This document shows positions 1 to 64,000 of a stretch of 64,000 bases of DNA, piece by piece. Location: contig NZ_CP135084.1 of the NCBI RefSeq assembly GCF_032229285.1, positions 2,170,001 through 2,234,000 on the forward strand. Direction: 5' to 3'. The notes beneath the pieces are model-generated. The model ran no database searches. It was not told the DNA's origin and saw only the letters and a list, made by a program, of their open reading frames with translations. Source of the stretch: Rheinheimera sp. MMS21-TC3 (GTDB taxonomy: Bacteria > Pseudomonadota > Gammaproteobacteria > Enterobacterales > Alteromonadaceae). Within the stretch, counting starts at the first letter, position 1. Each line of letters opens with the position of its first letter. The position numbers were made by a program, and so were the translations under genes.

Positions 1-135
1 CAGTGCCGTTGTGCCCTCAGGCCCAACTATAGGAAATAGCTGTTTAGCAATAGAAGCGCCGGATTGAATAGTTGCCATTGCTAATAGCACTCCGGCAAAA
101 GCAATCACAACCGTACGATTTAGTCTTAGTGTCAT
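1..135 (-). CDS. RhtA-like EamA-family exporter, N-terminal fragment
   Basis: Only the first 45 codons lie in the window; the gene runs off the left edge. The start is the ATG at 135-133. The visible residues form one hydrophobic segment followed by a stretch reading AMATIQSGASIAKQLFPIVG, which closely resembles the start of the threonine/homoserine exporter RhtA of Escherichia coli (AMASIQGGASLAKSLFPLVG). RhtA-type EamA proteins are inner-membrane exporters of about 290 residues with ten membrane segments. The assignment rests on this short match. Substrate is inferred from the family and is not shown. The gene is divergent from the transglycosylase gene that starts at 312. Confidence 0.72.
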   Translation of the reverse strand, partial: MTLRLNRTVVIAFAGVLLAMATIQSGASIAKQLFPIVGPEGTTAL

Positions 136-311
136 GATAAAGCAACTTTGAAAAAAGAATGTGATTTATAGGTTAGTAATTTTAGCCTAGACTATAACGA
201 AAGGATATTCATTGTATCGCAGCTAGCTTGAGTTCTAACTATGTAAGTGCTTTACTAAGCTAGTTAGCAATATCAATAAAACATAATCAACCATGCTAAG
301 TAAGGTATTAT

Positions 312-1013
312 TTGTTTAAAATGCTATTTGGCTATCTTGCTTTGCTCGCAGTGGCTACTACTTCGCTTATGCTGCAAGCTAAAGAAGATAAAAAACCTGT
401 ACATAAACTGTCACCATCAAAGTCTGCACCAGCAGTAAAGATGCCAAGCAAAAAATCAAATTCGACAGCACAGTATACCATTTATAGTGCTCAAAAAGCC
501 GATGGCACTGTTTTATTTTCAGATAGACAGCCTCTAAATCTAAGCTACAAGGTATTGTATTATGATTGCTTTGCTTGCGATCCTAACTCAAATATTAATT
601 GGTTTACTACGCCACTTTATATTCGGCCTTATAATCAATTAATTAATTCTGCAGCAATTAAGCATAATTTAGATCCAGCACTAATTCGCGCTGTTATTCA
701 TGCTGAGTCAGCATTTAGACCTAGTGTTGTTTCCAAAAAAGGCGCTGTTGGTTTAATGCAATTAATGCCTAAAACAGCTGAAGAATTGGGCGTAACTGAT
801 GCTAGTATGCCAAGCCAAAATATTCAAGCCGGTAGCCAGTACTTAGCTAAATTACTGCAGCAGTATGATAATAATATAGATTTAGCCTTAGCCGCTTATA
901 ATGCCGGTAGCACAGCAGTCAGACGGCACCAAGGGATCCCTCCTTTTGCAGAGACCCAAGCTTATGTAAAACGAGTTAACATTTTACATAAGCGTTATCA
1001 GTCTGGCTTCTAA
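312..1013 (+). CDS. Secreted lytic transglycosylase (SLT domain)
   Basis: This 233-residue protein is predicted to cleave the glycan strands of peptidoglycan in the periplasm. It has an N-terminal hydrophobic signal sequence (about residues 4-22), a Lys/Ser-rich linker, a short segment around residues 60-74 that looks like the DUF4124 type (ADGTVLFSDRQP), and a C-terminal SLT domain from about residue 105. The catalytic glutamate is Glu132 in HAESAF, followed by GLMQLMP (147-153) and AYNAGS (195-200), the standard SLT motifs. The TTG start at 312 has AAGG six bases upstream; the ATG at 321 is possible but is farther from it. Its 3' end overlaps the convergent pilU stop by 4 bases. No substrate specificity can be read. 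Confidence 0.88.
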   Translation: MFKMLFGYLALLAVATTSLMLQAKEDKKPVHKLSPSKSAPAVKMPSKKSNSTAQYTIYSAQKADGTVLFSDRQPLNLSYKVLYYDCFACDPNSNINWFTTPLYIRPYNQLINSAAIKHNLDPALIRAVIHAESAFRPSVVSKKGAVGLMQLMPKTAEELGVTDASMPSQNIQAGSQYLAKLLQQYDNNIDLALAAYNAGSTAVRRHQGIPPFAETQAYVKRVNILHKRYQSGF

Positions 1014-2149
1014 TTACCGTCTGAATCTAAATCTGGCTCAAACCCTTGTATAGTTACCCCGGATAAAAAGCCAGCCCCTTTAGTATCACCACTACGCAAC
1101 TTTATCATTAGACGTAAATCGTTTGGCGAATCTGCATGGTGAATTGCATCTGTGTAGCTAATAATGCCACTTTGATACATATCAAATAATGCTTGGTCAA
1201 AGGTTTGCATACCTAATTCACGTGACTTGGTCATTACTGCTTTAATTTCACCTATTTCGCCACGAGCAATAAGATCTGCTACTAAAGGAGAGTTTAGTAA
1301 TACCTCTATCGCCGCTTTACGGCCTTGACCATCTGCTGTTGGCACTAACTGCTGAGCAACGATAGCCCTTAAGTTGAGTGATAAGTCAAATAGCAACTTT
1401 TGGTGCATATCTTTTGGTACTAAGTGCATGATCCTATCAATAGCTTGGTTAGCATTATTGGCGTGCAGCGTCGCTATACATAAATGGCCAGTTTCAGCAA
1501 AAGACAGTGCGTATTCCATCGTATCTTGGCTGCGGATCTCACCAATTAAAATAACATCTGGCGCTTGGCGCAATGAGCTTTTTAATGCTGAACCAAAAGA
1601 TTCGGTGTCTATGCCAACTTCACGCTGAGTCACTAAGCTTTTTTGATGATCGTGAACAAATTCTATTGGATCTTCAATAGTTAAAATATGACCTTTAGTA
1701 TTACGATTACGATAGCCTAACAAAGCTGCTAATGAAGTCGATTTACCGGTACCCGTTCCCCCGACAAACAATACCAAGCCTCGTTTAGACATGATAATTT
1801 CTTTCATTATAGGTGGCAGTCCAAGCTCATCTACTTCGGGTATACGAGTAATAATGCGCCGTACTACCATGCCGGCGCAATCCCGCTGCCAAAATGCTGA
1901 CACCCGAAAACGACCGGCTTCATTGGCAATAGCAAAATTACACTCTTTAGTAGTCATAAACTCTTGTTGTTGCTTGTCATTCATTGCCGCTAACACAAGT
2001 TTTAATGATCCAGCATCGGTAAGAGGCGTTTCATCTATAGGCGTCATTTCACCATTTATTTTTGCCGCTACCGGCATCCCTGCGGTAACAAACATATCAG
2101 ACGCCTTCATTGACACCATTTTATCAAGAAAATCAGTCAAGTTACTCAT
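1010..2149 (-). CDS. pilU: Type IV pilus retraction ATPase accessory PilU
   Basis: This 379-residue cytoplasmic hexameric ATPase works with PilT in retraction of type IV pili. The N-terminal PAS-like domain is followed by a RecA-like core with Walker A GGTGTGKS, the Asp-box DPIEFVHDH, a Walker B region (VILIGEIRSQDTMEYAL) and the His-box segment TGHLCIATLHANNANQAIDR. The extended C-terminal tail and the divergence from the neighbouring paralogue mark it as PilU and not PilT. It begins 3 bases after pilT, so the two are cotranscribed. No pilin or assembly genes are nearby, which is usual for pilTU loci. Confidence 0.95.
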   Translation of the reverse strand: MSNLTDFLDKMVSMKASDMFVTAGMPVAAKINGEMTPIDETPLTDAGSLKLVLAAMNDKQQQEFMTTKECNFAIANEAGRFRVSAFWQRDCAGMVVRRIITRIPEVDELGLPPIMKEIIMSKRGLVLFVGGTGTGKSTSLAALLGYRNRNTKGHILTIEDPIEFVHDHQKSLVTQREVGIDTESFGSALKSSLRQAPDVILIGEIRSQDTMEYALSFAETGHLCIATLHANNANQAIDRIMHLVPKDMHQKLLFDLSLNLRAIVAQQLVPTADGQGRKAAIEVLLNSPLVADLIARGEIGEIKAVMTKSRELGMQTFDQALFDMYQSGIISYTDAIHHADSPNDLRLMIKLRSGDTKGAGFLSGVTIQGFEPDLDSDGN

Positions 2150-2152
2150 TAA

Positions 2153-3205
2153 TTACATCCTACCCATATTACCAAAAGTATTTTTATCTTGGGCTTTACC
2201 TGCTGCATCTTGTTGTGACACTAAGCCACGATTAACTAGATTTAGTAAACACTGATCCATAGTTTGCATACCATGCGAGGCACCAGTTTGAATTACCGAA
2301 TACATTTGGGCAATTTTATCTTCACGAATCAAGTTACGGATTGCCGGTAAACCAACCATAATTTCATGGGCGGCAATACGGCCCCCACCCACTTTTTTCA
2401 ATAAGGTTTGCGAAATAACTGCGCGTAAAGACTCCGATAACATAGAGCGAACCATAGCTTTTTCTTCTGCTGGAAACACATCGATAATACGGTCGATAGT
2501 TTTAGGTGCAGAGGTAGTATGCAAGGTACCAAAAACTAAGTGACCTGTTTCCGCTGCAGTCATAGCTAAACGAATGGTTTCTAAATCCCGTAATTCACCA
2601 ACTAAGATAACATCCGGGTCTTCACGCAATGCAGAGCGTAAAGCATTACTAAAACTGTGGGTATCACGATGAACTTCTCGTTGGTTAATTAAGCATTGCT
2701 TATTGCTATGAACAAATTCTATTGGGTCTTCAATGGTTAATATATGCTCATGACGCATACTATTAATATAGTCAACCATAGCCGCTAAGGTAGTAGATTT
2801 ACCCGAACCGGTAGGTCCAGTAACAAGTACTAAACCACGAGGATTATCTGCAATTTTTTTGAAAATATCGGGTGCACCTAAGTCTTCAAGTGACAATACT
2901 TCACTTGGGATGGTACGAAATACTGCAGCAGCACCACGATTTTGTACAAAAGCATTAACCCTGAACCGAGCTAAGTTTGGTACTTCAAATGAAAAGTCAG
3001 ACTCTAGGTTTTCTTCATACTCTTTACGCTGCCTATCTGTCATAATCTCATAAATTAAGGCATGCACCTCTTTATGAGTTAATGGCGGAATGTTAAGCCT
3101 TCTAACATCACCATCAACACGTATTAAAGGCGGTACCCCTGCAGAAAGGTGTAAATCTGACGCTTTATGTTGCACACTAAAGGCTAATAATTCAGTAATA
3201 TCCAT
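2153..3205 (-). CDS. pilT: Type IV pilus retraction ATPase PilT
   Basis: This 350-residue ATPase powers pilus retraction and twitching motility from the cytoplasmic side of the pilus machine. The sequence shows the typical start (MDITELLAFSVQHKASDLHL), Walker A GPTGSGKST, Asp box (EDPIEFVHS), Walker B region (VILVGELRDLETI) and the His box in TGHLVFGTLHTTSAPKTIDR. Length equals that of PilT from Pseudomonas and Vibrio. It is the first gene of the pilT-pilU pair. Its start codon is only 30 bases from that of the divergent yggS, so the two promoters must share this gap or lie inside the coding regions. Confidence 0.97.
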   Translation of the reverse strand: MDITELLAFSVQHKASDLHLSAGVPPLIRVDGDVRRLNIPPLTHKEVHALIYEIMTDRQRKEYEENLESDFSFEVPNLARFRVNAFVQNRGAAAVFRTIPSEVLSLEDLGAPDIFKKIADNPRGLVLVTGPTGSGKSTTLAAMVDYINSMRHEHILTIEDPIEFVHSNKQCLINQREVHRDTHSFSNALRSALREDPDVILVGELRDLETIRLAMTAAETGHLVFGTLHTTSAPKTIDRIIDVFPAEEKAMVRSMLSESLRAVISQTLLKKVGGGRIAAHEIMVGLPAIRNLIREDKIAQMYSVIQTGASHGMQTMDQCLLNLVNRGLVSQQDAAGKAQDKNTFGNMGRM

Positions 3206-3235
3206 GACAATTTTTTACTCCAAGATGCCAACTTT

Positions 3236-3922
3236 ATGAATAACATAGCAGAACAACTTAAGCTCGCCTATCAGAACATCAAACAAAAATGCTTACAATT
3301 GCAAATTTCCAACAAAACTGTGCAATTAATAGCCGTAAGTAAAACTAAACCTGCTGCTGATATTTTAACTGCTTACACTGGTGGACAGCGACGCTTTGCT
3401 GAAAACTATCCGCAAGAGCTGGCAGATAAGCAACAACAACTTGCTGATAAAACAGATATAGAATGGCATTTCATTGGCCCTTTGCAGTCAAACAAAACAA
3501 AATTAGTAGCACAAAGCGCAGCTTGGGTTCACAGCATTGATAGGCTAAAAATAGCAAAACGCCTAGCTGAGCAACGGCCAAATTCTTTAGGTAAACTTAA
3601 AGTACTCATTCAACTAAATATTTGTAATGAAAACTCTAAATCAGGTATAGCACCTGAATCACTTCTTGAATTTGCCGCACAAATTAATACCCTGCCGCAG
3701 TTAGAGTTAAAAGGCCTAATGGCTATCCCTGCGTTAGGCGATTCAGAGCAAGCTTTTGCCGCTATGCAGCAGCATTCATTACAACTGCAACAGCATTATC
3801 CGCATGCCAAGGAGTTATCTATGGGGATGTCTGCAGATTGGCAAATTGCTCTACGCTATGGCGCAACTATGATAAGATTAGGCACAGCAATTTTTGGTAA
3901 AAGGGATACTAACGAGGAATGA
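3236..3922 (+). CDS. yggS: PLP homeostasis protein YggS (PLPBP family)
   Basis: This 228-residue single-domain TIM-barrel protein binds pyridoxal 5'-phosphate and is known from homologues to balance free PLP and amino/keto acid pools; it has no proven enzyme activity. The PLP-binding lysine is Lys36 in AVSKTKP. HFIGPLQSNKTK, a mid-protein SGI(A)PES segment, GLMAIP and the C-terminal SMGMSADWQIALRYGATMIRLGTAIFG are family signatures. The start is supported by alignment to E. coli YggS, which begins MNDIA against MNNIA here. It overlaps the annotated ATG of proC by 4 bases (ATGA), so translation is probably coupled. This is the first gene of a run continuing to hemW. Confidence 0.95.
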   Translation: MNNIAEQLKLAYQNIKQKCLQLQISNKTVQLIAVSKTKPAADILTAYTGGQRRFAENYPQELADKQQQLADKTDIEWHFIGPLQSNKTKLVAQSAAWVHSIDRLKIAKRLAEQRPNSLGKLKVLIQLNICNENSKSGIAPESLLEFAAQINTLPQLELKGLMAIPALGDSEQAFAAMQQHSLQLQQHYPHAKELSMGMSADWQIALRYGATMIRLGTAIFGKRDTNEE

Positions 3923-3930
3923 AATCTAAT

Positions 3931-4746
3931 ATGAATGATAATACAGTTGCTTTTATTGGGGCAGGAAATATGGCGCGCTGTGTTATCGCCGCTATGGTTA
4001 ACAATGGCTACCCAAGTGAAAACATTATAGCTGCCAATAGAAGCCAGCCTAAATTAACTGCTCTGGCTGCTGATTATAATATTCAGACCACCTTAGATAA
4101 TATTTATGCTGTACAGCAAGCAGATGTAATAGTGTTAGCCGTTAAACCACAAATGATGCAGCAACTATGCGAAACATTAATTACTGCAGCACCAGAAATA
4201 GCTGATAAATTGTTTGTTACTTTAGCTGCTGGCATACCAGTTAGCCGTTATAAAGACTGGTTAGGTAATGTGCGTATTGTCCGCAGCATGCCAAATACCC
4301 CCTCTTTAGTCAGCCTTGGTGTTACAGGCTTATATGCAGCAGATTGCTCCAATTATGAAAAGTCATTTGCTGATCACATGTTCAGCGGTACCGGATTAAA
4401 TGTTTGGTTAGAAGACGAAGCAAAAATTGATCATATTATTGCAGTTACTGGTAGCTCTCCGGCCTACTTTTTCTACTTTATGCAATCTATGCAACAAGTG
4501 GCTGAGGAATTAGGTTTTGATGCTGAACAAGCTAAAAAAATGGTTGCCCAAACGGCCTTAGGTGCTGCAACTATGGCGTTAGGCAGTGAGCATAGCTTTG
4601 CTGATTTACGTGCTCAAGTAACGTCTAAAGGTGGCACTACCCATGAAGCCGTGACTACCTTTGCTGATCAAGGGCTTGAAAAAATGGTTTCAGACGCCAT
4701 GTATGCAGCAATAAAACGTGCGCAAGAAATGGCACAAAGTTTTTAA
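3931..4746 (+). CDS. proC: Pyrroline-5-carboxylate reductase
   Basis: ProC performs the last step of proline synthesis, NAD(P)H-dependent reduction of 1-pyrroline-5-carboxylate to proline. An N-terminal Rossmann motif (VAFIGAGNMARCV) and the C-terminal dimerisation domain with VTSKGGTTHEAV, matching the ProC signature, are present. Two ATGs are possible. ATG 3919 overlaps the yggS stop but has GAGGA directly against it with no spacing. ATG 3931 gives a 271-residue protein beginning MNDNTVAFIG, which matches the length and start of E. coli ProC (269 residues), so I chose it, although its spacing from GAGGA is a little long at 12 bases. Otherwise ordinary. Confidence 0.95.
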   Translation: MNDNTVAFIGAGNMARCVIAAMVNNGYPSENIIAANRSQPKLTALAADYNIQTTLDNIYAVQQADVIVLAVKPQMMQQLCETLITAAPEIADKLFVTLAAGIPVSRYKDWLGNVRIVRSMPNTPSLVSLGVTGLYAADCSNYEKSFADHMFSGTGLNVWLEDEAKIDHIIAVTGSSPAYFFYFMQSMQQVAEELGFDAEQAKKMVAQTALGAATMALGSEHSFADLRAQVTSKGGTTHEAVTTFADQGLEKMVSDAMYAAIKRAQEMAQSF

Positions 4747-4789
4747 TTTATATACTTTTAAACTCTATTAGTGCTGTTGGGAGTCATTT

Positions 4790-5329
4790 ATGGATGCGTT
4801 ACACTTTTTAATTAACACCATATTTAATCTGTTTTTAATGGTGGTTATTTTGCGCTTTTGGCTACAATTAGCACGGGCAGATTTTTATAATCCTTTTAGC
4901 CAGTTTGTTGTAAAAGCGACTAACCCTATAGTGCTACCGCTGCGCCGACTTATACCCAGTATGGGTAGTATAGACACCGCAACAGTATTATTAGCCTATT
5001 TAATTGCTTTGACAAAATTACTATTAATTCAATTTATCCTAATTAAAGGTGTCGTTTTACCAAATAGCTTCCTGTGGGCGGCTATTGTTGTTATTAAAGA
5101 GGCCTTTTCATTACTATTTTGGATCTTAGTTATTCGAGCCTTACTAAGCTGGTTTAGCCAAGGTAATAATCCAATAGAGCAAGTTATGCATCAATTAACT
5201 GAACCTCTGCTTCGCCCTATCCGTCGTATTTTACCGCCTATGGGCGGCTTAGATTTATCGGTATTAGTAGTGTTAATAGGCTTACAGTTTTTGAACATCT
5301 TGTTTAACGGTTGGTTTCGCGGTTTTTAA
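4790..5329 (+). CDS. yggT: YggT family inner-membrane protein
   Basis: This 179-residue integral membrane protein consists of two tandem YggT domains. Each has a hydrophobic segment, then a loop of the form NPxxxxxxxxTxPxxxPxRRxxPxMG, then another membrane helix; the two loops begin at FYNPFSQFV and GNNPIEQVM. The role is not established. Homologues have been linked to osmotic tolerance in E. coli and to division-site membrane proteins in other phyla. The gene follows proC in the conserved yggS-proC-yggT-yggU order and shares its stop codon with the start of yggU (TAATG). Confidence 0.92.
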
Positions 5330-5622
5330 TGCCTATACAGCAAATACAAAACGGATTAAGACTTAGGTTGTATCTGCAGCCTAAGTCTAGCCGAGATCAA
5401 TGGGTAGGCCTTTATAATGATGCGATTAAAATTGCGATTACCGCGCCGCCTATTGATGGCAAAGCGAACCAACATTTACTTAAATTTTTAGCTAAAAGTT
5501 TTAAAGTCGCAAAATCAGATATTGTGCTAGAAAAGGGGGAGTTAAGTCGGCATAAAATGGTAGTTATTCTCTCACCTAAAGTATTACCACCGTTAATAGA
5601 ATCCTTGTTAAGCACAAGATAA
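5329..5622 (+). CDS. yggU: DUF167 protein YggU
   Basis: This is a small 97-residue DUF167 protein of unknown function. The start is the ATG at 5329, which overlaps the yggT stop as TAATG. An in-frame ATG 18 bases earlier lies inside yggT and adds residues absent from E. coli YggU. The sequence [20 protein letters not shown], then [20 protein letters not shown] and [11 protein letters not shown], follows E. coli YggU nearly position by position. The four-gene arrangement with yggS, proC and yggT suggests membrane or PLP/proline-linked housekeeping, but nothing specific can be inferred. Confidence 0.92.
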
Positions 5623-5678
5623 ATTACGTTAGTTCATCTATAATAGAAACCCCTGAGCGAATTAACTAAGGTAATCTA

Positions 5679-6104
5679 ATGAAACTTTTACTAGCTGCAT
5701 TTTTAACACTACTGCTCGCTACTAGCAGCCAATTAAGTGCAGAACAAATGCAACAATTAGGACTATGGGATGTACATTATATTGCCTTTCCTGCTCCGCT
5801 ATTAACACCAGAAATAGCCCAGCAATACCGAATCCAACGCAGTAAATATAATGCGGTAATTAATATTTCAGTATTAAATAGTCAATCTCAGCAAGCACAA
5901 AAAGTCTCTATCAGTGGTATTGCTAAAGATTTACTAGGCCGGCAAATTGCCTTGGATTTTACTGAGGTAGTAGAAGGTAAAGCCATTTATTATTTAGCCC
6001 AATTACCCTTTAAAGATCAGCAAGTTTTTGACTTCACTTTAACCCTGTCGCAAAAAGAAAGTTTGCAACAATTAAAGTTTAAACAAAAACTTTATGTCGA
6101 CTAA
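5679..6104 (+). CDS. DUF4426 secreted protein
   Basis: This 141-residue protein has a clear signal peptide (hydrophobic residues 3-18, likely cut after SAE or nearby) and a mature domain rich in predicted beta strands. The segments [21 protein letters not shown] and [14 protein letters not shown] match the DUF4426 family, which sits between yggU and rdgB in Vibrio and Shewanella. Function is unknown; a periplasmic location is inferred. No catalytic motif or cysteine pair is visible. It is 22 bases from the rdgB start. Confidence 0.82.
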
Positions 6105-6126
6105 TACCAAGTGTGGATTTGTTTTT

Positions 6127-6714
6127 ATGCGAAAAATTGTATTAGCCAGTAGCAACAAAGGTAAAGTAGCCGAATTATCACAAATGTTAGCTGGCCGTAA
6201 TATTGATATTATTGCCCAAAGTGCGCTTGGCGTTACGGATGCAGCCGAAACAGGTTTAACCTTTATTGAGAACGCCATCATTAAAGCTAGACACGCTGCA
6301 TTATCTACCGGTTTACCTGCAATTGCTGATGATTCAGGCCTAGCAGTAGATGCCTTAGGTGGCGCACCAGGAATTTACTCCGCTCGCTATGCTGGAGAAG
6401 GCGCTACCGATAAACTCAATATAGATAAGTTATTATCTAGTATGCAGGGCATACCAGTAGGTAAGCGCAGTGCGCAGTTTCATTGTGTTTTAGTTTATAT
6501 GCGCCACGCAGAGGATCCTACTCCTCTGATATGTCATGGTATTTGGCATGGTGAAATAGCCACTAGTGCTATAGGTGAACATGGTTTTGGTTATGATCCG
6601 GTTTTTTGGCTAAACCATGAAAACTGCAGCGCAGCACAACTCACTCCCAGTCAAAAACAACAGTTAAGCCATCGTGGCCAAGCCTTAAAAACTTTACTAC
6701 AAGGTTTAGACTAG
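6127..6714 (+). CDS. rdgB: dITP/XTP pyrophosphatase RdgB
   Basis: RdgB hydrolyses non-canonical purine triphosphates (dITP, ITP, XTP) to monophosphates and pyrophosphate, keeping hypoxanthine and xanthine out of DNA. The Ham1 family motifs are complete: SSNKGK near the N terminus, the [20 protein letters not shown] block, and GFGYDPVF plus SHRGQAL at the C terminus. I place the start at ATG 6127 (MRKIVLASS), matching E. coli RdgB (MQKVVLATG) and giving 195 residues. An ATG 33 bases earlier would add a tail not found in the family and overlap the DUF4426 stop. Confidence 0.96.
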
Positions 6715-6747
6715 TCCCAAGTTAATCTACTATAAAAAGGAGCTCTT

Positions 6748-7890
6748 TTGAGCCTGTCGTTACCGCCTTTGGCACTTTATATTCATATTCCTTGGTGCAT
6801 CCAAAAGTGCCCCTATTGTGACTTTAATTCTCATGCCGTAAAAAAAGGTATTCCTGAGCAAGAATATATTTCGCATTTACTGGCAGACCTTGATCAAGAT
6901 CTTGCCTTAGTCGCAGGACGCACTTTAAGCAGCATTTTTATTGGCGGTGGCACACCTAGTGTATTTAGCGCCGAAGGTATAGGTCGTATTTTAACTAGGG
7001 TTAAACAACGTTTAACTTGTGCAAGCGATATGGAAGTCACCATGGAGGCTAACCCAGGCACAGTTGAAGCTGCCCGCTTTGCTGGCTATGTTGAGGCCGG
7101 CATTAACCGCTTTTCTATCGGTGTGCAAAGTTTTCAAACAGCACAACTTAAAGCCTTAGGCCGTATTCATGACGGCGCAGAAGCAACTCATGCGGCTAAG
7201 TTAGCAAATAGATTACCGTTAAATAGCTTTAATCTAGATTTAATGCATGGCTTACCTGATCAAGATGTCAATGCAGCACTAGCCGATTTACAACAAGCTA
7301 TTGCCTTGACTCCACCTCATTTATCTTGGTATCAGTTAACTATAGAGCCTAATACCGCTTTTGCATCCAAGCCGCCGTTATTGCCGCCAGATGACACCTT
7401 ATGGGATATTCAACAACAAGGCTTAGCACTATTGCAACAGCATGGTTATGAACAATATGAAATATCCGCCTATTGTCAGCCAGGGTTTCAATGTCAGCAT
7501 AATTTAAATTATTGGCGCTATGGCGACTATTTAGGCATTGGCTGTGGCGCTCATGGTAAAATCACTTTGCCAGCAAAAAATGCTATTTTACGCACAGTTA
7601 AAATTAAACACCCTAAGGGTTATATGGATATTAGCCGTGGTTACTTAGATAGTCGCGAGCAAGTAGAGCCAGAAGATCGCCCTTTTGAATTTTTTATGAA
7701 TAGATTTCGTTTAATTGAACCCTGCCCTAAAGCTGATTTTACTGCCTATACCGGATTGCCGATTAGTTATATAGAGCCAGCTATTAATAGTGCTATTGCA
7801 AAACAGCTATTAATTGAAACAGATCAATATTGGCAAGTGACAACTCAAGGTAGTCGTTATTTAAATGACTTACTCACGTTGTTTATCTAA
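6748..7890 (+). CDS. hemW: Radical SAM heme chaperone HemW
   Basis: This 380-residue radical SAM protein is of the HemW family, which bind heme and deliver it to apoproteins; it was formerly annotated as coproporphyrinogen III oxidase-like. The cluster motif is Cys17, Cys21 and Cys24 (CIQKCPYC), followed by GGGTPS and the C-terminal HemW domain. It lacks the extra N-terminal region of true HemN. The start is TTG 6748, supported by AAGGAG at 6737-6742 with five-base spacing. It follows rdgB by 33 bases, the same order as rdgB-hemW in E. coli. Confidence 0.95.
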   Translation: MSLSLPPLALYIHIPWCIQKCPYCDFNSHAVKKGIPEQEYISHLLADLDQDLALVAGRTLSSIFIGGGTPSVFSAEGIGRILTRVKQRLTCASDMEVTMEANPGTVEAARFAGYVEAGINRFSIGVQSFQTAQLKALGRIHDGAEATHAAKLANRLPLNSFNLDLMHGLPDQDVNAALADLQQAIALTPPHLSWYQLTIEPNTAFASKPPLLPPDDTLWDIQQQGLALLQQHGYEQYEISAYCQPGFQCQHNLNYWRYGDYLGIGCGAHGKITLPAKNAILRTVKIKHPKGYMDISRGYLDSREQVEPEDRPFEFFMNRFRLIEPCPKADFTAYTGLPISYIEPAINSAIAKQLLIETDQYWQVTTQGSRYLNDLLTLFI

Positions 7891-7994
7891 CTAATTGCGA
7901 TAGGTTGCCTGTTCATCATGTTTTAACTGCGTAGAATGAAATGATAACCTAGATATTATCTGTTTCAATCTTTCAAACTAAGCATAGGTAACCA

Positions 7995-9854
7995 ATGAAA
8001 AAATTCACTATTAATAAAATGGCCTTATTGCCTCTAGCTATTAGCCTAGCTTTATTAGCCGGCTGTGGGCCAAAAACAGCTGAACCTACTAATACTATTG
8101 CCGCGAGTAAGAGTATTAATGCTGCATCTGAATCTGAAAAAGCCAATACCTTATTTGAACAGTTTTTTATGGAGTCAGTACAACGTAATCCTACACGCTT
8201 GACTCGGCTTGGTATAAAAACAGATTACGATAAATGGCAAGACTTGTCCGAAGAGCATTATCAAGCAGAATTAATGCTGCAGCACGACCAATTGAATCGT
8301 TTAAAAACAATAGATATCACTAAACTAGATGCCAATACACGTATCAGTTATTTATTAATGCAGCAAAGTTTAGAGCAAAGCTTAGCTGATGCTAAGTGGC
8401 GTTTATATAACTACCCAGTCAACCAAATGTTTGGCGTTCATACTCAAGTGCCATCATTATTAATTAACCAGCATATGATTGATGATGAAAGCGATGCAAA
8501 TGCCTATATTGCCCGTTTAAATGCCGTGCCAAAGTTATTTAAACAATTACAGCAGCAATTAGAGCAGCGTGCAGAGCAAGGTATAATAGCACCTAAGTTT
8601 GTCTTCCCTCATGCAATTTCAGCCAGTAAGAATATTATTACTGGGGCGCCTTTTGATGAGGGGCCTGATAGCACTTTATTAGCTGACTTTAGTAAAAAGG
8701 TACATAAACTTAAAATAACTGAACATGCTAAAGAACTGTTATTAGAACAAGCTAAAACCGCACTAATAAAGAGTGTTAAGCCAGCTTATACTAATTTAAT
8801 TGATTACTTACACAGTTTAGAACAACAAGCTGGCACTGAAGATGGCGTTTGGCGCTTTAAAAATGGTGCTGAGTTCTATCAGACAGCTTTAAATCGTACC
8901 ACTACAACAGAGTTAACAGCTGCAAAAATTCACCAAATTGGTTTAGATGAAGTTGCTCGTATTCACAATGAAATGGAAAAAATTAAACAGCAAGTTAAAT
9001 TCTCTGGTAACTTGCAGCAGTTTTTCGTCCATTTACGAGAAGATAGCCAGTATTATTACCCTGATAGCGACCAAGGTCGAGCAGATTACTTAGCTGAAGC
9101 TAATCGGGTTATTGAGGATATGAAAGGCCGCTTAGACTCGCTATTTTTAGTTAAGCCAAAAGCTGATCTTATTGTTAAAGCTGTCGAACCATTTCGTGAA
9201 CAGTCTGCCGGTAAAGCCTTTTATCAACAACCTTCTATGGATGGTTCTAGGCCGGGCACCTACTATGCTAATTTATATAATATGCGTGATATGCCAACCT
9301 ACCAGCTAGAAGCTTTGGCTTATCATGAAGGTATCCCTGGCCACCATATGCAATTAGCCATTAATCAAGAATTAGAGAACATGCCTAAATTCCGTCGTTT
9401 TGGTGGTTATACCGCTTATATTGAAGGTTGGGGCTTGTATACAGAACAATTACCAAAAGAGATTGGTTTATACCAAAACCCTTACTCTGATTTTGGTCGC
9501 TTAGCTATGGAGCTATGGCGCGCCTGTCGCTTAGTTGTAGATACTGGTATTCATAGTAAAAAATGGACTCGACAACAAGCTATTGATTACTTAGTTGAAA
9601 ACACACCAAACTCTGTCACAGACTCAACTAAAGCAATTGAACGTTACATAGTTATGCCATCTCAAGCTACAGCTTACAAAATAGGCATGATAAAAATGCT
9701 AGAACTGCGTGAAAAGGCTAAAGTCGCCTTAGCTGAAGAGTTTGATATTCGAGAGTTTCATGATGTTATTTTAAAGAACGGGGCTGTACCTCTAGATATT
9801 TTAGAGCAGTTAGTAGATGAATATATCATGCAAAAATCAGCTACTGTACAATAA
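7995..9854 (+). CDS. DUF885 lipoprotein, probable metallopeptidase-like
   Basis: This 619-residue envelope protein has a lipoprotein signal: a hydrophobic stretch ends in LLAGC, with Cys24 as the lipidated residue. The rest is a DUF885 domain, a helical family distantly related to zinc carboxypeptidases. The zinc-site-like motif HEGIPGHH is at residues 444-451, followed by EGWGLY about 30 residues later, which could supply the third ligand. Known members are uncharacterised, so peptidase activity is an inference from the motif. It is flanked by a hairpin at 9874-9911 and appears monocistronic. Confidence 0.87.
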   Translation: MKKFTINKMALLPLAISLALLAGCGPKTAEPTNTIAASKSINAASESEKANTLFEQFFMESVQRNPTRLTRLGIKTDYDKWQDLSEEHYQAELMLQHDQLNRLKTIDITKLDANTRISYLLMQQSLEQSLADAKWRLYNYPVNQMFGVHTQVPSLLINQHMIDDESDANAYIARLNAVPKLFKQLQQQLEQRAEQGIIAPKFVFPHAISASKNIITGAPFDEGPDSTLLADFSKKVHKLKITEHAKELLLEQAKTALIKSVKPAYTNLIDYLHSLEQQAGTEDGVWRFKNGAEFYQTALNRTTTTELTAAKIHQIGLDEVARIHNEMEKIKQQVKFSGNLQQFFVHLREDSQYYYPDSDQGRADYLAEANRVIEDMKGRLDSLFLVKPKADLIVKAVEPFREQSAGKAFYQQPSMDGSRPGTYYANLYNMRDMPTYQLEALAYHEGIPGHHMQLAINQELENMPKFRRFGGYTAYIEGWGLYTEQLPKEIGLYQNPYSDFGRLAMELWRACRLVVDTGIHSKKWTRQQAIDYLVENTPNSVTDSTKAIERYIVMPSQATAYKIGMIKMLELREKAKVALAEEFDIREFHDVILKNGAVPLDILEQLVDEYIMQKSATVQ

Positions 9855-9873
9855 GTTTCAGCGTTGTTGTAAA

Positions 9874-9911
9874 GGTGGCTTTAAACTTATAAGTAGTTAA
9901 TTAAAGCCACC
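9874..9911 (+). terminator. Stem-loop after the DUF885 gene, probable terminator
   Basis: An 11-bp perfect stem (GGTGGCTTTAA with TTAAAGCCACC) encloses a 16-base loop 20 bases past the stop codon of the DUF885 gene. The following sequence is CTTTAATA, so the T tract is weak. It is likely a terminator for that gene, but efficiency is uncertain. Confidence 0.5.
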
Positions 9912-10065
9912 CTTTAATATCAAAATCTAACTTGCTAAAGTAAGATTAGTAATTAACACTTTAATATTCTTCGATTTAACGGTAACGTAATAAAGCTTCT
10001 TTACAGATAAAAATAATTATAACGCTATAAGTGGTTTTGACAGCGTTAAACAGTAGGAAGAAATA

Positions 10066-12108
10066 ATGCGCTATTTCAAACAAGCTACTATAAGACAAAA
10101 GTTACTCATTAGTATAGGTAGTGCAGTAGCAATACTACTAATACTCACTTCCATTTTAGTCGTAAATCATTTAAAAAACCTTACACAGAATGAAGTAAAC
10201 AATAACGTTTCCTCTATTGTGCAACAAGAAGCCTTAAGTGTGAGTAGCTTCTTTGTTCAATATGCACAAATAGCCCGGACCTTTTTAGAGAACCCCTACC
10301 TTATTGAATGGTTTAATAATTACCCTAACCGAGGGGCTGATTACAAAAACATTCCTGGCTATCACAATATTAATAATAGTTTTATTAAAGTTAGCGAACG
10401 GGATCCTGTTATTTTATCCGCCTTTTTTGCTTTAAACCGCACTGGTGAGTATTTTAAAGAAAACGACCGAACAGGTATCGATAAAACAGGACCTGATGCT
10501 GGCGTGGTTGATAAAGGCTATTTTGCAACAAAACGGCCATGGTATCAGCATGCCATTAAGCAAAAGAATTACTTTATCAACTCGCCTAGTGCAGATTTAA
10601 ATACTGGTATTATTTCTACTGTAGTGCAAAGCCCAATTTATGCTCCAGATGGTAGCTTACTTGGCGTAGGTGGCATCGACTTACATATCAACCGAGTTGG
10701 CGAAAGAATTGATACTATTCGTTACCATGACGAAGGTTTACCAGTTTTATTAGACGAACTGGGCCATATCGTTCATTTTGCATCTCAAGCAGGTATTAAA
10801 TACGTCCCTAATGATCCCATAGCTAAGTTTGATGACTTACATAAGGGCAATAAAGGTTTTGCCGAGCTAGCCCAAGCAGCAAAACTGCATCAAGCTAAGC
10901 GGATAGAAGTACAATTACAAGGTAATACCTATTACGCCTATACCCAACCTATTAGCTCTGACTTCCCTACCATGAATTGGTTAGTTGCCTTATTAGTGCC
11001 TGTAGAGTTAATTGATGGCCCTGTACAAAGTGCCGTAAACTGGGCGCTATCACTGACCTTAATTATTTTAATTATTATTTTAATTGTTGTCTGGTTTATG
11101 ACCAGAATGATCACTCAACCGCTACAGCAGCTAACCGACACTATGCGAGATATTGCTAGCGGTAATGGTGACTTAACTCAAGAGATTAACATTAATAGCC
11201 AAGATGAAGTAGGCACTCTTGCTGGCCACTTTAATGAGTTTATTGCTAAATTAAGGCAATTGTTATTACAAACAGCTGAACAAGCCAATTCGGTTCATAA
11301 CAGCAGTAAAATGCTATCTAGCGTTACAGAAGACACTAATACCGAAATTCAACAAGGCAATATTCAGTTAGAAAATGTTTCTTCTGCTATCCATGAAATG
11401 ACGGCAACAACGCAAGAAATAAGTAATAATGCCGATCATGCTAGTAGTTCAGCCAATGAAGCTGAAGAGCATGCTCTACATGGTCAGCAGCTTTCTGTAG
11501 AGTCATTAAATGATATGCAACAACTTTCTGAGCATATGGCACAAGCGCTATCGGTTGTTGTTGGCTTAGCGAAAGAGTCCGAGAATATCGGTACTGTGGT
11601 TGATGTGATTAAAGGGATTGCCGAGCAAACTAACTTACTTGCCCTTAACGCTGCCATTGAAGCCGCCAGAGCTGGCGAACAAGGCCGAGGCTTTGCGGTA
11701 GTGGCAGATGAGGTACGCTCTTTAGCTGCTCGCACCCAAGAAAGCACTAAAGACATTAGGGATATGGTTGAAAAACTGCAGTTAATTGCTCGCGAAGCAG
11801 AAAGTAGCATGCAAAAAGGTCGCGCACAAACCGAAACTAGCGCTGAGCGGGCACAAACTATGCAGAATGCTTTAGTGGATATAAGTGCCGCTATTAATAA
11901 TGTAAAACAGCAAAATAGCCAAATTGCTGCAGCTACTGGCCAACAAACGGTAACAACTGAGGATATTAACCATAACCTAATAGCTATCACCGAGTTAATG
12001 GGCCGCTCTGCTACACACGCTAATGAACTAGCAAAAGAAGCAGCAACACTAAGCAATGCTGCTCAAGGGCTTAACACTGTTGTTGGAGAGTTTAAAATTA
12101 AGCAATAA
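10066..12108 (+). CDS. Methyl-accepting chemotaxis protein with dCache sensor
   Basis: This 680-residue chemoreceptor has TM1 at about 13-33, a long periplasmic sensor (about 34-325) with dCache-type features ([31 protein letters not shown]), TM2 at about 326-347, a HAMP domain, and a cytoplasmic signalling domain. The hairpin tip is the conserved [20 protein letters not shown], where CheA and CheW bind. No C-terminal pentapeptide for CheR/CheB tethering is seen. The ligand is unknown; many dCache receptors of this kind sense amino acids. It is followed by a strong terminator and is a single-gene unit. Confidence 0.93.
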
Positions 12109-12140
12109 TATGCAGCTATCTTTATATAATGCTTAAAAAA

Positions 12141-12168
12141 AACGACGCTGAAGCGTCGTTTTTTTTAC
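12141..12168. terminator. Bidirectional intrinsic terminator
   Basis: Stem AACGACGC / GCGTCGTT with a TGAA tetraloop is flanked by an A run on the left and eight T on the right, so it can act in both directions. It separates the chemoreceptor gene from the convergent FTR1-family gene. Confidence 0.9.
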
Positions 12169-12181
12169 CGATTAGCCTAGA

Positions 12182-14044
12182 TTAAGCCAATGTTTTTTGT
12201 TTTCGCTGGTTTAATAGTATAACAGTTGCTAAAACTAATAATATTAATTGAGCCGCTAAGCTCTGTACTGTAGGGTAAATTCCTAACCAGCTAATAGTTG
12301 GTGTATTTAACTGATTAATTGCAATAACACCGGCTTCTTGTAATGCTGCAATCCCTTTGCCTGTCATAACAAAAGCTAGCACTATCATTAACAATGCTGT
12401 TGAACCAAAAAAAGCTTTTAACGGTAATTTTAAAGCAAATTTAAATAAGCCTATCCCTAAGATTGCCAGTAAGCCTAGTGCAGCAATAATACCTAATATA
12501 AAGCTCATTTGATGGGCAGCACCACCTTGCAACCATAAAGATTGATAAAATAAAATTGTTTCAAAAATCTCACGGTATACCGCTAGAAAAACTACTGTGC
12601 CTAAACCAAAATAAGCGCCAGTTTTTAAAGCCTTACCTACCTGAGTATTTATAAACTGCTGCCATTGCTCATTAGACGTTTTACTGTGCATCCAAAAGCC
12701 CATATAGAATAATATAGCGGCGGCTATTAGTGCCGTATAGCCTTCTGTCATTTCACGCGATGCACCTGAAATAGTAATAACATAACTTGCAATAAACCAA
12801 GTAAGTCCACCTAAAGCTAAAGCCGATATCCAACCATAATGTACTGAACGCTTTAAAGCTGGTTGCTCCGTTTTAACTGCTACCGAATAAATTGCAGCTA
12901 CAACTAATAAGGCCTCTAAACCCTCTCGCAATAAAATGAGTAAGGCGAGTAAAAACACATTACCAGACGCCAAGTTGCTATTATCTAAAGCAGCTTCTGC
13001 TTGGCTTAACAGCTGTTGTATTGCCTGAATTTCAAGTGTTAACTCACTTAACCCTGCTTGTTGTTTAATATGTTGCCGTAAACCCAGCATTTTATTTTCG
13101 ATTTGATCTTTTAAAGTAAGATCAACAGCAGCAAGATTATTTTCAATTAACTCAAAACCATCTAAATATGCAGCAACTGCCAAATTATAAGCTTGGTCGT
13201 ACTGCTTCTGTTCAAGTTGAGGAATAATTAAAGATAAAGTGTCATTAGCCACTTGTAATGGATCCGTATTTTTAGCTGAAAAAAAGCGCTCTGGCTGCTG
13301 ACGAAATACTGCCATTAACGCCTCGCCTTGTTCAGCATATTGCTGCTTTACATCTTGCGGGGTTGAAGTCAGCAACATTTGGATGTTGTTGCGTGTTATT
13401 AAGCTAGTAGGTGTGTTGCTAAGCTCCACTTGTTCACTCGCTATTGCCCCTACATAAAAAGCCATGTCCCAGCGACTTTGCTCATCTAAGTAGCTAAAGG
13501 ATGTCATAGCCGTTTCTTCAACACCTAAAGTAATGGTATTAAATAAGCCAAAGATACTCCGAGCTTCATAGCGTTCAAACTCATGAAAGTTTGTTGGCTC
13601 AGGATCTAGGCCTTTAGCTGCAAGGCCATCTCCCTGTGCATTAGCGCCATGACAAGCTGCACAATAACTTTGATATAAAGCTTGGCCACGCTGTAAGTCG
13701 GGTATCTTTGCTGGTAAGGCAACTTGTGGCATTGCTGCAATTATAGTTTGTCGCATCTTGGCAGTTAATTGTTGAATATCTGCCGGCTCAGCTTTATTTT
13801 TAATAAGCTGTTGCAATAACTCGCTTTGCTGTAGCAAAGCTGCATTTCCATCGGGTAGCTGTGGTGGTATTAAACTGGCAAACTCAACCATTTCAGCATA
13901 TTCTGCAGCATTAATAATCTGCCCTTCTGCAACAGCACTTTTATAGTCTGCACCTATATATTCAATAAACTGAATTAGTTTATCTGAAGCCTGTAATGGC
14001 ATGGCGAACAGAATCATTAATAAAACAAGTAATATCTTTTTCAT
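12182..14044 (-). CDS. Cytochrome c / FTR1 family iron permease fusion
   Basis: This 620-residue protein joins a secreted cytochrome c domain to an FTR1-type iron permease. A signal peptide (about 1-20) precedes a c-type heme site, CAACH at residues 128-132, with candidate methionine ligands near 180. A helical linker follows, then about seven membrane segments from residue 363. The iron-transport motifs REGLE (373-377) and REIFE (491-495) are both intact, with a further REMTE at 430-434. In this family the heme domain is thought to handle Fe(II) oxidation coupled to uptake, an inference from yeast Fet3/Ftr1 and bacterial EfeUOB systems. A Fur-box-like palindrome lies just upstream, so iron repression is likely. 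Confidence 0.9.
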   Translation of the reverse strand: MKKILLVLLMILFAMPLQASDKLIQFIEYIGADYKSAVAEGQIINAAEYAEMVEFASLIPPQLPDGNAALLQQSELLQQLIKNKAEPADIQQLTAKMRQTIIAAMPQVALPAKIPDLQRGQALYQSYCAACHGANAQGDGLAAKGLDPEPTNFHEFERYEARSIFGLFNTITLGVEETAMTSFSYLDEQSRWDMAFYVGAIASEQVELSNTPTSLITRNNIQMLLTSTPQDVKQQYAEQGEALMAVFRQQPERFFSAKNTDPLQVANDTLSLIIPQLEQKQYDQAYNLAVAAYLDGFELIENNLAAVDLTLKDQIENKMLGLRQHIKQQAGLSELTLEIQAIQQLLSQAEAALDNSNLASGNVFLLALLILLREGLEALLVVAAIYSVAVKTEQPALKRSVHYGWISALALGGLTWFIASYVITISGASREMTEGYTALIAAAILFYMGFWMHSKTSNEQWQQFINTQVGKALKTGAYFGLGTVVFLAVYREIFETILFYQSLWLQGGAAHQMSFILGIIAALGLLAILGIGLFKFALKLPLKAFFGSTALLMIVLAFVMTGKGIAALQEAGVIAINQLNTPTISWLGIYPTVQSLAAQLILLVLATVILLNQRKQKTLA

Positions 14045-14067
14045 TCAAAACTCATTAAAAAAAACAC

Positions 14068-14086
14068 AATAAGAATGATTCTCATT
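14068..14086 (-). promoter_or_regulatory. Fur-box-like operator
   Basis: TAAGAATGATTCTCA at 14070-14084 fits the 7-1-7 Fur consensus TGATAATNATTATCA at 12 of 14 palindrome positions. It lies 26 bases upstream of the FTR1-family start and in the gap shared with divergent corA. Repression of the iron permease by Fur is inferred. Confidence 0.75.
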
Positions 14087-14246
14087 ATACATAAGGAGCA
14101 CGAAATTTGGCCATAATTAAAACAGTTTTTAGCAAAAATTTTAATAAAATTAGAATTTCTGGCTAATAAAGCGACATAAAGTTATTGAATTTGCACCTAA
14201 TGAATTTTTCAGTTTATGCTAGCTAAGTGTTTAACGGAGATTACTT

Positions 14247-15209
14247 ATGATTCAGCTAAGTTATTTTGAACCTGAAACGGCACTTTGGCAGCATGGTGAT
14301 ATTTCGCTATTACCAAAGCAACTTCCTGCTGATGCGCGGTTATGGATAGATTTAAATAATGCTACTGCAGAAGAGCAACAAGTGGTACTACAACGTTTTG
14401 GTATTTTAGCCACCTTAACTGAAGACTTTAGCCGAGAGCGCCATCCACCAAAATGTGAAGGTCAAACTGATTTTACTTTATTAGTTCTGCGCGGTTATGC
14501 TGATACTGACTTCAGTGAATATACTGCCAGTGTGCAAATTAACTTACTTTATTCTAAGCAAGTATTAATTAGTAAATTGACTAGCCATAACGCCAGCTTA
14601 CTAGAGCAGTTTAAACCTAAAATAGCTCAGGGAATTAGCGCTAATATTGCCGATTGGATAAAACAGATCATTTTAATTACCTCCAGCAGCTATTTAGAAA
14701 AACTAATAACTTTTGAAGATGAATTAAGCGATTTAGAAGATGCCATGCTGCAAAGTGGCAATGATGATTTAATGGCCTTAATAATGCGTTATCGATCGGT
14801 GTTACGGAAAATAAACCGAAACTTAGCCTATCAAAAAGATATATTCTCTGAAGTCTTCGATGAGCAGCAAAATCCTTTGTTACGCCATTTTGATGCCACT
14901 GAGCTGCGTGACTTTTATGAAAAGTTTGAACGTTCACATAGCATGACAGATATGTATTATGACCAGCTTAGTGATTTAGTCGATAGCTATTTATCAACTA
15001 CATCACACCAAATAAACGAGCGAATGAAAGTGTTAACTATTGTCAGCACTATTTTTATCCCCTTAACCTTTATTGCCGGCATTTACGGCATGAACTTTGT
15101 GAACATGCCTGAATTAGCCATGACAAATGGTTATTTTATCGTTATGGCCGCCATGGCTGTCGGTGGTATTTTTGGCCTAGCTTGGTTCAAGTTTCGCGGC
15201 TGGTGGTAA
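14247..15209 (+). CDS. corA: CorA family magnesium/divalent cation transporter
   Basis: This 320-residue CorA protein forms a pentameric inner-membrane channel for Mg2+ (Co2+, Ni2+). A long cytoplasmic N-terminal funnel domain is followed by two C-terminal membrane helices. The signature GMN is at residues 281-283 in GIYGMNFVNMPEL, and the protein ends with a basic, aromatic tail (WFKFRGWW), both as in CorA and unlike ZntB. An upstream GGAG (in ACGGAGATT) supports the start. It sits 55 bases ahead of the damaged mgtE, so two unrelated Mg2+ transporters are adjacent and probably cotranscribed. Substrate is inferred from family. Confidence 0.88.
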   Translation: MIQLSYFEPETALWQHGDISLLPKQLPADARLWIDLNNATAEEQQVVLQRFGILATLTEDFSRERHPPKCEGQTDFTLLVLRGYADTDFSEYTASVQINLLYSKQVLISKLTSHNASLLEQFKPKIAQGISANIADWIKQIILITSSSYLEKLITFEDELSDLEDAMLQSGNDDLMALIMRYRSVLRKINRNLAYQKDIFSEVFDEQQNPLLRHFDATELRDFYEKFERSHSMTDMYYDQLSDLVDSYLSTTSHQINERMKVLTIVSTIFIPLTFIAGIYGMNFVNMPELAMTNGYFIVMAAMAVGGIFGLAWFKFRGWW

Positions 15210-15264
15210 AGTTTACGCTCATTAATATTGAAATAACTTTATTTAAAATTAGGGATCCCTTTAT

Positions 15265-16614
15265 ATGGCTGATAGCCAACAACTTGATATAGATGAAATT
15301 GTTAGAGATAGCTTTAATATCGAGGATGCTATTCAACTAACAGATAAACTGGGGCAATTAGAGCCTGAAGAGGTTGCATTAGCACTTGAAGCAATGCCAC
15401 TAGAGCAACGTGTTAGTGCTTGACTTAGTTTACCCCCTACTGAACAAATAGCCGCTCTTACTTATATGCGGGTTGATGCTCGTGATAACGTTTTTAAACA
15501 ACTAAGTGAACAACAATTAAAAACCTTAGTTGAAGAGATGGATGTTGATGATTTAATTGAATTACTAGATGAGCTGCCCACTGCTATTTATGACTATGCT
15601 TGCTCTAGAGTCGATGTTAGCCAACGTCGCTGGTTAGATACGGCCTTAACTTATGATGATGAGCAATGTGGTCGTTTTGCAGACCATAATATGTTAATTA
15701 TTAATAAAAATGCCAAAGTACGAGATGCATTAAGACTGTTTAGCCAGCTAGCTTTAGACACTGAATATCACGAAGCTTTATTTGTGGTTGATCGCCATGG
15801 TTGCTATGTTGGTTTAGTCCATGCGACTCAACTTTTAAGCTTAAACGAACACCAAGCTATTGAAGGAATTATTGACCTTGCTGCACCTTGGATTGAGGGT
15901 GAGATAGCACTAGAGCAAGCATCTGACATAGTATCTCGCTCTGGTTATAATGCGCTTGCTGTCGTAGATAAGGGTAATAAGTTACTTGGCCGGCTCTCTA
16001 TCAGTAAAGCCTTTGATATAGTGCGGCGCAACCTTGAAAGTCAGTTTATGCACACGGCAGGTTTAGATGAAGAAGAAGATTTATTTTCGCCTGTCTTTGC
16101 AAGTTCTAAGCGCCGAGCATTATGGTTAGGGATTAATCTACTTACCGCCTTTCTTGCGGCATGGACTATTGGCTTATTTTCAGCCACCTTACATCAAGTA
16201 GTAGCACTTGCAGTGTTAATGCCTATTGTTGCTAGCATGGGCGGTATAGCCGGCAGCCAAACATTAACCTTGATTATTCGCGGTTTAGCCATGGAGCAAA
16301 TAACACCTAGCACTTATATGACCCTACTGCGAAAAGAGCTTGGCGTAGGCAGCCTAAATGGTATTTTATGGGCTCTAGTTATTGCCTTAGTCACTTACTT
16401 TTGGTTTGGCGACTGGATGATTGGCAGCATTATTGGCTTGGCTATAGTGATCAATATTATTATAGCGGCTATTTTTGGCGTCATGATCCCAATTTGGCTG
16501 AAGAAGTTAAAAATTGATCCTGCATTATCTGGCTCTGTCATTTTAACGACTGTTACAGATGTTATTGGCTTTTTTGCTTTTTTAGGCTTAGGCTCTTTAT
16601 TTTTACTCAACTAA
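15265..16614 (+). pseudogene. mgtE: MgtE magnesium channel gene interrupted by an in-frame TGA
   Basis: Reading from ATG 15265 gives 52 codons, a TGA at 15421-15423, and then the same frame stays open to the stop at 16612-16614. Without the TGA the product would be 449 residues, the normal MgtE length. The pieces form one protein: N domain, two CBS domains, and five C-terminal membrane helices with MPIVASMGGIAGSQT and TTVTDVIG, the channel-lining motifs. The stop sits where MgtE proteins often have Trp in the pattern RxxLWxxLP, so a TGG-to-TGA change is likely. A 382-residue product could start at ATG 15466 but has no clear ribosome-binding site. Alternatives are sequencing error or UGA readthrough. 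Confidence 0.8.
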
Positions 16615-16619
16615 AACTA

Positions 16620-17384
16620 TTAATCTTTACGTCTAACTACATTATAATGCTGTAGCTCGGGTAAGCGCTGCTGCAGCTTTTGTTCTATTTTTTCAATCTC
16701 TTGCATGCGCTGACAAAACAATTCAGATTTTTGTTCTAATTCCACAGCTTTTGCATCTAAGCTTAAACTAAGCTTTTCTACCATTTCCCCTACAGATTGC
16801 CAGTCTTGGTTTTCACTGCGTTCAAAATTACTATCTGAATGACGCAATGCATCACGTAAGGCGCCCCATACCGCACCTACAGTGCGCCTAGCTAAGTTAT
16901 CAAGTTGTGGCTTAAGTTCGCCATGTAAAAAATAATCAAGCTCATTAAGGCTTTGTGGAGCTAAATAAAAGTGATCATTAGAACGGACAAATCGTGACAT
17001 CCACTGAAACGTCGTCTCGCGGACCAAAGCTCGCCATTCCGCTTGTTGCGACTCACTACCTAAACCGCTAAACATAGCTTCTATGCTAGACATCCCCAGC
17101 TCTACACCATCGACAGCTATACTGACAATCTCAGGAACAAAACGACGTAAACCTTGGCTATATTGTTTCAATAAAACGGTCTCTTCAGGACCTAGCGCTA
17201 ACCATTCGCCACGGATAAAGAGTTGTTTATTCGCATTTATTTGGACATGAGTGCGGTTATTTTGCAAAATACGAATATGATCAGGTGCAATTAAAATGCC
17301 ATGGGCAAAAACCATATTGCACTCAGCTGCAGCTAGGCAGGTAGAAAAAAACATTAGTAGTATTGTTAGCAAACGGTTCAACAC
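16620..17384 (-). CDS. DUF2884 (YggN-like) secreted protein
   Basis: This 254-residue protein has a signal peptide (cleavage near ACLAAAE) and the DUF2884 fold of E. coli YggN: a start rich in beta strands (HVQINANKQLFIRGEWLALGP) and a segment around QYSQGLRRFVPEIVSIAVDGVELG. The C-terminal third is charged and helical, ending in a coiled-coil-like stretch (LEQKSELFCQRMQEIEKIEQ). Function is unknown; a periplasmic location is inferred. It is convergent with mgtE, with 5 bases between stops, and stands alone upstream. Confidence 0.8.
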   Translation of the reverse strand: MLNRLLTILLMFFSTCLAAAECNMVFAHGILIAPDHIRILQNNRTHVQINANKQLFIRGEWLALGPEETVLLKQYSQGLRRFVPEIVSIAVDGVELGMSSIEAMFSGLGSESQQAEWRALVRETTFQWMSRFVRSNDHFYLAPQSLNELDYFLHGELKPQLDNLARRTVGAVWGALRDALRHSDSNFERSENQDWQSVGEMVEKLSLSLDAKAVELEQKSELFCQRMQEIEKIEQKLQQRLPELQHYNVVRRKD

Positions 17385-17493
17385 AACTCACCCAGAATAA
17401 TTAGATGGGTTAAGCTTAAAGCTAACAGAGCAAAAAAGCATCACCACACAGCGCAACTTAAATACCACTTAACTATTACCTGTTAGTGCCAGC

Positions 17494-19149
17494 TTAAAAG
17501 TAAGGCTCAACCATGGCTTGGCCATCAACTAATAAAATTTTACTAGGGCCGTACTCACGCCTAGTGCGAAACTGCTCTGTACCTAAATGCACTTCAACAG
17601 CAGAAAACAATTGATTTTTAGCAATCACAATTGCTTTATCTAAAATAGCTTTACGTTGCGTTTCTAACATTCTGACCTTTTCAACTAATAAGAATGCTTT
17701 ATCTCGTTGAGAATTAAATTCTTGCTCTATTTCAAGACAGCGTTGATCAATTTGCTCGCTACCTTTAACTTTTTTCAAACCTTCTAGTTGCTCTTTTTTT
17801 TGTACCATCTGAGATTTTAGCGTAGTTATTTCATTTCGTAATATTTGCTGCTGCTCGGCAATAGGATCGACTAATCTATTAACTTTAATTAAAATATGAC
17901 TACTAGATGCAGCCCCTAGGCAACCTGTATGCAATGACTGGTCCAAATAAAAGTCACCGCCTATTACCTTGCCATTAGGGTTTTCTTCGGGCCCAGCATA
18001 AACATTAGCGGCACTCACTGAACAATGCATCATTTGCTTATTTACATAAAAGTTACCACCACAGCTAATTTTTACGTATTGAGCCAAATTAGCCTGAATA
18101 TCACCTTTAGCTTTTAACTCAGTGCTATACAGAATGGTATCGTCATTAGTAGGAATTTGGTGGCCTATTATAGAGCTGTTAATTTTAATATCCCCACCCG
18201 CCTCTATCAGTGTACCTTCGACAAAACCTTTAACAAAGACATTGCCTCCAGCTATCACTTTCATACCCTCAGTTACATCACCTGTGATAACGACTGAGCC
18301 TCGAAATATAATATGTCCGGTGCTAAGATCCACATTTTTAACGGTAAAAACCTCATCTACCGTGGCACCTGCTTCAATCACCCTAGGTAAACCATCACGT
18401 GCGGCTATCAATAAATCTTTATCTGTCGGACTAACTTCTGTTCCTTCACCAATATTCCATTCTATTAGCTGACCAGATAAAGCGGTTAATACAGTGCCTA
18501 ACACTGTCATACCATCAACACCAGGTGTTGGTGGATGACGCTGCATTACAACATCATTCTGAGTTACAGCGGGTATTTCACCAAAGTTACGCAAATCGGC
18601 TTTTTCATTAGACTCAATAACCGGCTTATTGCGGCGACTTTCCATAGCTGGAATTTTTGCTTCAAATCGTGAGTTTAAACCATGCTCAACAGGGCGCCCT
18701 TTGGCGATGGTTAGTTTAATTTTTGCACCTGGGTCAGCTTTACTAGCATGAGTAACTAGTTTAATAATATTTTCTTTACTAAAACCAAACACAATACCAC
18801 TAGCTTGGGCCGCTTTAACAAGCATATTAGCTGAAATCGATTGTCCGCCCCAAGCACAAGTAATAGTAGCCGAAGCCGACATTTCATCTTCAGCAATTTC
18901 AAAACTTACTTCAGCATCAATTTTTTTAGCTATAATATAATTTAATTCTGCATCAGCTTGCGGTGATTGTTTAATTTTTTGTTGTAGTGTGTGATACTCA
19001 TGTAACAAGTTAGTTAATTGGTCAGATAAAAGACGACAGCGCCCGTAGCCAGCTTCGTTAAGTTGAGTTTCAATGTCATTGCCGCTCAAAGGTTCTGAAG
19101 TCACTGGCACCGTTATTTTAATTGTTTGACTGTGCTCGGTAAATTGCAT
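17494..19149 (-). CDS. FapA family protein (DUF342), polymer-assembly type
   Basis: This 551-residue soluble protein is of the FapA/DUF342 family, whose Vibrio members (FapA) help with polar flagellar function and glucose-dependent control. The N-terminal region is a mixed domain (about 1-165). The centre (about 170-420) is a right-handed parallel beta-helix, shown by repeated short valine/isoleucine-rich turns such as GGNVFVKGFVEGTLIEAGGDI. The C-terminal third is a long coiled coil (about 430-520). No signal peptide is seen. No flagellar operon genes adjoin it, so a flagellar role is inferred from family only. The start has no strong Shine-Dalgarno. Confidence 0.82.
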   Translation of the reverse strand: MQFTEHSQTIKITVPVTSEPLSGNDIETQLNEAGYGRCRLLSDQLTNLLHEYHTLQQKIKQSPQADAELNYIIAKKIDAEVSFEIAEDEMSASATITCAWGGQSISANMLVKAAQASGIVFGFSKENIIKLVTHASKADPGAKIKLTIAKGRPVEHGLNSRFEAKIPAMESRRNKPVIESNEKADLRNFGEIPAVTQNDVVMQRHPPTPGVDGMTVLGTVLTALSGQLIEWNIGEGTEVSPTDKDLLIAARDGLPRVIEAGATVDEVFTVKNVDLSTGHIIFRGSVVITGDVTEGMKVIAGGNVFVKGFVEGTLIEAGGDIKINSSIIGHQIPTNDDTILYSTELKAKGDIQANLAQYVKISCGGNFYVNKQMMHCSVSAANVYAGPEENPNGKVIGGDFYLDQSLHTGCLGAASSSHILIKVNRLVDPIAEQQQILRNEITTLKSQMVQKKEQLEGLKKVKGSEQIDQRCLEIEQEFNSQRDKAFLLVEKVRMLETQRKAILDKAIVIAKNQLFSAVEVHLGTEQFRTRREYGPSKILLVDGQAMVEPYF

Positions 19150-19218
19150 TTTTATATCACTACTTTAGATTCCAGTATAGGAACTACACCACTGCACCAA
19201 ATAAACCACTAGAAGGCA

Positions 19219-19242
19219 AGCCCTGATTGTTGTTACAGGGCT
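19219..19242. other. Stem-loop between the 111-residue gene and fapA-like gene
   Basis: A 7-bp perfect stem AGCCCTG / CAGGGCT around a 10-base loop lies 12 bases past the stop of the upstream small gene. It lacks a T tract on either strand, so it may be a weak or Rho-assisted terminator, or an RNA-stability element. Confidence 0.35.
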
Positions 19243-19253
19243 AATAATTACTA

Positions 19254-19589
19254 TTAAATATAACTTTCTTGATGAATACGAATAAATAAATCAGTATCAG
19301 ACTTACTATAATCTATTTTGTATTCTTTATTATTGATTGCTTGAATAAATAATAATATTTTAGTTTCGCCAAATACTTCTGATCCAGAAACATTTACTAC
19401 TTCCATATAACGCTCTTTAGCCTCGACACGATTGGCAGGCACCTTTTCATCGAACTTCTTTACACCATTTCTAGTGACAACTACTACAGGATCACTTTCT
19501 TCATTAACAATAATTAAATCTAACTTTTTATTTTTATGTATTAAGGTGTTACGACCACTAATTAAAAATGCCTTTTCATAAGTACTCAT
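19254..19589 (-). CDS. Hypothetical protein, 111 residues
   Basis: I do not recognise this protein. It is a compact, charged protein with 111 residues, no cysteine, no signal peptide and no membrane segment, and it looks like an all-beta or alpha/beta cytoplasmic domain (alternating LDLIIVNEE, DPVVVVTRNG, TKILLFIQA). The start is supported by AGGA about 7 bases before the ATG. Base composition resembles its neighbours except for a somewhat high A+T content. It lies between the DUF2982 gene and the fapA-like gene on the same strand. It could be a lineage-specific protein; no function can be inferred. Confidence 0.6.
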   Translation of the reverse strand: MSTYEKAFLISGRNTLIHKNKKLDLIIVNEESDPVVVVTRNGVKKFDEKVPANRVEAKERYMEVVNVSGSEVFGETKILLFIQAINNKEYKIDYSKSDTDLFIRIHQESYI

Positions 19590-19661
19590 GTGTTTTCCTG
19601 CTGAAAATCTAATATCGCCAACATTATGATACAGTCATTACGCACTGTCTAGTTGGCCTCA

Positions 19662-20309
19662 TTACAACTGCCTTAATCGCGCTGCATTAATTGTTTTACA
19701 TAAAGTTACAGCATCATCTTTAGCTACATTTATGGCAATAAGCAACTCAAAACCTGTGCTATTAGCTAAGCGTTGCATACGCCAAGCAAAAGCCGCTTTA
19801 ATGCCATTATATACTTGCTGTGAAGTTACAAAGTTATCTACTTCAGATAAAGAGTCAAGCCCACATTGACCACTGGCACAATTTTGTCGCACTGCATCAA
19901 GATATAAAGTACGCTGTTCTGTCATAATACGGACAGCTAAACGTAACGGCAAATGCTGTAAAAACTGATCATAATGGGTAACTTTAAAGCCTATAAAAGC
20001 TAAATCATTATTGTTAAATTCCGGAACGCCGCTATATAAAAAGCTCGACCAAGGTAATAACCAACTACCTTTACGATGATAATAATGGACGCCTTTATCA
20101 TCTAGCTGTAATAAATAGCGAGGCTCTGACAATTTAGCCCAACCAGTAAAGATCCCTAAACCCGCCACTATCAAGGCCAAAGCAACAATTAGACTAAATT
20201 GTTGCTGCCAGAATATAAAAATTAGCAGCAAAATAATACTGATACTACTTATCAATATTAACCTTGCTCCACCTTTATTAGCAGAATTCTCTATAAATTG
20301 TTGTACCAT
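19662..20309 (-). CDS. DUF2982 membrane protein
   Basis: This 215-residue inner-membrane protein has two N-terminal membrane segments (about residues 17-33 and 38-57) followed by a cytoplasmic region. The segment LLQLDDKGVHYYHRKGSWLLPW and the later YDQFLQHLPLRLAVRIMTEQRTLYL match the DUF2982 family seen in Shewanella and Vibrio. Two cysteines occur close together in CASGQC (about residue 145). Function is unknown. It is divergent from the RND efflux pair, with 197 bases between, but no shared operator was recognised. Confidence 0.75.
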   Translation of the reverse strand: MVQQFIENSANKGGARLILISSISIILLLIFIFWQQQFSLIVALALIVAGLGIFTGWAKLSEPRYLLQLDDKGVHYYHRKGSWLLPWSSFLYSGVPEFNNNDLAFIGFKVTHYDQFLQHLPLRLAVRIMTEQRTLYLDAVRQNCASGQCGLDSLSEVDNFVTSQQVYNGIKAAFAWRMQRLANSTGFELLIAINVAKDDAVTLCKTINAARLRQL

Positions 20310-20506
20310 ACCAAGTCTATTTAAAAATTATCAATTGCTATTTATGGTTTAATATTACCTGAGTTTCACCCATTAGGAGTATATAATTACTAGTTCCGCC
20401 TACAATACGACCAATACCATTTCAAGTGCGATAACAGGAAATCACTTCAGTCATTTTTTCCATACAATAAGCTTGACTAAATCTTTTACTATTTTGCGGA
20501 GTTTTT

Positions 20507-21562
20507 GTGATCAAAATTCATTCTAAATTAATTTGGATAATATTAATTGGCTTACTAGCCTTTACAGCCTATTTATATTGGAATCCTTCATCGCAAAATA
20601 ATCAACAACGTGGTGGTGGTTTTCCTGTTGCAGTTAAGACTGCTAAAGTTAAGACTAGTCCTATGATAATAAGCGTCTCTAGCTTGGGCACAGGCATAGC
20701 TAATCAATCAATTAAAGTTACCTCTCCTACCAGTGACTTTATAACTGAACTAAATATAGAAGAAGGTAAAGCCATTAAAAAAGATGCCGTGATAGCCCGC
20801 CTTCATGACGTCCAAGAGCGGGCTCGTGTTACTGAACTTGAAGCTGTTTTATCTGATCAAAAAAGGCAACTTGGTCGCTTAAAAAACTTAGCAACTACCC
20901 AAGCGACAGCACAATCATTAATTGATGAACAACAAACTCGAGTCAATACCAGTATTGCCCAACTTGATATAGCTAAAGCACAATTAGCAGAGATGACCAT
21001 AACCGCACCTTTTGATGGCTATTTAGGCTTACGCCAAGTAAGTAAAGGTGCTTATTTAAATAGTGGCACTGTTATTACTACTTTAGATGATTTAAATACT
21101 TTAAAAGTAGAATTCAGTGTTGCTGAACATTATTTAGCAGCGCTTAAGTTAGGTATGCCTTTTAACATTAAAAATGCCGCTTATGGTGATATTACCTTCA
21201 CCGGTAAAGTGAGTGCAATTGACACTCGGCTTGACCCTGTTACACGTACTATTACAGTGCATGGACAAATAGAAAACAGTGATTTGCGTTTACGCCCAGG
21301 TATGTTGTTACAAGTACAATTAGTGCTTGAAGAGCGTGTAGTAATGCAAATTTCTGAAAAAGCGTTAGTACCACAACAAGATAAACAATTTGTCTACTTA
21401 GTAGATGCAGACAATAAAGTGTCACGAAAAGAAGTAACAATTGGCCAGCGTATTCCAGGCTGGGTAGAAGTTATCTCTGGTTTAAAAGACGGCGATATCA
21501 TTGTGATTGAAGGCACGCAAAAGCTTCGCGAAGGCAGCATGATTAATCAGGTTGGAGCGTAA
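20507..21562 (+). CDS. RND efflux periplasmic adaptor (membrane fusion protein)
   Basis: This 351-residue periplasmic adaptor links an inner-membrane RND pump to an outer-membrane channel. It has an N-terminal membrane anchor (about 9-26), a lipoyl/hairpin region (EEGKAIKKDAVIARL, coiled coil, AEMTITAPFDGYLG), and beta-barrel and membrane-proximal domains (NSDLRLRPGMLLQVQL). The start is GTG 20507, preceded by GCGGAG. It is immediately followed by the RND pump gene (1-base gap before ATG 21564), so the two form an operon. No TolC-like outer-membrane gene is in the window, so a housekeeping TolC is likely used. Substrates are unknown. Confidence 0.93.
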   Translation: MIKIHSKLIWIILIGLLAFTAYLYWNPSSQNNQQRGGGFPVAVKTAKVKTSPMIISVSSLGTGIANQSIKVTSPTSDFITELNIEEGKAIKKDAVIARLHDVQERARVTELEAVLSDQKRQLGRLKNLATTQATAQSLIDEQQTRVNTSIAQLDIAKAQLAEMTITAPFDGYLGLRQVSKGAYLNSGTVITTLDDLNTLKVEFSVAEHYLAALKLGMPFNIKNAAYGDITFTGKVSAIDTRLDPVTRTITVHGQIENSDLRLRPGMLLQVQLVLEERVVMQISEKALVPQQDKQFVYLVDADNKVSRKEVTIGQRIPGWVEVISGLKDGDIIVIEGTQKLREGSMINQVGA

Positions 21563-21563
21563 T

Positions 21564-24500
21564 ATGTGGCTATCTGATACTTCGGTAAAACGTCCGGTTT
21601 TTGCCACTGTTGTTAACTTACTCTTAGTGGTATTCGGTATTGTTTGTTTTACAATGTTACCACTGCGGGAGTTCCCTGATATTGATTCACCTATAGTCAG
21701 TATTAGCACTACCTATCCTGGTGCATCTGCTGAAATTGTCGAGTCCAAAATTACTCAATTAATTGAAGATAGGATCAGCGGTGTAGAGGGCATTAAAAAT
21801 ATCACATCTAGCAGCCGCAATGGCAGATCCAACGTTACTATTGAGTTTAATGTTGAGCGTGATATTGATGCAGCAGCTAACGATGTTAGAGAACGAGTAG
21901 CCAGAGCATTAAATAACCTACCCGATCAAGCTAATCCACCAGAGGTCTATAAAGCTGGTGATGATGAAAGCACTATTGCTTGGTTTTTTCTTAACAGTGA
22001 GAACATGACTTCTTTAGAGCTTACTGATTACGCTGATCGCTATATAGTTGAGCGTTTCTCTGTGGTTGATGGTGTAGCACGCTTACAATTAGGCGGTGCC
22101 CGTGATTATGCCATGCGGGTTTGGCTAGATCGTGATGCTATGGCATCACGTGGTGTGACAGTACAAGAAATAGAAGCTGTACTGCGCAATGAAAACGTAG
22201 AACTGCCTGCGGGTAACATTAAATCGACCGATAGAGATTTTACTGTGCGCGTGGTGCGTACTTATAAAACTCAACAAGACTTTAGACGCTTAGTAATAAA
22301 GCGCGGTGATAATAACTACTTAGTCAGATTAGGTGAAGTAGCAGATGTGCTGTTAACAGCTAAAGATGAAGAAAATGAATTCCGAGGTGATGGTAAGAAC
22401 TTACTAGGTATAGGTATTATTAAGCAATCTAAAGCTAATACCCTAGAAGTTGTTAAAAATGCTCGCGCTGAAATGGAGCGAATTAAAGCTAGCCTGCCTG
22501 ATGGCACCACTATAGAGCCCGGCTATGATTCATCGCTCTTTATTGCCGAATCCATTAAAGAAGTTTATAACACTTTAGCCATAGCTATGGTGTTAGTTGT
22601 ATTAGTTATTTTCTTGTTTTTGGGCAATATTCGCGCAACCTTTATTCCGGCAATAACAGTTCCGGTCGCTTTAGTCTCTGCCGTTACTGTCTTATATGCC
22701 CTAGATTTCTCAATCAACTTATTAACGCTATTAGCTATGGTATTAGCCATCGGCTTAGTAGTAGATGATTCTATTGTCGTATTAGAGAACATTTATCGCC
22801 GTATAGAGCGTGGCGAACATCCTTTACTTGCCTCCTATCGTGGGGCTCGTGAAGTCGGTTTTGCTGTTATTGCCACTACCTTAGTATTGATTTCGGTGTT
22901 TGTGCCGCTTATTTTTATGCAAGGTCAATTAGGTAAATTATTTACTGAATTTGCACTAGCCATAGCGGCTGCAGTCGCATTTTCAAGCGTCGCAGCTTTA
23001 ACCCTCACCCCTATGTTATCTAGCAAACTTTTAGCCCATAAAAAGCGTGAAAGTAAATTAGGTATTTGGCTACATTCTGGCTTTAATAAGTTAGAAAATG
23101 CCTATCAACGGCAATTAGACATTGTATGTGAAACTCGTTGGCCAGTAATGATAGTGGTAGTTTTATGTTTTATTGCCAGCTTTTTACTAGTACGTATTTT
23201 ACCGGGCGAATTAGCACCAAGTGAAGATCGCGGTACTTTCTTTATTATGATGAGCCCAGCTGAAGGGGCAAGTTATACTAGCAATAGCCGTAATATGCGC
23301 TTAATAGAAGATATTTTAATGCCATATTATGAAAAAGGTGAGTTTAATCGCCTACTTCTGCGCGTACCAGGATGGGGAAATAGTGGTGGTGTAGCTATAG
23401 TTGGTAGCGAAAACTGGACTAATGGTAAGCGTAAAACTCAAGAGTTAATGACGGAAGTTAGTAAAGAAATTAATGAGCTAGCTGATGTTCGTGCTTTTAC
23501 TTTTATGCGTAGTGGCTTAGGTGGCGGCGGCGGCAGCAGCAGACCAATAAGCTTCGTATTGCAAGGTAACACCTATGAGGAGCTAGCTCGTTGGCGTGAT
23601 ATTGTGATAGAAAAAGCGGCTGAAAACCCTAATATATTAATGCTAGATCACGATTATAAAGAGACTGTTCCCCAAGTATTAGTAGAGATAAATACTGAGC
23701 GTGCCGGCGACTTAGGCATATCAGTAGGTGCTATAGGCCGTTCATTAGAAGCCATGTTAGGCGGCCGTCGTGTTACTACTTTCTTAGATCGCGGTAAAGA
23801 GTATGACGTTATCATAGAAGGTAAAGAGGATGACTTCTCGGCACCTGGTAGTATCTCTAATGTATACTTACGCTCATCAGTATCAGGCCAACTAATCTCT
23901 CTTGATAACTTAGTTACCTTAAAAGAAGAAGCAACATCGTCTAGCTTAAACAGATATAACCGGATGCGCTCTATCACTTTAAGCGGTAGTTTAGCACCTG
24001 GTTATAGTTTAGGTGAAGCCCTAGAATATTTAGAGAGTATTGTTAAAACAGAGATCCACGATACCGTTGGTATTGACTATAAAGGCGAGTCTTTACTGTA
24101 CCAAGAAAGTGGCAATGCGACCTTAATGGTATTTATTTTAGCCTTACTTATTACTTATCTAGTATTAGCGGCTCAGTTTGAAAGCTTTATTCATCCTTTA
24201 GTAATTTTAATTACTGTGCCTTTGGGCTTAGTCGGTGCTTTGTCCGGTTTATACTTTAGTGGCATGACGCTAAATATATACAGTCAAATAGGCTTAATTA
24301 TGTTGATTGGTTTAGTTGCTAAAAACGGCATCTTAATTGTCGAGTTTGCTAACCAACTTCGTGATGCTGGTGTCGAGTTTAGCCAAGCCGTAAAACAAGC
24401 CGCAACCCAACGCTTACGCCCTATTGTTATGACTGCTTTTACTACTTCTATGAGTAGTATTCCGCTGATTATTGCCAGCGGTCCTGGCTCAGAAAGTAGA

Positions 24501-24692
24501 ATGGTAATAGGTATGGTTATTTTCTGTGGTGTGACTTTAGCAACTTTAATGACTATCTACGTTGTTCCTGTGACTTATATGGCCTTTGCACGTCACACTG
24601 GCTCACCTAAACGCTTAGAGCAAAAGTTAGCTAAGTTAGAACAAGAAAATATCAATGCTAGTGCAGCAGATGAAGTCGCGCCAACAACTTAA
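21564..24692 (+). CDS. RND multidrug efflux pump (HAE1 family)
   Basis: This inner-membrane resistance-nodulation-division pump of 1042 residues is driven by proton motive force. The order is TM1 (RPVFATVVNLLLVVFGIVCF), periplasmic porter domain, TM2-6 including the proton-relay helix with LAIGLVVDDSIVVLENIYR (twin aspartates of TM4), a second porter domain with a Gly-rich stretch (LGGGGGSSRPISF), and TM7-12 (QIGLIMLIGLVAKNGILIVEF). I chose the ATG at 21564, with GGAG 6 bases upstream; a TTG 12 bases earlier would overlap the adaptor gene. Substrates cannot be read from sequence. A strong terminator follows. Confidence 0.94.
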   Translation: MWLSDTSVKRPVFATVVNLLLVVFGIVCFTMLPLREFPDIDSPIVSISTTYPGASAEIVESKITQLIEDRISGVEGIKNITSSSRNGRSNVTIEFNVERDIDAAANDVRERVARALNNLPDQANPPEVYKAGDDESTIAWFFLNSENMTSLELTDYADRYIVERFSVVDGVARLQLGGARDYAMRVWLDRDAMASRGVTVQEIEAVLRNENVELPAGNIKSTDRDFTVRVVRTYKTQQDFRRLVIKRGDNNYLVRLGEVADVLLTAKDEENEFRGDGKNLLGIGIIKQSKANTLEVVKNARAEMERIKASLPDGTTIEPGYDSSLFIAESIKEVYNTLAIAMVLVVLVIFLFLGNIRATFIPAITVPVALVSAVTVLYALDFSINLLTLLAMVLAIGLVVDDSIVVLENIYRRIERGEHPLLASYRGAREVGFAVIATTLVLISVFVPLIFMQGQLGKLFTEFALAIAAAVAFSSVAALTLTPMLSSKLLAHKKRESKLGIWLHSGFNKLENAYQRQLDIVCETRWPVMIVVVLCFIASFLLVRILPGELAPSEDRGTFFIMMSPAEGASYTSNSRNMRLIEDILMPYYEKGEFNRLLLRVPGWGNSGGVAIVGSENWTNGKRKTQELMTEVSKEINELADVRAFTFMRSGLGGGGGSSRPISFVLQGNTYEELARWRDIVIEKAAENPNILMLDHDYKETVPQVLVEINTERAGDLGISVGAIGRSLEAMLGGRRVTTFLDRGKEYDVIIEGKEDDFSAPGSISNVYLRSSVSGQLISLDNLVTLKEEATSSSLNRYNRMRSITLSGSLAPGYSLGEALEYLESIVKTEIHDTVGIDYKGESLLYQESGNATLMVFILALLITYLVLAAQFESFIHPLVILITVPLGLVGALSGLYFSGMTLNIYSQIGLIMLIGLVAKNGILIVEFANQLRDAGVEFSQAVKQAATQRLRPIVMTAFTTSMSSIPLIIASGPGSESRMVIGMVIFCGVTLATLMTIYVVPVTYMAFARHTGSPKRLEQKLAKLEQENINASAADEVAPTT

Positions 24693-24726
24693 TTAAGCGA
24701 ACTAACATTTACTCTAGCTAAATTTT

Positions 24727-24760
24727 AAAAGCGCTCTAAACTAAATTAGAGCGCTTTTTT
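24727..24760 (+). terminator. Intrinsic terminator after the RND pump gene
   Basis: A 13-bp stem (AAAAGCGCTCTAA / TTAGAGCGCTTTT) with a 6-base loop is followed by a T run. It closes the adaptor-pump operon 34 bases after the stop codon. Confidence 0.92.
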
Positions 24761-24852
24761 GTACAAAAAACCGTAAAAACTCGCTAACGAATATAAAGTT
24801 AATATTATGCTTACAAATAAAACGCTCTAGTAAACTAGATTTGGGAGACATT

Positions 24853-25389
24853 ATGTCATTACAAACTGCAACCTTTGGCGCCGGCTGTTTTTGGTGCTTA
24901 GATGCGGCCATGAACAATCTTAACGGGGTTAAGCAAGCACTAAGCGGCTATATGGGCGGCGAGGCTAATTTAGCTAATTACCAAGATGTATGCTCAGGAA
25001 AAAGTGGCCATGCCGAAGTGGTTCAAGTTGTATTTGATCCTAGCATTATTAGCTTTGAGCAACTTTGTTTAATATTTTTTAGTTTGCATGACCCTACTCA
25101 ATTAAATAGACAAGGTAACGACATAGGTAGTCAATATCGCTCTGTTATTTTTTACCACTGCCAAACCCAACTAGCCGTTGCCCAACAGCTAATTAAACAA
25201 TTAACAGACCAAGCCGTGTTTGCTCAAAGTATTGTTACAGCTTTAACACCGGCTACCAATTTTTTTGTCGCCGAAAAGCAGCATCAAAACTATTTTCAAC
25301 AACACCCTGAACAGGGATATTGCCAGATAATAATTGCGCCTAAAATGGCCAAGTTTCGCCAGCAATATGCCGACTTACTTAAAAGCTAA
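24853..25389 (+). CDS. msrA: Peptide-methionine (S)-S-oxide reductase MsrA
   Basis: MsrA repairs oxidised methionine (S-sulfoxide) in proteins and as free amino acid, with thioredoxin as the usual reductant. The catalytic cysteine is Cys12 in FGAGCFWC, and the fold signatures GYMGG, AEVVQVVFDP and FFSLHDPT(Q)LNRQGNDIGSQYRS follow. I start at ATG 24853, with GGGAGA 4 bases upstream, giving 178 residues; a TTG 12 bases earlier is less likely. No MsrB domain is fused. It is a single gene convergent with btuB, with only 21 bases between their stops. Confidence 0.94.
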   Translation: MSLQTATFGAGCFWCLDAAMNNLNGVKQALSGYMGGEANLANYQDVCSGKSGHAEVVQVVFDPSIISFEQLCLIFFSLHDPTQLNRQGNDIGSQYRSVIFYHCQTQLAVAQQLIKQLTDQAVFAQSIVTALTPATNFFVAEKQHQNYFQQHPEQGYCQIIIAPKMAKFRQQYADLLKS

Positions 25390-25410
25390 CACTCACTACT
25401 CAACACTAGA

Positions 25411-27201
25411 CTACAGCTTGTAGCTAAGGCTAAGTTTAACGTTAGCTCCTGCTGTAGCATAGCCTGCACTAGTTTGATATTGCTTATTAAATAGATTATT
25501 AACAGTTGTACGTAAACTCAGCTTAGAGCTAAGTTGATAGCTAGCGCCTAGCCCCCATAGCGTAAAGCTAGATACATTAGCCTCTGGTGCAAAATCACCT
25601 TGAAAAGTAGCACTTTGATAATCTGCCGTTACAAAAGCTGACCAATCATCAGCAGCATAACTTAGTCGCCAATTAAGAGTGTTTTCAGGTCTACGCTCAA
25701 GTTTATTGCCGGTACTGACATTTTTAGTATCTAACCAAGTATAAGCAATCTCATTGGTAAACTTACTCCATTGCTGAACCATGCTTAATTCAATACCAAC
25801 TATTTTGGATAAGGTAATATTTTCAGCCTGCTTTATACCTTGAATTAGATTAGTAACATCACGCTGAAACCAGCTTAGCTCAAGTTGTAATTGAGCACTA
25901 TTATAACGTAAGGCCAGCTCATCGGCTAAAGATTGCTCTGGCTTTAAGTTGGGATTAGCATAACCTGGATAATATAACGCATTAAATGATGGGATTTTAA
26001 ACGCCGTCGCCCGACTTGCCCGCACTAACCAGTGCGGTAAAAACTGATAGCCTACAGCCAGTTGCCAAGTATTTTCAGCACCATATTGATCAAACATATC
26101 GCGCCGAGCCGCGGCCTCTAATTGCAGTCCATTTTGCTGATAACTTACCCCTGTAAATAAAGCCCTATTTATTCGGCTAGTCTGTTCATAAGCGGTAGCA
26201 GAGCGCTCAACTTGCTCTTGATACCAATTAACCCCGCCTAGCAGCGTAACAGAGGAACTAACTTGGCTATAAGCCTGATAGTTAAGCTCATCCCGTTCGG
26301 TCATAAAGGGCGAGCGTGAGTTAGAGCCAAAGCTCGTATCATTATCTAAGCTACGACTCAGTTGTAGCTGATGCTGCCACTGACCTAGTTGATGCTGCCA
26401 ACCTAGTAGATAATTTCTATTTAAGCTATCGGCTTGGTCTTCATCATTCCAGGCAGAATCAAATTGGTATCGGCCTGAGCTTAGATCGGTTTGTACTTGC
26501 CATAAGCCAAAACGGGTTTGATAATCGGCTGCTAGCTTAGCAAACTGCTGCTGATAGCCGTCTTTGTCGGCATCTAAATTGGGTTGGCTATTAAAGCCAT
26601 CAGCTCTACTACCGCCTACAGTTGCCCGCAGAATAAGCGCATCAATAGTATGGCTAGCACTAATATCAGCGCCAACTTGGCCATAACTACCCGTATTGGC
26701 ATTAACCTCAAGCACTGCATTGCTGCGCCTAGTGGTAATAGCAATAATACCGGATAATGCATCGGCACCATAAAAAGCAGCCCTTGGCCCTCGAATTACT
26801 TCTATTCGCTCAATTAACTCCAGCGGCACCATAGATAAGGCTTTATAACCTAAGGTGGCCGAACCTAGCCTTACACCATCTATTAACACTAAACTATGGC
26901 CAGTATTCCCCCCTCGAATATACACACTGGCATTTTGGCCTCTACCTCCATCGCGTGATAGATTAATGCCTACTAGCTGAGACAATAAGTTAGGTAAGTC
27001 ATCCGCTTGTCTAGCCATAATGTCGGCTCGCTCTAATACCGTTACACTAGCTAATACCTGCTGTTGGGCAGTTGTATAACGGTTAGCATAAATACTAATA
27101 TGCTCCATTTCATGGGTAAGATTAGCTTGATTATTCATAACCGAAGCAGCAAGATTACCACTCCATGCGACTAAACTAGCCGCTACAGCAGATTTAAACA
27201 T
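25411..27201 (-). CDS. btuB: TonB-dependent vitamin B12 receptor BtuB
   Basis: This 596-residue outer-membrane receptor takes up cobalamin using TonB energy. It has a signal peptide, a TonB-box region (EHISIYANR), the plug domain (LPNLLSQLVGINLSRDGGRG, RGGNTGHSLVLIDGVRLG) and a 22-strand barrel rich in alternating aromatic residues. The final residue is Leu rather than the common Phe or Trp. Identification as BtuB rather than a siderophore receptor rests on the cobalamin riboswitch directly upstream. AGTCTTT precedes the ATG with GGAG spaced well. No BtuCDF genes are in the window. Confidence 0.9.
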   Translation of the reverse strand: MFKSAVAASLVAWSGNLAASVMNNQANLTHEMEHISIYANRYTTAQQQVLASVTVLERADIMARQADDLPNLLSQLVGINLSRDGGRGQNASVYIRGGNTGHSLVLIDGVRLGSATLGYKALSMVPLELIERIEVIRGPRAAFYGADALSGIIAITTRRSNAVLEVNANTGSYGQVGADISASHTIDALILRATVGGSRADGFNSQPNLDADKDGYQQQFAKLAADYQTRFGLWQVQTDLSSGRYQFDSAWNDEDQADSLNRNYLLGWQHQLGQWQHQLQLSRSLDNDTSFGSNSRSPFMTERDELNYQAYSQVSSSVTLLGGVNWYQEQVERSATAYEQTSRINRALFTGVSYQQNGLQLEAAARRDMFDQYGAENTWQLAVGYQFLPHWLVRASRATAFKIPSFNALYYPGYANPNLKPEQSLADELALRYNSAQLQLELSWFQRDVTNLIQGIKQAENITLSKIVGIELSMVQQWSKFTNEIAYTWLDTKNVSTGNKLERRPENTLNWRLSYAADDWSAFVTADYQSATFQGDFAPEANVSSFTLWGLGASYQLSSKLSLRTTVNNLFNKQYQTSAGYATAGANVKLSLSYKL

Positions 27202-27239
27202 AAAGACTCCAAAAACGTGCCCACCGCACCTTTGTAATA

Positions 27240-27402
27240 CCTTGATTTATTTGGCCGGTCTCCGGGCTGACAACCTGCTTGCGCCTACCCTTGCCTTCCC
27301 ATCAATTGACAGTGGCTATTAAGGGTATTCAGTTGTTTACCGTTGCGGGGGCAGCTCTGGATTTACACCAGATTCCCGATTATCTGCATTTTCAGCAGCA
27401 CC
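27240..27402 (-). promoter_or_regulatory. Cobalamin riboswitch upstream of btuB
   Basis: Read on the minus strand the segment begins GGTGCTGCTGAAAATG and contains the conserved core GCCCCCGCAACGGTAA and the B12 box GTCAGCCCGGAGACCGGCC (27271-27253). These, in this order, define the AdoCbl-type riboswitch. It lies 39 bases before the btuB start, so cobalamin would reduce translation or transcription of btuB. Expression platform details are not resolved. The 5' boundary is one base from the yajQ terminator. Confidence 0.95.
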
Positions 27403-27431
27403 AAAAAAAAGCGGCTTCCTGATGAAGCCGC
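27403..27431 (-). terminator. Intrinsic terminator of yajQ
   Basis: Minus-strand GCGGCTTC-ATCAG-GAAGCCGC is followed by eight T. It lies about 60 bases after the yajQ stop and abuts the riboswitch. Confidence 0.92.
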
Positions 27432-27491
27432 GGGCAGTTTAGCCTGAGTTACTGACAGCGCCAATAGGCGTCTAGCTATTTTAATTGAAGA

Positions 27492-27974
27492 TTAATCGCG
27501 GAAATTATTAAACTGAAAGGCTTGTTCTAGCTCTGCAGAACGGACAACTGCCATAGCCTCTTGCAAGTCATCACGCTTTTTACCGGTAACCCGCACTTGC
27601 TCACCTTGAATAGAAGCTTGCACTTTTAACTTATTATCTTTAATTAACTTAACTAATTTTTTTGCCATAGCCGCATCAATACCTTGTTGCAAGGTTAAGC
27701 TTTGGCTATAAGTTTTGCCTGAGTGAACAATATCACCCTCTTTAAAAGAACGTACATCTAAACCACGTTTAATAGCTTTATTTAAAAAAATCTCTAGCAT
27801 TTGCTGTAATTGAAACTCAGCTTCTGCTTGCATGGTTATCAATTTATCTTTAATGGTAAATTCAGCTTCTACACCACGAAAGTCAAAACGTGTCGCTAAC
27901 TCTCGATTTGAATTTTCTACTGCATTAAGCACTTCTTGCTGATCAACCTCAGAAACAATATCAAATGATGGCAT
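27492..27974 (-). CDS. yajQ: YajQ family nucleotide-binding protein
   Basis: This 160-residue DUF520 protein of the YajQ family has homologues that bind c-di-GMP or nucleic acids and act as effectors or host-factor-like chaperones. The start is placed at ATG 27974 (MPSFDIVSE), with AGGAGA six bases upstream; an ATG 6 bases earlier is directly against the ribosome-binding site and less likely. [53 protein letters not shown] and [12 protein letters not shown] match the family. It ends in a terminator adjoining the btuB riboswitch. Its c-di-GMP role is inferred from homologues. Confidence 0.95.
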
Positions 27975-28118
27975 GCCCATTCTCCTAAACTTAAGATTTG
28001 TCTGCTAGCGATTATAACCACAAAACTGCTACAATCCGAGCCAGTTCTGCAAATTAACAACCGAACCTTCAGAGCTAAGAATTTAATGCTTAAATAGGCA
28101 GTTAAAAAGGATGTATTT

Positions 28119-28469
28119 GTGCCCCAACAATTTTATCGCATAGTCTGTATCTTAGGCTTTGCTGTGGCAACAGCCAGTTTTTTAGCTGAGCTGCAAGGTT
28201 ACTCTATAGCTGGTGGTTTAGCCCATTTAGATAAACTAGCTCATTTTATTATTTTTGCTGTGTTAAGCGGTTTATTATGGAAAGGTTTTAAATTAACCCT
28301 AGTACCCGCATTTATTTTATTGAGCAGCTATGGTGCCGCCATAGAATTAGCTCAGCATTACTTTACCCGTCGTAATGGTGATTGGTTTGATTTATTAGCA
28401 GATATTGCTGGTATTGTTAGCTTTTATATTTGTAGAGCATTATGGCATCGTATCCGGCCACGCAGCTAG
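28119..28469 (+). CDS. VanZ-like family membrane protein
   Basis: This 116-residue protein has four hydrophobic segments and the VanZ-like signature pattern: a conserved DKLAHFI(I)FAVLSGLLW and a later ELAQHYFTRRNGDWFDLLADIAGI, where aspartates and histidine recur. Function is unknown; VanZ of enterococci contributes to teicoplanin resistance, but the broad family is general. GTG start with AAGG about 9 bases upstream. The 3' end overlaps the next gene, panE, by 28 bases, suggesting coupling. Confidence 0.82.
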   Translation: MPQQFYRIVCILGFAVATASFLAELQGYSIAGGLAHLDKLAHFIIFAVLSGLLWKGFKLTLVPAFILLSSYGAAIELAQHYFTRRNGDWFDLLADIAGIVSFYICRALWHRIRPRS

Positions 28470-29362
28470 ACCTAAACTGGACCATAGTTGGTCAAGGTGC
28501 CATTGGCTTATTAGCTGCTTGTCGCCTGCAACAGCAATCTAATACTGTGACCTTGCATTTACGCCAGCCTAATAGTCTAGATATTATGTTTACCGCCACT
28601 GATGGCCAGCAACAGCAATATTATTTTAGCCCTGCTGTTGCACCTTATCAGGCTGTCTTAGTACCCATTAAAAGTTACGATGTCCTTGCGGGGATTAAAG
28701 AATTAATTCCGTTACTAAGCACTCAAGCGCAAATAATATTATCCCACAATGGCATGGGGACTATTGAGCAAGTTTTACCCCTACTATTACCAAGCCAAGG
28801 ATTATGGTTTTTAACTACTACTCATGCTGCTCTTAAAACCTCAGCTACAACGCTGCAGCATACTGGTCAAGGTCAATCGGTATTAGCGCCTTTAAATCTA
28901 GCTGCAAACAAGCAATCTAGTGCGGTTAAACAGGCAATGACAATAGCCTTAGGCCCAGTTCAGCTAGCAACGGATATTAAACCGTTTTTATGGCAAAAGT
29001 TATTAATTAATGCCGTAATTAATCCCTTAACGGCTATTAATAATTGCAAAAATGGTGACTTGTTAGCAGCTAAGTATACAAAAACTATTCAGCAGCTAGT
29101 AACTGAAGTCTGTGCAGTAAGCCAAGCTACGGGGTATAAAATGGCTATTGAGGAATCTGTGCAACGAGTACGCCACGTTATGCAGGCAACAGCCACTAAC
29201 TTTAGCTCAATGCAGCAAGATGTTTATCATCAACGGCAAACAGAAATTAATGCTATTTCTGGTTTTATAGTTGAACAAGGCCGGCAATACGCTATAAATA
29301 CGCCGGTTAATTTGCAGCTACAACAACAAGTGTTACAGCTGCAGCAAAGCTATGGCCTGTAA
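28442..29362 (+). CDS. panE: 2-Dehydropantoate 2-reductase (ketopantoate reductase)
   Basis: PanE reduces 2-dehydropantoate to pantoate with NADPH in the pantothenate/CoA pathway. The N-terminal Rossmann motif is GQGAIGLLAACRL (nucleotide-binding GxGxxG), and the C-terminal ApbA-C domain includes WQKLLINAVINPLTAI, the catalytic lysine region typical of the family. The protein has 306 residues, near the E. coli size of 303. The start lies inside the VanZ-like gene. The 3' end overlaps thiI (convergent) by 13 bases. The identification is firm at family level, with a small chance it is another ApbA paralogue. Confidence 0.86.
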   Translation: MASYPATQLDLNWTIVGQGAIGLLAACRLQQQSNTVTLHLRQPNSLDIMFTATDGQQQQYYFSPAVAPYQAVLVPIKSYDVLAGIKELIPLLSTQAQIILSHNGMGTIEQVLPLLLPSQGLWFLTTTHAALKTSATTLQHTGQGQSVLAPLNLAANKQSSAVKQAMTIALGPVQLATDIKPFLWQKLLINAVINPLTAINNCKNGDLLAAKYTKTIQQLVTEVCAVSQATGYKMAIEESVQRVRHVMQATATNFSSMQQDVYHQRQTEINAISGFIVEQGRQYAINTPVNLQLQQQVLQLQQSYGL

Positions 29363-30807
29363 ACAGCTATATTCTTAAAGCCTTGTTCTTGCATCACTAA
29401 AGCTTGTAAACGGCTCATTACCCCTTGATCACAGTAAAAGTAATACTGTTTAGTTTGATCTAAAGTAGAAAATTGACTCTGTAAGCGAAAGAAAGGTAAC
29501 TCAATAACTTCCACATCCACCAGCTGTAAGGGCTTAAGATCGGTTTCTTCAGGTGAGCGAATATCCACCACTATACTTGTAGCGGGTAGCTCGCTTAACT
29601 CACTTACTATCTGTGCTTGTTGATCGGCTTGAAAATCAATAGTGCGGATATCTAAAACTTTAGCTTGCTGTACCGCATTGTCTAAGACGCTAAAGTCAAA
29701 GTTTTCTTCATTAGCTAACACCTCTGATAACACAGCATTAATAGTGGGTTTACGCGAGATTACACCACAATACTCTGGCATACTTTTAGCAATATCTTCA
29801 GCCCCTATCTGTTTAGCTATATCTATAATCTGTTGTTTATCATGATATATAAGCGGCCTTAATATCAGCATATCTGTCACTCTATCGATAGCATTTAAGT
29901 TTGCTATGGTCTGGCTAGATACTTGACCGATACTCTCGCCGGTGACAATAGCTTTAATACCCAGGTTTTCAGCCACAGTGCTAGCAGCACGCATCATCAT
30001 CCGTTTTAAAACCACGCCCATTAGACCGTTGTCTATTTTTTCTAGTATTTCATCTACTACAGGAGCAAAGTTAACGCTAACAAACTTAACTTTGTGCGAC
30101 AAACTGTACTTATGCCAGATCAAATGGGCCATTTCACGCACACCAGTCTCATGCGCTGCTCCACCTAAGTTAAAAAACACATAATGGGTGCGTAAGCCTT
30201 TACGGATCATTAAATAACTTGCGACAGCAGAATCATAGCCGCCTGAAATTAATGACAACACATCCGACTGAGAAGGTAATGGGAAACCGCCCATACCAGC
30301 ATGAGTTTGCCTAACCATTAGCAGTAAATTGCGCTTTATTTCTAAGTTTACGGTTAAATCAGGCTTTTTAAGCTGCACCTTAGCACTGGCTACTAGCTGA
30401 TTTAAGCCACCACCAATATACCGCTCAGCTTCTATCGAACTAAAATCATGGCTTCCCATGCGACGAACACGAACACAAAAGGTTTTATTTTCAAGCTGGC
30501 TAGCATAAACATCTTTAACTTGCTGATAAATATCATCTAAAGAAGTAAATTGGCTCGACTGCATTTCAGAGAAATTAACAATGCCTGGGATACAGCTTAA
30601 ACGATCAATTAGTTTTTGCCGTAACTCTGCGCTATCGCTGTCGCAACGAACAGTAAGATGATCAAAGTTATTATTCACCCGCACAGCAGCATCAACCTGA
30701 ACTAAAATGGTTTTTAAATTACGCTCTAATAATTTAGTTTGCCGTTTGCGAACAGAATTGCTTTTAATAACAATTTCAGGATGGAGCTTAATAATAAATT
30801 CAATCAT
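29350..30807 (-). CDS. thiI: tRNA 4-thiouridine synthetase ThiI with rhodanese domain
   Basis: ThiI makes 4-thiouridine at tRNA position 8 and supplies sulphur for the thiazole of thiamine. The order is ferredoxin-like domain, THUMP domain (about 60-165), PP-loop ATP pyrophosphatase (SGGYDSAVASYLM, about residue 188) and a C-terminal rhodanese domain. The rhodanese active-site cysteine is Cys459 in YCDQGVMSR, so it is the long, enteric-type ThiI. The Cys in EYCGVISRKPT is the second redox residue. A hairpin just before it (30836-30880) suggests separate transcription from pomAB. Confidence 0.95.
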   Translation of the reverse strand: MIEFIIKLHPEIVIKSNSVRKRQTKLLERNLKTILVQVDAAVRVNNNFDHLTVRCDSDSAELRQKLIDRLSCIPGIVNFSEMQSSQFTSLDDIYQQVKDVYASQLENKTFCVRVRRMGSHDFSSIEAERYIGGGLNQLVASAKVQLKKPDLTVNLEIKRNLLLMVRQTHAGMGGFPLPSQSDVLSLISGGYDSAVASYLMIRKGLRTHYVFFNLGGAAHETGVREMAHLIWHKYSLSHKVKFVSVNFAPVVDEILEKIDNGLMGVVLKRMMMRAASTVAENLGIKAIVTGESIGQVSSQTIANLNAIDRVTDMLILRPLIYHDKQQIIDIAKQIGAEDIAKSMPEYCGVISRKPTINAVLSEVLANEENFDFSVLDNAVQQAKVLDIRTIDFQADQQAQIVSELSELPATSIVVDIRSPEETDLKPLQLVDVEVIELPFFRLQSQFSTLDQTKQYYFYCDQGVMSRLQALVMQEQGFKNIAVYRP

Positions 30808-30835
30808 AAGAGGTTTAAGTTGTGGCAGAAAAAGT

Positions 30836-30880
30836 GGCGCAGATTATAGCGGATCTATTACTAAAGACCTAATCTGCGCC
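30836..30880 (-). terminator. Probable terminator after pomAB
   Basis: On the minus strand GGCGCAGATTA pairs perfectly with TAATCTGCGCC (11 bp) across a 23-base loop, then ACTTTTTC follows. It begins 6 bases after the pomB stop. The large loop lowers certainty; thiI begins 29 bases beyond the hairpin. Confidence 0.65.
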
Positions 30881-30885
30881 AAAAA

Positions 30886-31824
30886 TTAGTTAGTTTCACC
30901 CTCTAAACTAACAGGAGTAGATTCTTTAGCCTTACCTTGCATGATAGATATTTCTACCCGACGGTTACGCCGCCTATTGACTTCAGTATCATTTGGCTCT
31001 AGCGGTTTAGTATCGGCATGGCCAACTACCACTAATCGGGTTCGATCAAAACCCTGTGCTTTTACCATTTCTGTCGCCACCGATACAGCTCGTTGCGCCG
31101 ATAAGTCCCAATTATTAGTATGCAACTCATTTGACACTTGAATGTCATCGGTATGGCCAGTTACAGTTATTTCACCAGGAACATCATTAAGCAATAAGCC
31201 AATGCGCTGCACTATTGGTTTAAACCTTGGTTGTAAAAAAGATGAGCCAGAAGCAAAAGAACCATTTTCTCGAATACGAATAATAATTTGCTGGCCTAAA
31301 GATTCCAACTCAATAGCACCATCAAGAATTTGTTGCTCTAATTGCTCGGCTAGCTTTTTCACTTCTTTATTAGTTCTATCTTGGGCAGCTTGCTGAGCCG
31401 CTTCTGCTTCCGATATTTGCTCGGCATTACTGGCAGACTCACCGCCTATCATATCGTCACGCTGCTCTTTTCTGCCCCCAGCAGAGTCTTCATCACCAGC
31501 TTGAAACTCAATAACTTGCTGAGTTACTTCCATGGTTTGTTGCTGTAAGGTTTCTATTGGTGTTGGCTCAGGTCGGCCAGGACGAAATTCTAATGCAATA
31601 ACACTAGTGCCTTTTGGAATATCATCAACTTCAATTTTATTTTGCACCCCAAAAGCCATCTTCATCGAGCCAGCTATTTGCTTAAACTTAAGCACATCCA
31701 TTTCAGAAAAGGCTAACAATAAAACAAAGAAGCACATTAAAAGTGCCATTAAGTCAGCAAAGGTGTTCATATACATTGGCAAGCCCGGAGGCGGACATTT
31801 ACACTCTTCAGCTTCATCATTCAT
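30886..31824 (-). CDS. pomB: Sodium-driven flagellar stator protein PomB
   Basis: PomB, with PomA, forms the Na+-conducting stator that drives the polar flagellar motor. The single TM helix has the ion-binding Asp24 (YMNTFADLMALLMCFF), followed by a plug segment and a C-terminal OmpA-like peptidoglycan-binding domain (TVTGHTDDIQVSN, RRNRRVEISI). The start of the protein (CKCPPPGLPMYMNTFADLMA) and VQNKIEVDDIPKGTSVIALE are near identical in style to Vibrio PomB, which supports Na+ over H+ coupling. It follows pomA with one base between. Coupling ion is inferred. Confidence 0.94.
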   Translation of the reverse strand: MNDEAEECKCPPPGLPMYMNTFADLMALLMCFFVLLLAFSEMDVLKFKQIAGSMKMAFGVQNKIEVDDIPKGTSVIALEFRPGRPEPTPIETLQQQTMEVTQQVIEFQAGDEDSAGGRKEQRDDMIGGESASNAEQISEAEAAQQAAQDRTNKEVKKLAEQLEQQILDGAIELESLGQQIIIRIRENGSFASGSSFLQPRFKPIVQRIGLLLNDVPGEITVTGHTDDIQVSNELHTNNWDLSAQRAVSVATEMVKAQGFDRTRLVVVGHADTKPLEPNDTEVNRRRNRRVEISIMQGKAKESTPVSLEGETN

Positions 31825-31825
31825 T

Positions 31826-32593
31826 TTAATCTACCACTACTTCTTGGCGTTTACTTTGCGCTAAATAATTACGCAAAATTCCTTCAATTATTTTCGGATT
31901 TTGACCATCTTGGATCCCTAAAATAGCATCAACAATCAACTGGTAGTTTTGTTTTTCTTGCTGGTTTCTTACCGCTAATTTATCTGCAATAGGGATAGCA
32001 ATAACGTTAGCAATAAAAGCACCGTATAAAGTGGTTAATAATGCTACAGCCATAGCTGGGCCAATTGCTTTTGGATCATCCATATTCGATAACATAGCCA
32101 CTAAACCAACTAAAGTACCTATCATCCCCATAGCGGGGGCAACTTCGCCTAACCCTTTAAATACACCAATAGCAATTTCATGGCGTTTCTCGGTTAGGCT
32201 AATATCTTTTAACAAAGTGGATCTCACCACATCACCATCATGACCATCCACTAACATATTTACGCCTTTTTGCATAAACTGATTAGGGATATCTGCCTCT
32301 TCTAAGGCCAAGAAACCGCCTTTACGGGCTGAGTCAGCTAATTGCACGGCTTTTTCAATCAACTCTTCCGGCGGTTCAATTTTATACATAAAGGCTTTAG
32401 CAGCAGCTTTACCCGAGTCAATAAATTGGCTTAAGGTAAATTTTGATATCACAACAAAAATTGAACCTAGCACAACAATTAATATTGACACAGTATCATA
32501 AAATATTCCGACATTACCGGCACTGCCTAGCACCATGGCTAAGATCACAAAACCTATGGCGCCTAACATGCCAACAATGGTTGCTATATCCAC
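31826..32593 (-). CDS. pomA: Sodium-driven flagellar stator protein PomA
   Basis: This 255-residue four-helix stator subunit partners PomB. The start is GTG 32593, with AAGGAG (about 8 bases) upstream. The cytoplasmic loop has KGGFLALEE, and the last two helices include the motif VAPAMGMIGTLVGLVAMLSNMDDPKAIGPAMAVALLTT, which matches Vibrio PomA. It is the first gene of the pomAB pair, which is followed by a hairpin at 30836-30880. Other flagellar genes are not nearby; stator pairs are usually separate. Confidence 0.95.
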   Translation of the reverse strand: MDIATIVGMLGAIGFVILAMVLGSAGNVGIFYDTVSILIVVLGSIFVVISKFTLSQFIDSGKAAAKAFMYKIEPPEELIEKAVQLADSARKGGFLALEEADIPNQFMQKGVNMLVDGHDGDVVRSTLLKDISLTEKRHEIAIGVFKGLGEVAPAMGMIGTLVGLVAMLSNMDDPKAIGPAMAVALLTTLYGAFIANVIAIPIADKLAVRNQQEKQNYQLIVDAILGIQDGQNPKIIEGILRNYLAQSKRQEVVVD

Positions 32594-32787
32594 TATAATC
32601 TCCTTTACCCGTGACTACTTCAGCCTGTATTACGCTAGTTTATCTTAGAGCATTACGCTTTATCGACAAGATTAACGAATCATTAAGTATAAAATACATC
32701 AATTTATACATTTAAGCTTTCACTTCTGCGTTCTGATTGCTCATAATAGTGCGCTAAGATACGTTTTTGCCCTTTTTCGAGAACATA

Positions 32788-33033
32788 ATGACTAAAAAAA
32801 AAGCCGACTTAAGCCAATTTGAACAAACTTTGTCAGAACTTGAACAAATAGTACAACAATTAGAGCAAGGTGAGCTGTCTCTCGATCAATCGTTACAGCA
32901 GTTTGAGCGAGGTATTACTTTAGCCAGACAAAGCCAGCAACTCCTACAAGCTGCAGAGCAAAAAGTACAAGTGTTAATGCAACAGCAGCAGCAAGAGAGT
33001 TTATTGCCTTTCGATGCCCCTGCAGGAGAATAA
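32788..33033 (+). CDS. xseB: Exodeoxyribonuclease VII small subunit
   Basis: XseB is the 81-residue small subunit that, with XseA, degrades single-stranded [36 protein letters not shown] is the family helical signature, and a Gln-rich C-terminal helix follows. I start at ATG 32788 ([10 protein letters not shown]), since a TTG 21 bases upstream gives residues absent from the family. It leads the xseB-ispA-dxs operon, as in E. coli, and its stop is one base before ispA's GTG. Confidence 0.94.
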
Positions 33034-33034
33034 G

Positions 33035-33922
33035 GTGTTTTCAAAGAACTTAGCGGTTTACCAACAAAGAGTAGAGCGCCAATTACAACAGTTGTTGCAA
33101 GGCTACCCTGAAACGGAGCCACAATTATTGCAAGCTATGTCATATAGTTTGCTACTGGGCGGCAAACGTATTAGGCCTTTTATAATTTACAGCTGTGGCT
33201 CTATGTTAGGGGCAAGTTTATCTGATCTTGATGGCCCCGCCGCAGCGATTGAAGCCCTCCACAGCTATTCATTAATTCATGATGACTTACCGGCAATGGA
33301 TAATGATGATATGCGACGTGGCAAACCTACTTGCCATAAAGCTTTTAATGAAGCGACAGCAATTTTAGCCGGTGATGCTCTGCAAAGTATGGCGTTTGAG
33401 ATCTTAAGCCAACACCCTTATCAAGATGTGGCAGCAAAAGATGTTGTTTCTATGCTACAACACCTTAGTAAAGCCTCAGGCTACAGCGGTATGTGCGGTG
33501 GCCAGGCTATTGATATCATACAAACTAATCAGCCTACTACAGTGGCTCAATTAGAACGTATGCACCGTTTAAAAACAGGGGCTTTAATAGAAACAACAGT
33601 TCGCCTAGCTTGGCATTGCAGTCCCAAAAAAGATCCAGCAGAATTAGCCTCATTACTGCACTATGCTGCAGCGCTAGGGCTAGCATTTCAGGTGCAAGAT
33701 GATATCCTCGACATAGAGAGTGATTCACAAACATTAGGTAAACCGCAGGGGTCTGATAGTAAGGGCAATAAAGCAACCTACCCAATGTTACTTGGCTTAG
33801 CCCAAGCAAAAGAAAAAGCACAACAACTTTATCAAGATGCACTTAATGCATTAGCACCACTACCTTATAATACCGATGAATTGCGCCAATTCGCGCAGTA
33901 TATAGTCGACCGTAGGTTTTAA
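33035..33922 (+). CDS. ispA: Farnesyl diphosphate synthase IspA
   Basis: IspA condenses isopentenyl and dimethylallyl/geranyl diphosphates to farnesyl diphosphate for quinone and undecaprenol synthesis. The two Asp-rich motifs, [18 protein letters not shown] and [13 protein letters not shown], with KRIRPF and GG(Q)AIDI, are complete. The GTG at 33035 (AGGAG 7 bases before) gives 295 residues, near E. coli's 299. An ATG 21 bases earlier overlaps xseB and adds nothing conserved. Its stop is 14 bases before dxs. Confidence 0.95.
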
Positions 33923-33936
33923 TACAGGCAAAAAAT

Positions 33937-35799
33937 ATGGCGTTAGAACTTAACGATTACCCGTTATTAGCAAAAGCAAATCTTCCAGAGCAACTTAGAC
34001 AGTTGCCGCAAGAACAATTACCAGCTTTAAGTAAAGAGCTACGGCGGTTTTTATTACACTCTGTTAGCCAAAGCAGTGGCCATTTTGCTTCCGGTCTTGG
34101 CACAGTTGAATTAACTGTAGCGCTGCATTATGTCTACAACACCCCTTATGACCGTATAATTTGGGATGTTGGCCATCAAGCTTACCCGCATAAAATTCTC
34201 ACTGGCCGCCGAGACAAAATGCAAACTATTCGCAAAAAAGATGGCTTGCATCCTTTTCCGTTTCGTGAAGAAAGCGAATATGACGTGCTAACAGTTGGCC
34301 ATTCTAGCACCTCTATCAGTGCCGCTTTAGGTATGGCTATTGCTGCTAAACAAGCACGTAACCAACGTAAAATTGCAGCTGTTATTGGCGATGGCGCTAT
34401 AACGGCAGGTATGGCATTTGAAGCTATGAATCATGCCGGTGAAGTACGCCCGGACATGCTGGTTATTTTAAATGATAACGAAATGTCTATTTCTGAAAAC
34501 GTTGGCGCTTTAAACCAGTACTTTGCCCGTATTCTTTCTGGTAATTTTTATACCAGCTTACGTGAAGGCGGTAAGAAAATTCTTAGCGGCGTGCCGCCAT
34601 TACATCAATTAGCTAGCCGGGCTGAAGAGCATTTTAAAGGCATGGTCACGCCTGGTACTTTTTTTGAAGAGTTAGGTTTTAACTATATTGGTCCTATTGA
34701 TGGCCATGATGTTATTGCCTTAGTTGATACCATTCGCAATATGCGTAATATGCAAGGGCCACAACTTCTCCATATTGTAACGAAAAAAGGTAAAGGCTAT
34801 GCACCAGCAGAAGCCGACCCTATTGGTTTTCATGCTGTTTCTAAATTTAACCCAGCTCAAGAGCAACAGCCAGCTAAAAAGGCCAGCTTACCTAGCTTCT
34901 CTAATGTTTTTGGTAGCTGGATTTGCGATATGGCTAAACAAGACGAAAGGTTGCAAGCTATTACACCAGCAATGCGCGAAGGCTCTGATCTTGTAAGATT
35001 TTCTAAAGCTTTTCCTAATCGATATTTTGACGTTGCTATTGCCGAGCAGCACGCTGTCACTTTAGCTGCTGGTATGGCTATAGAAGGCTTAAAGCCAGTA
35101 GTGGCTATCTATTCCAGCTTTTTACAACGAGGCTACGATCAAGTGATCCATGATGTCGCCTTACAAAACTTAGATGTGCTGTTTGCCATTGACAGAGCAG
35201 GTATTGTTGGCGCTGATGGCCCAACCCATCAAGGTGCCTTTGATTTAAGCTTTATGCGCTGCATCCCTAACTTAATTATAATGGCGCCGTCAGATGAAAA
35301 TGAATGCCGGCAAATGCTTTATACGGGTTACCAGTACTCTGGCCCTGCCGCAGTACGCTACCCAAGAGGTATAGGCACAGGCATAGCAGCTAATGAAGAT
35401 ATGCAGCTATTAGCCATTGGTAAAGCGCGACAAGTACGTCAAGGTAAGGCTATTGCTATTTTAGCCTTTGGTACCTTACTAGGTGCTTGTCAGCAAGTTG
35501 CAGAACAATTAGATGCCAGTTTAATTGATATGCGCTTTGTAAAGCCTTTAGATCAACAACTGTTAAAGCAATTAGCGGCTACACATGATGTATTTGTCAC
35601 TGTAGAAGATAACGCCATCATGGGCGGTGCAGGTTCAGCCGTTAATGAATTTATTGCTGCGGAAGGCTTAGCCGTGCGTAGTATAAACTTAGGCTTACCA
35701 GATCAGTTTATTAAGCACGGAACTCAAGAAGAAATCTATGCAGAATTAGGCTTAGACAGTGCCGGCATTTTAGCGAGTATAACTGCTAAGCTTAATTAA
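33937..35799 (+). CDS. dxs: 1-Deoxy-D-xylulose-5-phosphate synthase
   Basis: Dxs condenses pyruvate and glyceraldehyde 3-phosphate to DXP, the first step of the MEP isoprenoid pathway, and feeds thiamine and pyridoxal synthesis. This TPP enzyme has [18 protein letters not shown] (TPP-Mg motif GDG...N), HSSTSIS, the Pyr domain with [14 protein letters not shown] and the C-terminal transketolase domain. At 620 residues it equals E. coli Dxs. It is the last gene of xseB-ispA-dxs, followed by a bidirectional terminator. Confidence 0.97.
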
Positions 35800-35815
35800 G
35801 CTTTAGCCTAGTAAT

Positions 35816-35846
35816 AAAAAACACTAGCCTTGCTAGTGTTTTTTTT
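35816..35846. terminator. Bidirectional intrinsic terminator
   Basis: AAAACACTAGC-CTT-GCTAGTGTTTT forms a strong hairpin flanked by A and T tracts. It separates dxs from the convergent sensor gene ending at 35869. Confidence 0.92.
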
Positions 35847-35868
35847 GCCCAAAATTATTGGGTTAGTT

Positions 35869-38800
35869 TTACTCAGATTTATATAAAGTAAAACGGGCTA
35901 AGCCTACAGCTAGTAAACGTTCAACTTGGGCTTCAATATGCAAGGAGTCTTCAAATTCAAAAGCATCAACTTGCTGATCAAATTCAATACTGGCAACTCC
36001 ATTTTTACCCGAATGTTTAACATGATATAAAGATATCTCTGCTAATTGTAACGAGATTTCCCAGCTTATTAATTGACCGCCTAATAAAGGCAATGGATAC
36101 AAAGCATAACCAATAGAGCAAGTTAAGTAAGTCTTATTACCATCAGGTAACACAAAGGCGGTGCGAGAAATTTGTTCATTTAACTGATGACAAAACTGCT
36201 CAACCAAATCAACATGAATGTCTCGCAATACTAATACAAATTCATTAGCTGAAAAACGCACAACATAATCTGAACCGCGGGTTTCTCTAATTAATAACCA
36301 GGCTACTTGTTGCATACAGCTATCACCGGCGATATTGCCATACTGATCATTAATATGCTTGAAGTTATCTAAATCTAGTTGTAACAATGCCATACCTTTG
36401 CCTTGGATTTGCATCGACTCACGGTTACGTTGAAAATGTTCAATATCTTTAGGCAATTGCTCAAACATAAAATGCCGATTACGTAAACCGGTTAAATTAT
36501 CTTTATAGGTCAACAATGCCATTTGCTCGTTCAGTTCATTTAGCTTTATATTGCTATTTTCCAACTCTTGAGTGCGCTGCTTGACTAGTTGACCTAATTG
36601 CTGTTGTTTATTAATAGCGTTACGACGCAACAACCATAAGACACCATATAAACAAAACAGGAATAATAATAACCATAACCCGCGATAAACAAGGGTTTCA
36701 TCAAAACGTTTTGGCACTATTAACTCTAATTCTGTGGTTGCATCTTGTGACCACGGTTGATTATCAAAGCGACTTTGTAATCGAAACACAAAACGCCCAG
36801 GTGGTAAATTGGTATAAATGGCTTCACGCCGCGAGCCAACTTCATGCCAACTGGACTCAAAACCTTGGAGTTGATACCTAAATTCAAGAGCATTAGGTTT
36901 TACAAATTCTAGTGCCGCATAATGCAGACTAACACTACGATCATCTAATTTAAGCAATAAGCTTGGCTGCTTATAGTTGAGTGGGTAAATTTGCTGACCT
37001 AGTACTTTTTTTATGACTGGCTGTAGCTGATTGTGCTTTTGTTTATTTAAATCAGCAGCAACCGACACTACACCTTTTAAAGTAGGATACCAATATCTTT
37101 GCTGCCACAATGCCACTTTGTCATGCCCTGCACCATTACAACAACGGCCAGGAATAGTGCCTAATTGCCTATCATAAGGCCCAAGCACCTCATCAATAGC
37201 CAACACAGGGCCTAATTTATCAGACTTTGTTGCGCTAAAAGGCTGAAGTTTAAGCCTAAATATGCCTTTTAAACTACTTAACCAAACAATTCCATTTACG
37301 CTGTCTTCAATCATACTGACAACAGGGCTGTGCGGTAAACCATTACCATCATGTAATTGAAACCAAGTCCCTTTTGCTTGGCGAATAAAAACACCATCAT
37401 CTAAAGTACTAACTAATAAAGAGTTATCCGCTAAGACTAATACAGCGGTAATATAACTATTAAATAACGCGGTATCAGTTCCTAAGCGGGTTAATCTATT
37501 ATTTTTATACTGATATAAGCCACGGATAGTACCTAACACAACTAAATCTTGCTGTTGCTGCAAAGCAGTAATATGCCGAGTTTCAAGTTGGTCCATCAAA
37601 GCAAATGGGGCAAGCTTATTATTTTGGTAATGATACAAGCCCATAACGCCGCCTATCCAGATACCATCTTGCTGATCGGGCTCAAGCACTCTTACTAAAC
37701 TATTTTCTAAGCTTTCAAACACTTTAGTCAGGGTTTTAGTACCACGTTGATGGGCGTATACACCTTTAGAGGTTGCTAACCATAGTTCATTTTCGGTTGG
37801 CCAGTGCATATCATATACTGTCCCTACCCCAAGCTGCTCGGTATTAAGTAAAGCTTTATAATCACCATTGACAAATAACTCACCTAACTCTAATTGACCA
37901 GCTAATAACAAGGTATTTTGCGGCGTAACCGCAACACTACGAATAATTCTGTCAGCCCCTTCAGGCAAGACCCGATTAATATTACCGATAGATGAGCGAT
38001 AAATACCGTCACTAAAGCTAGCTAACCAAATATTTTTTTGCTTATCTTCATAAATATCACTAAACCAAGGCGAGTTACCTAATTCATCTCCAGTAATATA
38101 TTGCCAATCTTGATCTGCATGTTGATGAAATAGCTTTCTATTCGCTGAGATCCAATTGTTACCATAGCTATCTTGCAGTAACTTATATACTGCAGTATTG
38201 GTTTTATCTGGTAATTCACATTTACTAATATGGCCACTAGGATCTAACGAGAAAAACCCAGATTCACTGGCTAAATATAAATGTTCATTTTCCCAATATA
38301 AATCATAAATTGGTATTTGCACTAACTCTAACGGTAAGGCATAGCTAATAAGGGTATCTTCATTTAAATCATAGCTATATAACCAATGGGTACTAGTTAC
38401 CCAAACCTTATCACCTACCTTTTGTAATTGATTAACTTGTTCTCGTATTTTCTCTACCCGAGAAGTTTGACCATTTTTTACTCGGTACAAATAATCAGCA
38501 GCAAGCCAAATTTCATCTGGTGATATTTCAATAATAGAGGTTACTTCTGCTGTAATTTTGTAGTGCTCAAACTGTAAATTTGACGGTTCAACACCGGACA
38601 AACCAGTCTTAGTACCAACCCAAATATAACCCTTACTGTCTTTAAACAACCGAGTAATATTATTACTCGCTAAATTTTGCTGGGTTTTAGTTGTAAAGTG
38701 CTCAAACTGATTGCCATCAAAGCGATTTAAACCATATAAAGTGCCTAGCCAAATATAGCCTTGGTTATCTTGAGTGATAGCACGTACAGAGTTACTAGAT

Positions 38801-38916
38801 AAGCCATCAGTACTACTCCAATGTTTAATATCAAAGTCATACATGGATTGTTGGCTAAATGCGTGTAAGGAAGCAGAGACAAAACAGAATATTAATATAA
38901 GTAGTTGCTGTTTCAT
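35869..38916 (-). CDS. Two-component-type propeller sensor with Y_Y_Y and degenerate GGDEF
   Basis: This 1015-residue protein has a signal peptide (about 1-21), two tandem seven-bladed beta-propellers built from repeats of the type DNQGYIWLGTLYGLNRFDG, a Y_Y_Y domain (about 690-745, FESSWHEVGSRREAIYTNLPPG), one TM helix (about 765-785), a coiled coil, and a cytoplasmic GGDEF-family domain. The propeller region is predicted to lie in the periplasm. The diguanylate cyclase signature is replaced by SANEF at residues 889-893 (consensus GGDEF/GGEEF), so it is probably inactive. An upstream Asp in the LQLDLDNFKHIND segment is retained. Ligand and output are unknown. Confidence 0.85.
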   Translation of the reverse strand: MKQQLLILIFCFVSASLHAFSQQSMYDFDIKHWSSTDGLSSNSVRAITQDNQGYIWLGTLYGLNRFDGNQFEHFTTKTQQNLASNNITRLFKDSKGYIWVGTKTGLSGVEPSNLQFEHYKITAEVTSIIEISPDEIWLAADYLYRVKNGQTSRVEKIREQVNQLQKVGDKVWVTSTHWLYSYDLNEDTLISYALPLELVQIPIYDLYWENEHLYLASESGFFSLDPSGHISKCELPDKTNTAVYKLLQDSYGNNWISANRKLFHQHADQDWQYITGDELGNSPWFSDIYEDKQKNIWLASFSDGIYRSSIGNINRVLPEGADRIIRSVAVTPQNTLLLAGQLELGELFVNGDYKALLNTEQLGVGTVYDMHWPTENELWLATSKGVYAHQRGTKTLTKVFESLENSLVRVLEPDQQDGIWIGGVMGLYHYQNNKLAPFALMDQLETRHITALQQQQDLVVLGTIRGLYQYKNNRLTRLGTDTALFNSYITAVLVLADNSLLVSTLDDGVFIRQAKGTWFQLHDGNGLPHSPVVSMIEDSVNGIVWLSSLKGIFRLKLQPFSATKSDKLGPVLAIDEVLGPYDRQLGTIPGRCCNGAGHDKVALWQQRYWYPTLKGVVSVAADLNKQKHNQLQPVIKKVLGQQIYPLNYKQPSLLLKLDDRSVSLHYAALEFVKPNALEFRYQLQGFESSWHEVGSRREAIYTNLPPGRFVFRLQSRFDNQPWSQDATTELELIVPKRFDETLVYRGLWLLLFLFCLYGVLWLLRRNAINKQQQLGQLVKQRTQELENSNIKLNELNEQMALLTYKDNLTGLRNRHFMFEQLPKDIEHFQRNRESMQIQGKGMALLQLDLDNFKHINDQYGNIAGDSCMQQVAWLLIRETRGSDYVVRFSANEFVLVLRDIHVDLVEQFCHQLNEQISRTAFVLPDGNKTYLTCSIGYALYPLPLLGGQLISWEISLQLAEISLYHVKHSGKNGVASIEFDQQVDAFEFEDSLHIEAQVERLLAVGLARFTLYKSE

Positions 38917-38941
38917 TGATCCCCTACCTTAAAACTTAAGG

Positions 38942-39421
38942 CTAAATTCTACTAATCCAATTCACAATAAGGTGCAAGCTGACACAGGCAGCCATACCCG
39001 CTAAAACATCATCCAACATAATACCTAAACCGCCATGGACTGTTTTATCAAACCAACGGATTGGCCAAGGCTTAGTAATATCAAATAAACGAAATAAAAT
39101 AAAACCTAATAATAAGTACTGCCAGGTTAAAGGCACCAAAAACATTGTTATAGCAAAGCCAATAATCTCGTCCCAAACAATAGCAGCATGATCGGGCTGG
39201 CCAATATCTTTAGTAGCAACGGCACAAACATAAACACCTAATAAAGTACCTAAGACTATAAAGCTTAACAAGTAGTAGTTACCTGCCCACATTAGTAAGG
39301 CAACTATAGGTACAGCTACTAAAGTGCCTACAGTACCAGGGGCGTATTTAGCTAAGCCAGAGCCAAAGCCTAAGGCTAAAAAGTGCTGCCATTTAGTTAA
39401 ACGAAAGCTAGGTAGTGTCAT
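38942..39421 (-). CDS. pgpA: Phosphatidylglycerophosphatase A
   Basis: PgpA dephosphorylates phosphatidylglycerophosphate to phosphatidylglycerol in the inner membrane. The 159-residue sequence has four hydrophobic segments and the family motifs GSGLAKYAPGTVGTLVAVP, a central VWDEIIGFA segment, and DDVLAGMAA. It overlaps thiL by 4 bases, keeping the conserved thiL-pgpA order at the end of the riboflavin/nusB operon. Confidence 0.94.
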   Translation of the reverse strand: MTLPSFRLTKWQHFLALGFGSGLAKYAPGTVGTLVAVPIVALLMWAGNYYLLSFIVLGTLLGVYVCAVATKDIGQPDHAAIVWDEIIGFAITMFLVPLTWQYLLLGFILFRLFDITKPWPIRWFDKTVHGGLGIMLDDVLAGMAACVSLHLIVNWISRI

Positions 39422-40380
39422 GCGAAATGTTTAAATCCTTGCGGCTGATAATTAAATGCCTGCTCGCCATTTTTTAATTCTAACTTACCAACCACACCGG
39501 TAATGCGACCAATACAAGTTAGGGCTACCCCATAAGGTGACAGTAACACATCGAGTGAGCCACGTTTATTCTCTGGTACCGTAAAGAGTAATTCATAATC
39601 TTCACCACCCGATAAAGCGAGTGCAAAGGCGCTGGCATTATCACAGCTGTCTTTCAACGCTTGTGATAAAGGTAGCTTTTGTACGTCTATGCTAGCACCA
39701 ACACTAGAGCGGCGTAAAATATGCTGAATATCACCATACAGACCATCAGATAAATCCATAGCGCTATTAGCTATATTACGCAAGGCTTGGCCTATAGCAA
39801 CTCGAGCGGAAGGATACTGAAACCGTTGCAGAATATGGGTATGATGTTTTTTACTAACTTGGTGTAAGCCTTGTTGCAATTTTAAGCCTAGTGCTGCATC
39901 ACCTAAGGTACCAGTTACATAAATGTAATCACCTACCTTAGCACCACTGCGAGTTAAGGCTTTGCCTCTGGGAACTAAGCCTTTAGCTGTCATAGTTAAA
40001 CTAAGAGGGCCTCGAGTAGTATCACCACCAACCAGTTGGCAATTATAGTATTCGGCCGTCTCATTGACACCGGCACTAAACTGTTTTAACCAGGTTTGAT
40101 TAACCTCTGGCATAGTTAAAGCTAAAGACAACCAAGCTGGCTCGGCGCCCATGGCAGCTAAGTCGCTAATATTGACGGTCACTAACTTATGACCTAAAGC
40201 GCGGGGATCATCATTAGCAAAAAAGTGGGTACCTGAGACCATAGTATCAGTCGTCACCACTAAATCATGGCCATCTCGAACTTGGATTACAGCGCCGTCA
40301 TCACCTACTCCGGTGACAACGTCACTACGGTTAGCCCCTACAGCTGAGAAATATTCTGCGATGAGTTCAAATTCACCCAT
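39418..40380 (-). CDS. thiL: Thiamine-monophosphate kinase
   Basis: ThiL phosphorylates thiamine monophosphate to the active diphosphate cofactor. The AIR-synthase-like fold shows GVGDDGAV, TTDTMVSGTHF, NISDLAAMGAEPAWL, GGDTTRGPLS, and DLSDGL. It starts with MGEFELIAEYF, matching E. coli ThiL (MACGEFSLIARYF). The ATG at 40380 has no clear Shine-Dalgarno: the preceding bases are T-rich and belong to the terminator-like hairpin behind nusB. Translation may depend on coupling or an unusual initiation. Confidence 0.94.
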   Translation of the reverse strand: MGEFELIAEYFSAVGANRSDVVTGVGDDGAVIQVRDGHDLVVTTDTMVSGTHFFANDDPRALGHKLVTVNISDLAAMGAEPAWLSLALTMPEVNQTWLKQFSAGVNETAEYYNCQLVGGDTTRGPLSLTMTAKGLVPRGKALTRSGAKVGDYIYVTGTLGDAALGLKLQQGLHQVSKKHHTHILQRFQYPSARVAIGQALRNIANSAMDLSDGLYGDIQHILRRSSVGASIDVQKLPLSQALKDSCDNASAFALALSGGEDYELLFTVPENKRGSLDVLLSPYGVALTCIGRITGVVGKLELKNGEQAFNYQPQGFKHFA

Positions 40381-40385
40381 AAAAA

Positions 40386-40410
40386 TTAAAAAGCCGACCC
40401 TAAGTCGGCT
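40386..40410 (-). terminator. Terminator-like hairpin between nusB and thiL
   Basis: On the minus strand AGCCGAC-TTAGG-GTCGGCT is followed by TTTTTAATTTTT. It starts 7 bases after the nusB stop and ends just before the thiL ATG. It is in the middle of a normally continuous operon, so it could attenuate thiL-pgpA expression. Confidence 0.75.
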
Positions 40411-40416
40411 CTCCTT

Positions 40417-40830
40417 TTAGCTAGGCCGTAAATCACGTACCGCTTTATCTAAAATACCATTAACAAACTTATGGCTATCATCAGCAGCAAAGGCTTTAGC
40501 TAACTCAATGGCTTCATTAATAATCACTTTATAAGGTACGTCCAAACGATATTTGAGTTCATAGGCTGAAACGCGCAAAATGGCTTTTTCAACAAAATCT
40601 ATTTCTTCAAAAGGTCGAGCTAAATAAGGCTTTAACATGTCGTCTAATACGCCATGATATTTAACCACTCCACGTACTAAATCTTGAAAATAACCAACAT
40701 CAATATGCTTAACATTGTTTTCAAGCAACAACTGCTGTTCTATTTCAGTTATTGGGTTTTTACTAACATGCCAGCTATAAATCCCTTGCACTGCAAGAGA
40801 ACGCGACTGACGGCGGGCGTTTGGTTTCAT
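40417..40830 (-). CDS. nusB: Transcription antitermination factor NusB
   Basis: NusB (137 residues) is the all-helical RNA-binding protein that, with NusE/S10, recognises BoxA in rRNA antitermination complexes. The sequence has the NusB start (RRQSRSLAVQGIYSWHVS), the segment EKAILRVSAYELKY and the NEAIELAKAFAADDSHKFVNGILDK block. It is located between ribH and thiL, the standard order. Confidence 0.96.
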   Translation of the reverse strand: MKPNARRQSRSLAVQGIYSWHVSKNPITEIEQQLLLENNVKHIDVGYFQDLVRGVVKYHGVLDDMLKPYLARPFEEIDFVEKAILRVSAYELKYRLDVPYKVIINEAIELAKAFAADDSHKFVNGILDKAVRDLRPS

Positions 40831-40847
40831 GTAAAATTCTCTTTTAA

Positions 40848-41312
40848 TTACAGCTGAGCAAGTAAATTAACCATTTCAAGCGTAGACATGGCCGCTTCAC
40901 AGCCTTTATTGCCCGCTTTAGTACCTGCTCGCTCTATTGCTTGCTCTATAGTATCAACCGTTAACACACCAAAAGCGACAGGGATATCATATTGCATCGA
41001 CACTTGCGCTATGCCTTTAGTACACTCTCCAGATACATACTCAAAATGCGGAGTACCACCTCGGATAACAGCGCCTAAAGCTATAATACCGTCATACTTT
41101 TTACTGGCAGCGACGCGTTGCACAGCTAGCGGTAACTCAAAGGCACCAGGTACCCGTATCACCGTAATATCTTGCTCATCAACATTACCTATACGCTGCA
41201 GCGTATCAACTGCACCTTCTAATAAGCTTTCAACAATAAAACTGTTAAACCGTGCGACAACAATAGCAAATTTACTACCGTTAGCAGAAAGTCCCGCTTC
41301 AATTACCTGCAT
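40848..41312 (-). CDS. ribH: 6,7-Dimethyl-8-ribityllumazine synthase
   Basis: RibH condenses 5-amino-6-ribitylamino-uracil with 3,4-dihydroxybutanone 4-phosphate to lumazine. The 154-residue sequence shows the family motifs [30 protein letters not shown] and [11 protein letters not shown], and forms capsid-like or pentameric assemblies in relatives. It lies between ribBA and nusB. The gap to ribBA is 76 bases and the gap to nusB is 17 bases, so cotranscription is likely. Confidence 0.95.
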
Positions 41313-41388
41313 TGCAAGCCCTCAAAATCAATAGCTGCTGAAAATAGTCGTGGATAATAACACAACTCTGTTTAAATCTGCATAAGCT

Positions 41389-42498
41389 TTAGTCACAAAC
41401 ATAATCCACTACTTCTAAGCCAAAGCCAGATAAAGCATGATACTTTTTCGGCTGGCTTAATAAGCGCATTTGCTTAACGCCTAAACTGGCTAAAATTTGT
41501 GATCCAACTCCAACTGTACGTGAAGTTCCAGCTTGTGGTGTACTCGGTGGTATGGCCCCTTTATCTTCGGCTTCAAAGTTTTGCACAGTTTGAATTAAAG
41601 TTTCAGTAGACTCATGCTTACTTAGCAACACTAAAACTCCGCCTTCTTTAGCTATACGGGCCATAGCAGTATGCAGCGGGAAACTGCGATTAGCCGCCCG
41701 ATTGGCCATTAATAAATCGCTAAAGGTATCATGTAAATGCACCCGGACTAAAGTGGGCTTGTCTGCCACTACTTCACCTTTAACTAAAGCAAAATGTACT
41801 TGATTATCAATAGTATCTTTAAAGGTAACTAGCTTAAAATCCCCTACTTCCGTAGATAACTGACAGCTTGCTACTTGCTCTATAGTTGTTTCATGCAAAT
41901 TACGGTATTCAATTAAATCGGCAATAGTACCAATTTTAATTTGGTGTTTATTAGCAAATATTTCTAAATCAGGACGACGCGCCATGGTGCCATCTTCATT
42001 TAGAATTTCAACAATCATAGCGGCAGGTTCAAGACCAGCTAAACGCGCTAAGTCACAGCCTGCTTCAGTATGGCCAGCACGTACTAAAACTCCACCATCT
42101 TTAGCCATTAATGGGAAGATATGGCCTGGCTGGACAATATCACTTGGCCTAGCATCTCGGGCGACGGCTGCTTTAACAGTACGCGCTCTATCTGCTGCTG
42201 AAATACCTGTAGTTACGCCTTCTGCAGCTTCAATCGATAAGGTAAAGTTAGTTGAAAATGGTGATTTATTAGCATCAACCATTAAAGGTAAGGCAAGCTG
42301 CTGACAACGCTTTTGGGTTAAAGTTAAACAAATTAACCCCCGACCATGGGTTGCCATAAAGTTCACCGCTTCTGGCGTGACATATTCTGCCGCCATCACC
42401 AAATCACCTTCGTTCTCACGGTCTTCATCATCCATCAAGATAACCATTTTACCTTGACGAATATCTTCAATAATTTCAGCTGGGGTATTCAGTTGCAT
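41389..42498 (-). CDS. ribBA: 3,4-Dihydroxybutanone-4-phosphate synthase with degenerate GCH II domain
   Basis: The 369-residue protein has an N-terminal DHBP synthase domain (about 1-200), with the acidic loop [15 protein letters not shown] and [13 protein letters not shown], both essential in RibB. The C-terminal half (about 205-369) aligns to GTP cyclohydrolase II but has lost the zinc-binding cysteines of RibA (the SECLTGD...SLRCDC motif is absent; here [14 protein letters not shown]). It should make only DHBP, with GTP cyclohydrolase II encoded elsewhere. This RibBX form is known in gammaproteobacteria. It lies 10 bases after ribE, AAGG before its ATG. Confidence 0.92.
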
Positions 42499-42508
42499 AA
42501 TAAACCTT

Positions 42509-43159
42509 TTATAAAAAGCCGCGCTTAGATAATAATGCCTTAGTCACACCTGGCGCTTGCTCAGGGTGATTCACATCGGTTAATCGCTCTAAATAACGAG
42601 CAATGACATCCACTTCTATATGAACTTTAGTGCCTACTTTTAACTGTGACACTGTGGTTTGTGCTGCAGTATGTGGCACTATAGTTAAACGAAAGCTATC
42701 TGCCAGCACACTATTAACGGTTAGGCTAATGCCATCAACAGTTACCGAACCTTTATGAGCAATATAACGGGCTATTGCAGCTGGCATGGAAAGCCAAACT
42801 TGTAAGGCTCGGCCTTCTTGTTCTATTTTTATTACTTTACTCACACCATCAACATGGCCACTAACAATATGACCACCAAAACGACTGGTCGCTAACATGG
42901 CTTTTTCTAAATTAACCCTTTGACCTAGTTGATACTGACCAAATTGAGTGTAGGCTAAGGTTTCAGCTGAAACATCAGCAGTAAAACTGTGTTGCGATAA
43001 CCCAGTAACAGTTAAACACACGCCGTTACTGGCGATACTATCGCCAAGCTTAACATCAGTAAAATCTAAGCTGTGACTGCTAATAGTGATGGCTAAATCA
43101 TTACCATGTTGCTGTATTCGGCTAATGTCGCCTACTGCTTCTATAATTCCCGTAAACAT
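42509..43159 (-). CDS. ribE: Riboflavin synthase alpha chain
   Basis: This 216-residue enzyme converts two 6,7-dimethyl-8-ribityllumazine molecules to riboflavin and pyrimidine dione. Two lumazine-binding repeats are visible, the first starting [12 protein letters not shown] (strictly conserved in the family) and the second from about residue 97 with [12 protein letters not shown]. Conserved [11 protein letters not shown] and [11 protein letters not shown] occupy the same position in each repeat. It sits between ribD and ribBA; sometimes called ribC. Confidence 0.95.
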
Positions 43160-43188
43160 AAGTCTCCTACAGCGCTGTCATAGCTAGC

Positions 43189-44307
43189 TTAATTAAATCG
43201 AGCTGTAAGTTTAATATCAGCACCAACTTTAGTTAGGCTGTGCCAAGTTAGTGTTGGCACTTGCTCTAGGCTGGTGAAGTTATCTAGCACAGCTAAAGGT
43301 TGTGCAAAATTACCTAGTAATTTTGGCGCAATATACACTATTAATTCATCCACTAAGCGCTGGCTAATTAAACTTCCTGCCAAGGTTGCACCTGCTTCTA
43401 CCCATAAGGTATTAAGCTGTTGCTCTGTCGCTAATTGCTGTAACAAAGCCACTAGATCAAAGCGGCCATCCTTAGCTGTTTTACACAGCAATTGTGTAGC
43501 GTTATGGGGTTTTAGCTTGCTGTTTTCAAGCCTAGTCACACACTGCAACACTTCTGTCTGGTCATTAAACAAGGCTTCTTGGCCTGTTAGCAAATGTTGG
43601 CGATCTAAAATGATTTTTTTTGGCTGCCGTAACAGGCCATTATTTAAACGAGGAACGCTGCTGCTTAGCTCTTCTGCCCTTAGATTTAAACGCGCATTAT
43701 CGGTTAACACTGTTGTTGCTGTAGATAAAATAGCACAGCTCTGGGCACGGTACAGTTGCACATCTGCCCTTGCTTCTGCGCCTGTTAACCATTTACTGAC
43801 GCCGTTAGCTAATGCTGTTCTGCCATCTAAACTAGCCGCTAACTTTAATTGCACAAAAGGTCTTTTTTGCTCCATCCGCGATAAAAAGCCAGCATTTAAC
43901 GCTCTGCTCTGCTCGGCCAGCAACCCCACTTCAACCTTAATGCCCGCTTCTTCAAGTAAGGCTATACCTTTACCTGCAACTTGCGGGTTAGGATCTTGCA
44001 TCGCAACAACTACCCGGCTTACACCAGCATCAATAAGTGCTTGGGCACAAGGCGCAGTACGGCCAACATGACTACATGGTTCTAAAGTGACATAACAGGT
44101 TGCACCTTTGGCTGCTGCGGCCGCTTGTTGTAAAGCAAAAACTTCAGCATGAGGACCACCTGCTTGTTGATGATAACCCTCACCTATACAATTATTATTT
44201 TTAACAATCACAGCACCAACATTAGGATTAGGGCTGGTAGTAAAACGCCCTTGCCTAGCTAACTCTATAGCGCGCTGCATCCAATGCTTATCTTGCTCGC
44301 TAAGCAT
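43189..44307 (-). CDS. ribD: Bifunctional riboflavin deaminase/reductase RibD
   Basis: RibD deaminates and then reduces the product of GTP cyclohydrolase II. The N-terminal deaminase zinc motif is HAEVFAL with PCSHVGRTAPC (about residues 50-90), and the C-terminal reductase domain includes the NADPH-binding segment and ASLDGRTAL. The 372-residue protein is of normal length. The ATG overlaps the nrdR stop by one base (TAATG). It is the second gene of the nrdR-to-pgpA operon. Confidence 0.95.
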   Translation of the reverse strand: MLSEQDKHWMQRAIELARQGRFTTSPNPNVGAVIVKNNNCIGEGYHQQAGGPHAEVFALQQAAAAAKGATCYVTLEPCSHVGRTAPCAQALIDAGVSRVVVAMQDPNPQVAGKGIALLEEAGIKVEVGLLAEQSRALNAGFLSRMEQKRPFVQLKLAASLDGRTALANGVSKWLTGAEARADVQLYRAQSCAILSTATTVLTDNARLNLRAEELSSSVPRLNNGLLRQPKKIILDRQHLLTGQEALFNDQTEVLQCVTRLENSKLKPHNATQLLCKTAKDGRFDLVALLQQLATEQQLNTLWVEAGATLAGSLISQRLVDELIVYIAPKLLGNFAQPLAVLDNFTSLEQVPTLTWHSLTKVGADIKLTARFN

Positions 44308-44762
44308 TAACTATTCTCTCCCAACCGAGCAATCTCTTCACCAAACTCACGAATATCTTTAAATGAGCGATAAACAGAAGCAAAACGGACATAAGCCACT
44401 TTATCTACTACTACTAACTCATCCATAATAAGCTTACCTAAAAATTGACTAGAGACCTCACGCTCTCCTGTCGCTCTTAATTGTGATTTTATTTTTTGAA
44501 TTAACTGCTCAATTTGCTCGGTAGGCACTGGCCTTTTTTCTAATGATCGCAATAAACCACTACGTAACTTATCTTCATTAAATGGCTCACGAGAACCATC
44601 ACGCTTTATTACCCTTGGCATAACTAACTCTGCTGTCTCAAAAGTTGTATAGCGTTCGTGGCAGGCTAAGCATTCTCTACGCCGGCGGACTTGATGGCCA
44701 TCGGCAACTAGACGTGAATCAATAACTTTAGTGTCATCCGCATTACAAAAAGGGCAATACAT
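44307..44762 (-). CDS. nrdR: Transcriptional repressor NrdR
   Basis: NrdR is an ATP/dATP-sensing repressor of ribonucleotide reductase genes. A four-cysteine zinc ribbon ([27 protein letters not shown]) is followed by the ATP-cone domain. The 151 residues match the family length. It is the first gene of the riboflavin operon, 64 bases after glyA; no NrdR box was searched systematically. Confidence 0.96.
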
Positions 44763-44826
44763 AAATAAGCCTCATCCAGATAGAAAAATGGCCGCATGTG
44801 CGGCCATAATAGCAGTTTATTATCTA

Positions 44827-46080
44827 TTAAGCATAAACTGGAAAGTCACTACATAACTTAGCAACATCAGCTTTAACACGTTCAATAACAGCGTTATCAC
44901 CCATATTGTCTAAAATATCACAAATTAAACTAGCCACTTTACGTGATTCAGTCTCTTTAAAACCACGACGCGTAATAGCAGGCGTACCTAAACGCAAACC
45001 ACTGGTTACAAATGGTGAGCGTGGGTCATTAGGGACTGAGTTCTTATTCACAGTAATATGTGCTAACCCTAAAGCCGCGTCGGCATCTTTACCGGTAATA
45101 TCTTTATCAATTAAATCTAATAAAAACAAATGGTTTTGCGTACCACCTGAAACCACTTTATAACCACGCTTTTGAATTTCGTCACACATAGCAACAGCAT
45201 TATTTAATACTTGCTGCTGATAGACTTTAAACTCTGGCTGTAAGGCTTCTTTAAAAGCAACAGCTTTAGCAGCAATAACATGCATTAACGGGCCACCTTG
45301 AGTGCCAGGAAATACTGCAGAGTTTAATTTCTTTTCAATGGCTTCATTGCTGCGCGCTAAAATTAAACCACCACGAGGGCCTGCTAAAGTTTTATGGGTA
45401 GTGGTGGTTACCACATCAGCGATAGGCACTGGGTTTGGGTAAAGACCCGCCGCCACTAGACCGGCAACGTGCGCCATATCTACAAATAAATAAGCCCCTA
45501 CTTTATCGGCTATATCACGAAAACGTTGCCAATCAATAACACCAGAATAAGCAGAAAAACCAGCAATAATCATTTTTGGTTTGTGCTCTAATGCTAAGGC
45601 TTCTGCTTGATCATAATCAACCACACCGGTTTCTGGGTGCAAGCCGTACTGAATTGAATTATATAACTTACCTGATGAGCTAACTGAAGCGCCGTGGGTT
45701 AAGTGACCACCATGGGCTAAACTCATACCTAAAATAGTATCACCAGCGTTAAGTAAGGCTAAAAACACCGCAGCGTTAGCCTGAGAACCTGAGTGCGGCT
45801 GCACGTTAGCGTAATCTGCTGCAAATAACTCTTTAGCCCGAGATATAGCTAAATCTTCTGCAATATCAACAAATTCACAACCGCCGTAATAGCGCTTATG
45901 TGGGTAACCTTCAGCATACTTATTGGTTAACTGTGAACCTTGAGCCTGTAATACACGTGGACTAACATAGTTTTCTGACGCTATTAACTCAATGTGAGCC
46001 TCTTGACGGGCGGTTTCATCTTCAATAGATTGCCATAATTCCGGATCAAAATCGGCAATATTCATATCACGCTTTAACAT
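44827..46080 (-). CDS. glyA: Serine hydroxymethyltransferase
   Basis: GlyA interconverts serine and glycine with tetrahydrofolate and supplies one-carbon units. The PLP lysine lies in [14 protein letters not shown], and the N-terminal [12 protein letters not shown] and substrate-binding YSGVIDW are present. The 417-residue length equals E. coli's. The start has a usual [10 protein letters not shown] preface. The gene is followed by the nrdR operon and is divergent from dinB. I could not identify a PurR or MetR operator with certainty. Confidence 0.97.
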
Positions 46081-46318
46081 GCTCTCTCCTGGCGCGCCTT
46101 ACACGCTTAGTTTTATTCAAAATTCAATTAACACTATAGTTGTTCTAGTAAAATAATAGCTTTAATAAAATAGGCTCTATTCTACCTTGAAAAATTGTTT
46201 TTTGCACCAAGATTTAAGCCATCTAGACAGCTCAACTTAATTGTATTATTAAGCTTCATTACTTAAGCAACTAACAGTCATGTGTTGCTTTACAATCTAA
46301 CTACTGCCGACTAAAATA

Positions 46319-46334
46319 CTGGTTAAATAAACAG
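46319..46334 (+). promoter_or_regulatory. LexA (SOS) box upstream of dinB
   Basis: CTGGTTAAATAAACAG fits the SOS box CTG-N10-CAG with a T/A-rich centre. It ends 13 bases before the dinB GTG. One outer base departs from CTGT. SOS control of dinB is well known; direct binding is inferred. Confidence 0.75.
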
Positions 46335-46347
46335 TGATGGTTATCCC

Positions 46348-47412
46348 GTGCGCAAAATTATACATATAGATATGGATTGCTTTTTTGCTGCTGTAGAAAT
46401 GCGCGACAATCCAAGGCTGCGCCATATTCCCATTGCCATTGGCGGTTCTCGCCAAGCTCGCGGTGTTATTTCTACCTGTAACTATCCAGCTCGAGCTTTT
46501 GGCATTCATTCCGCCATGCCTACCCATCAAGCACTAAAATTATGCCCACATTTAACCTTAATTAAAGGCAATATGGATAAGTATCGCTTAGCTAGCCAAC
46601 AGATAAGACAGATATTTTATCGTTATACCGACAAAATTGAGCCGTTATCATTAGATGAAGCCTATTTAGATGTTACAGACTGCAAGCTGTTCTGTGGCAG
46701 CGCCACCCTGATTGCTAATAACATTCGCCAAGCTATTAAACAAGAAACTGGCCTAACTGCTTCTGCTGGCGTAGCGCCTAATAAGTTTTTAGCCAAAATT
46801 GCCAGTGATGAAAATAAGCCTGATGGCATCTTTGTTATTACACCTTGCCAAGTGGCAAAGTTTGTCGCTAGTTTACCACTAAAAAAGCTACCTGGTGTTG
46901 GCGCTAAAACGGCTGAACGCCTGGCTAAACTTGGCTTACATCTATGCGCTGATATTCAAACAGTACCCTTAGCTACCTTAATTAAGCACTTTGGTAGCAT
47001 GGCTGATAGCTTGCTAAAACGTAGTCAAGGCATTGATGAGCGAGAAGTATTCCATAACATACAGCGTAAATCGCTAGGAATTGAAACCACAGTAGAGCAA
47101 GACCTAACCGATTTTTCTGCCTGTGTAACAGCCCTTGCTACTTTAGTGCCTAAATTAGAGCAGCGTTTAGCAAAATATCAAACTAGTACTGCAGGCCAAT
47201 ATTCACCTATCAATAAAATTGGTATTAAATTAAAGTTTAATGACTTTCGGCAAACTACGGTAGAAAAGCAAGGTATAGCCCTAACTTTAAACAATTTATT
47301 ACCACTGCTTGAAGAGGCATGGCAACGTAGACAGCAGCACAGTGTTCGTCTTGTGGGTATTCAGATAGGTTTCAATACTGGTGCATTACACCAACTTAAT
47401 TTACCGTTTTAA
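46348..47412 (+). CDS. dinB: DNA polymerase IV
   Basis: DinB is a Y-family translesion polymerase. The palm signature IHIDMDCFFAAVEMRD, the LSLDEAYLD motif and the HhH segment KLPGVGAKTAERLAKLG are intact, with 354 residues, near E. coli's 351. The start is GTG 46348. A LexA-box-like palindrome lies immediately upstream. The C-terminal little-finger domain ends in QLNLPF, related to the beta-clamp binding tail of E. coli PolIV (QLVLGL). Confidence 0.95.
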   Translation: MRKIIHIDMDCFFAAVEMRDNPRLRHIPIAIGGSRQARGVISTCNYPARAFGIHSAMPTHQALKLCPHLTLIKGNMDKYRLASQQIRQIFYRYTDKIEPLSLDEAYLDVTDCKLFCGSATLIANNIRQAIKQETGLTASAGVAPNKFLAKIASDENKPDGIFVITPCQVAKFVASLPLKKLPGVGAKTAERLAKLGLHLCADIQTVPLATLIKHFGSMADSLLKRSQGIDEREVFHNIQRKSLGIETTVEQDLTDFSACVTALATLVPKLEQRLAKYQTSTAGQYSPINKIGIKLKFNDFRQTTVEKQGIALTLNNLLPLLEEAWQRRQQHSVRLVGIQIGFNTGALHQLNLPF

Positions 47413-47505
47413 CAGTTAGTTTTTATAGCTAACCGTCGTTATTTAAACAAAGTAACAACGGTCGCTCAATAAATAGCTTAGCTTTATTGTTAGTAGATTA
47501 TTTGG

Positions 47506-48228
47506 TTATTTTTTTAATAGATAACGAACTAAATCTAAATAGTCTTCCATAGATTTAATATCTTCTGACATTAAAATTAAATATTTACCATTAATTGCCA
47601 CTGCTGGCACACCGGTAATGTCATTCTCAGCCATCTCAGTAATATTTTCCTGAATGCTCGACTTAATAGTTTCACTATTTTTAATATGCTCAAAAAATTC
47701 GTCTACATTGATTTGCTTGGATTTTAAGAAGTCATTAAAAAGCTCACTTGTTAATAAATTATTGTTTTTATTATACAACTCAAATAATGCAGATAGATGC
47801 TGCAATTCGCCCATTTCTTTAAATGCATAATAAATCGTGGCATCTTGAGCCCAGCGCTGATTAAAAGCAGCTGGCTTTTTTAACACTGTAAGTTGCGGAA
47901 TTGCGCTCTTTAATTCGTCTAAGGTTTCTTCAAAATTATAACAATGTGGACAACCAAGCCAAAAATACTCAACTAACATTGGCGACGTAACATTATCAGT
48001 ATTAATGTTATTTAGGATCTTATAATGAACATTTTCTTTATAAGTAATATTAGGTACTGCAGCCACTAAACTAGTTTTGCTGCTAGCCTTATCGTCATTC
48101 TTAACAGCGGTTTGCACTGTAGCAGCTTGATTAGCGCTAACTAATACTTCGCTGCTTTTATCTTTAGAACAAGCTGACACAAAAAGAGCCGAGGCTATAA
48201 TTAATAGCGCGATTTTAATTTTCATCAT
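47506..48228 (-). CDS. DsbA-family thiol:disulfide oxidoreductase, lipoprotein form
   Basis: This 240-residue envelope protein has a lipobox (FVSAC, Cys20) and a Ser/Asp/Lys-rich linker, then a thioredoxin-fold DsbA domain. The redox motif is CPHC at residues 93-96, as in E. coli DsbA, with a cis-Pro TGVPAVA near the C terminus. Membrane anchoring is inferred from the lipobox. It probably acts in disulfide formation, but a specific partner is not seen. It is monocistronic; the csp terminator lies upstream. Confidence 0.87.
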   Translation of the reverse strand: MMKIKIALLIIASALFVSACSKDKSSEVLVSANQAATVQTAVKNDDKASSKTSLVAAVPNITYKENVHYKILNNINTDNVTSPMLVEYFWLGCPHCYNFEETLDELKSAIPQLTVLKKPAAFNQRWAQDATIYYAFKEMGELQHLSALFELYNKNNNLLTSELFNDFLKSKQINVDEFFEHIKNSETIKSSIQENITEMAENDITGVPAVAINGKYLILMSEDIKSMEDYLDLVRYLLKK

Positions 48229-48342
48229 AAATCCTTTAAAACATATAAACTAAGTTGAACAATAAGCCGCGGCACAATAATTAAAATTAAAAATACAGCC
48301 TGCACTCGATTGAAGCAACATTTAGCATTGCTATCATACTAG

Positions 48343-48364
48343 AGCCAAGCGTATTAGCTTGGCT
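48343..48364. repeat. 8-bp inverted repeat between dsbA-like and csp genes
   Basis: AGCCAAGC-GTATTA-GCTTGGCT is a perfect stem with a 6-base loop. It has no T tract and may be an operator or RNA hairpin in the leader of the dsbA-like gene. Confidence 0.35.
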
Positions 48365-48429
48365 GGCTTAGCTATAAGCGATATTTAACGGCTTTATTAA
48401 CAATTAGCAAGAATAACTTTCTTTAGGCT

Positions 48430-48451
48430 ATAAAAAAACCGACTAGTGTCG
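48430..48451 (-). terminator. Intrinsic terminator of the cold-shock gene
   Basis: Minus-strand GCCGAC-ACTA-GTCGGT is followed by seven T. It begins 24 bases after the csp stop. Confidence 0.88.
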
Positions 48452-48474
48452 GCTTTTTATCAAACTTAATCGGC

Positions 48475-48687
48475 TTAACCGATAACAGTTACGTTTTCAG
48501 CTTGTGGACCTTTTTGACCCTCGGTTACTTCAAAAGTAACTTGCTGCCCTTCAAGAAGTGTTTTACGGCCAGTGCCATTAATAGCTCGAAAATGAACAAA
48601 CACATCTTTGCCACCTTCACGCTCAAGAAAACCATAGCCTTTTTCTTCATTAAACCACTTAACTGAACCTGTAATTAAATCTGACAT
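48475..48687 (-). CDS. Cold-shock domain protein (CspA family)
   Basis: This 70-residue single cold-shock domain binds single-stranded RNA or DNA. RNP1 (KGYGFLE) and RNP2 (DVFVHF) are complete, and [13 protein letters not shown] is characteristic. The Shine-Dalgarno GAGAG is close to the ATG. The 5' region of about 160 bases to the helicase gene is long enough to hold an untranslated leader typical of cold-shock genes. Temperature control is not shown. The terminator follows. Confidence 0.93.
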
Positions 48688-48849
48688 AATACTCTCTTAC
48701 TTTAACTAATTTGCCCATCTACTGGCGACTAAAATAATACCGGCCTTTTAGCATAACTACTTGAAACCGAACATTCTTGATAACAAAGTTTCGTTGTCAT
48801 CCAATTGAGTGTAGCAGTTATATTGTTTAATAAAGGAGCATAGTCATTT

Positions 48850-50163
48850 TTATTTTTTTTTTCGTTTTGGCGGTGATAAACCATCAGTACTTGGTTGAAA
48901 AAAGACTGGCGCCGCTTTTTGCGGTTTTTTCTCAGCATTTTGTTTTGCTAGAGGTTTGGCTGGTTTAGGCCATTTTTTAACCGCTGGCTTTATGGCAACT
49001 TTTGGCTTTTCTTTACCATCAAATTTAGCCTCTAAACCTGGTACTTGGCTAAATTCGGTTTCTAGACGTAAAAAAGCTTCTATTTGCTGTAAACTAACCA
49101 CATCTTTGGGACCAACCAAAGAAATTGCTTGGCCTTTTGCGCCAGCACGGCCTGTCCTACCGATACGATGGACATATTCTTCAGCATACTTTGGTAAATC
49201 AAAGTTCACTACATGCGACACACTTAATAAGTCTAAACCACGCGCGGCTAAATCAGTTGTCACTAAAACTTTATATTTACCTGTAACAAAAGCCTGCATC
49301 ACTGCATTACGGGCACTTTGGCTTAGCTTGCCACTTAAGCCTACTGCTGTAATACCAAGTTGCTGACAAAACTCGGCTAAACGTTCAGTATCACTGCGTG
49401 TAGCCGTGAAAATAATCATTTGATCAATAGATTCTGTGGTTAAAAAGTGTTTTAATAACGCTTCTTTATGTGGTAAATGATCAGCAAAATAGTAGCGTTG
49501 TTTAATATCTTGATGCTGTTCATAACCGGCACCAATAGCCACTCGAAACGGATTTTTTAATAAGCCTAATGCTAGCTGATTAACCTGAGCATGATCTAAA
49601 GTGGCAGAAAACATCAAGGTTTGCCGTAATCTATGATCAGCCGCTTTATTAATATGGGTTAACTGATCTAAAAAGCCTAAATCCAACATCCGATCGGCTT
49701 CATCTAAAATCAGCATTTCTAAACCATTAATAAACACCGATTTATGCTCTAAATGATCAACAAAGCGGCCAGGTGTCGCCACTATTACATCTGGTTGCCG
49801 TTTTAATATTTTCTCTTGATCATTAAAGTTTTCGCCACCAACAATTAATACCGAAGAAATAGGTGTATTGGCAACAAACAAACGTAATTGAGCATAAACC
49901 TGCTTAGCAAGTTCACGAGTTGGCGCTAAAATTAACGCTCTAGCGTCACGTTTGGTTAAAGCCCGACTTTTTAATAACCGCTGCATCATAGGCAATAAAT
50001 AAGCTAAAGTTTTACCTGAGCCGGTTTTTGATGACACTATTAAATCACGGCCTACCATAACTGCTGGTATAGCTTCTTGTTGAATTTCGGTTGGCTTAAC
50101 AAACCCTAAGTGCTGTACTGAGCGCAACAGTCTTGGGTCGAGCGATAAATCTTTAAATGGCAA
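48850..50163 (-). CDS. DEAD-box ATP-dependent RNA helicase
   Basis: This 437-residue helicase has the Q motif (FVKPTEIQ), Walker A SKTGSGKT, TPGR, DEAD (LILDEADRML), SAT (FSATL), TDLAARGLD and HRIGRTGRAG motifs. A Lys/Pro/Ala-rich basic tail from about residue 375 likely binds RNA. The group resembles SrmB/RhlE of E. coli but I cannot assign the paralogue, so no symbol is given. It neighbours the csp gene, both being linked to RNA remodelling. Single gene. Confidence 0.94.
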   Translation of the reverse strand: MPFKDLSLDPRLLRSVQHLGFVKPTEIQQEAIPAVMVGRDLIVSSKTGSGKTLAYLLPMMQRLLKSRALTKRDARALILAPTRELAKQVYAQLRLFVANTPISSVLIVGGENFNDQEKILKRQPDVIVATPGRFVDHLEHKSVFINGLEMLILDEADRMLDLGFLDQLTHINKAADHRLRQTLMFSATLDHAQVNQLALGLLKNPFRVAIGAGYEQHQDIKQRYYFADHLPHKEALLKHFLTTESIDQMIIFTATRSDTERLAEFCQQLGITAVGLSGKLSQSARNAVMQAFVTGKYKVLVTTDLAARGLDLLSVSHVVNFDLPKYAEEYVHRIGRTGRAGAKGQAISLVGPKDVVSLQQIEAFLRLETEFSQVPGLEAKFDGKEKPKVAIKPAVKKWPKPAKPLAKQNAEKKPQKAAPVFFQPSTDGLSPPKRKKK

Positions 50164-50317
50164 TGTGGACCTCGTATCCTTAAATTTACTGCTATATGAT
50201 AACCGATACTACTATAAATCGGTTAGTTTGATTTATGCTTAGCACCAGTTTACGTTACTATAGCAACTAAATTCAGCATAACTTGCAACCTTACCGCTTA
50301 TTTAAATAGGAATTATC

Positions 50318-50848
50318 ATGAGTAATGCATTAAAAGATCAGCTACTTAAAGCCGGTTTAGCCGATGCGAAAAAATTAAAAGCTATTAAAAAAGATAAACA
50401 TAAACAAAAAGTGCAAGCGGGTAAAAAAACAGTGGTAAACGAAGCAAGTTTACTCGCTGAACAAAAGCGCCAGCAACAAGTTGAGCGAGACCGCCAACTT
50501 AACCAAGAAAAACAAGCTTTACTACAGCAAAAAGCCATAGCGGCGCAAGTTAAGCAATTAATAGAAACCCATTCCATTAGCGCTAAAGGTGAAGTGGCTT
50601 ATAACTTTACCGACGGCACCTTAGTTAAGCGATTATATGTTAATGCTAAGCTACATGATGAATTAAGCCGTGGCTTAGTGGCTATTGCAAAACAAGATGA
50701 CAACTATGCACTAGTACCCGCTGCCGTTGCCGAAAAAATTAGCCAGCGCCAGCCAGAAAGTATTGTGCTATTAAATGTTAAGCAGCAACAACCAGAAGAA
50801 GACGATCCTTACGCAGAATTCCAAGTTCCTGACGATTTAATGTGGTAA
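50318..50848 (+). CDS. DUF2058 protein (YaiL-like)
   Basis: This 176-residue protein is of the DUF2058 family, called YaiL in E. coli. An N-terminal basic helix (NALKDQLLKAGLADAKKLKAI KKDKHKQK type), a Gln-rich coiled coil, and a small C-terminal beta domain with YNFTDGTLVKRLYV are typical. It is annotated as a nucleoprotein/polynucleotide-associated protein in relatives, but the molecular role is unproven. The stop is followed by 154 bases to the convergent methyltransferase gene. Confidence 0.9.
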   Translation: MSNALKDQLLKAGLADAKKLKAIKKDKHKQKVQAGKKTVVNEASLLAEQKRQQQVERDRQLNQEKQALLQQKAIAAQVKQLIETHSISAKGEVAYNFTDGTLVKRLYVNAKLHDELSRGLVAIAKQDDNYALVPAAVAEKISQRQPESIVLLNVKQQQPEEDDPYAEFQVPDDLMW

Positions 50849-51002
50849 CTAATTAAGCTGTAACAGCGTACTTTATCTTATAACCCTGCCTACTGTCAGA
50901 ACGGCACTGCAATCAGTAGGCTCTGATTAGGCATGGGTTAACAGAGTCTTGTAAATACAGATATATGACACTCGCTGCGGCAAATACAAAAACTAACGCA
51001 AT

Positions 51003-51770
51003 TTAATTATTAGTACTGCCCTGCCTTGCGCTTACCCCTTTTACTTGATTGGCATATTGCGGTGTAAGTTGCCATTTAGGCCGAATAGGCGTTAACGGCA
51101 GTTCGCGCTTTCTTGCGACCAGTAAATAACTAGCACCAAACCAGGCTAAATACTTTTCAACCCAAGCTTGTAGCTTAGCATCAGCCATACTCTGCTCTGC
51201 CTTATCTTTCAATTGCTTGCTGCCTAACATAGTGGAGCAAAAAAAGCGTTGTTCGCTTAGCACTTCAAACCCGACTAAATGCAACCAGTCTTTTACTCGC
51301 GATATACTAAAAAAACGACCGCTCCATGGAAATTTTGAGTGTAACCATGGCATAGCACTTAACGCACCCACTAAACTAATAGGATTAACACCAGTTATTA
51401 TTAAATAACCATCTGGCATAAGTACGCGATGCGCTTCACGCACCACATGATGCGGATCGCTGACAAACTCTAAGCTGTGCGCTAACAGTACAGCATCAAC
51501 GCTCAACGACCTTATAGGTAAAGCATCTGCTTGGCCTTTAATTAAAGCATTATTAGTATTGTAACCAATATTAATATGGTGCTGGGCTTTACAGCTTCGG
51601 CTGTCTAAGGCGCTGCTTAAGTCACCTACTTTTAATAAATAATAGCCAAAAATTTGCTGCCACCATGGCTGTAATAATTGATTAATATGTTCAGCCAATA
51701 ACTCACCTTGGCCAAACTGATGCCAATCTGTAGGTAAACCGCTATCTTTTTCATTTAATGCTGGTTTCAT
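51003..51770 (-). CDS. SAM-dependent methyltransferase next to gloB (YafS-like)
   Basis: This 255-residue Class I methyltransferase has a type-11 core. Visible motifs include INIGYNT, the motif-III-like LAHSLEFVSDPHHVVREAHRVL, and the DGYLIITGVNPIS strand. The usual first Gly motif of SAM binding is poorly conserved, giving some doubt about the activity. It is divergent from gloB with a short gap, as yafS-gloB in E. coli. Substrate unknown. Confidence 0.82.
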   Translation of the reverse strand: MKPALNEKDSGLPTDWHQFGQGELLAEHINQLLQPWWQQIFGYYLLKVGDLSSALDSRSCKAQHHINIGYNTNNALIKGQADALPIRSLSVDAVLLAHSLEFVSDPHHVVREAHRVLMPDGYLIITGVNPISLVGALSAMPWLHSKFPWSGRFFSISRVKDWLHLVGFEVLSEQRFFCSTMLGSKQLKDKAEQSMADAKLQAWVEKYLAWFGASYLLVARKRELPLTPIRPKWQLTPQYANQVKGVSARQGSTNN

Positions 51771-51809
51771 GTTAAATTAACACCTTATTTAATTAGCTTG
51801 GTGTTCCTT

Positions 51810-52571
51810 ATGTTTTCTATTACCCCTATTGCAGCATTTCAGGATAACTATATTTGGGCATTATGCCAGCCAAATAATGACTTTTGCATTGTTGTCGATC
51901 CTGGTGATGCAAAACCCGTCCAAGCATTTTTACAGCAACAGAATAAACAGCTAACGGCCATTTTAATTACTCACCATCATCATGACCATATCGGTGGCAT
52001 TGCCGCTTTACGCCAAGATTGGCCAGATGTTCGTGTCATTGGACCGGCAGCAGAGCAGCAGAAAATAGCCGGCTTAACTGAACTTATGCATGACCAAGAT
52101 ACCCTTGCTATCAACCAGATGCAGCTTAGTTTTACTGTGCTTAGCATACCTGGCCATACTTTAGGTCATATAGCGTTTTATTCAGCGCCGGTACTGTTTT
52201 GCGGTGATACTTTATTTAGCGCTGGCTGTGGTAGATTATTTGAAGGTACACCTAAACAAATGCTTAATTCATTAACTATCTTGGCTGATTTGCCTGAAGA
52301 TACTCAAGTATATTGTACCCATGAGTATACATTATCTAATTTAGCGTTTGCCGCTTATGCCGAACCTGATAATATCGCTATTATGGATTATCAGCTTAAA
52401 TGTGAACAGCTAAGGCAGCAACAAAAGCCAACCCTGCCGTCAACTCTAGCCATAGAAAAGCAAGTTAATCCCTTTCTACGCTGTGAAAACAAAGCATTAC
52501 AACGTAAATGGCAGGCAGATTCTGCTCTAGATTTATTTACTAAGCTCAGAGTAGCTAAAGATACATTTTAA
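51810..52571 (+). CDS. gloB: Hydroxyacylglutathione hydrolase (glyoxalase II)
   Basis: GloB hydrolyses S-lactoylglutathione to lactate and glutathione in methylglyoxal detoxification. The metal site THHHHDHIGG, with GHTLGHIAF and FCGDTLFSAGCGRLFEGT, and the C-terminal YCTHEYTLSN are complete. I start at ATG 51810 (MFSITPIAAFQDNY), since the TTG 12 bases earlier is not conserved. Divergent from the methyltransferase gene, with 39 bases between. Confidence 0.95.
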   Translation: MFSITPIAAFQDNYIWALCQPNNDFCIVVDPGDAKPVQAFLQQQNKQLTAILITHHHHDHIGGIAALRQDWPDVRVIGPAAEQQKIAGLTELMHDQDTLAINQMQLSFTVLSIPGHTLGHIAFYSAPVLFCGDTLFSAGCGRLFEGTPKQMLNSLTILADLPEDTQVYCTHEYTLSNLAFAAYAEPDNIAIMDYQLKCEQLRQQQKPTLPSTLAIEKQVNPFLRCENKALQRKWQADSALDLFTKLRVAKDTF

Positions 52572-52630
52572 TGCTGGGTTGCCTAAGTGGCTAGTCGGTA
52601 CTCTTTATATTTTAAACTCGGAATGAAGTC

Positions 52631-54229
52631 ATGTTTAAAAAAACTTCTGCATTAGCAGCTATAGCTATCCTCACAGGATGTGTTAGCCAAAATAATACTG
52701 ATAATTCTCCTCCAGCTGTTAATACAGTGAATTCTATTACCAAACAAAAACCAGCTGACGCTCACCTGCGCCAGGCAGCAAGTGCCGAATACATTGCTAA
52801 TCAACTGTGGCTAAGTGGTATGCCGCCTGATCCTGTCCAGCCTGATGCTGCTGAGCTAGAAGATTTATGGCAACGAATACAATTTCAATTAAGTTTTAAG
52901 GTACCACAAACTAGACCAATAGTTGAACAACGCAACCTATACACTGCTAGCCAATCTTTTCTTGATCGTATTTCTAGCCGTGCCCAGCCGTTTTTATATT
53001 ATATAGTGCAAGAGCTTGAAAAACGAAATATGCCTTTAGAATTAGCCTTACTGCCTATAGTAGAAAGTGCTTTTGATCCTTTTGCATATTCACATGCTGC
53101 AGCTGCAGGTATGTGGCAATTTATGCCGGCTACCGGCAAACGTTTTGGTTTAAAACAAAACTTTTGGTATGATGGCCGACGTGATGTTATTGCATCTACC
53201 CATGCCGCTTTAGATTACTTAACCTATTTACATGACACTTTAGAAGGTGATTGGTTAAATGCCATAGCTGCTTATAATTCAGGTGAAGGCCGTATTTTAC
53301 GTGCCATTAAACGTAACAAAAGTCGTCGTTTACCTACTGATTTTTGGTCACTCGACTTACCGGCAGAAACTACCGCTTATGTACCTAAACTGCTAGCTTT
53401 AGTCGACATTTTACAGCGACCAGACGAATTTGAGCTAGTGTGGAAGTTTATCCCTAATGAGCCACAAATAAGTGTAGTGGAAGTAGATAGTCAAATTGAT
53501 TTAACCATAGCGGCACAAATGGCTGATATTAGTGTAGCTGAATTACAAGCATTAAACCCTGGCTTTAAGCAATGGGCAACAGATCCTGATGGCCCACATG
53601 CACTAGTTTTACCTATTGGCACTGAACAACAGTTTCAAAGCCAACTAGCTGCAACACCAGAGCATGACTGGTTACGTTGGCAGCGCTACACTGTAGTTAA
53701 AGGTGATACCTTAGGTAAAATTGCGCTACAACATAATACGGCTATATCAGCCATCCAGCGTATTAATAAATTAAATAACAACACTATCCGTTTAGGCCAA
53801 CACTTGCTGATCCCAACTACGGCCGCAATTAATGACAATACAGCTATAGTTAATACTAGCTATGCAAATAATCAGCCTGAATTACAGCAAAAGTCAGAAT
53901 ATATCATTAAGCAAGGTGATACCTTATGGGATTTAAGTCGTGAGTTTAAAGTTAGCATTGATGATATTGCTAAGTGGAATGGCATTAATAAAAATAGCCC
54001 TCTGCAGCTAGGCCAAACAGTAGTTATTTTACAAACGGCCCAAGCTAAAACGACAAGTAAAACTCGTACTGTCACTTATAAAGTGCGTAAAGGTGATTCC
54101 TTAGCGCGTATTGCACAACGTTTTAGTATTAGTGTTGCCGATATAGTAAAGTGGAATCAAATAAATCAAAGTAGTTACATTCAACCTGGGCAAACTTTAA
54201 AGCTGCAAGTTGAAGTAACTCGTGTTTAA
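52631..54229 (+). CDS. mltD: Membrane-bound lytic murein transglycosylase D
   Basis: This 532-residue lipoprotein (lipobox LTGC, Cys17) is anchored to the outer membrane in relatives. The SLT-type catalytic domain has the glutamate Glu145 in LPIVESAFDP, followed by GMWQFMPATGKRFGL and AYNSGEG. Three LysM repeats follow, beginning YTVVKGDTLGKIA, YIIKQGDTLWDLS and YKVRKGDSLARIA, with Asn/Ser-rich linkers. It remodels peptidoglycan. It is followed by a small secreted protein gene 27 bases later. Confidence 0.95.
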   Translation: MFKKTSALAAIAILTGCVSQNNTDNSPPAVNTVNSITKQKPADAHLRQAASAEYIANQLWLSGMPPDPVQPDAAELEDLWQRIQFQLSFKVPQTRPIVEQRNLYTASQSFLDRISSRAQPFLYYIVQELEKRNMPLELALLPIVESAFDPFAYSHAAAAGMWQFMPATGKRFGLKQNFWYDGRRDVIASTHAALDYLTYLHDTLEGDWLNAIAAYNSGEGRILRAIKRNKSRRLPTDFWSLDLPAETTAYVPKLLALVDILQRPDEFELVWKFIPNEPQISVVEVDSQIDLTIAAQMADISVAELQALNPGFKQWATDPDGPHALVLPIGTEQQFQSQLAATPEHDWLRWQRYTVVKGDTLGKIALQHNTAISAIQRINKLNNNTIRLGQHLLIPTTAAINDNTAIVNTSYANNQPELQQKSEYIIKQGDTLWDLSREFKVSIDDIAKWNGINKNSPLQLGQTVVILQTAQAKTTSKTRTVTYKVRKGDSLARIAQRFSISVADIVKWNQINQSSYIQPGQTLKLQVEVTRV

Positions 54230-54256
54230 GCTGCCATAATAAATAGGAGATAAATA

Positions 54257-54736
54257 ATGAAGGTACTTCGCTATTGCTTACTACTACTCTTATTTAGCTC
54301 ACACCATGTTATGGCTCAATTTGATCTAGATGGCACCGGCTCTGTCATGCTAGCTAATGGCCGAACCGAAAGCTTTGACTTTGGTTTTAGCTATTATCGG
54401 CAGGACGGTTTTTATCGATTTATTGTTGGTAGACAAAGTATCAATGTCCCCTCTGTACCCAAAAAATATTCTCTGGTTATAATCTTACAAGATGAGGAAT
54501 TTGTTTGGGTACCTGATTTTATTAATCAGCCTGTTACTGGTTTTGATTACAATTTAGAACAGCATAAAATTCAATTGTATAAAGATGAAAAAAGTCAGGC
54601 TCGCGGTAAATATATTCTGCAAGTTAATAATGAGCAGTTTCAATTTAGCCGCGGTCCTGGCCAAATAAACTTTTATTTTACTGAGCAGGGAATTAAAGAA
54701 ATTCGAGTAGAAGGTATGTTTAAACCTCGCCGCTAG
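54257..54736 (+). CDS. Secreted hypothetical protein, 159 residues
   Basis: I do not recognise this family. There is a clear signal peptide (residues about 6-20, ending VMA), then a beta-rich mature protein of about 138 residues with no cysteines in the mature part. No known motif is visible. AGGAG is close to the ATG. It lies 27 bases after mltD and may be cotranscribed, suggesting envelope function. Its stop is close to the convergent small membrane gene. Confidence 0.7.
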   Translation: MKVLRYCLLLLLFSSHHVMAQFDLDGTGSVMLANGRTESFDFGFSYYRQDGFYRFIVGRQSINVPSVPKKYSLVIILQDEEFVWVPDFINQPVTGFDYNLEQHKIQLYKDEKSQARGKYILQVNNEQFQFSRGPGQINFYFTEQGIKEIRVEGMFKPRR

Positions 54737-54740
54737 CACC

Positions 54741-54965
54741 TTAATTAACCTGTTTAGCTTCAGGCTCTTTTTGTAGTTGCAAAGCAGGTGTTATGCCCGA
54801 CACTATGCATAATAAAGGCCCAGCTAAAGTTAATAACCAACTTAGCTGCATACCTATATCATGCCACCAAGCAAATACAAAAGCGCTTATCTGAAATAAA
54901 ACACCAAACAGCCCTATATAAACTAAGGCTTTATTAATCAATCTCTTAGGCATGCAAAACATCAT
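54741..54965 (-). CDS. Small two-helix membrane protein, 74 residues
   Basis: This short protein has two hydrophobic segments (about residues 15-33 and 40-62) with a charged end (QKEPEAKQVN). It is 11 bases downstream of cheV on the same strand, with AAGGG near the ATG, so likely cotranscribed. It has no recognised domain. Coding status is plausible, not proved. Confidence 0.55.
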   Translation of the reverse strand: MMFCMPKRLINKALVYIGLFGVLFQISAFVFAWWHDIGMQLSWLLTLAGPLLCIVSGITPALQLQKEPEAKQVN

Positions 54966-54976
54966 TATTTATGCCC

Positions 54977-55903
54977 TTACTCGTTCATTAACCACTTTTG
55001 TACCGCAGATACCAGCTCATCTGGGTGGAACTTAGCAATAAAGTCATCCGCTCCAACCTTTTTCACCATAGCTTGATTAAAAATACCACTTAACGATGAA
55101 TGCAACACAACATGAATGAGTTTTAAATCTGGATCAGCTTTAATTTCTGCAGTTAAGGTATAGCCATCCATTTCTGGCATTTCAATATCAGAAATAACTA
55201 TAGGCACAACATCAGCAATGTTACAGTCCAGCTGTTCAGCTTTATTCTGTAACCAAGTGAGCGCAGATTTACCATCATTAACTAGCTCTACAGTGATCCC
55301 AGCACTAGTTAACGCCCGCTTAACTTGATTACGAGCAACAGCAGAGTCATCTACTACCAACACCGTAATATTAGCAAAATCGCGATCCGCACTATGGCTT
55401 TTCACTTTATCACTCACTACTTCATCTGCAGGGCTTATCTCAGCAAATACCTTTTCAACATCAATAATTTGCACTAAGTTTTTATCAATTTCAGTCACAG
55501 CAGTTAAGTAATGTGAAGTGCCGGCTCCTTGAGGCGGGGGCAAAATTTGATCCCATTTCATATTAACGATGCGCTCAACACCATTTACTAAAAAGCCCTG
55601 TGTATGCCTATTATATTCAGTCACTAAAATAAAGGCTGTCGATAAATCTTCAATTCGTTTACCACCAACAGCTTGGTTTAAATCAATAACCATTACTGGA
55701 ACACCGCGTAAATGGGCGATGCCACGGACATGTTTGCTAGCACCTGGCATTTCCGTTAATTCTGGGCACTGTAATACTTCTCGTACTTTAAACACGTTAA
55801 TACCAAATAACTGTTTACCGTGTAAACGAAATAATAATAACTCTAAGCGATTATTGCCCACTAGGTTAGTACGTTGATTAACCGAGCTCATCATGTTGCT
55901 CAT
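54977..55903 (-). CDS. cheV: Chemotaxis coupling protein CheV (CheW-REC)
   Basis: This 308-residue protein contains an N-terminal CheW-like domain (about 20-165), which docks to receptor-CheA arrays, and a C-terminal receiver domain (about 185-305). In the receiver, acidic pocket residues lie in VLVVDDSAVARN and the phosphoacceptor in VVISDIEMPEMDG. CheV proteins modulate adaptation. The gene is apart from the main chemotaxis operon, as often. Confidence 0.94.
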   Translation of the reverse strand: MSNMMSSVNQRTNLVGNNRLELLLFRLHGKQLFGINVFKVREVLQCPELTEMPGASKHVRGIAHLRGVPVMVIDLNQAVGGKRIEDLSTAFILVTEYNRHTQGFLVNGVERIVNMKWDQILPPPQGAGTSHYLTAVTEIDKNLVQIIDVEKVFAEISPADEVVSDKVKSHSADRDFANITVLVVDDSAVARNQVKRALTSAGITVELVNDGKSALTWLQNKAEQLDCNIADVVPIVISDIEMPEMDGYTLTAEIKADPDLKLIHVVLHSSLSGIFNQAMVKKVGADDFIAKFHPDELVSAVQKWLMNE

Positions 55904-56026
55904 AGCTAAATACCTTTAAATCAACTTAATTATACAAACAGATTACCAGAGCAAAGCCTAAAAGGAGATAAATAATCTAGTTTAATTTTTAATACACATA
56001 GTTAGATAGTTATAACTATAGTCTAT

Positions 56027-56665
56027 TTATTGGGCGTCAGGCTGTGCTTCAGGTGCAGCTAACTTGAAAGCTTCTAGTTGCTGACAATGTTCAACAATAG
56101 CGTTAATACGTGGGTATGGCACCATGTCCAAACCAAATCGTTTAGCATTATAGACTTGAGGCACTAAACAGATATCAGCCATAGTTACCTCATCACCAAC
56201 ACAAAACTGACCAGCACAAGTTGCTAAACGTTGCTCAAAACCACTAAAACCTACTTCTAACCAATGAATGATCCAAGCGTGCTTTTGTTCATCAGACAAT
56301 GCCAGAGGCCCAGTTAGGTATTGTAATACCCTTAGGTTATTTAATGGGTGAATATCACAAGCTATATCTAGCGCTAAAGCACGAGCCTGAGCTTTAGCAG
56401 CAGCATCTGTAGGTAATACTCTTGGCTCTGGGTACTTTTGCTCTAAATACTCAATAATGGCTAAGGACTGATTTAAGCTAAGGTCATTATCCAACAAAGT
56501 AGGCACTAATTCAGCTGGGTTTAGGGCTTTATAGTCCACACTATGTTGTTCACCACCATTTTTAACAAGATGAACTGGTATATTGTCATAGCTAAGCTGT
56601 TTTAAATTTAAAGCTATACGTACTCGATATGCTGCAGATGAACGCCAATAACCGTAGAGTTTCAT
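56027..56665 (-). CDS. maiA: Maleylacetoacetate isomerase (zeta GST)
   Basis: MaiA isomerises maleylacetoacetate to fumarylacetoacetate, using glutathione. The zeta-class glutathione transferase start, MKLYGYWRSSAAYRVRIALN, has the SSAAYRVR signature. The QSLAIIEYLEQKYPEP segment and a C-terminal helical domain follow, 212 residues. It is the last gene of the homogentisate group, separated from fahA by a strong terminator, so own promoter or readthrough is needed. Confidence 0.95.
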   Translation of the reverse strand: MKLYGYWRSSAAYRVRIALNLKQLSYDNIPVHLVKNGGEQHSVDYKALNPAELVPTLLDNDLSLNQSLAIIEYLEQKYPEPRVLPTDAAAKAQARALALDIACDIHPLNNLRVLQYLTGPLALSDEQKHAWIIHWLEVGFSGFEQRLATCAGQFCVGDEVTMADICLVPQVYNAKRFGLDMVPYPRINAIVEHCQQLEAFKLAAPEAQPDAQ

Positions 56666-56720
56666 GTTAATGCCTCTTTATTGAAAATTTATTAAATCCA
56701 GTTTACCAGAAATAATCCAT

Positions 56721-56749
56721 AAAAAAGCTGTCTAAAAGACAGCTTTTTT
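56721..56749 (-). terminator. Intrinsic terminator between fahA and maiA
   Basis: AAAAAAGCTGTCT-AAA-AGACAGCTTTTTT is a 13-bp stem with T run on both strands. It lies 36 bases after fahA and 55 bases before the maiA ATG. Confidence 0.9.
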
Positions 56750-56785
56750 AAATGGCGCCTTAGCGCATACTAGCTTATTTTTAAA

Positions 56786-57805
56786 TTATTTTGCTTGGTA
56801 CTGAACCACTTTTTGGTCAATAGCACCAAAAACACTTTCACCTTGCTCATTTAACATTTCGATGCGAATCGTATCACCAAACTTCATAAACTCAGTACTA
56901 GGCTTACCATCACGAATAGTTTCAATCATGCGAATTTCTGCAATACAACTGTAGCCTACACCACCTTCAGTTACGGCTGTACCAAATTCAGTCCCCTGTT
57001 TATTAGATACTGTACCTGAGCCAATAATAGCACCGGCACTTAAGTTGCGAGTCTTAGCCGCATGAGCGACTAATTGACCAAAATCAAAAGTCATATCAAT
57101 GCCTGCATTTGGCTTACCAAATAGTGCATTGTTATAAGTTGATAGTAACGGCAAGTGAACCTTACCATCTTGCCACTTATCACCTAGCTCGTCTGGCGTA
57201 ACCGCTACTGGGCTAAAGCTTGAAGCAGGTTTGGAGTGAAAAAAGCCAAAACCTTTACCTAGTTCATTCGGGATCAAACCACGTAAAGATACATCGTTCA
57301 CTAGCATTAATAAACGAACTTTACTTAATCCTACCTCGGCCGAGCATGCCATAGGCACATCGTCGGTAATAACGGCAACTTCACCTTCAAAGTCAATACC
57401 GTAGCTTTCACTTTCAATTAAGATATCATCAGCTGGGCCAATAAAGTCATCTGAACCACCTTGATACATTAGCGGATCGGTCCAAAAACTTGGTGGCATT
57501 TCTGCATTACGCGCCTTACGCACTAATTCTACATGGTTTACGTAGGCACTACCGTCAGCCCATTGATAAGCACGTGGCAATGGCGACTCACAATCAGCCG
57601 CATTAAAGGCTTGGCTATTAGTAACCGAGCCTTGATTTAGTGCTTGATAAACTGCTTCTGCTTTTGGCGCTAATTCAGTCCAATTGTCGATTAACTGCTG
57701 CATAGTGTTAGCTACATCTGGTATAGCTACACAGCGTGTTAAATCACGACTAACTACCACTAAGCAGCCATCGCGACTGCCATTTTTTACACTCGCTAAT
57801 TTCAT
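56786..57805 (-). CDS. fahA: Fumarylacetoacetate hydrolase family protein
   Basis: FahA cleaves fumarylacetoacetate to fumarate and acetoacetate, the final step. The FAH fold is shown by IDFEGEVAVITDDVPM, LLMLVNDVSLR, and SAGAIIGSGTVSNK, including metal-binding acidic residues. At 339 residues it is shorter than animal FAH (about 420), as in Shewanella. It is 21 bases from hmgA and cotranscribed with hppD-hmgA. Confidence 0.93.
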   Translation of the reverse strand: MKLASVKNGSRDGCLVVVSRDLTRCVAIPDVANTMQQLIDNWTELAPKAEAVYQALNQGSVTNSQAFNAADCESPLPRAYQWADGSAYVNHVELVRKARNAEMPPSFWTDPLMYQGGSDDFIGPADDILIESESYGIDFEGEVAVITDDVPMACSAEVGLSKVRLLMLVNDVSLRGLIPNELGKGFGFFHSKPASSFSPVAVTPDELGDKWQDGKVHLPLLSTYNNALFGKPNAGIDMTFDFGQLVAHAAKTRNLSAGAIIGSGTVSNKQGTEFGTAVTEGGVGYSCIAEIRMIETIRDGKPSTEFMKFGDTIRIEMLNEQGESVFGAIDQKVVQYQAK

Positions 57806-57826
57806 TCTAATTCCTTAAGTAAAGGT

Positions 57827-58960
57827 TTATCCTTTAGCCTTCCAGCTATTGATGTACTCTGGATCTTCAGTCGCCAGTGCAGCATCTGACATTTCCAGTG
57901 CATCTCGCGTATCCAACATCACGGCTACTTCATCGGTAAACTTTTTCTTATATTGCTGAGCTGCAGCAAACGCCTTAGGATGCGGGCCATGGGTAAAGCC
58001 AGCTGGGTGAAAACTTACCATGCCTTTATCAATATTATCTCGGCTAAAGAAGTCACCCGCATGATAAAATAGCACTTCATCATAATCATCATTATTATGA
58101 TAAAAAGGTACTTTTAACGCACCAGGATCACTTTCTATTGGCCTTGGCACAAAGGTACAAACTACAAAACGTTGGGCAACAAAAGTAGTATGGGCAGAAG
58201 GCGGTAAATGATAGCGATGGCTCATTAACGGTCTAATATCGCGCCAGTTAATACGCATCACCGATAAATCACCATGCCAGCCAATTGCATCTAACGGGTT
58301 ATATGGATAAGTAATAGTTGATACTTGACCGTGCCGTTTCATGTCTACTTGCCAGGTTTTTTCACTATATTGGGCTTTAAACTCAGCATTTATTTTGGGC
58401 GTATCCAGCATAGCTGGGTCAAAAATAGCATGATTCCCTACTAAGCCTTTTTCTGGTAATTGGTAGCTATCATTAGTAGCCTCAATTAACAGTATAAACA
58501 TTGGCTCTTTAGGCTCTAAGCGCCACATGGTTGACCTTGGGATTACAATATAGTCACCATCTCGTACGCTTAAATGGCCATAATCGCAGTATAAATCAGC
58601 ACTACCTTCATGGATAAACAACAAATCATCACCATCAGCATTGCGCACTAATTTGGTCATAGCTTGATCTAAACGCCAGATGCGCATTTTGACATGAGCA
58701 TTTGATAACAAATTAGGCACTGCCCAAGGCGAGCTAGTTTGGTTGTTATTTACATTATTAAAGTTAAACAAATGCGGCCGTAACGGCCCTTCCCAATCAA
58801 CCCAGCCTGTTGGTGCATGTTGGTGATGAAAGTGCGTTGCTGGACCAAAGAAGCCACTACGACCGGCTTCCCGCTCGTAGATAGCTTGCTCTGGAAAATC
58901 AGCATGTGCTTGTCTTGAAACATCACCTTCCTTTAACGGAAAAGATGCCCATTTACGCAT
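57827..58960 (-). CDS. hmgA: Homogentisate 1,2-dioxygenase
   Basis: HmgA opens the homogentisate ring with oxygen and Fe(II) to give maleylacetoacetate. Fe ligands are expected in the cupin-type segment FHPAGFTHGPHP and nearby DDYDEVLFYHAGDFFSR. The 377-residue form is shorter than Pseudomonas HmgA (about 430), fitting the marine gammaproteobacterial type. The ATG lies within the hppD 3' end (8-base overlap) with GGAG about 8 bases before it. Confidence 0.93.
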   Translation of the reverse strand: MRKWASFPLKEGDVSRQAHADFPEQAIYEREAGRSGFFGPATHFHHQHAPTGWVDWEGPLRPHLFNFNNVNNNQTSSPWAVPNLLSNAHVKMRIWRLDQAMTKLVRNADGDDLLFIHEGSADLYCDYGHLSVRDGDYIVIPRSTMWRLEPKEPMFILLIEATNDSYQLPEKGLVGNHAIFDPAMLDTPKINAEFKAQYSEKTWQVDMKRHGQVSTITYPYNPLDAIGWHGDLSVMRINWRDIRPLMSHRYHLPPSAHTTFVAQRFVVCTFVPRPIESDPGALKVPFYHNNDDYDEVLFYHAGDFFSRDNIDKGMVSFHPAGFTHGPHPKAFAAAQQYKKKFTDEVAVMLDTRDALEMSDAALATEDPEYINSWKAKG

Positions 58961-60026
58961 TTGATATTACTCCACGCTTAATTTGGTCTTCTTCAATAGA
59001 CTCAAATAACGCTTTAAAGTTGCCTTCACCAAAGCCTTCGTTACCTTTGCGCTGAATGATTTCAAAGAAAACGGGGCCAATAACTGTCTGAGTGAAAATT
59101 TGCAATAAAATACCATCTTTCATTGGTGCGCCATCGATCAGTATCTTTAACTCACGTAACTGATCTACATCTTCAGTATGGCCTTCTACACGCTCGTTTA
59201 CTTTGTCGAAGTAAGTATCTGGTGTTGACATAAAGTCCATACCACGCTCACGTAAAGTGCGTACTGTCTGATAAATATCCTCAGTGCTAAGCGCAATATG
59301 CTGAATACCTTCACCTTTATATTCGCGAATAAACTCTTCAATTTGTGATTTATCATCTGAAGATTCATTAATTGGAATACGAATTTTACCACAAGGTGCT
59401 GTCATAGCTTTTGATACTAAACCTGTTAACTTACCTTCAATATCAAAATAACGAATTTCGCGGAAGTTACCGATATTCTCATAGAAGCCTGCCCAAACTG
59501 CCATATTACCGCGCATAACGTTATGCGTTAAATGATCTAGCACTTCTAAGCCAGCGCTGTGTTCGGTCATTTTGGCGTGCCAGTTATCATAAAACTTAAA
59601 GTCGATGTCATACACTGAGTTTGCACCGTAGCGGTCAACAAAATATAACAAGCTACTGCCAATACCGTAAACCGCAGGAATATTCAGCTCCATAGGGCCA
59701 ACTTGGTTTTTATATTCTTTTGCACCATTAGCAACTGCATGTTGCAACGCCTTAGCGGCATCTTCTACCCTGAAGGCCATGGCACAAACACTTGGGCCAT
59801 GCTTAGCAGCAAAGCTTTCTGATTGTGAGTTTGGTTCAGCATTAATAATAAAGTTAATATCACCTTGTTTATATAGCCAAGCTTGCTTAGAACGATGCTG
59901 AGCAACTTCAGTAAAACCAAGTGAGAAGAATAGTTTTTTAAGGTTTTCAATGCCTTGATTATCTGCAGCTGTATATTCCACAAATTCAAAACCATCGGTA
60001 CCTAAAGGATTAATGTTAGTAGTCAT
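58953..60026 (-). CDS. hppD: 4-Hydroxyphenylpyruvate dioxygenase
   Basis: HppD converts 4-hydroxyphenylpyruvate to homogentisate using Fe(II). I start at ATG 60026 (MTTNINPLGTDGFEFVEY), with AGGAAAT ahead; the reading frame is open 147 bases farther upstream, but those residues are not conserved. Length 357 equals Pseudomonas HPPD. Iron ligands: His in LDHLTHNVM, His in QHIALSTEDIY and Glu in FFEIIQRKG. First gene of hppD-hmgA-fahA; a TyrR-box-like site is 105 bases upstream. Confidence 0.96.
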   Translation of the reverse strand: MTTNINPLGTDGFEFVEYTAADNQGIENLKKLFFSLGFTEVAQHRSKQAWLYKQGDINFIINAEPNSQSESFAAKHGPSVCAMAFRVEDAAKALQHAVANGAKEYKNQVGPMELNIPAVYGIGSSLLYFVDRYGANSVYDIDFKFYDNWHAKMTEHSAGLEVLDHLTHNVMRGNMAVWAGFYENIGNFREIRYFDIEGKLTGLVSKAMTAPCGKIRIPINESSDDKSQIEEFIREYKGEGIQHIALSTEDIYQTVRTLRERGMDFMSTPDTYFDKVNERVEGHTEDVDQLRELKILIDGAPMKDGILLQIFTQTVIGPVFFEIIQRKGNEGFGEGNFKALFESIEEDQIKRGVISNA

Positions 60027-60131
60027 GTTTATATTTCCTGTTATGTTTCTGTTTCCTCTATCATGCGCTAGCAAAATTAAAAAGGAAGCCATCAGCCTCA
60101 CGCAGGTTTTAGCAGCATTAAGCAAAAAACC

Positions 60132-60149
60132 CGTAAACATATGATTACA
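60132..60149 (-). promoter_or_regulatory. TyrR-box-like operator upstream of hppD
   Basis: CGTAAA-CATATG-ATTACA matches the TyrR box TGTAAA-N6-TTTACA at 10 of 12 positions and keeps the required G-N14-C. It lies between tyrR and hppD. Regulation by TyrR is inferred. Confidence 0.65.
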
Positions 60150-60181
60150 GATAGAGTTTTTATGCAAATTCAACTAAAAAG

Positions 60182-60207
60182 AAGCCAATAAATGACTTTA
60201 TTGGCTT
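60182..60207 (-). terminator. Intrinsic terminator after tyrR
   Basis: AAGCCAATAAA-GTCA-TTTATTGGCTT on the minus strand is followed by CTTTTTAG. It separates tyrR from the hppD promoter region. Confidence 0.85.
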
Positions 60208-60239
60208 TTACGCAGTACAGTTAAGTAAACAGATCGCAA

Positions 60240-61802
60240 TTAAATCTTTACACTCTTGCGATTAATACCATAATCGCGCAGTTTATTGGCGACCGCAGTA
60301 TGGCTAAGCCCCAACTTTTTAGCTAACTGTCGTGAACTTGGGTAAGCAGGAAATAACTTGCGCAATAGATTGGCTTCAAAGCGCTTTACTGCTTCATCTA
60401 AGGTGCCATCAAAATCTTGCTCTAAATAACCATAATCATTGTTATAGCTTGGCAACTGTAGATGTTCGACATCTAATTCAACATCATCCAATAACGTTAT
60501 GGCGCGATACAGCGCATTCTCTAATTGCCTAACATTGCCAGGCCATGGATAAGTTTGCAAAAATTGACCACAGTCACTCGTTAAATGCGGCACTTTACGA
60601 CCAAGTCTTGCGGCTAATCGCGCGATAAAAAACTCTGCTAATGGAATAACATCTTGTTTTCTTTCTCTAAGCGGCGGCAAGGTTAAGCTAAGTACATTTA
60701 AACGATAATATAAGTCTTCGCGAAATTTACCTTCTTGCACCATAGTCGGTAAGTCTTTTTTGGTAGTACAGATAACGCGAACATCTACTTTAACTTCATT
60801 TTCATCAGCAACACGCCTAAAACTGCCATCTTGCAAAAAGCGGATCAGTTTTATTTGTAATTGCGAAGACATCTCGCCAACTTCATCTAAAAATACCGTA
60901 CCACCATTAGCTTGTTCAAAAATACCTTTTTTGGCTTCTGTAGTACCTGGGAATGCATTAGCGCCATAACCAAACAGCTCTGACTCTGCTACATTATCAG
61001 GCAATGAAGCGCAATTTAAAGCTAAAAAAGGTTTGTTTATCCGACTGCTAGCAGCATGACAAGCACGAGCTAGCAACTCTTTACCGGTACCGGTTTCACC
61101 CATTATTAATATAGGCGCATCTAGCTGTGCCATTTTTTTCGCTTCACGCACCACTTTACGCATTACATTACTATGAGCCTGCAAGGTGTTAAAGCTTTCT
61201 TGGTCACCCTTATTAAAAGCAACCATATGCAAACCTAATCGGCTTTCCGATTTAAGGTTAATAACAGCACCGGCTAAAATTTCATTGGCAGAATCGCTGG
61301 GCACCATAACAGGCAACACATCGGCGACAAATCGTTTGCCATGTATTTCTATGCGCCGTGTTTGCGCTAAAACATCATCACTTTCTAACCAACGCTGAAA
61401 ATTAAAGCCTTTAACCATGCTTTGTAACGATTGGCCTTTTATCTCTGCCCGACTAACCGATAAAGCCTCTAAAGCTGCATCGTTTATTACAGTAACATTT
61501 GCTTTAACATCTATAGCAATAAGGCCATCTGGTAAGGTTTTTAAAACGGTAGTTAACTCGTTTCTCTCTCGCTCCGATGGCAAGAAAGCCATGGTTTTAA
61601 CATCATCTATCCCTTCTATACGGCGTATTTTTGCCATTAACTCCTGAAACTTCTCAAAGTTAACCGTTGGGAAAGAGACATACATTCGATTTAATTCTGG
61701 ATCGACTTCAATTCCTCGTAAATCTAATTGGTAACCAACCAACACATTTAGGACCTCTTGCGCTAATCCCAGTCTATTTTGACATTGAATTTCTAAACGC
61801 AT
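60240..61802 (-). CDS. tyrR: Aromatic amino acid regulator TyrR/PhhR
   Basis: This 520-residue regulator has an N-terminal ACT domain (about 1-72), a PAS domain (about 80-190), an AAA+ domain with Walker A GETGTGKE (235-242) and a Fis-type HTH (about 485-515, RQLAKKLGLSHTAVANKL). The sigma-54 contact GAFTGA is replaced by NAFPGT (282-287), as in TyrR of E. coli, which acts at sigma-70 promoters. It is between the phenylalanine and homogentisate genes. A TyrR-box-like site lies just upstream, suggesting autoregulation. Confidence 0.95.
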   Translation of the reverse strand: MRLEIQCQNRLGLAQEVLNVLVGYQLDLRGIEVDPELNRMYVSFPTVNFEKFQELMAKIRRIEGIDDVKTMAFLPSERERNELTTVLKTLPDGLIAIDVKANVTVINDAALEALSVSRAEIKGQSLQSMVKGFNFQRWLESDDVLAQTRRIEIHGKRFVADVLPVMVPSDSANEILAGAVINLKSESRLGLHMVAFNKGDQESFNTLQAHSNVMRKVVREAKKMAQLDAPILIMGETGTGKELLARACHAASSRINKPFLALNCASLPDNVAESELFGYGANAFPGTTEAKKGIFEQANGGTVFLDEVGEMSSQLQIKLIRFLQDGSFRRVADENEVKVDVRVICTTKKDLPTMVQEGKFREDLYYRLNVLSLTLPPLRERKQDVIPLAEFFIARLAARLGRKVPHLTSDCGQFLQTYPWPGNVRQLENALYRAITLLDDVELDVEHLQLPSYNNDYGYLEQDFDGTLDEAVKRFEANLLRKLFPAYPSSRQLAKKLGLSHTAVANKLRDYGINRKSVKI

Positions 61803-61876
61803 TTTTAGCCTAACCTCCAGCCAATAGTAATAACTGACTATAATACGGCATTTTTAGCAAACTAGACTAATTATAT

Positions 61877-61894
61877 TGTAAAGAATTATGAACA
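61877..61894 (-). promoter_or_regulatory. TyrR-box-like site upstream of tyrR
   Basis: TGTAAA-GAATTA-TGAACA has a perfect left half and a 4-of-6 right half, with the needed G-N14-C. It is 75 bases before the tyrR start and consistent with autorepression, as in E. coli tyrR. Confidence 0.55.
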
Positions 61895-61916
61895 AGAGTA
61901 GCGAGGAGACTAGATA

Positions 61917-61946
61917 AGCAAAGTAGTAGCCGGCTACTACTTTGCT
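61917..61946. repeat. 30-bp perfect palindrome between phhB and tyrR
   Basis: AGCAAAGTAGTAGCC directly abuts its reverse complement GGCTACTACTTTGCT. As RNA it would form a long hairpin 18 bases after the phhB stop. It has no following T run on the minus strand, so it could be a Rho-independent terminator of poor quality, or an operator. Confidence 0.85.
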
Positions 61947-61964
61947 GTTGTGGCAGGTTAGCCT

Positions 61965-62300
61965 TTACAGTAAAGCATCGGTTTTTGCTGCACAAATAAA
62001 GTCATTTTTATGCAAGCCTTTGATAGAATGTGACCACCAAGTTACTTTTAACTTGCCCCACTCTAACAACAGTGCCGGATGATGGCCTTCGGCTTCGGCC
62101 ATTTCAGCCACTTTATTATGAAAAGCCCAAGCAAGCTTAAAGTTTTTAAATTTGTATTCACGCTCTAATTGTAAAATTCCATTATGCGTTACTGGCGTCC
62201 AATCTGGTATTTGTCGCATTAACTCTGGTAGTTCTGCATCTGATACCTTGGGTGCATCAGCATGACAAGCTTCGCATTTCATTTTATTTAATTCAGACAT
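61965..62300 (-). CDS. phhB: Pterin-4a-carbinolamine dehydratase
   Basis: PhhB (111 residues) dehydrates 4a-hydroxytetrahydropterin, recycling the cofactor for PhhA. The active-site [21 protein letters not shown] and KGLHKNDF match the family signature, including the paired histidines. It lies 11 bases after phhA and is cotranscribed. Two cysteines near the N terminus are in CEACHADAP, a segment that is variable. Confidence 0.95.
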
Positions 62301-62311
62301 AGTAAAGTTTC

Positions 62312-63100
62312 CTAACTTATTTTTTGTTTGGGCGGAAATTTAGCTGGGTGTAACCCCAGTTTTTTGGCTTGTTCAACTAGGGCCATCATATCTAAACTAC
62401 CGATTTCAAATAACTGTTCAATTTTTTCAATCATAAAGTATATAGGTTGAATAATATCAATACGATAAGGCGTTCTTAATACATCTATCGGCTCAAGCGG
62501 TTTACGCTCAGGCACATCAGATTCTAAGGCGTAAATGGTTTCAGCTGGTGAGGATAAAATACCGCCGCCATAAATACGCAGCCCTTCTGGTGTATTTAAT
62601 AATCCAAACTCAATGGTAAACCAATATAAGCGCGCTAAATAAACACGATCTTCTTTGCTAGCAGCTAAGCCTAGTTTGCCATATATATGAGTAAACTCAG
62701 CAAAGGCTGGGTTAGTTAACATGGCGCAATGGCCAAAAATTTCATGAAAGATATCCGGCTCTTGTAAATAATCAAACTCTTCACGAGAGCGTATAAAAGT
62801 AGCGACTGGAAAGCGTTTATTCGCTAACAATTGAAAGAACTTGTCAAAACTGATTAAAGCTGGAACTTCTGCACACTCCCAGCCGGTACATTCACGCAGC
62901 ACACTGCTGACTTCTTCTAATTGTGGGATCCGATCTGTTGGCAGATTTAGTTTGGTTAAGCCGTGCATAAACTCATTACAGGCCTTGCCTTCTATTACGC
63001 CTAATTGACGAGTAATTAGCTCGTGCCATATTTGGTTTTCTTCATCTGACCAAGCAATAATGCCATTTTCATCAGATTGTCTTGATACATAATTAGTCAT
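62312..63100 (-). CDS. phhA: Phenylalanine 4-monooxygenase
   Basis: PhhA hydroxylates phenylalanine to tyrosine using tetrahydropterin and Fe(II). The iron site is HEIFGHC and the Glu in WFTIEFGLL, and [10 protein letters not shown] is the pterin region. ATG 63100 (AGG 7 bases upstream) gives 262 residues, matching Pseudomonas. A GTG 15 bases earlier is possible but less likely. It leads the phhA-phhB operon, with TyrR-box-like sites 140-180 bases upstream. Confidence 0.96.
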
Positions 63101-63240
63101 AACTACCTGTTGCACAATTTATAAAAACACCAATATTTTGCTATGCCCGCTTATCATTATCGCTCGCTTGCGGTTAGCTGCTTGTGCTCGATACTAGTCG
63201 ATAGTGCGCTAAGAGTTAATGACAACTGCGCGAATAGCGC

Positions 63241-63278
63241 TGTAAAGTTATCTATAGCTACGTAAAGAAAAAGATACA
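63241..63278 (-). promoter_or_regulatory. Tandem TyrR-box-like sites upstream of phhA
   Basis: Read on the plus strand, the first is TGTAAA-GTTATC-TATAGC (weak, only one half good) and the second CGTAAA-GAAAAA-GATACA (keeps G-N14-C). They are 20 bases apart in the phhA leader, the strong-plus-weak arrangement common for TyrR targets. Function is inferred. Confidence 0.5.
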
Positions 63279-63299
63279 GGCTATCGCTAGCAGCTACTT

Positions 63300-64000
63300 T
63301 TATTGGTGTTGCTGCATTTTTTGTAATGCTTGCTCTAAATCAGCAATTAAGTCATCTGCGTGTTCTAAGCCCACAGAGATCCGAATCAAACCATCACTAA
63401 TGCCCGCCATCTGACGTTCTTCGGCAGTGTATGGGCTATGAGTCATAGAGGCAGGATGCTGTATAAGTGATTCCGCATCACCCAAGCTAACAGCTAAGCT
63501 AAATAGTTGACATTGATTGATAAAATATCGGCCTTGTTCAAGGTTAGCTTTTAATTCAAATGCTACCACACCACCGGCGGCTTTCATTTGCGAACCTATG
63601 AACTTATGCCCGGAATGCGATGCTAAACCTGGATAAAATACTTCTGCTATAGCAGGATGTGCCTCTAAGTATTCAGCCACTTTTTGTGCATTACTACAAT
63701 GCCGCTCCATCCTAACCGATAAAGTTTTTAAACCACGAATAATTAACCAGGCATCATGCGGGCTGATAGTGGCGCCCATATCTTTTAAGGTGGTCATTTT
63801 GATGGTATGAATTGTTTCTTTATCCGAAACTATTAACCCTGCTACAACATCACCATGGCCATTTAAATATTTAGTAGCACTATGGATAATAATATCAATA
63901 CCGAATTTTGCTGGCTGCTGCAGTAAAGGTGTCATAAAGGTATTATCAACAACTGAAATTAAATCATGCTGCTGACAAAATTGTCCAATAAAGTTTAAAT
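63300..64000 (-). CDS. Cys/Met metabolism PLP-dependent enzyme, 5' end outside window
   Basis: The reading frame is open from the right edge to the stop at 63300-63302, so the 5' end lies beyond 64000; the first ATG visible (63935) is internal, and residues before it (DLISVVDNTFMTPLLQQP) match the family. IIHSATKYLNGHGDVVAG contains the PLP lysine. Features such as KDMGATISPHDAWLIIRGLKTLSVRMERHC fit methionine gamma-lyase best; cystathionine gamma-synthase or lyase is possible. These act in cysteine/methionine metabolism. Same strand as phhA but 199 bases away. Confidence 0.9.
   Translation of the reverse strand, partial: LNFIGQFCQQHDLISVVDNTFMTPLLQQPAKFGIDIIIHSATKYLNGHGDVVAGLIVSDKETIHTIKMTTLKDMGATISPHDAWLIIRGLKTLSVRMERHCSNAQKVAEYLEAHPAIAEVFYPGLASHSGHKFIGSQMKAAGGVVAFELKANLEQGRYFINQCQLFSLAVSLGDAESLIQHPASMTHSPYTAEERQMAGISDGLIRISVGLEHADDLIADLEQALQKMQQHQ

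Follow-up and report, generated by a model that had tools for sequence, protein, structure and literature searches.

A single in-frame TGA at a conserved tryptophan codon interrupts one of the two mgtE genes of Rheinheimera sp. MMS21-TC3

The stretch of DNA analysed here (the window, 64,000 nucleotides, G000:C1:2170001-2234000, from the genome of Rheinheimera sp. MMS21-TC3, designated G000) carries, one behind the other on the same strand, corA and mgtE, the end of corA lying 55 bases before mgtE, as an earlier note on this DNA had reported. The mgtE frame is interrupted by a stop codon in the part that encodes the N domain. The features on which the argument depends, in window coordinates, are the following:

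14247..15209, forward strand: corA, Mg2+/Co2+ transporter family, intact, 320 amino acids (PF01544, 196 bits)
15250..15255, forward strand: Shine-Dalgarno-like stretch before mgtE, identified by eye; the orthologue in G019, the nearest genome in our comparison set, has one too
15265..16614, forward strand: mgtE frame of 449 codons and a terminal stop, with one interruption
15265..15420, forward strand: 52-codon part before the stop, by translation
15421..15423, forward strand: in-frame TGA, codon 53; genus orthologues have Trp here in 26 of 27 cases
15424..16614, forward strand: part after the stop, with the rest of MgtE_N, the CBS domain and the MgtE transmembrane domain (Pfam)
15466..16614, forward strand: longest remaining open reading frame, 382 amino acids from codon 68, covering MgtE_N profile positions 37-102 of 102

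Translation of 15265-16614 yields 449 codons and a sole internal stop, the TGA at codon 53, exactly as the earlier note had described; no further stops or frameshifts were found in the frame, and its continuity rules out a frame error in place of a substitution. Similarity on both sides of the TGA had also been claimed, and it is borne out by the part after the stop, which is 89.6% identical to the G019 orthologue over 383 of its 396 residues, far above chance, and in which Pfam places MgtE_N, CBS and MgtE domains all in one frame. Taken alone, that part scores 216.9 bits against NCBIfam TIGR00400, below the cut-off of 232.75, and the 52-codon part alone has no Pfam or NCBIfam match at E <= 0.001. 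The N, CBS and transmembrane domains follow one another in the same order as in Thermus thermophilus MgtE (PDB 2yvx/2zy9), with the difference that the window's frame is interrupted in the N domain. By gene descent, as judged from its sequence, the interrupted mgtE is thus a member of the MgtE family of Mg2+ transporters, albeit one lacking an uninterrupted frame.

The relatives leave little ambiguity as to what codon 53 used to be. In a comparison set of 31 genomes, G000 included, from the group Rheinheimera/Arsukibacterium/Alishewanella, the other 27 genus orthologues all have a sense codon at this position, namely TGG in 26 and TAC (Tyr) in one, and the column of the stop holds Trp in all 120 database homologues considered, the best 120 of 7997 with E <= 0.001. 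Both the placing of a Trp codon at this position and the comparison with relatives that the earlier note had proposed thus point in the same direction: an ancestral sense codon has been replaced by a stop, the pattern expected of a pseudogene, and the UGA is not kept across diverged relatives, as it would be in an established readthrough gene. The closest MgtE among the database matches listed is 92% identical; with nothing closer among them, close relatives give no date for the change at codon 53, and cluster representatives in the protein database may conceal sequences of the same species.

In this genome UGA retains its ordinary meaning as a stop. An RF2 gene is present, scoring over the cut-off, and across 289 aligned gene pairs 1207 of the 1219 Trp residues of G019 are also Trp in G000, so that TGA is not a general Trp codon; TGA is the terminal codon of 25 of the 289 sampled G000 genes, compared with 34 in G019. 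ARAGORN called no tRNA with a UCA anticodon on the loci covering 69 tRNA matches, and a UCA suppressor tRNA was discarded on this basis, the search having scored 150 of 279 first-look candidates, such that an odd tRNA could escape it. A selenocysteine reading was likewise rejected, neither tRNA-Sec (RF01852) nor SelB (TIGR00475) having a match over the cut-off in G000 and codon 53 being Trp, not Cys, in the homologues.

A scan for disrupted genes between G000 and G019 covered 864 kb of G000 in two portions, of 464 kb and 400 kb, with 300 and 241 matched G019 genes respectively (541 comparisons), the genes being the longest non-overlapping open reading frames of at least 90 amino acids, called mechanically. 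Matches below 55% identity or with E above 1e-15 were dropped, and the output omitted stops within 8 residues of either end. Stops at residues 9 to 35 (11 plus 7 G000 genes) were judged by eye to reflect differences in start site and were left out of account, as was a mechanical open reading frame of 106 amino acids that has stops at its residues 50 and 54. With the start-region stops thus set aside, no gene but mgtE had a stop deep in its frame that was not accompanied by a frameshift. A genome-wide reassignment of UGA to Trp is rejected on account of the RF2 gene, the want of a UCA anticodon among the called tRNAs and this single deep in-frame TGA in 864 kb. In one pair the direction was reversed, with TGA at residue 13 in G019 where G000 has Trp, and this position lies before the real start. 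Several G000 genes match two adjoining G019 frames (near G019:C1 1323460, 1548080, 1743482, 1780500 and 1826350), which suggests that the G019 assembly has frameshifts, or else consensus errors, at these places.

Despite the interruption, the remainder of mgtE looks like that of a normal gene. Relative to G019, codons 54-449 give dN 0.075, dS 1.33 and dN/dS 0.056 and the whole gene dN 0.071 and dS 1.39, the dS values being rough, since above 1 they approach saturation. For the open reading frame after the stop (codon 68 onwards) dN/dS is 0.053, which ranks 149th against a background of 289 reciprocal-best orthologues from 464 kb with a median of 0.053. Averaged over 41 outgroup proteins (P0004-P0044, out of 120 fetched), amino-acid changes specific to the window's protein and to each of its three nearest relatives numbered 13.6 v 11.8, 11.7 v 11.7 and 11.9 v 13.1, and in these three comparisons the window's protein shows no clear surplus of changes of its own; by a rough estimate, such a surplus would be expected had the gene evolved neutrally for anything beyond a few per cent of the branch. 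Stop aside, the window's protein is altered at 4 of 249 near-invariant positions. In a leave-one-out count it departs at 3 of 217 positions, stop included, the highest figure among 121 sequences (the three nearest relatives have 2 each, which is also the next highest value overall), and this may be read as a weak sign of relaxation. Relaxed selection after the stop, as would mark an older pseudogene, was therefore not found, and a very recent event would look alike: from a typical dN/dS and no rate excess it follows that the stop arose lately, unless the gene is still functional.

We consider it probable that the TGA arose very recently, by a nonsense mutation that hit one of the two mgtE genes and gave a null or leaky allele buffered by other transporters. 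Young bacterial pseudogenes can arise by a single nonsense substitution, and mgtE resembles them in having one in-frame stop in a gene otherwise intact, typically conserved and accompanied by functional redundancy; no feature sets it apart from them, save that the tRNA background of the host could make it leaky. The recent change of a Trp codon proposed in the earlier note thus gains from the Trp in nearly all relatives, the single lesion, the unaccelerated rate and the typical dN/dS. Translation may still begin at the normal site, where a start codon and a Shine-Dalgarno-like stretch are present; RF2 would then end it at codon 53, the product would be a useless piece of 52 residues, and the rest of the frame would stay mostly silent, save for what a UGA-misreading tRNA-Trp lets pass, leaving an mgtE allele that is null or strongly reduced. 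Two points speak against loss as the whole explanation, namely that the gene would evolve at a functional rate just as well under readthrough and that the features of the host tRNA-Trp favour some readthrough.

The redundancy invoked here is broader than the adjacent corA. A second, intact MgtE gene lies at C1:577240-578517 of G000, and such a distant MgtE (20-22% identity, no stops) is found in all 31 genus genomes, G000 included. The first MgtE adjoins corA in 18 of the 18 genus genomes, again including G000, for which both positions were listed, and it is absent, with corA kept, from three of the 31 (G003, G017 and G025, the first two being draft genomes); in G025 the open reading frame after corA is a gene that we take to be RimK-like. 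It had been suggested that the loss may be tolerated through corA; this is plausible and is strengthened by the second MgtE and by the three genomes that do without the gene, and from these genes we infer that CorA and the second MgtE would let the cell dispense with the first. G000 is moreover the smallest of the 31 genus genomes (a single contig of 3,136,108 bases, completeness 99.97; 3.14 Mb versus 3.3 to 4.7 Mb for the others listed). Outside the window, at about G000:C1 2050660-2052220, three lesions break, relative to G019, a frame which we assume to be Kef-like: 11 bases are deleted, and a single base is inserted twice, within runs of G and of T. These lesions may be either real decay or partly sequencing error. 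Given the small genome, this second broken gene and the three genomes without mgtE, gene loss is the ordinary reading, and as such the case is an unexceptional one of a redundant Mg2+ transporter dropping from a small genome.

Among the alternatives, the one that fares best, while still unlikely, is that the native tRNA-Trp(CCA) reads the UGA as Trp and delivers enough MgtE for selection to act upon, perhaps from a low-dose allele. The host has two identical copies of this tRNA gene (G000:C1:496743-496819 and 2320161-2320237), with A24 (the Hirsh position), an unpaired G27/A43 that leaves an anticodon stem of 4 pairs, and A59, where the E. coli tRNA-Trp compared has G24, C27-G43 and G59 (positions numbered by hand). 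Overexpressed E. coli tRNA-Trp with a 4-bp stem raised UGA readthrough about 2.5-fold according to Fakih et al. 2026 (PMC13092985), who also name G24A as facilitating readthrough, rank the G:A unpinned pair as one of the three most frequent variants, and cite in vitro work in which C27A was essential in a C27A/G24A/G59A triple mutant. Trp is also exactly the lost residue that such a tRNA would restore, and terminal TGA occurs in the 25 of 289 sampled genes mentioned above. The earlier note, which had raised readthrough too, regarded the TGAC sequence at the stop as leaky. Belinky et al. 2021 (PMC7918605) argue that bacterial genes with in-frame stops can keep dN/dS below 1; like mgtE, those genes combine a single in-frame stop with purifying selection, although their study focuses on stops common to two or more species, whereas the mgtE stop is present in one genome.

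Against functional readthrough stands the distribution of the tRNA. The inspection took one tRNA-Trp copy from each of 28 other genus genomes, G014 and G023 not being among them; all 28 have A24, G27/A43 and A59, as does one further genome of the same family, yet all 27 other genus orthologues have a sense codon at position 53. In these 28 genomes the tRNA-Trp differs from that of the host at two acceptor-stem positions in 26 and is identical in 2, and a strain-specific suppressor tRNA-Trp is thereby ruled out. Of 197 genomes sampled from the order, at least 50, in 26 of 80 genera, share the A24/G27/A43 core (exact matches to one 22-base pattern, hence a lower bound for the structure), yet G000 shows no second deep in-frame TGA among the 541 comparisons. 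Furthermore, PMC13092985 cites C27A as ineffective in vitro by itself, and the overexpression result may fail at native levels, at which the significance of 4-bp-stem tRNA-Trp remains to be assessed according to the same source. Single-sequence folds gave no reliable RNA structure after the stop, so no signal for readthrough was found there. As the tRNA features are lineage-wide, leaky readthrough of any UGA in the lineage is plausible, so far as sequence can tell, without mgtE being singled out.

Readthrough nevertheless keeps a small share of our credence, since a recent stop and one that is read through would look the same in the selection data and since the host carries a tRNA-Trp of the type linked to UGA misreading. 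In its strict form, in which a host with the standard code has kept the gene alive after a Trp-to-UGA change by means of a native tRNA-Trp(CCA) with A24, an unpinned stem and A59, we regard it as doubtful. If true, it would constitute natural informational suppression at the level of a strain and at native tRNA levels, and would provide a reason for Trp-to-UGA changes being milder in this lineage. The locus is in either case a natural test case, uniting a native Trp-to-UGA gene with a host whose only tRNA-Trp found has a 4-bp stem plus A24. The tRNAs of Fakih et al. share with the host tRNA-Trp the unpinned top pair of the anticodon stem, to which the host adds A24, whereas the focused set of that study excludes A9C and/or G24A tRNAs; its main text makes no mention of Rheinheimera or Alishewanella (PMC13092985). 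Among the papers listed by a shallow literature search, none dealt with this Rheinheimera mgtE/UGA/tRNA-Trp case, and we do not claim that it is absent from print.

It is improbable that base 15423 is wrong in the sequencing or in the consensus, or that the culture sequenced was polymorphic at this base. The TGA is known from one genome sequence of a single strain, and both its fixation and its reality rest on that assembly; it is a lone substitution in an otherwise typical gene, and no other strain of the species was found with which to compare it, the closest MgtE among the matches listed standing at the 92% given above. On the other hand, the assembly is a single contig of very high completeness with few disruptions over 864 kb. 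Insertions of one base in homopolymers are the typical long-read error, and the two in the Kef-like frame sit in homopolymers, whereas the change in mgtE is a substitution and thus of another kind.

A truncated channel from ATG 15466, lacking part of the N domain, had been proposed in the earlier note as a further alternative. That such a shortened MgtE works, mis-gated for want of about half of that domain, is very unlikely, since this ATG, which is indeed the next in frame (codon 68), has no Shine-Dalgarno-like stretch before it (by eye) and encodes a Met conserved in the intact proteins of the aligned genus relatives, hence no new start, and since the dN/dS of the 382-residue frame is unremarkable. 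In its favour, that frame retains the CBS and pore domains and about half of the N domain (an estimate from the 2yvx alignment, on the assumption that a tag shifts the chain numbering), and a delta1-129 mutant with higher open probability is cited in PMC3435302, a source which also reports poor growth support in cells by its own delta1-137 MgtE mutant. According to PMC8104411, the N domain moves away from the CBS domain in the absence of Mg2+.

Among 34 matching mgtE loci in genome records, 31 belong to Rheinheimera/Arsukibacterium/Alishewanella or to gammaproteobacterial MAGs, and the others include Nitrincola and a Chromatiales MAG. An assembly of Nitrincola alkalilacustris, an organism outside the genus group, holds an MgtE (L061) 71% identical to that of the window, for which horizontal transfer or a contaminant contig are possible explanations. 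The neighbouring gene has a counterpart in a close relative: a CorA 95% identical to that of the window (P0121) represents 5 contigs, from the sources lgn and ena and at most 129 kb long, which are probably metagenomic.
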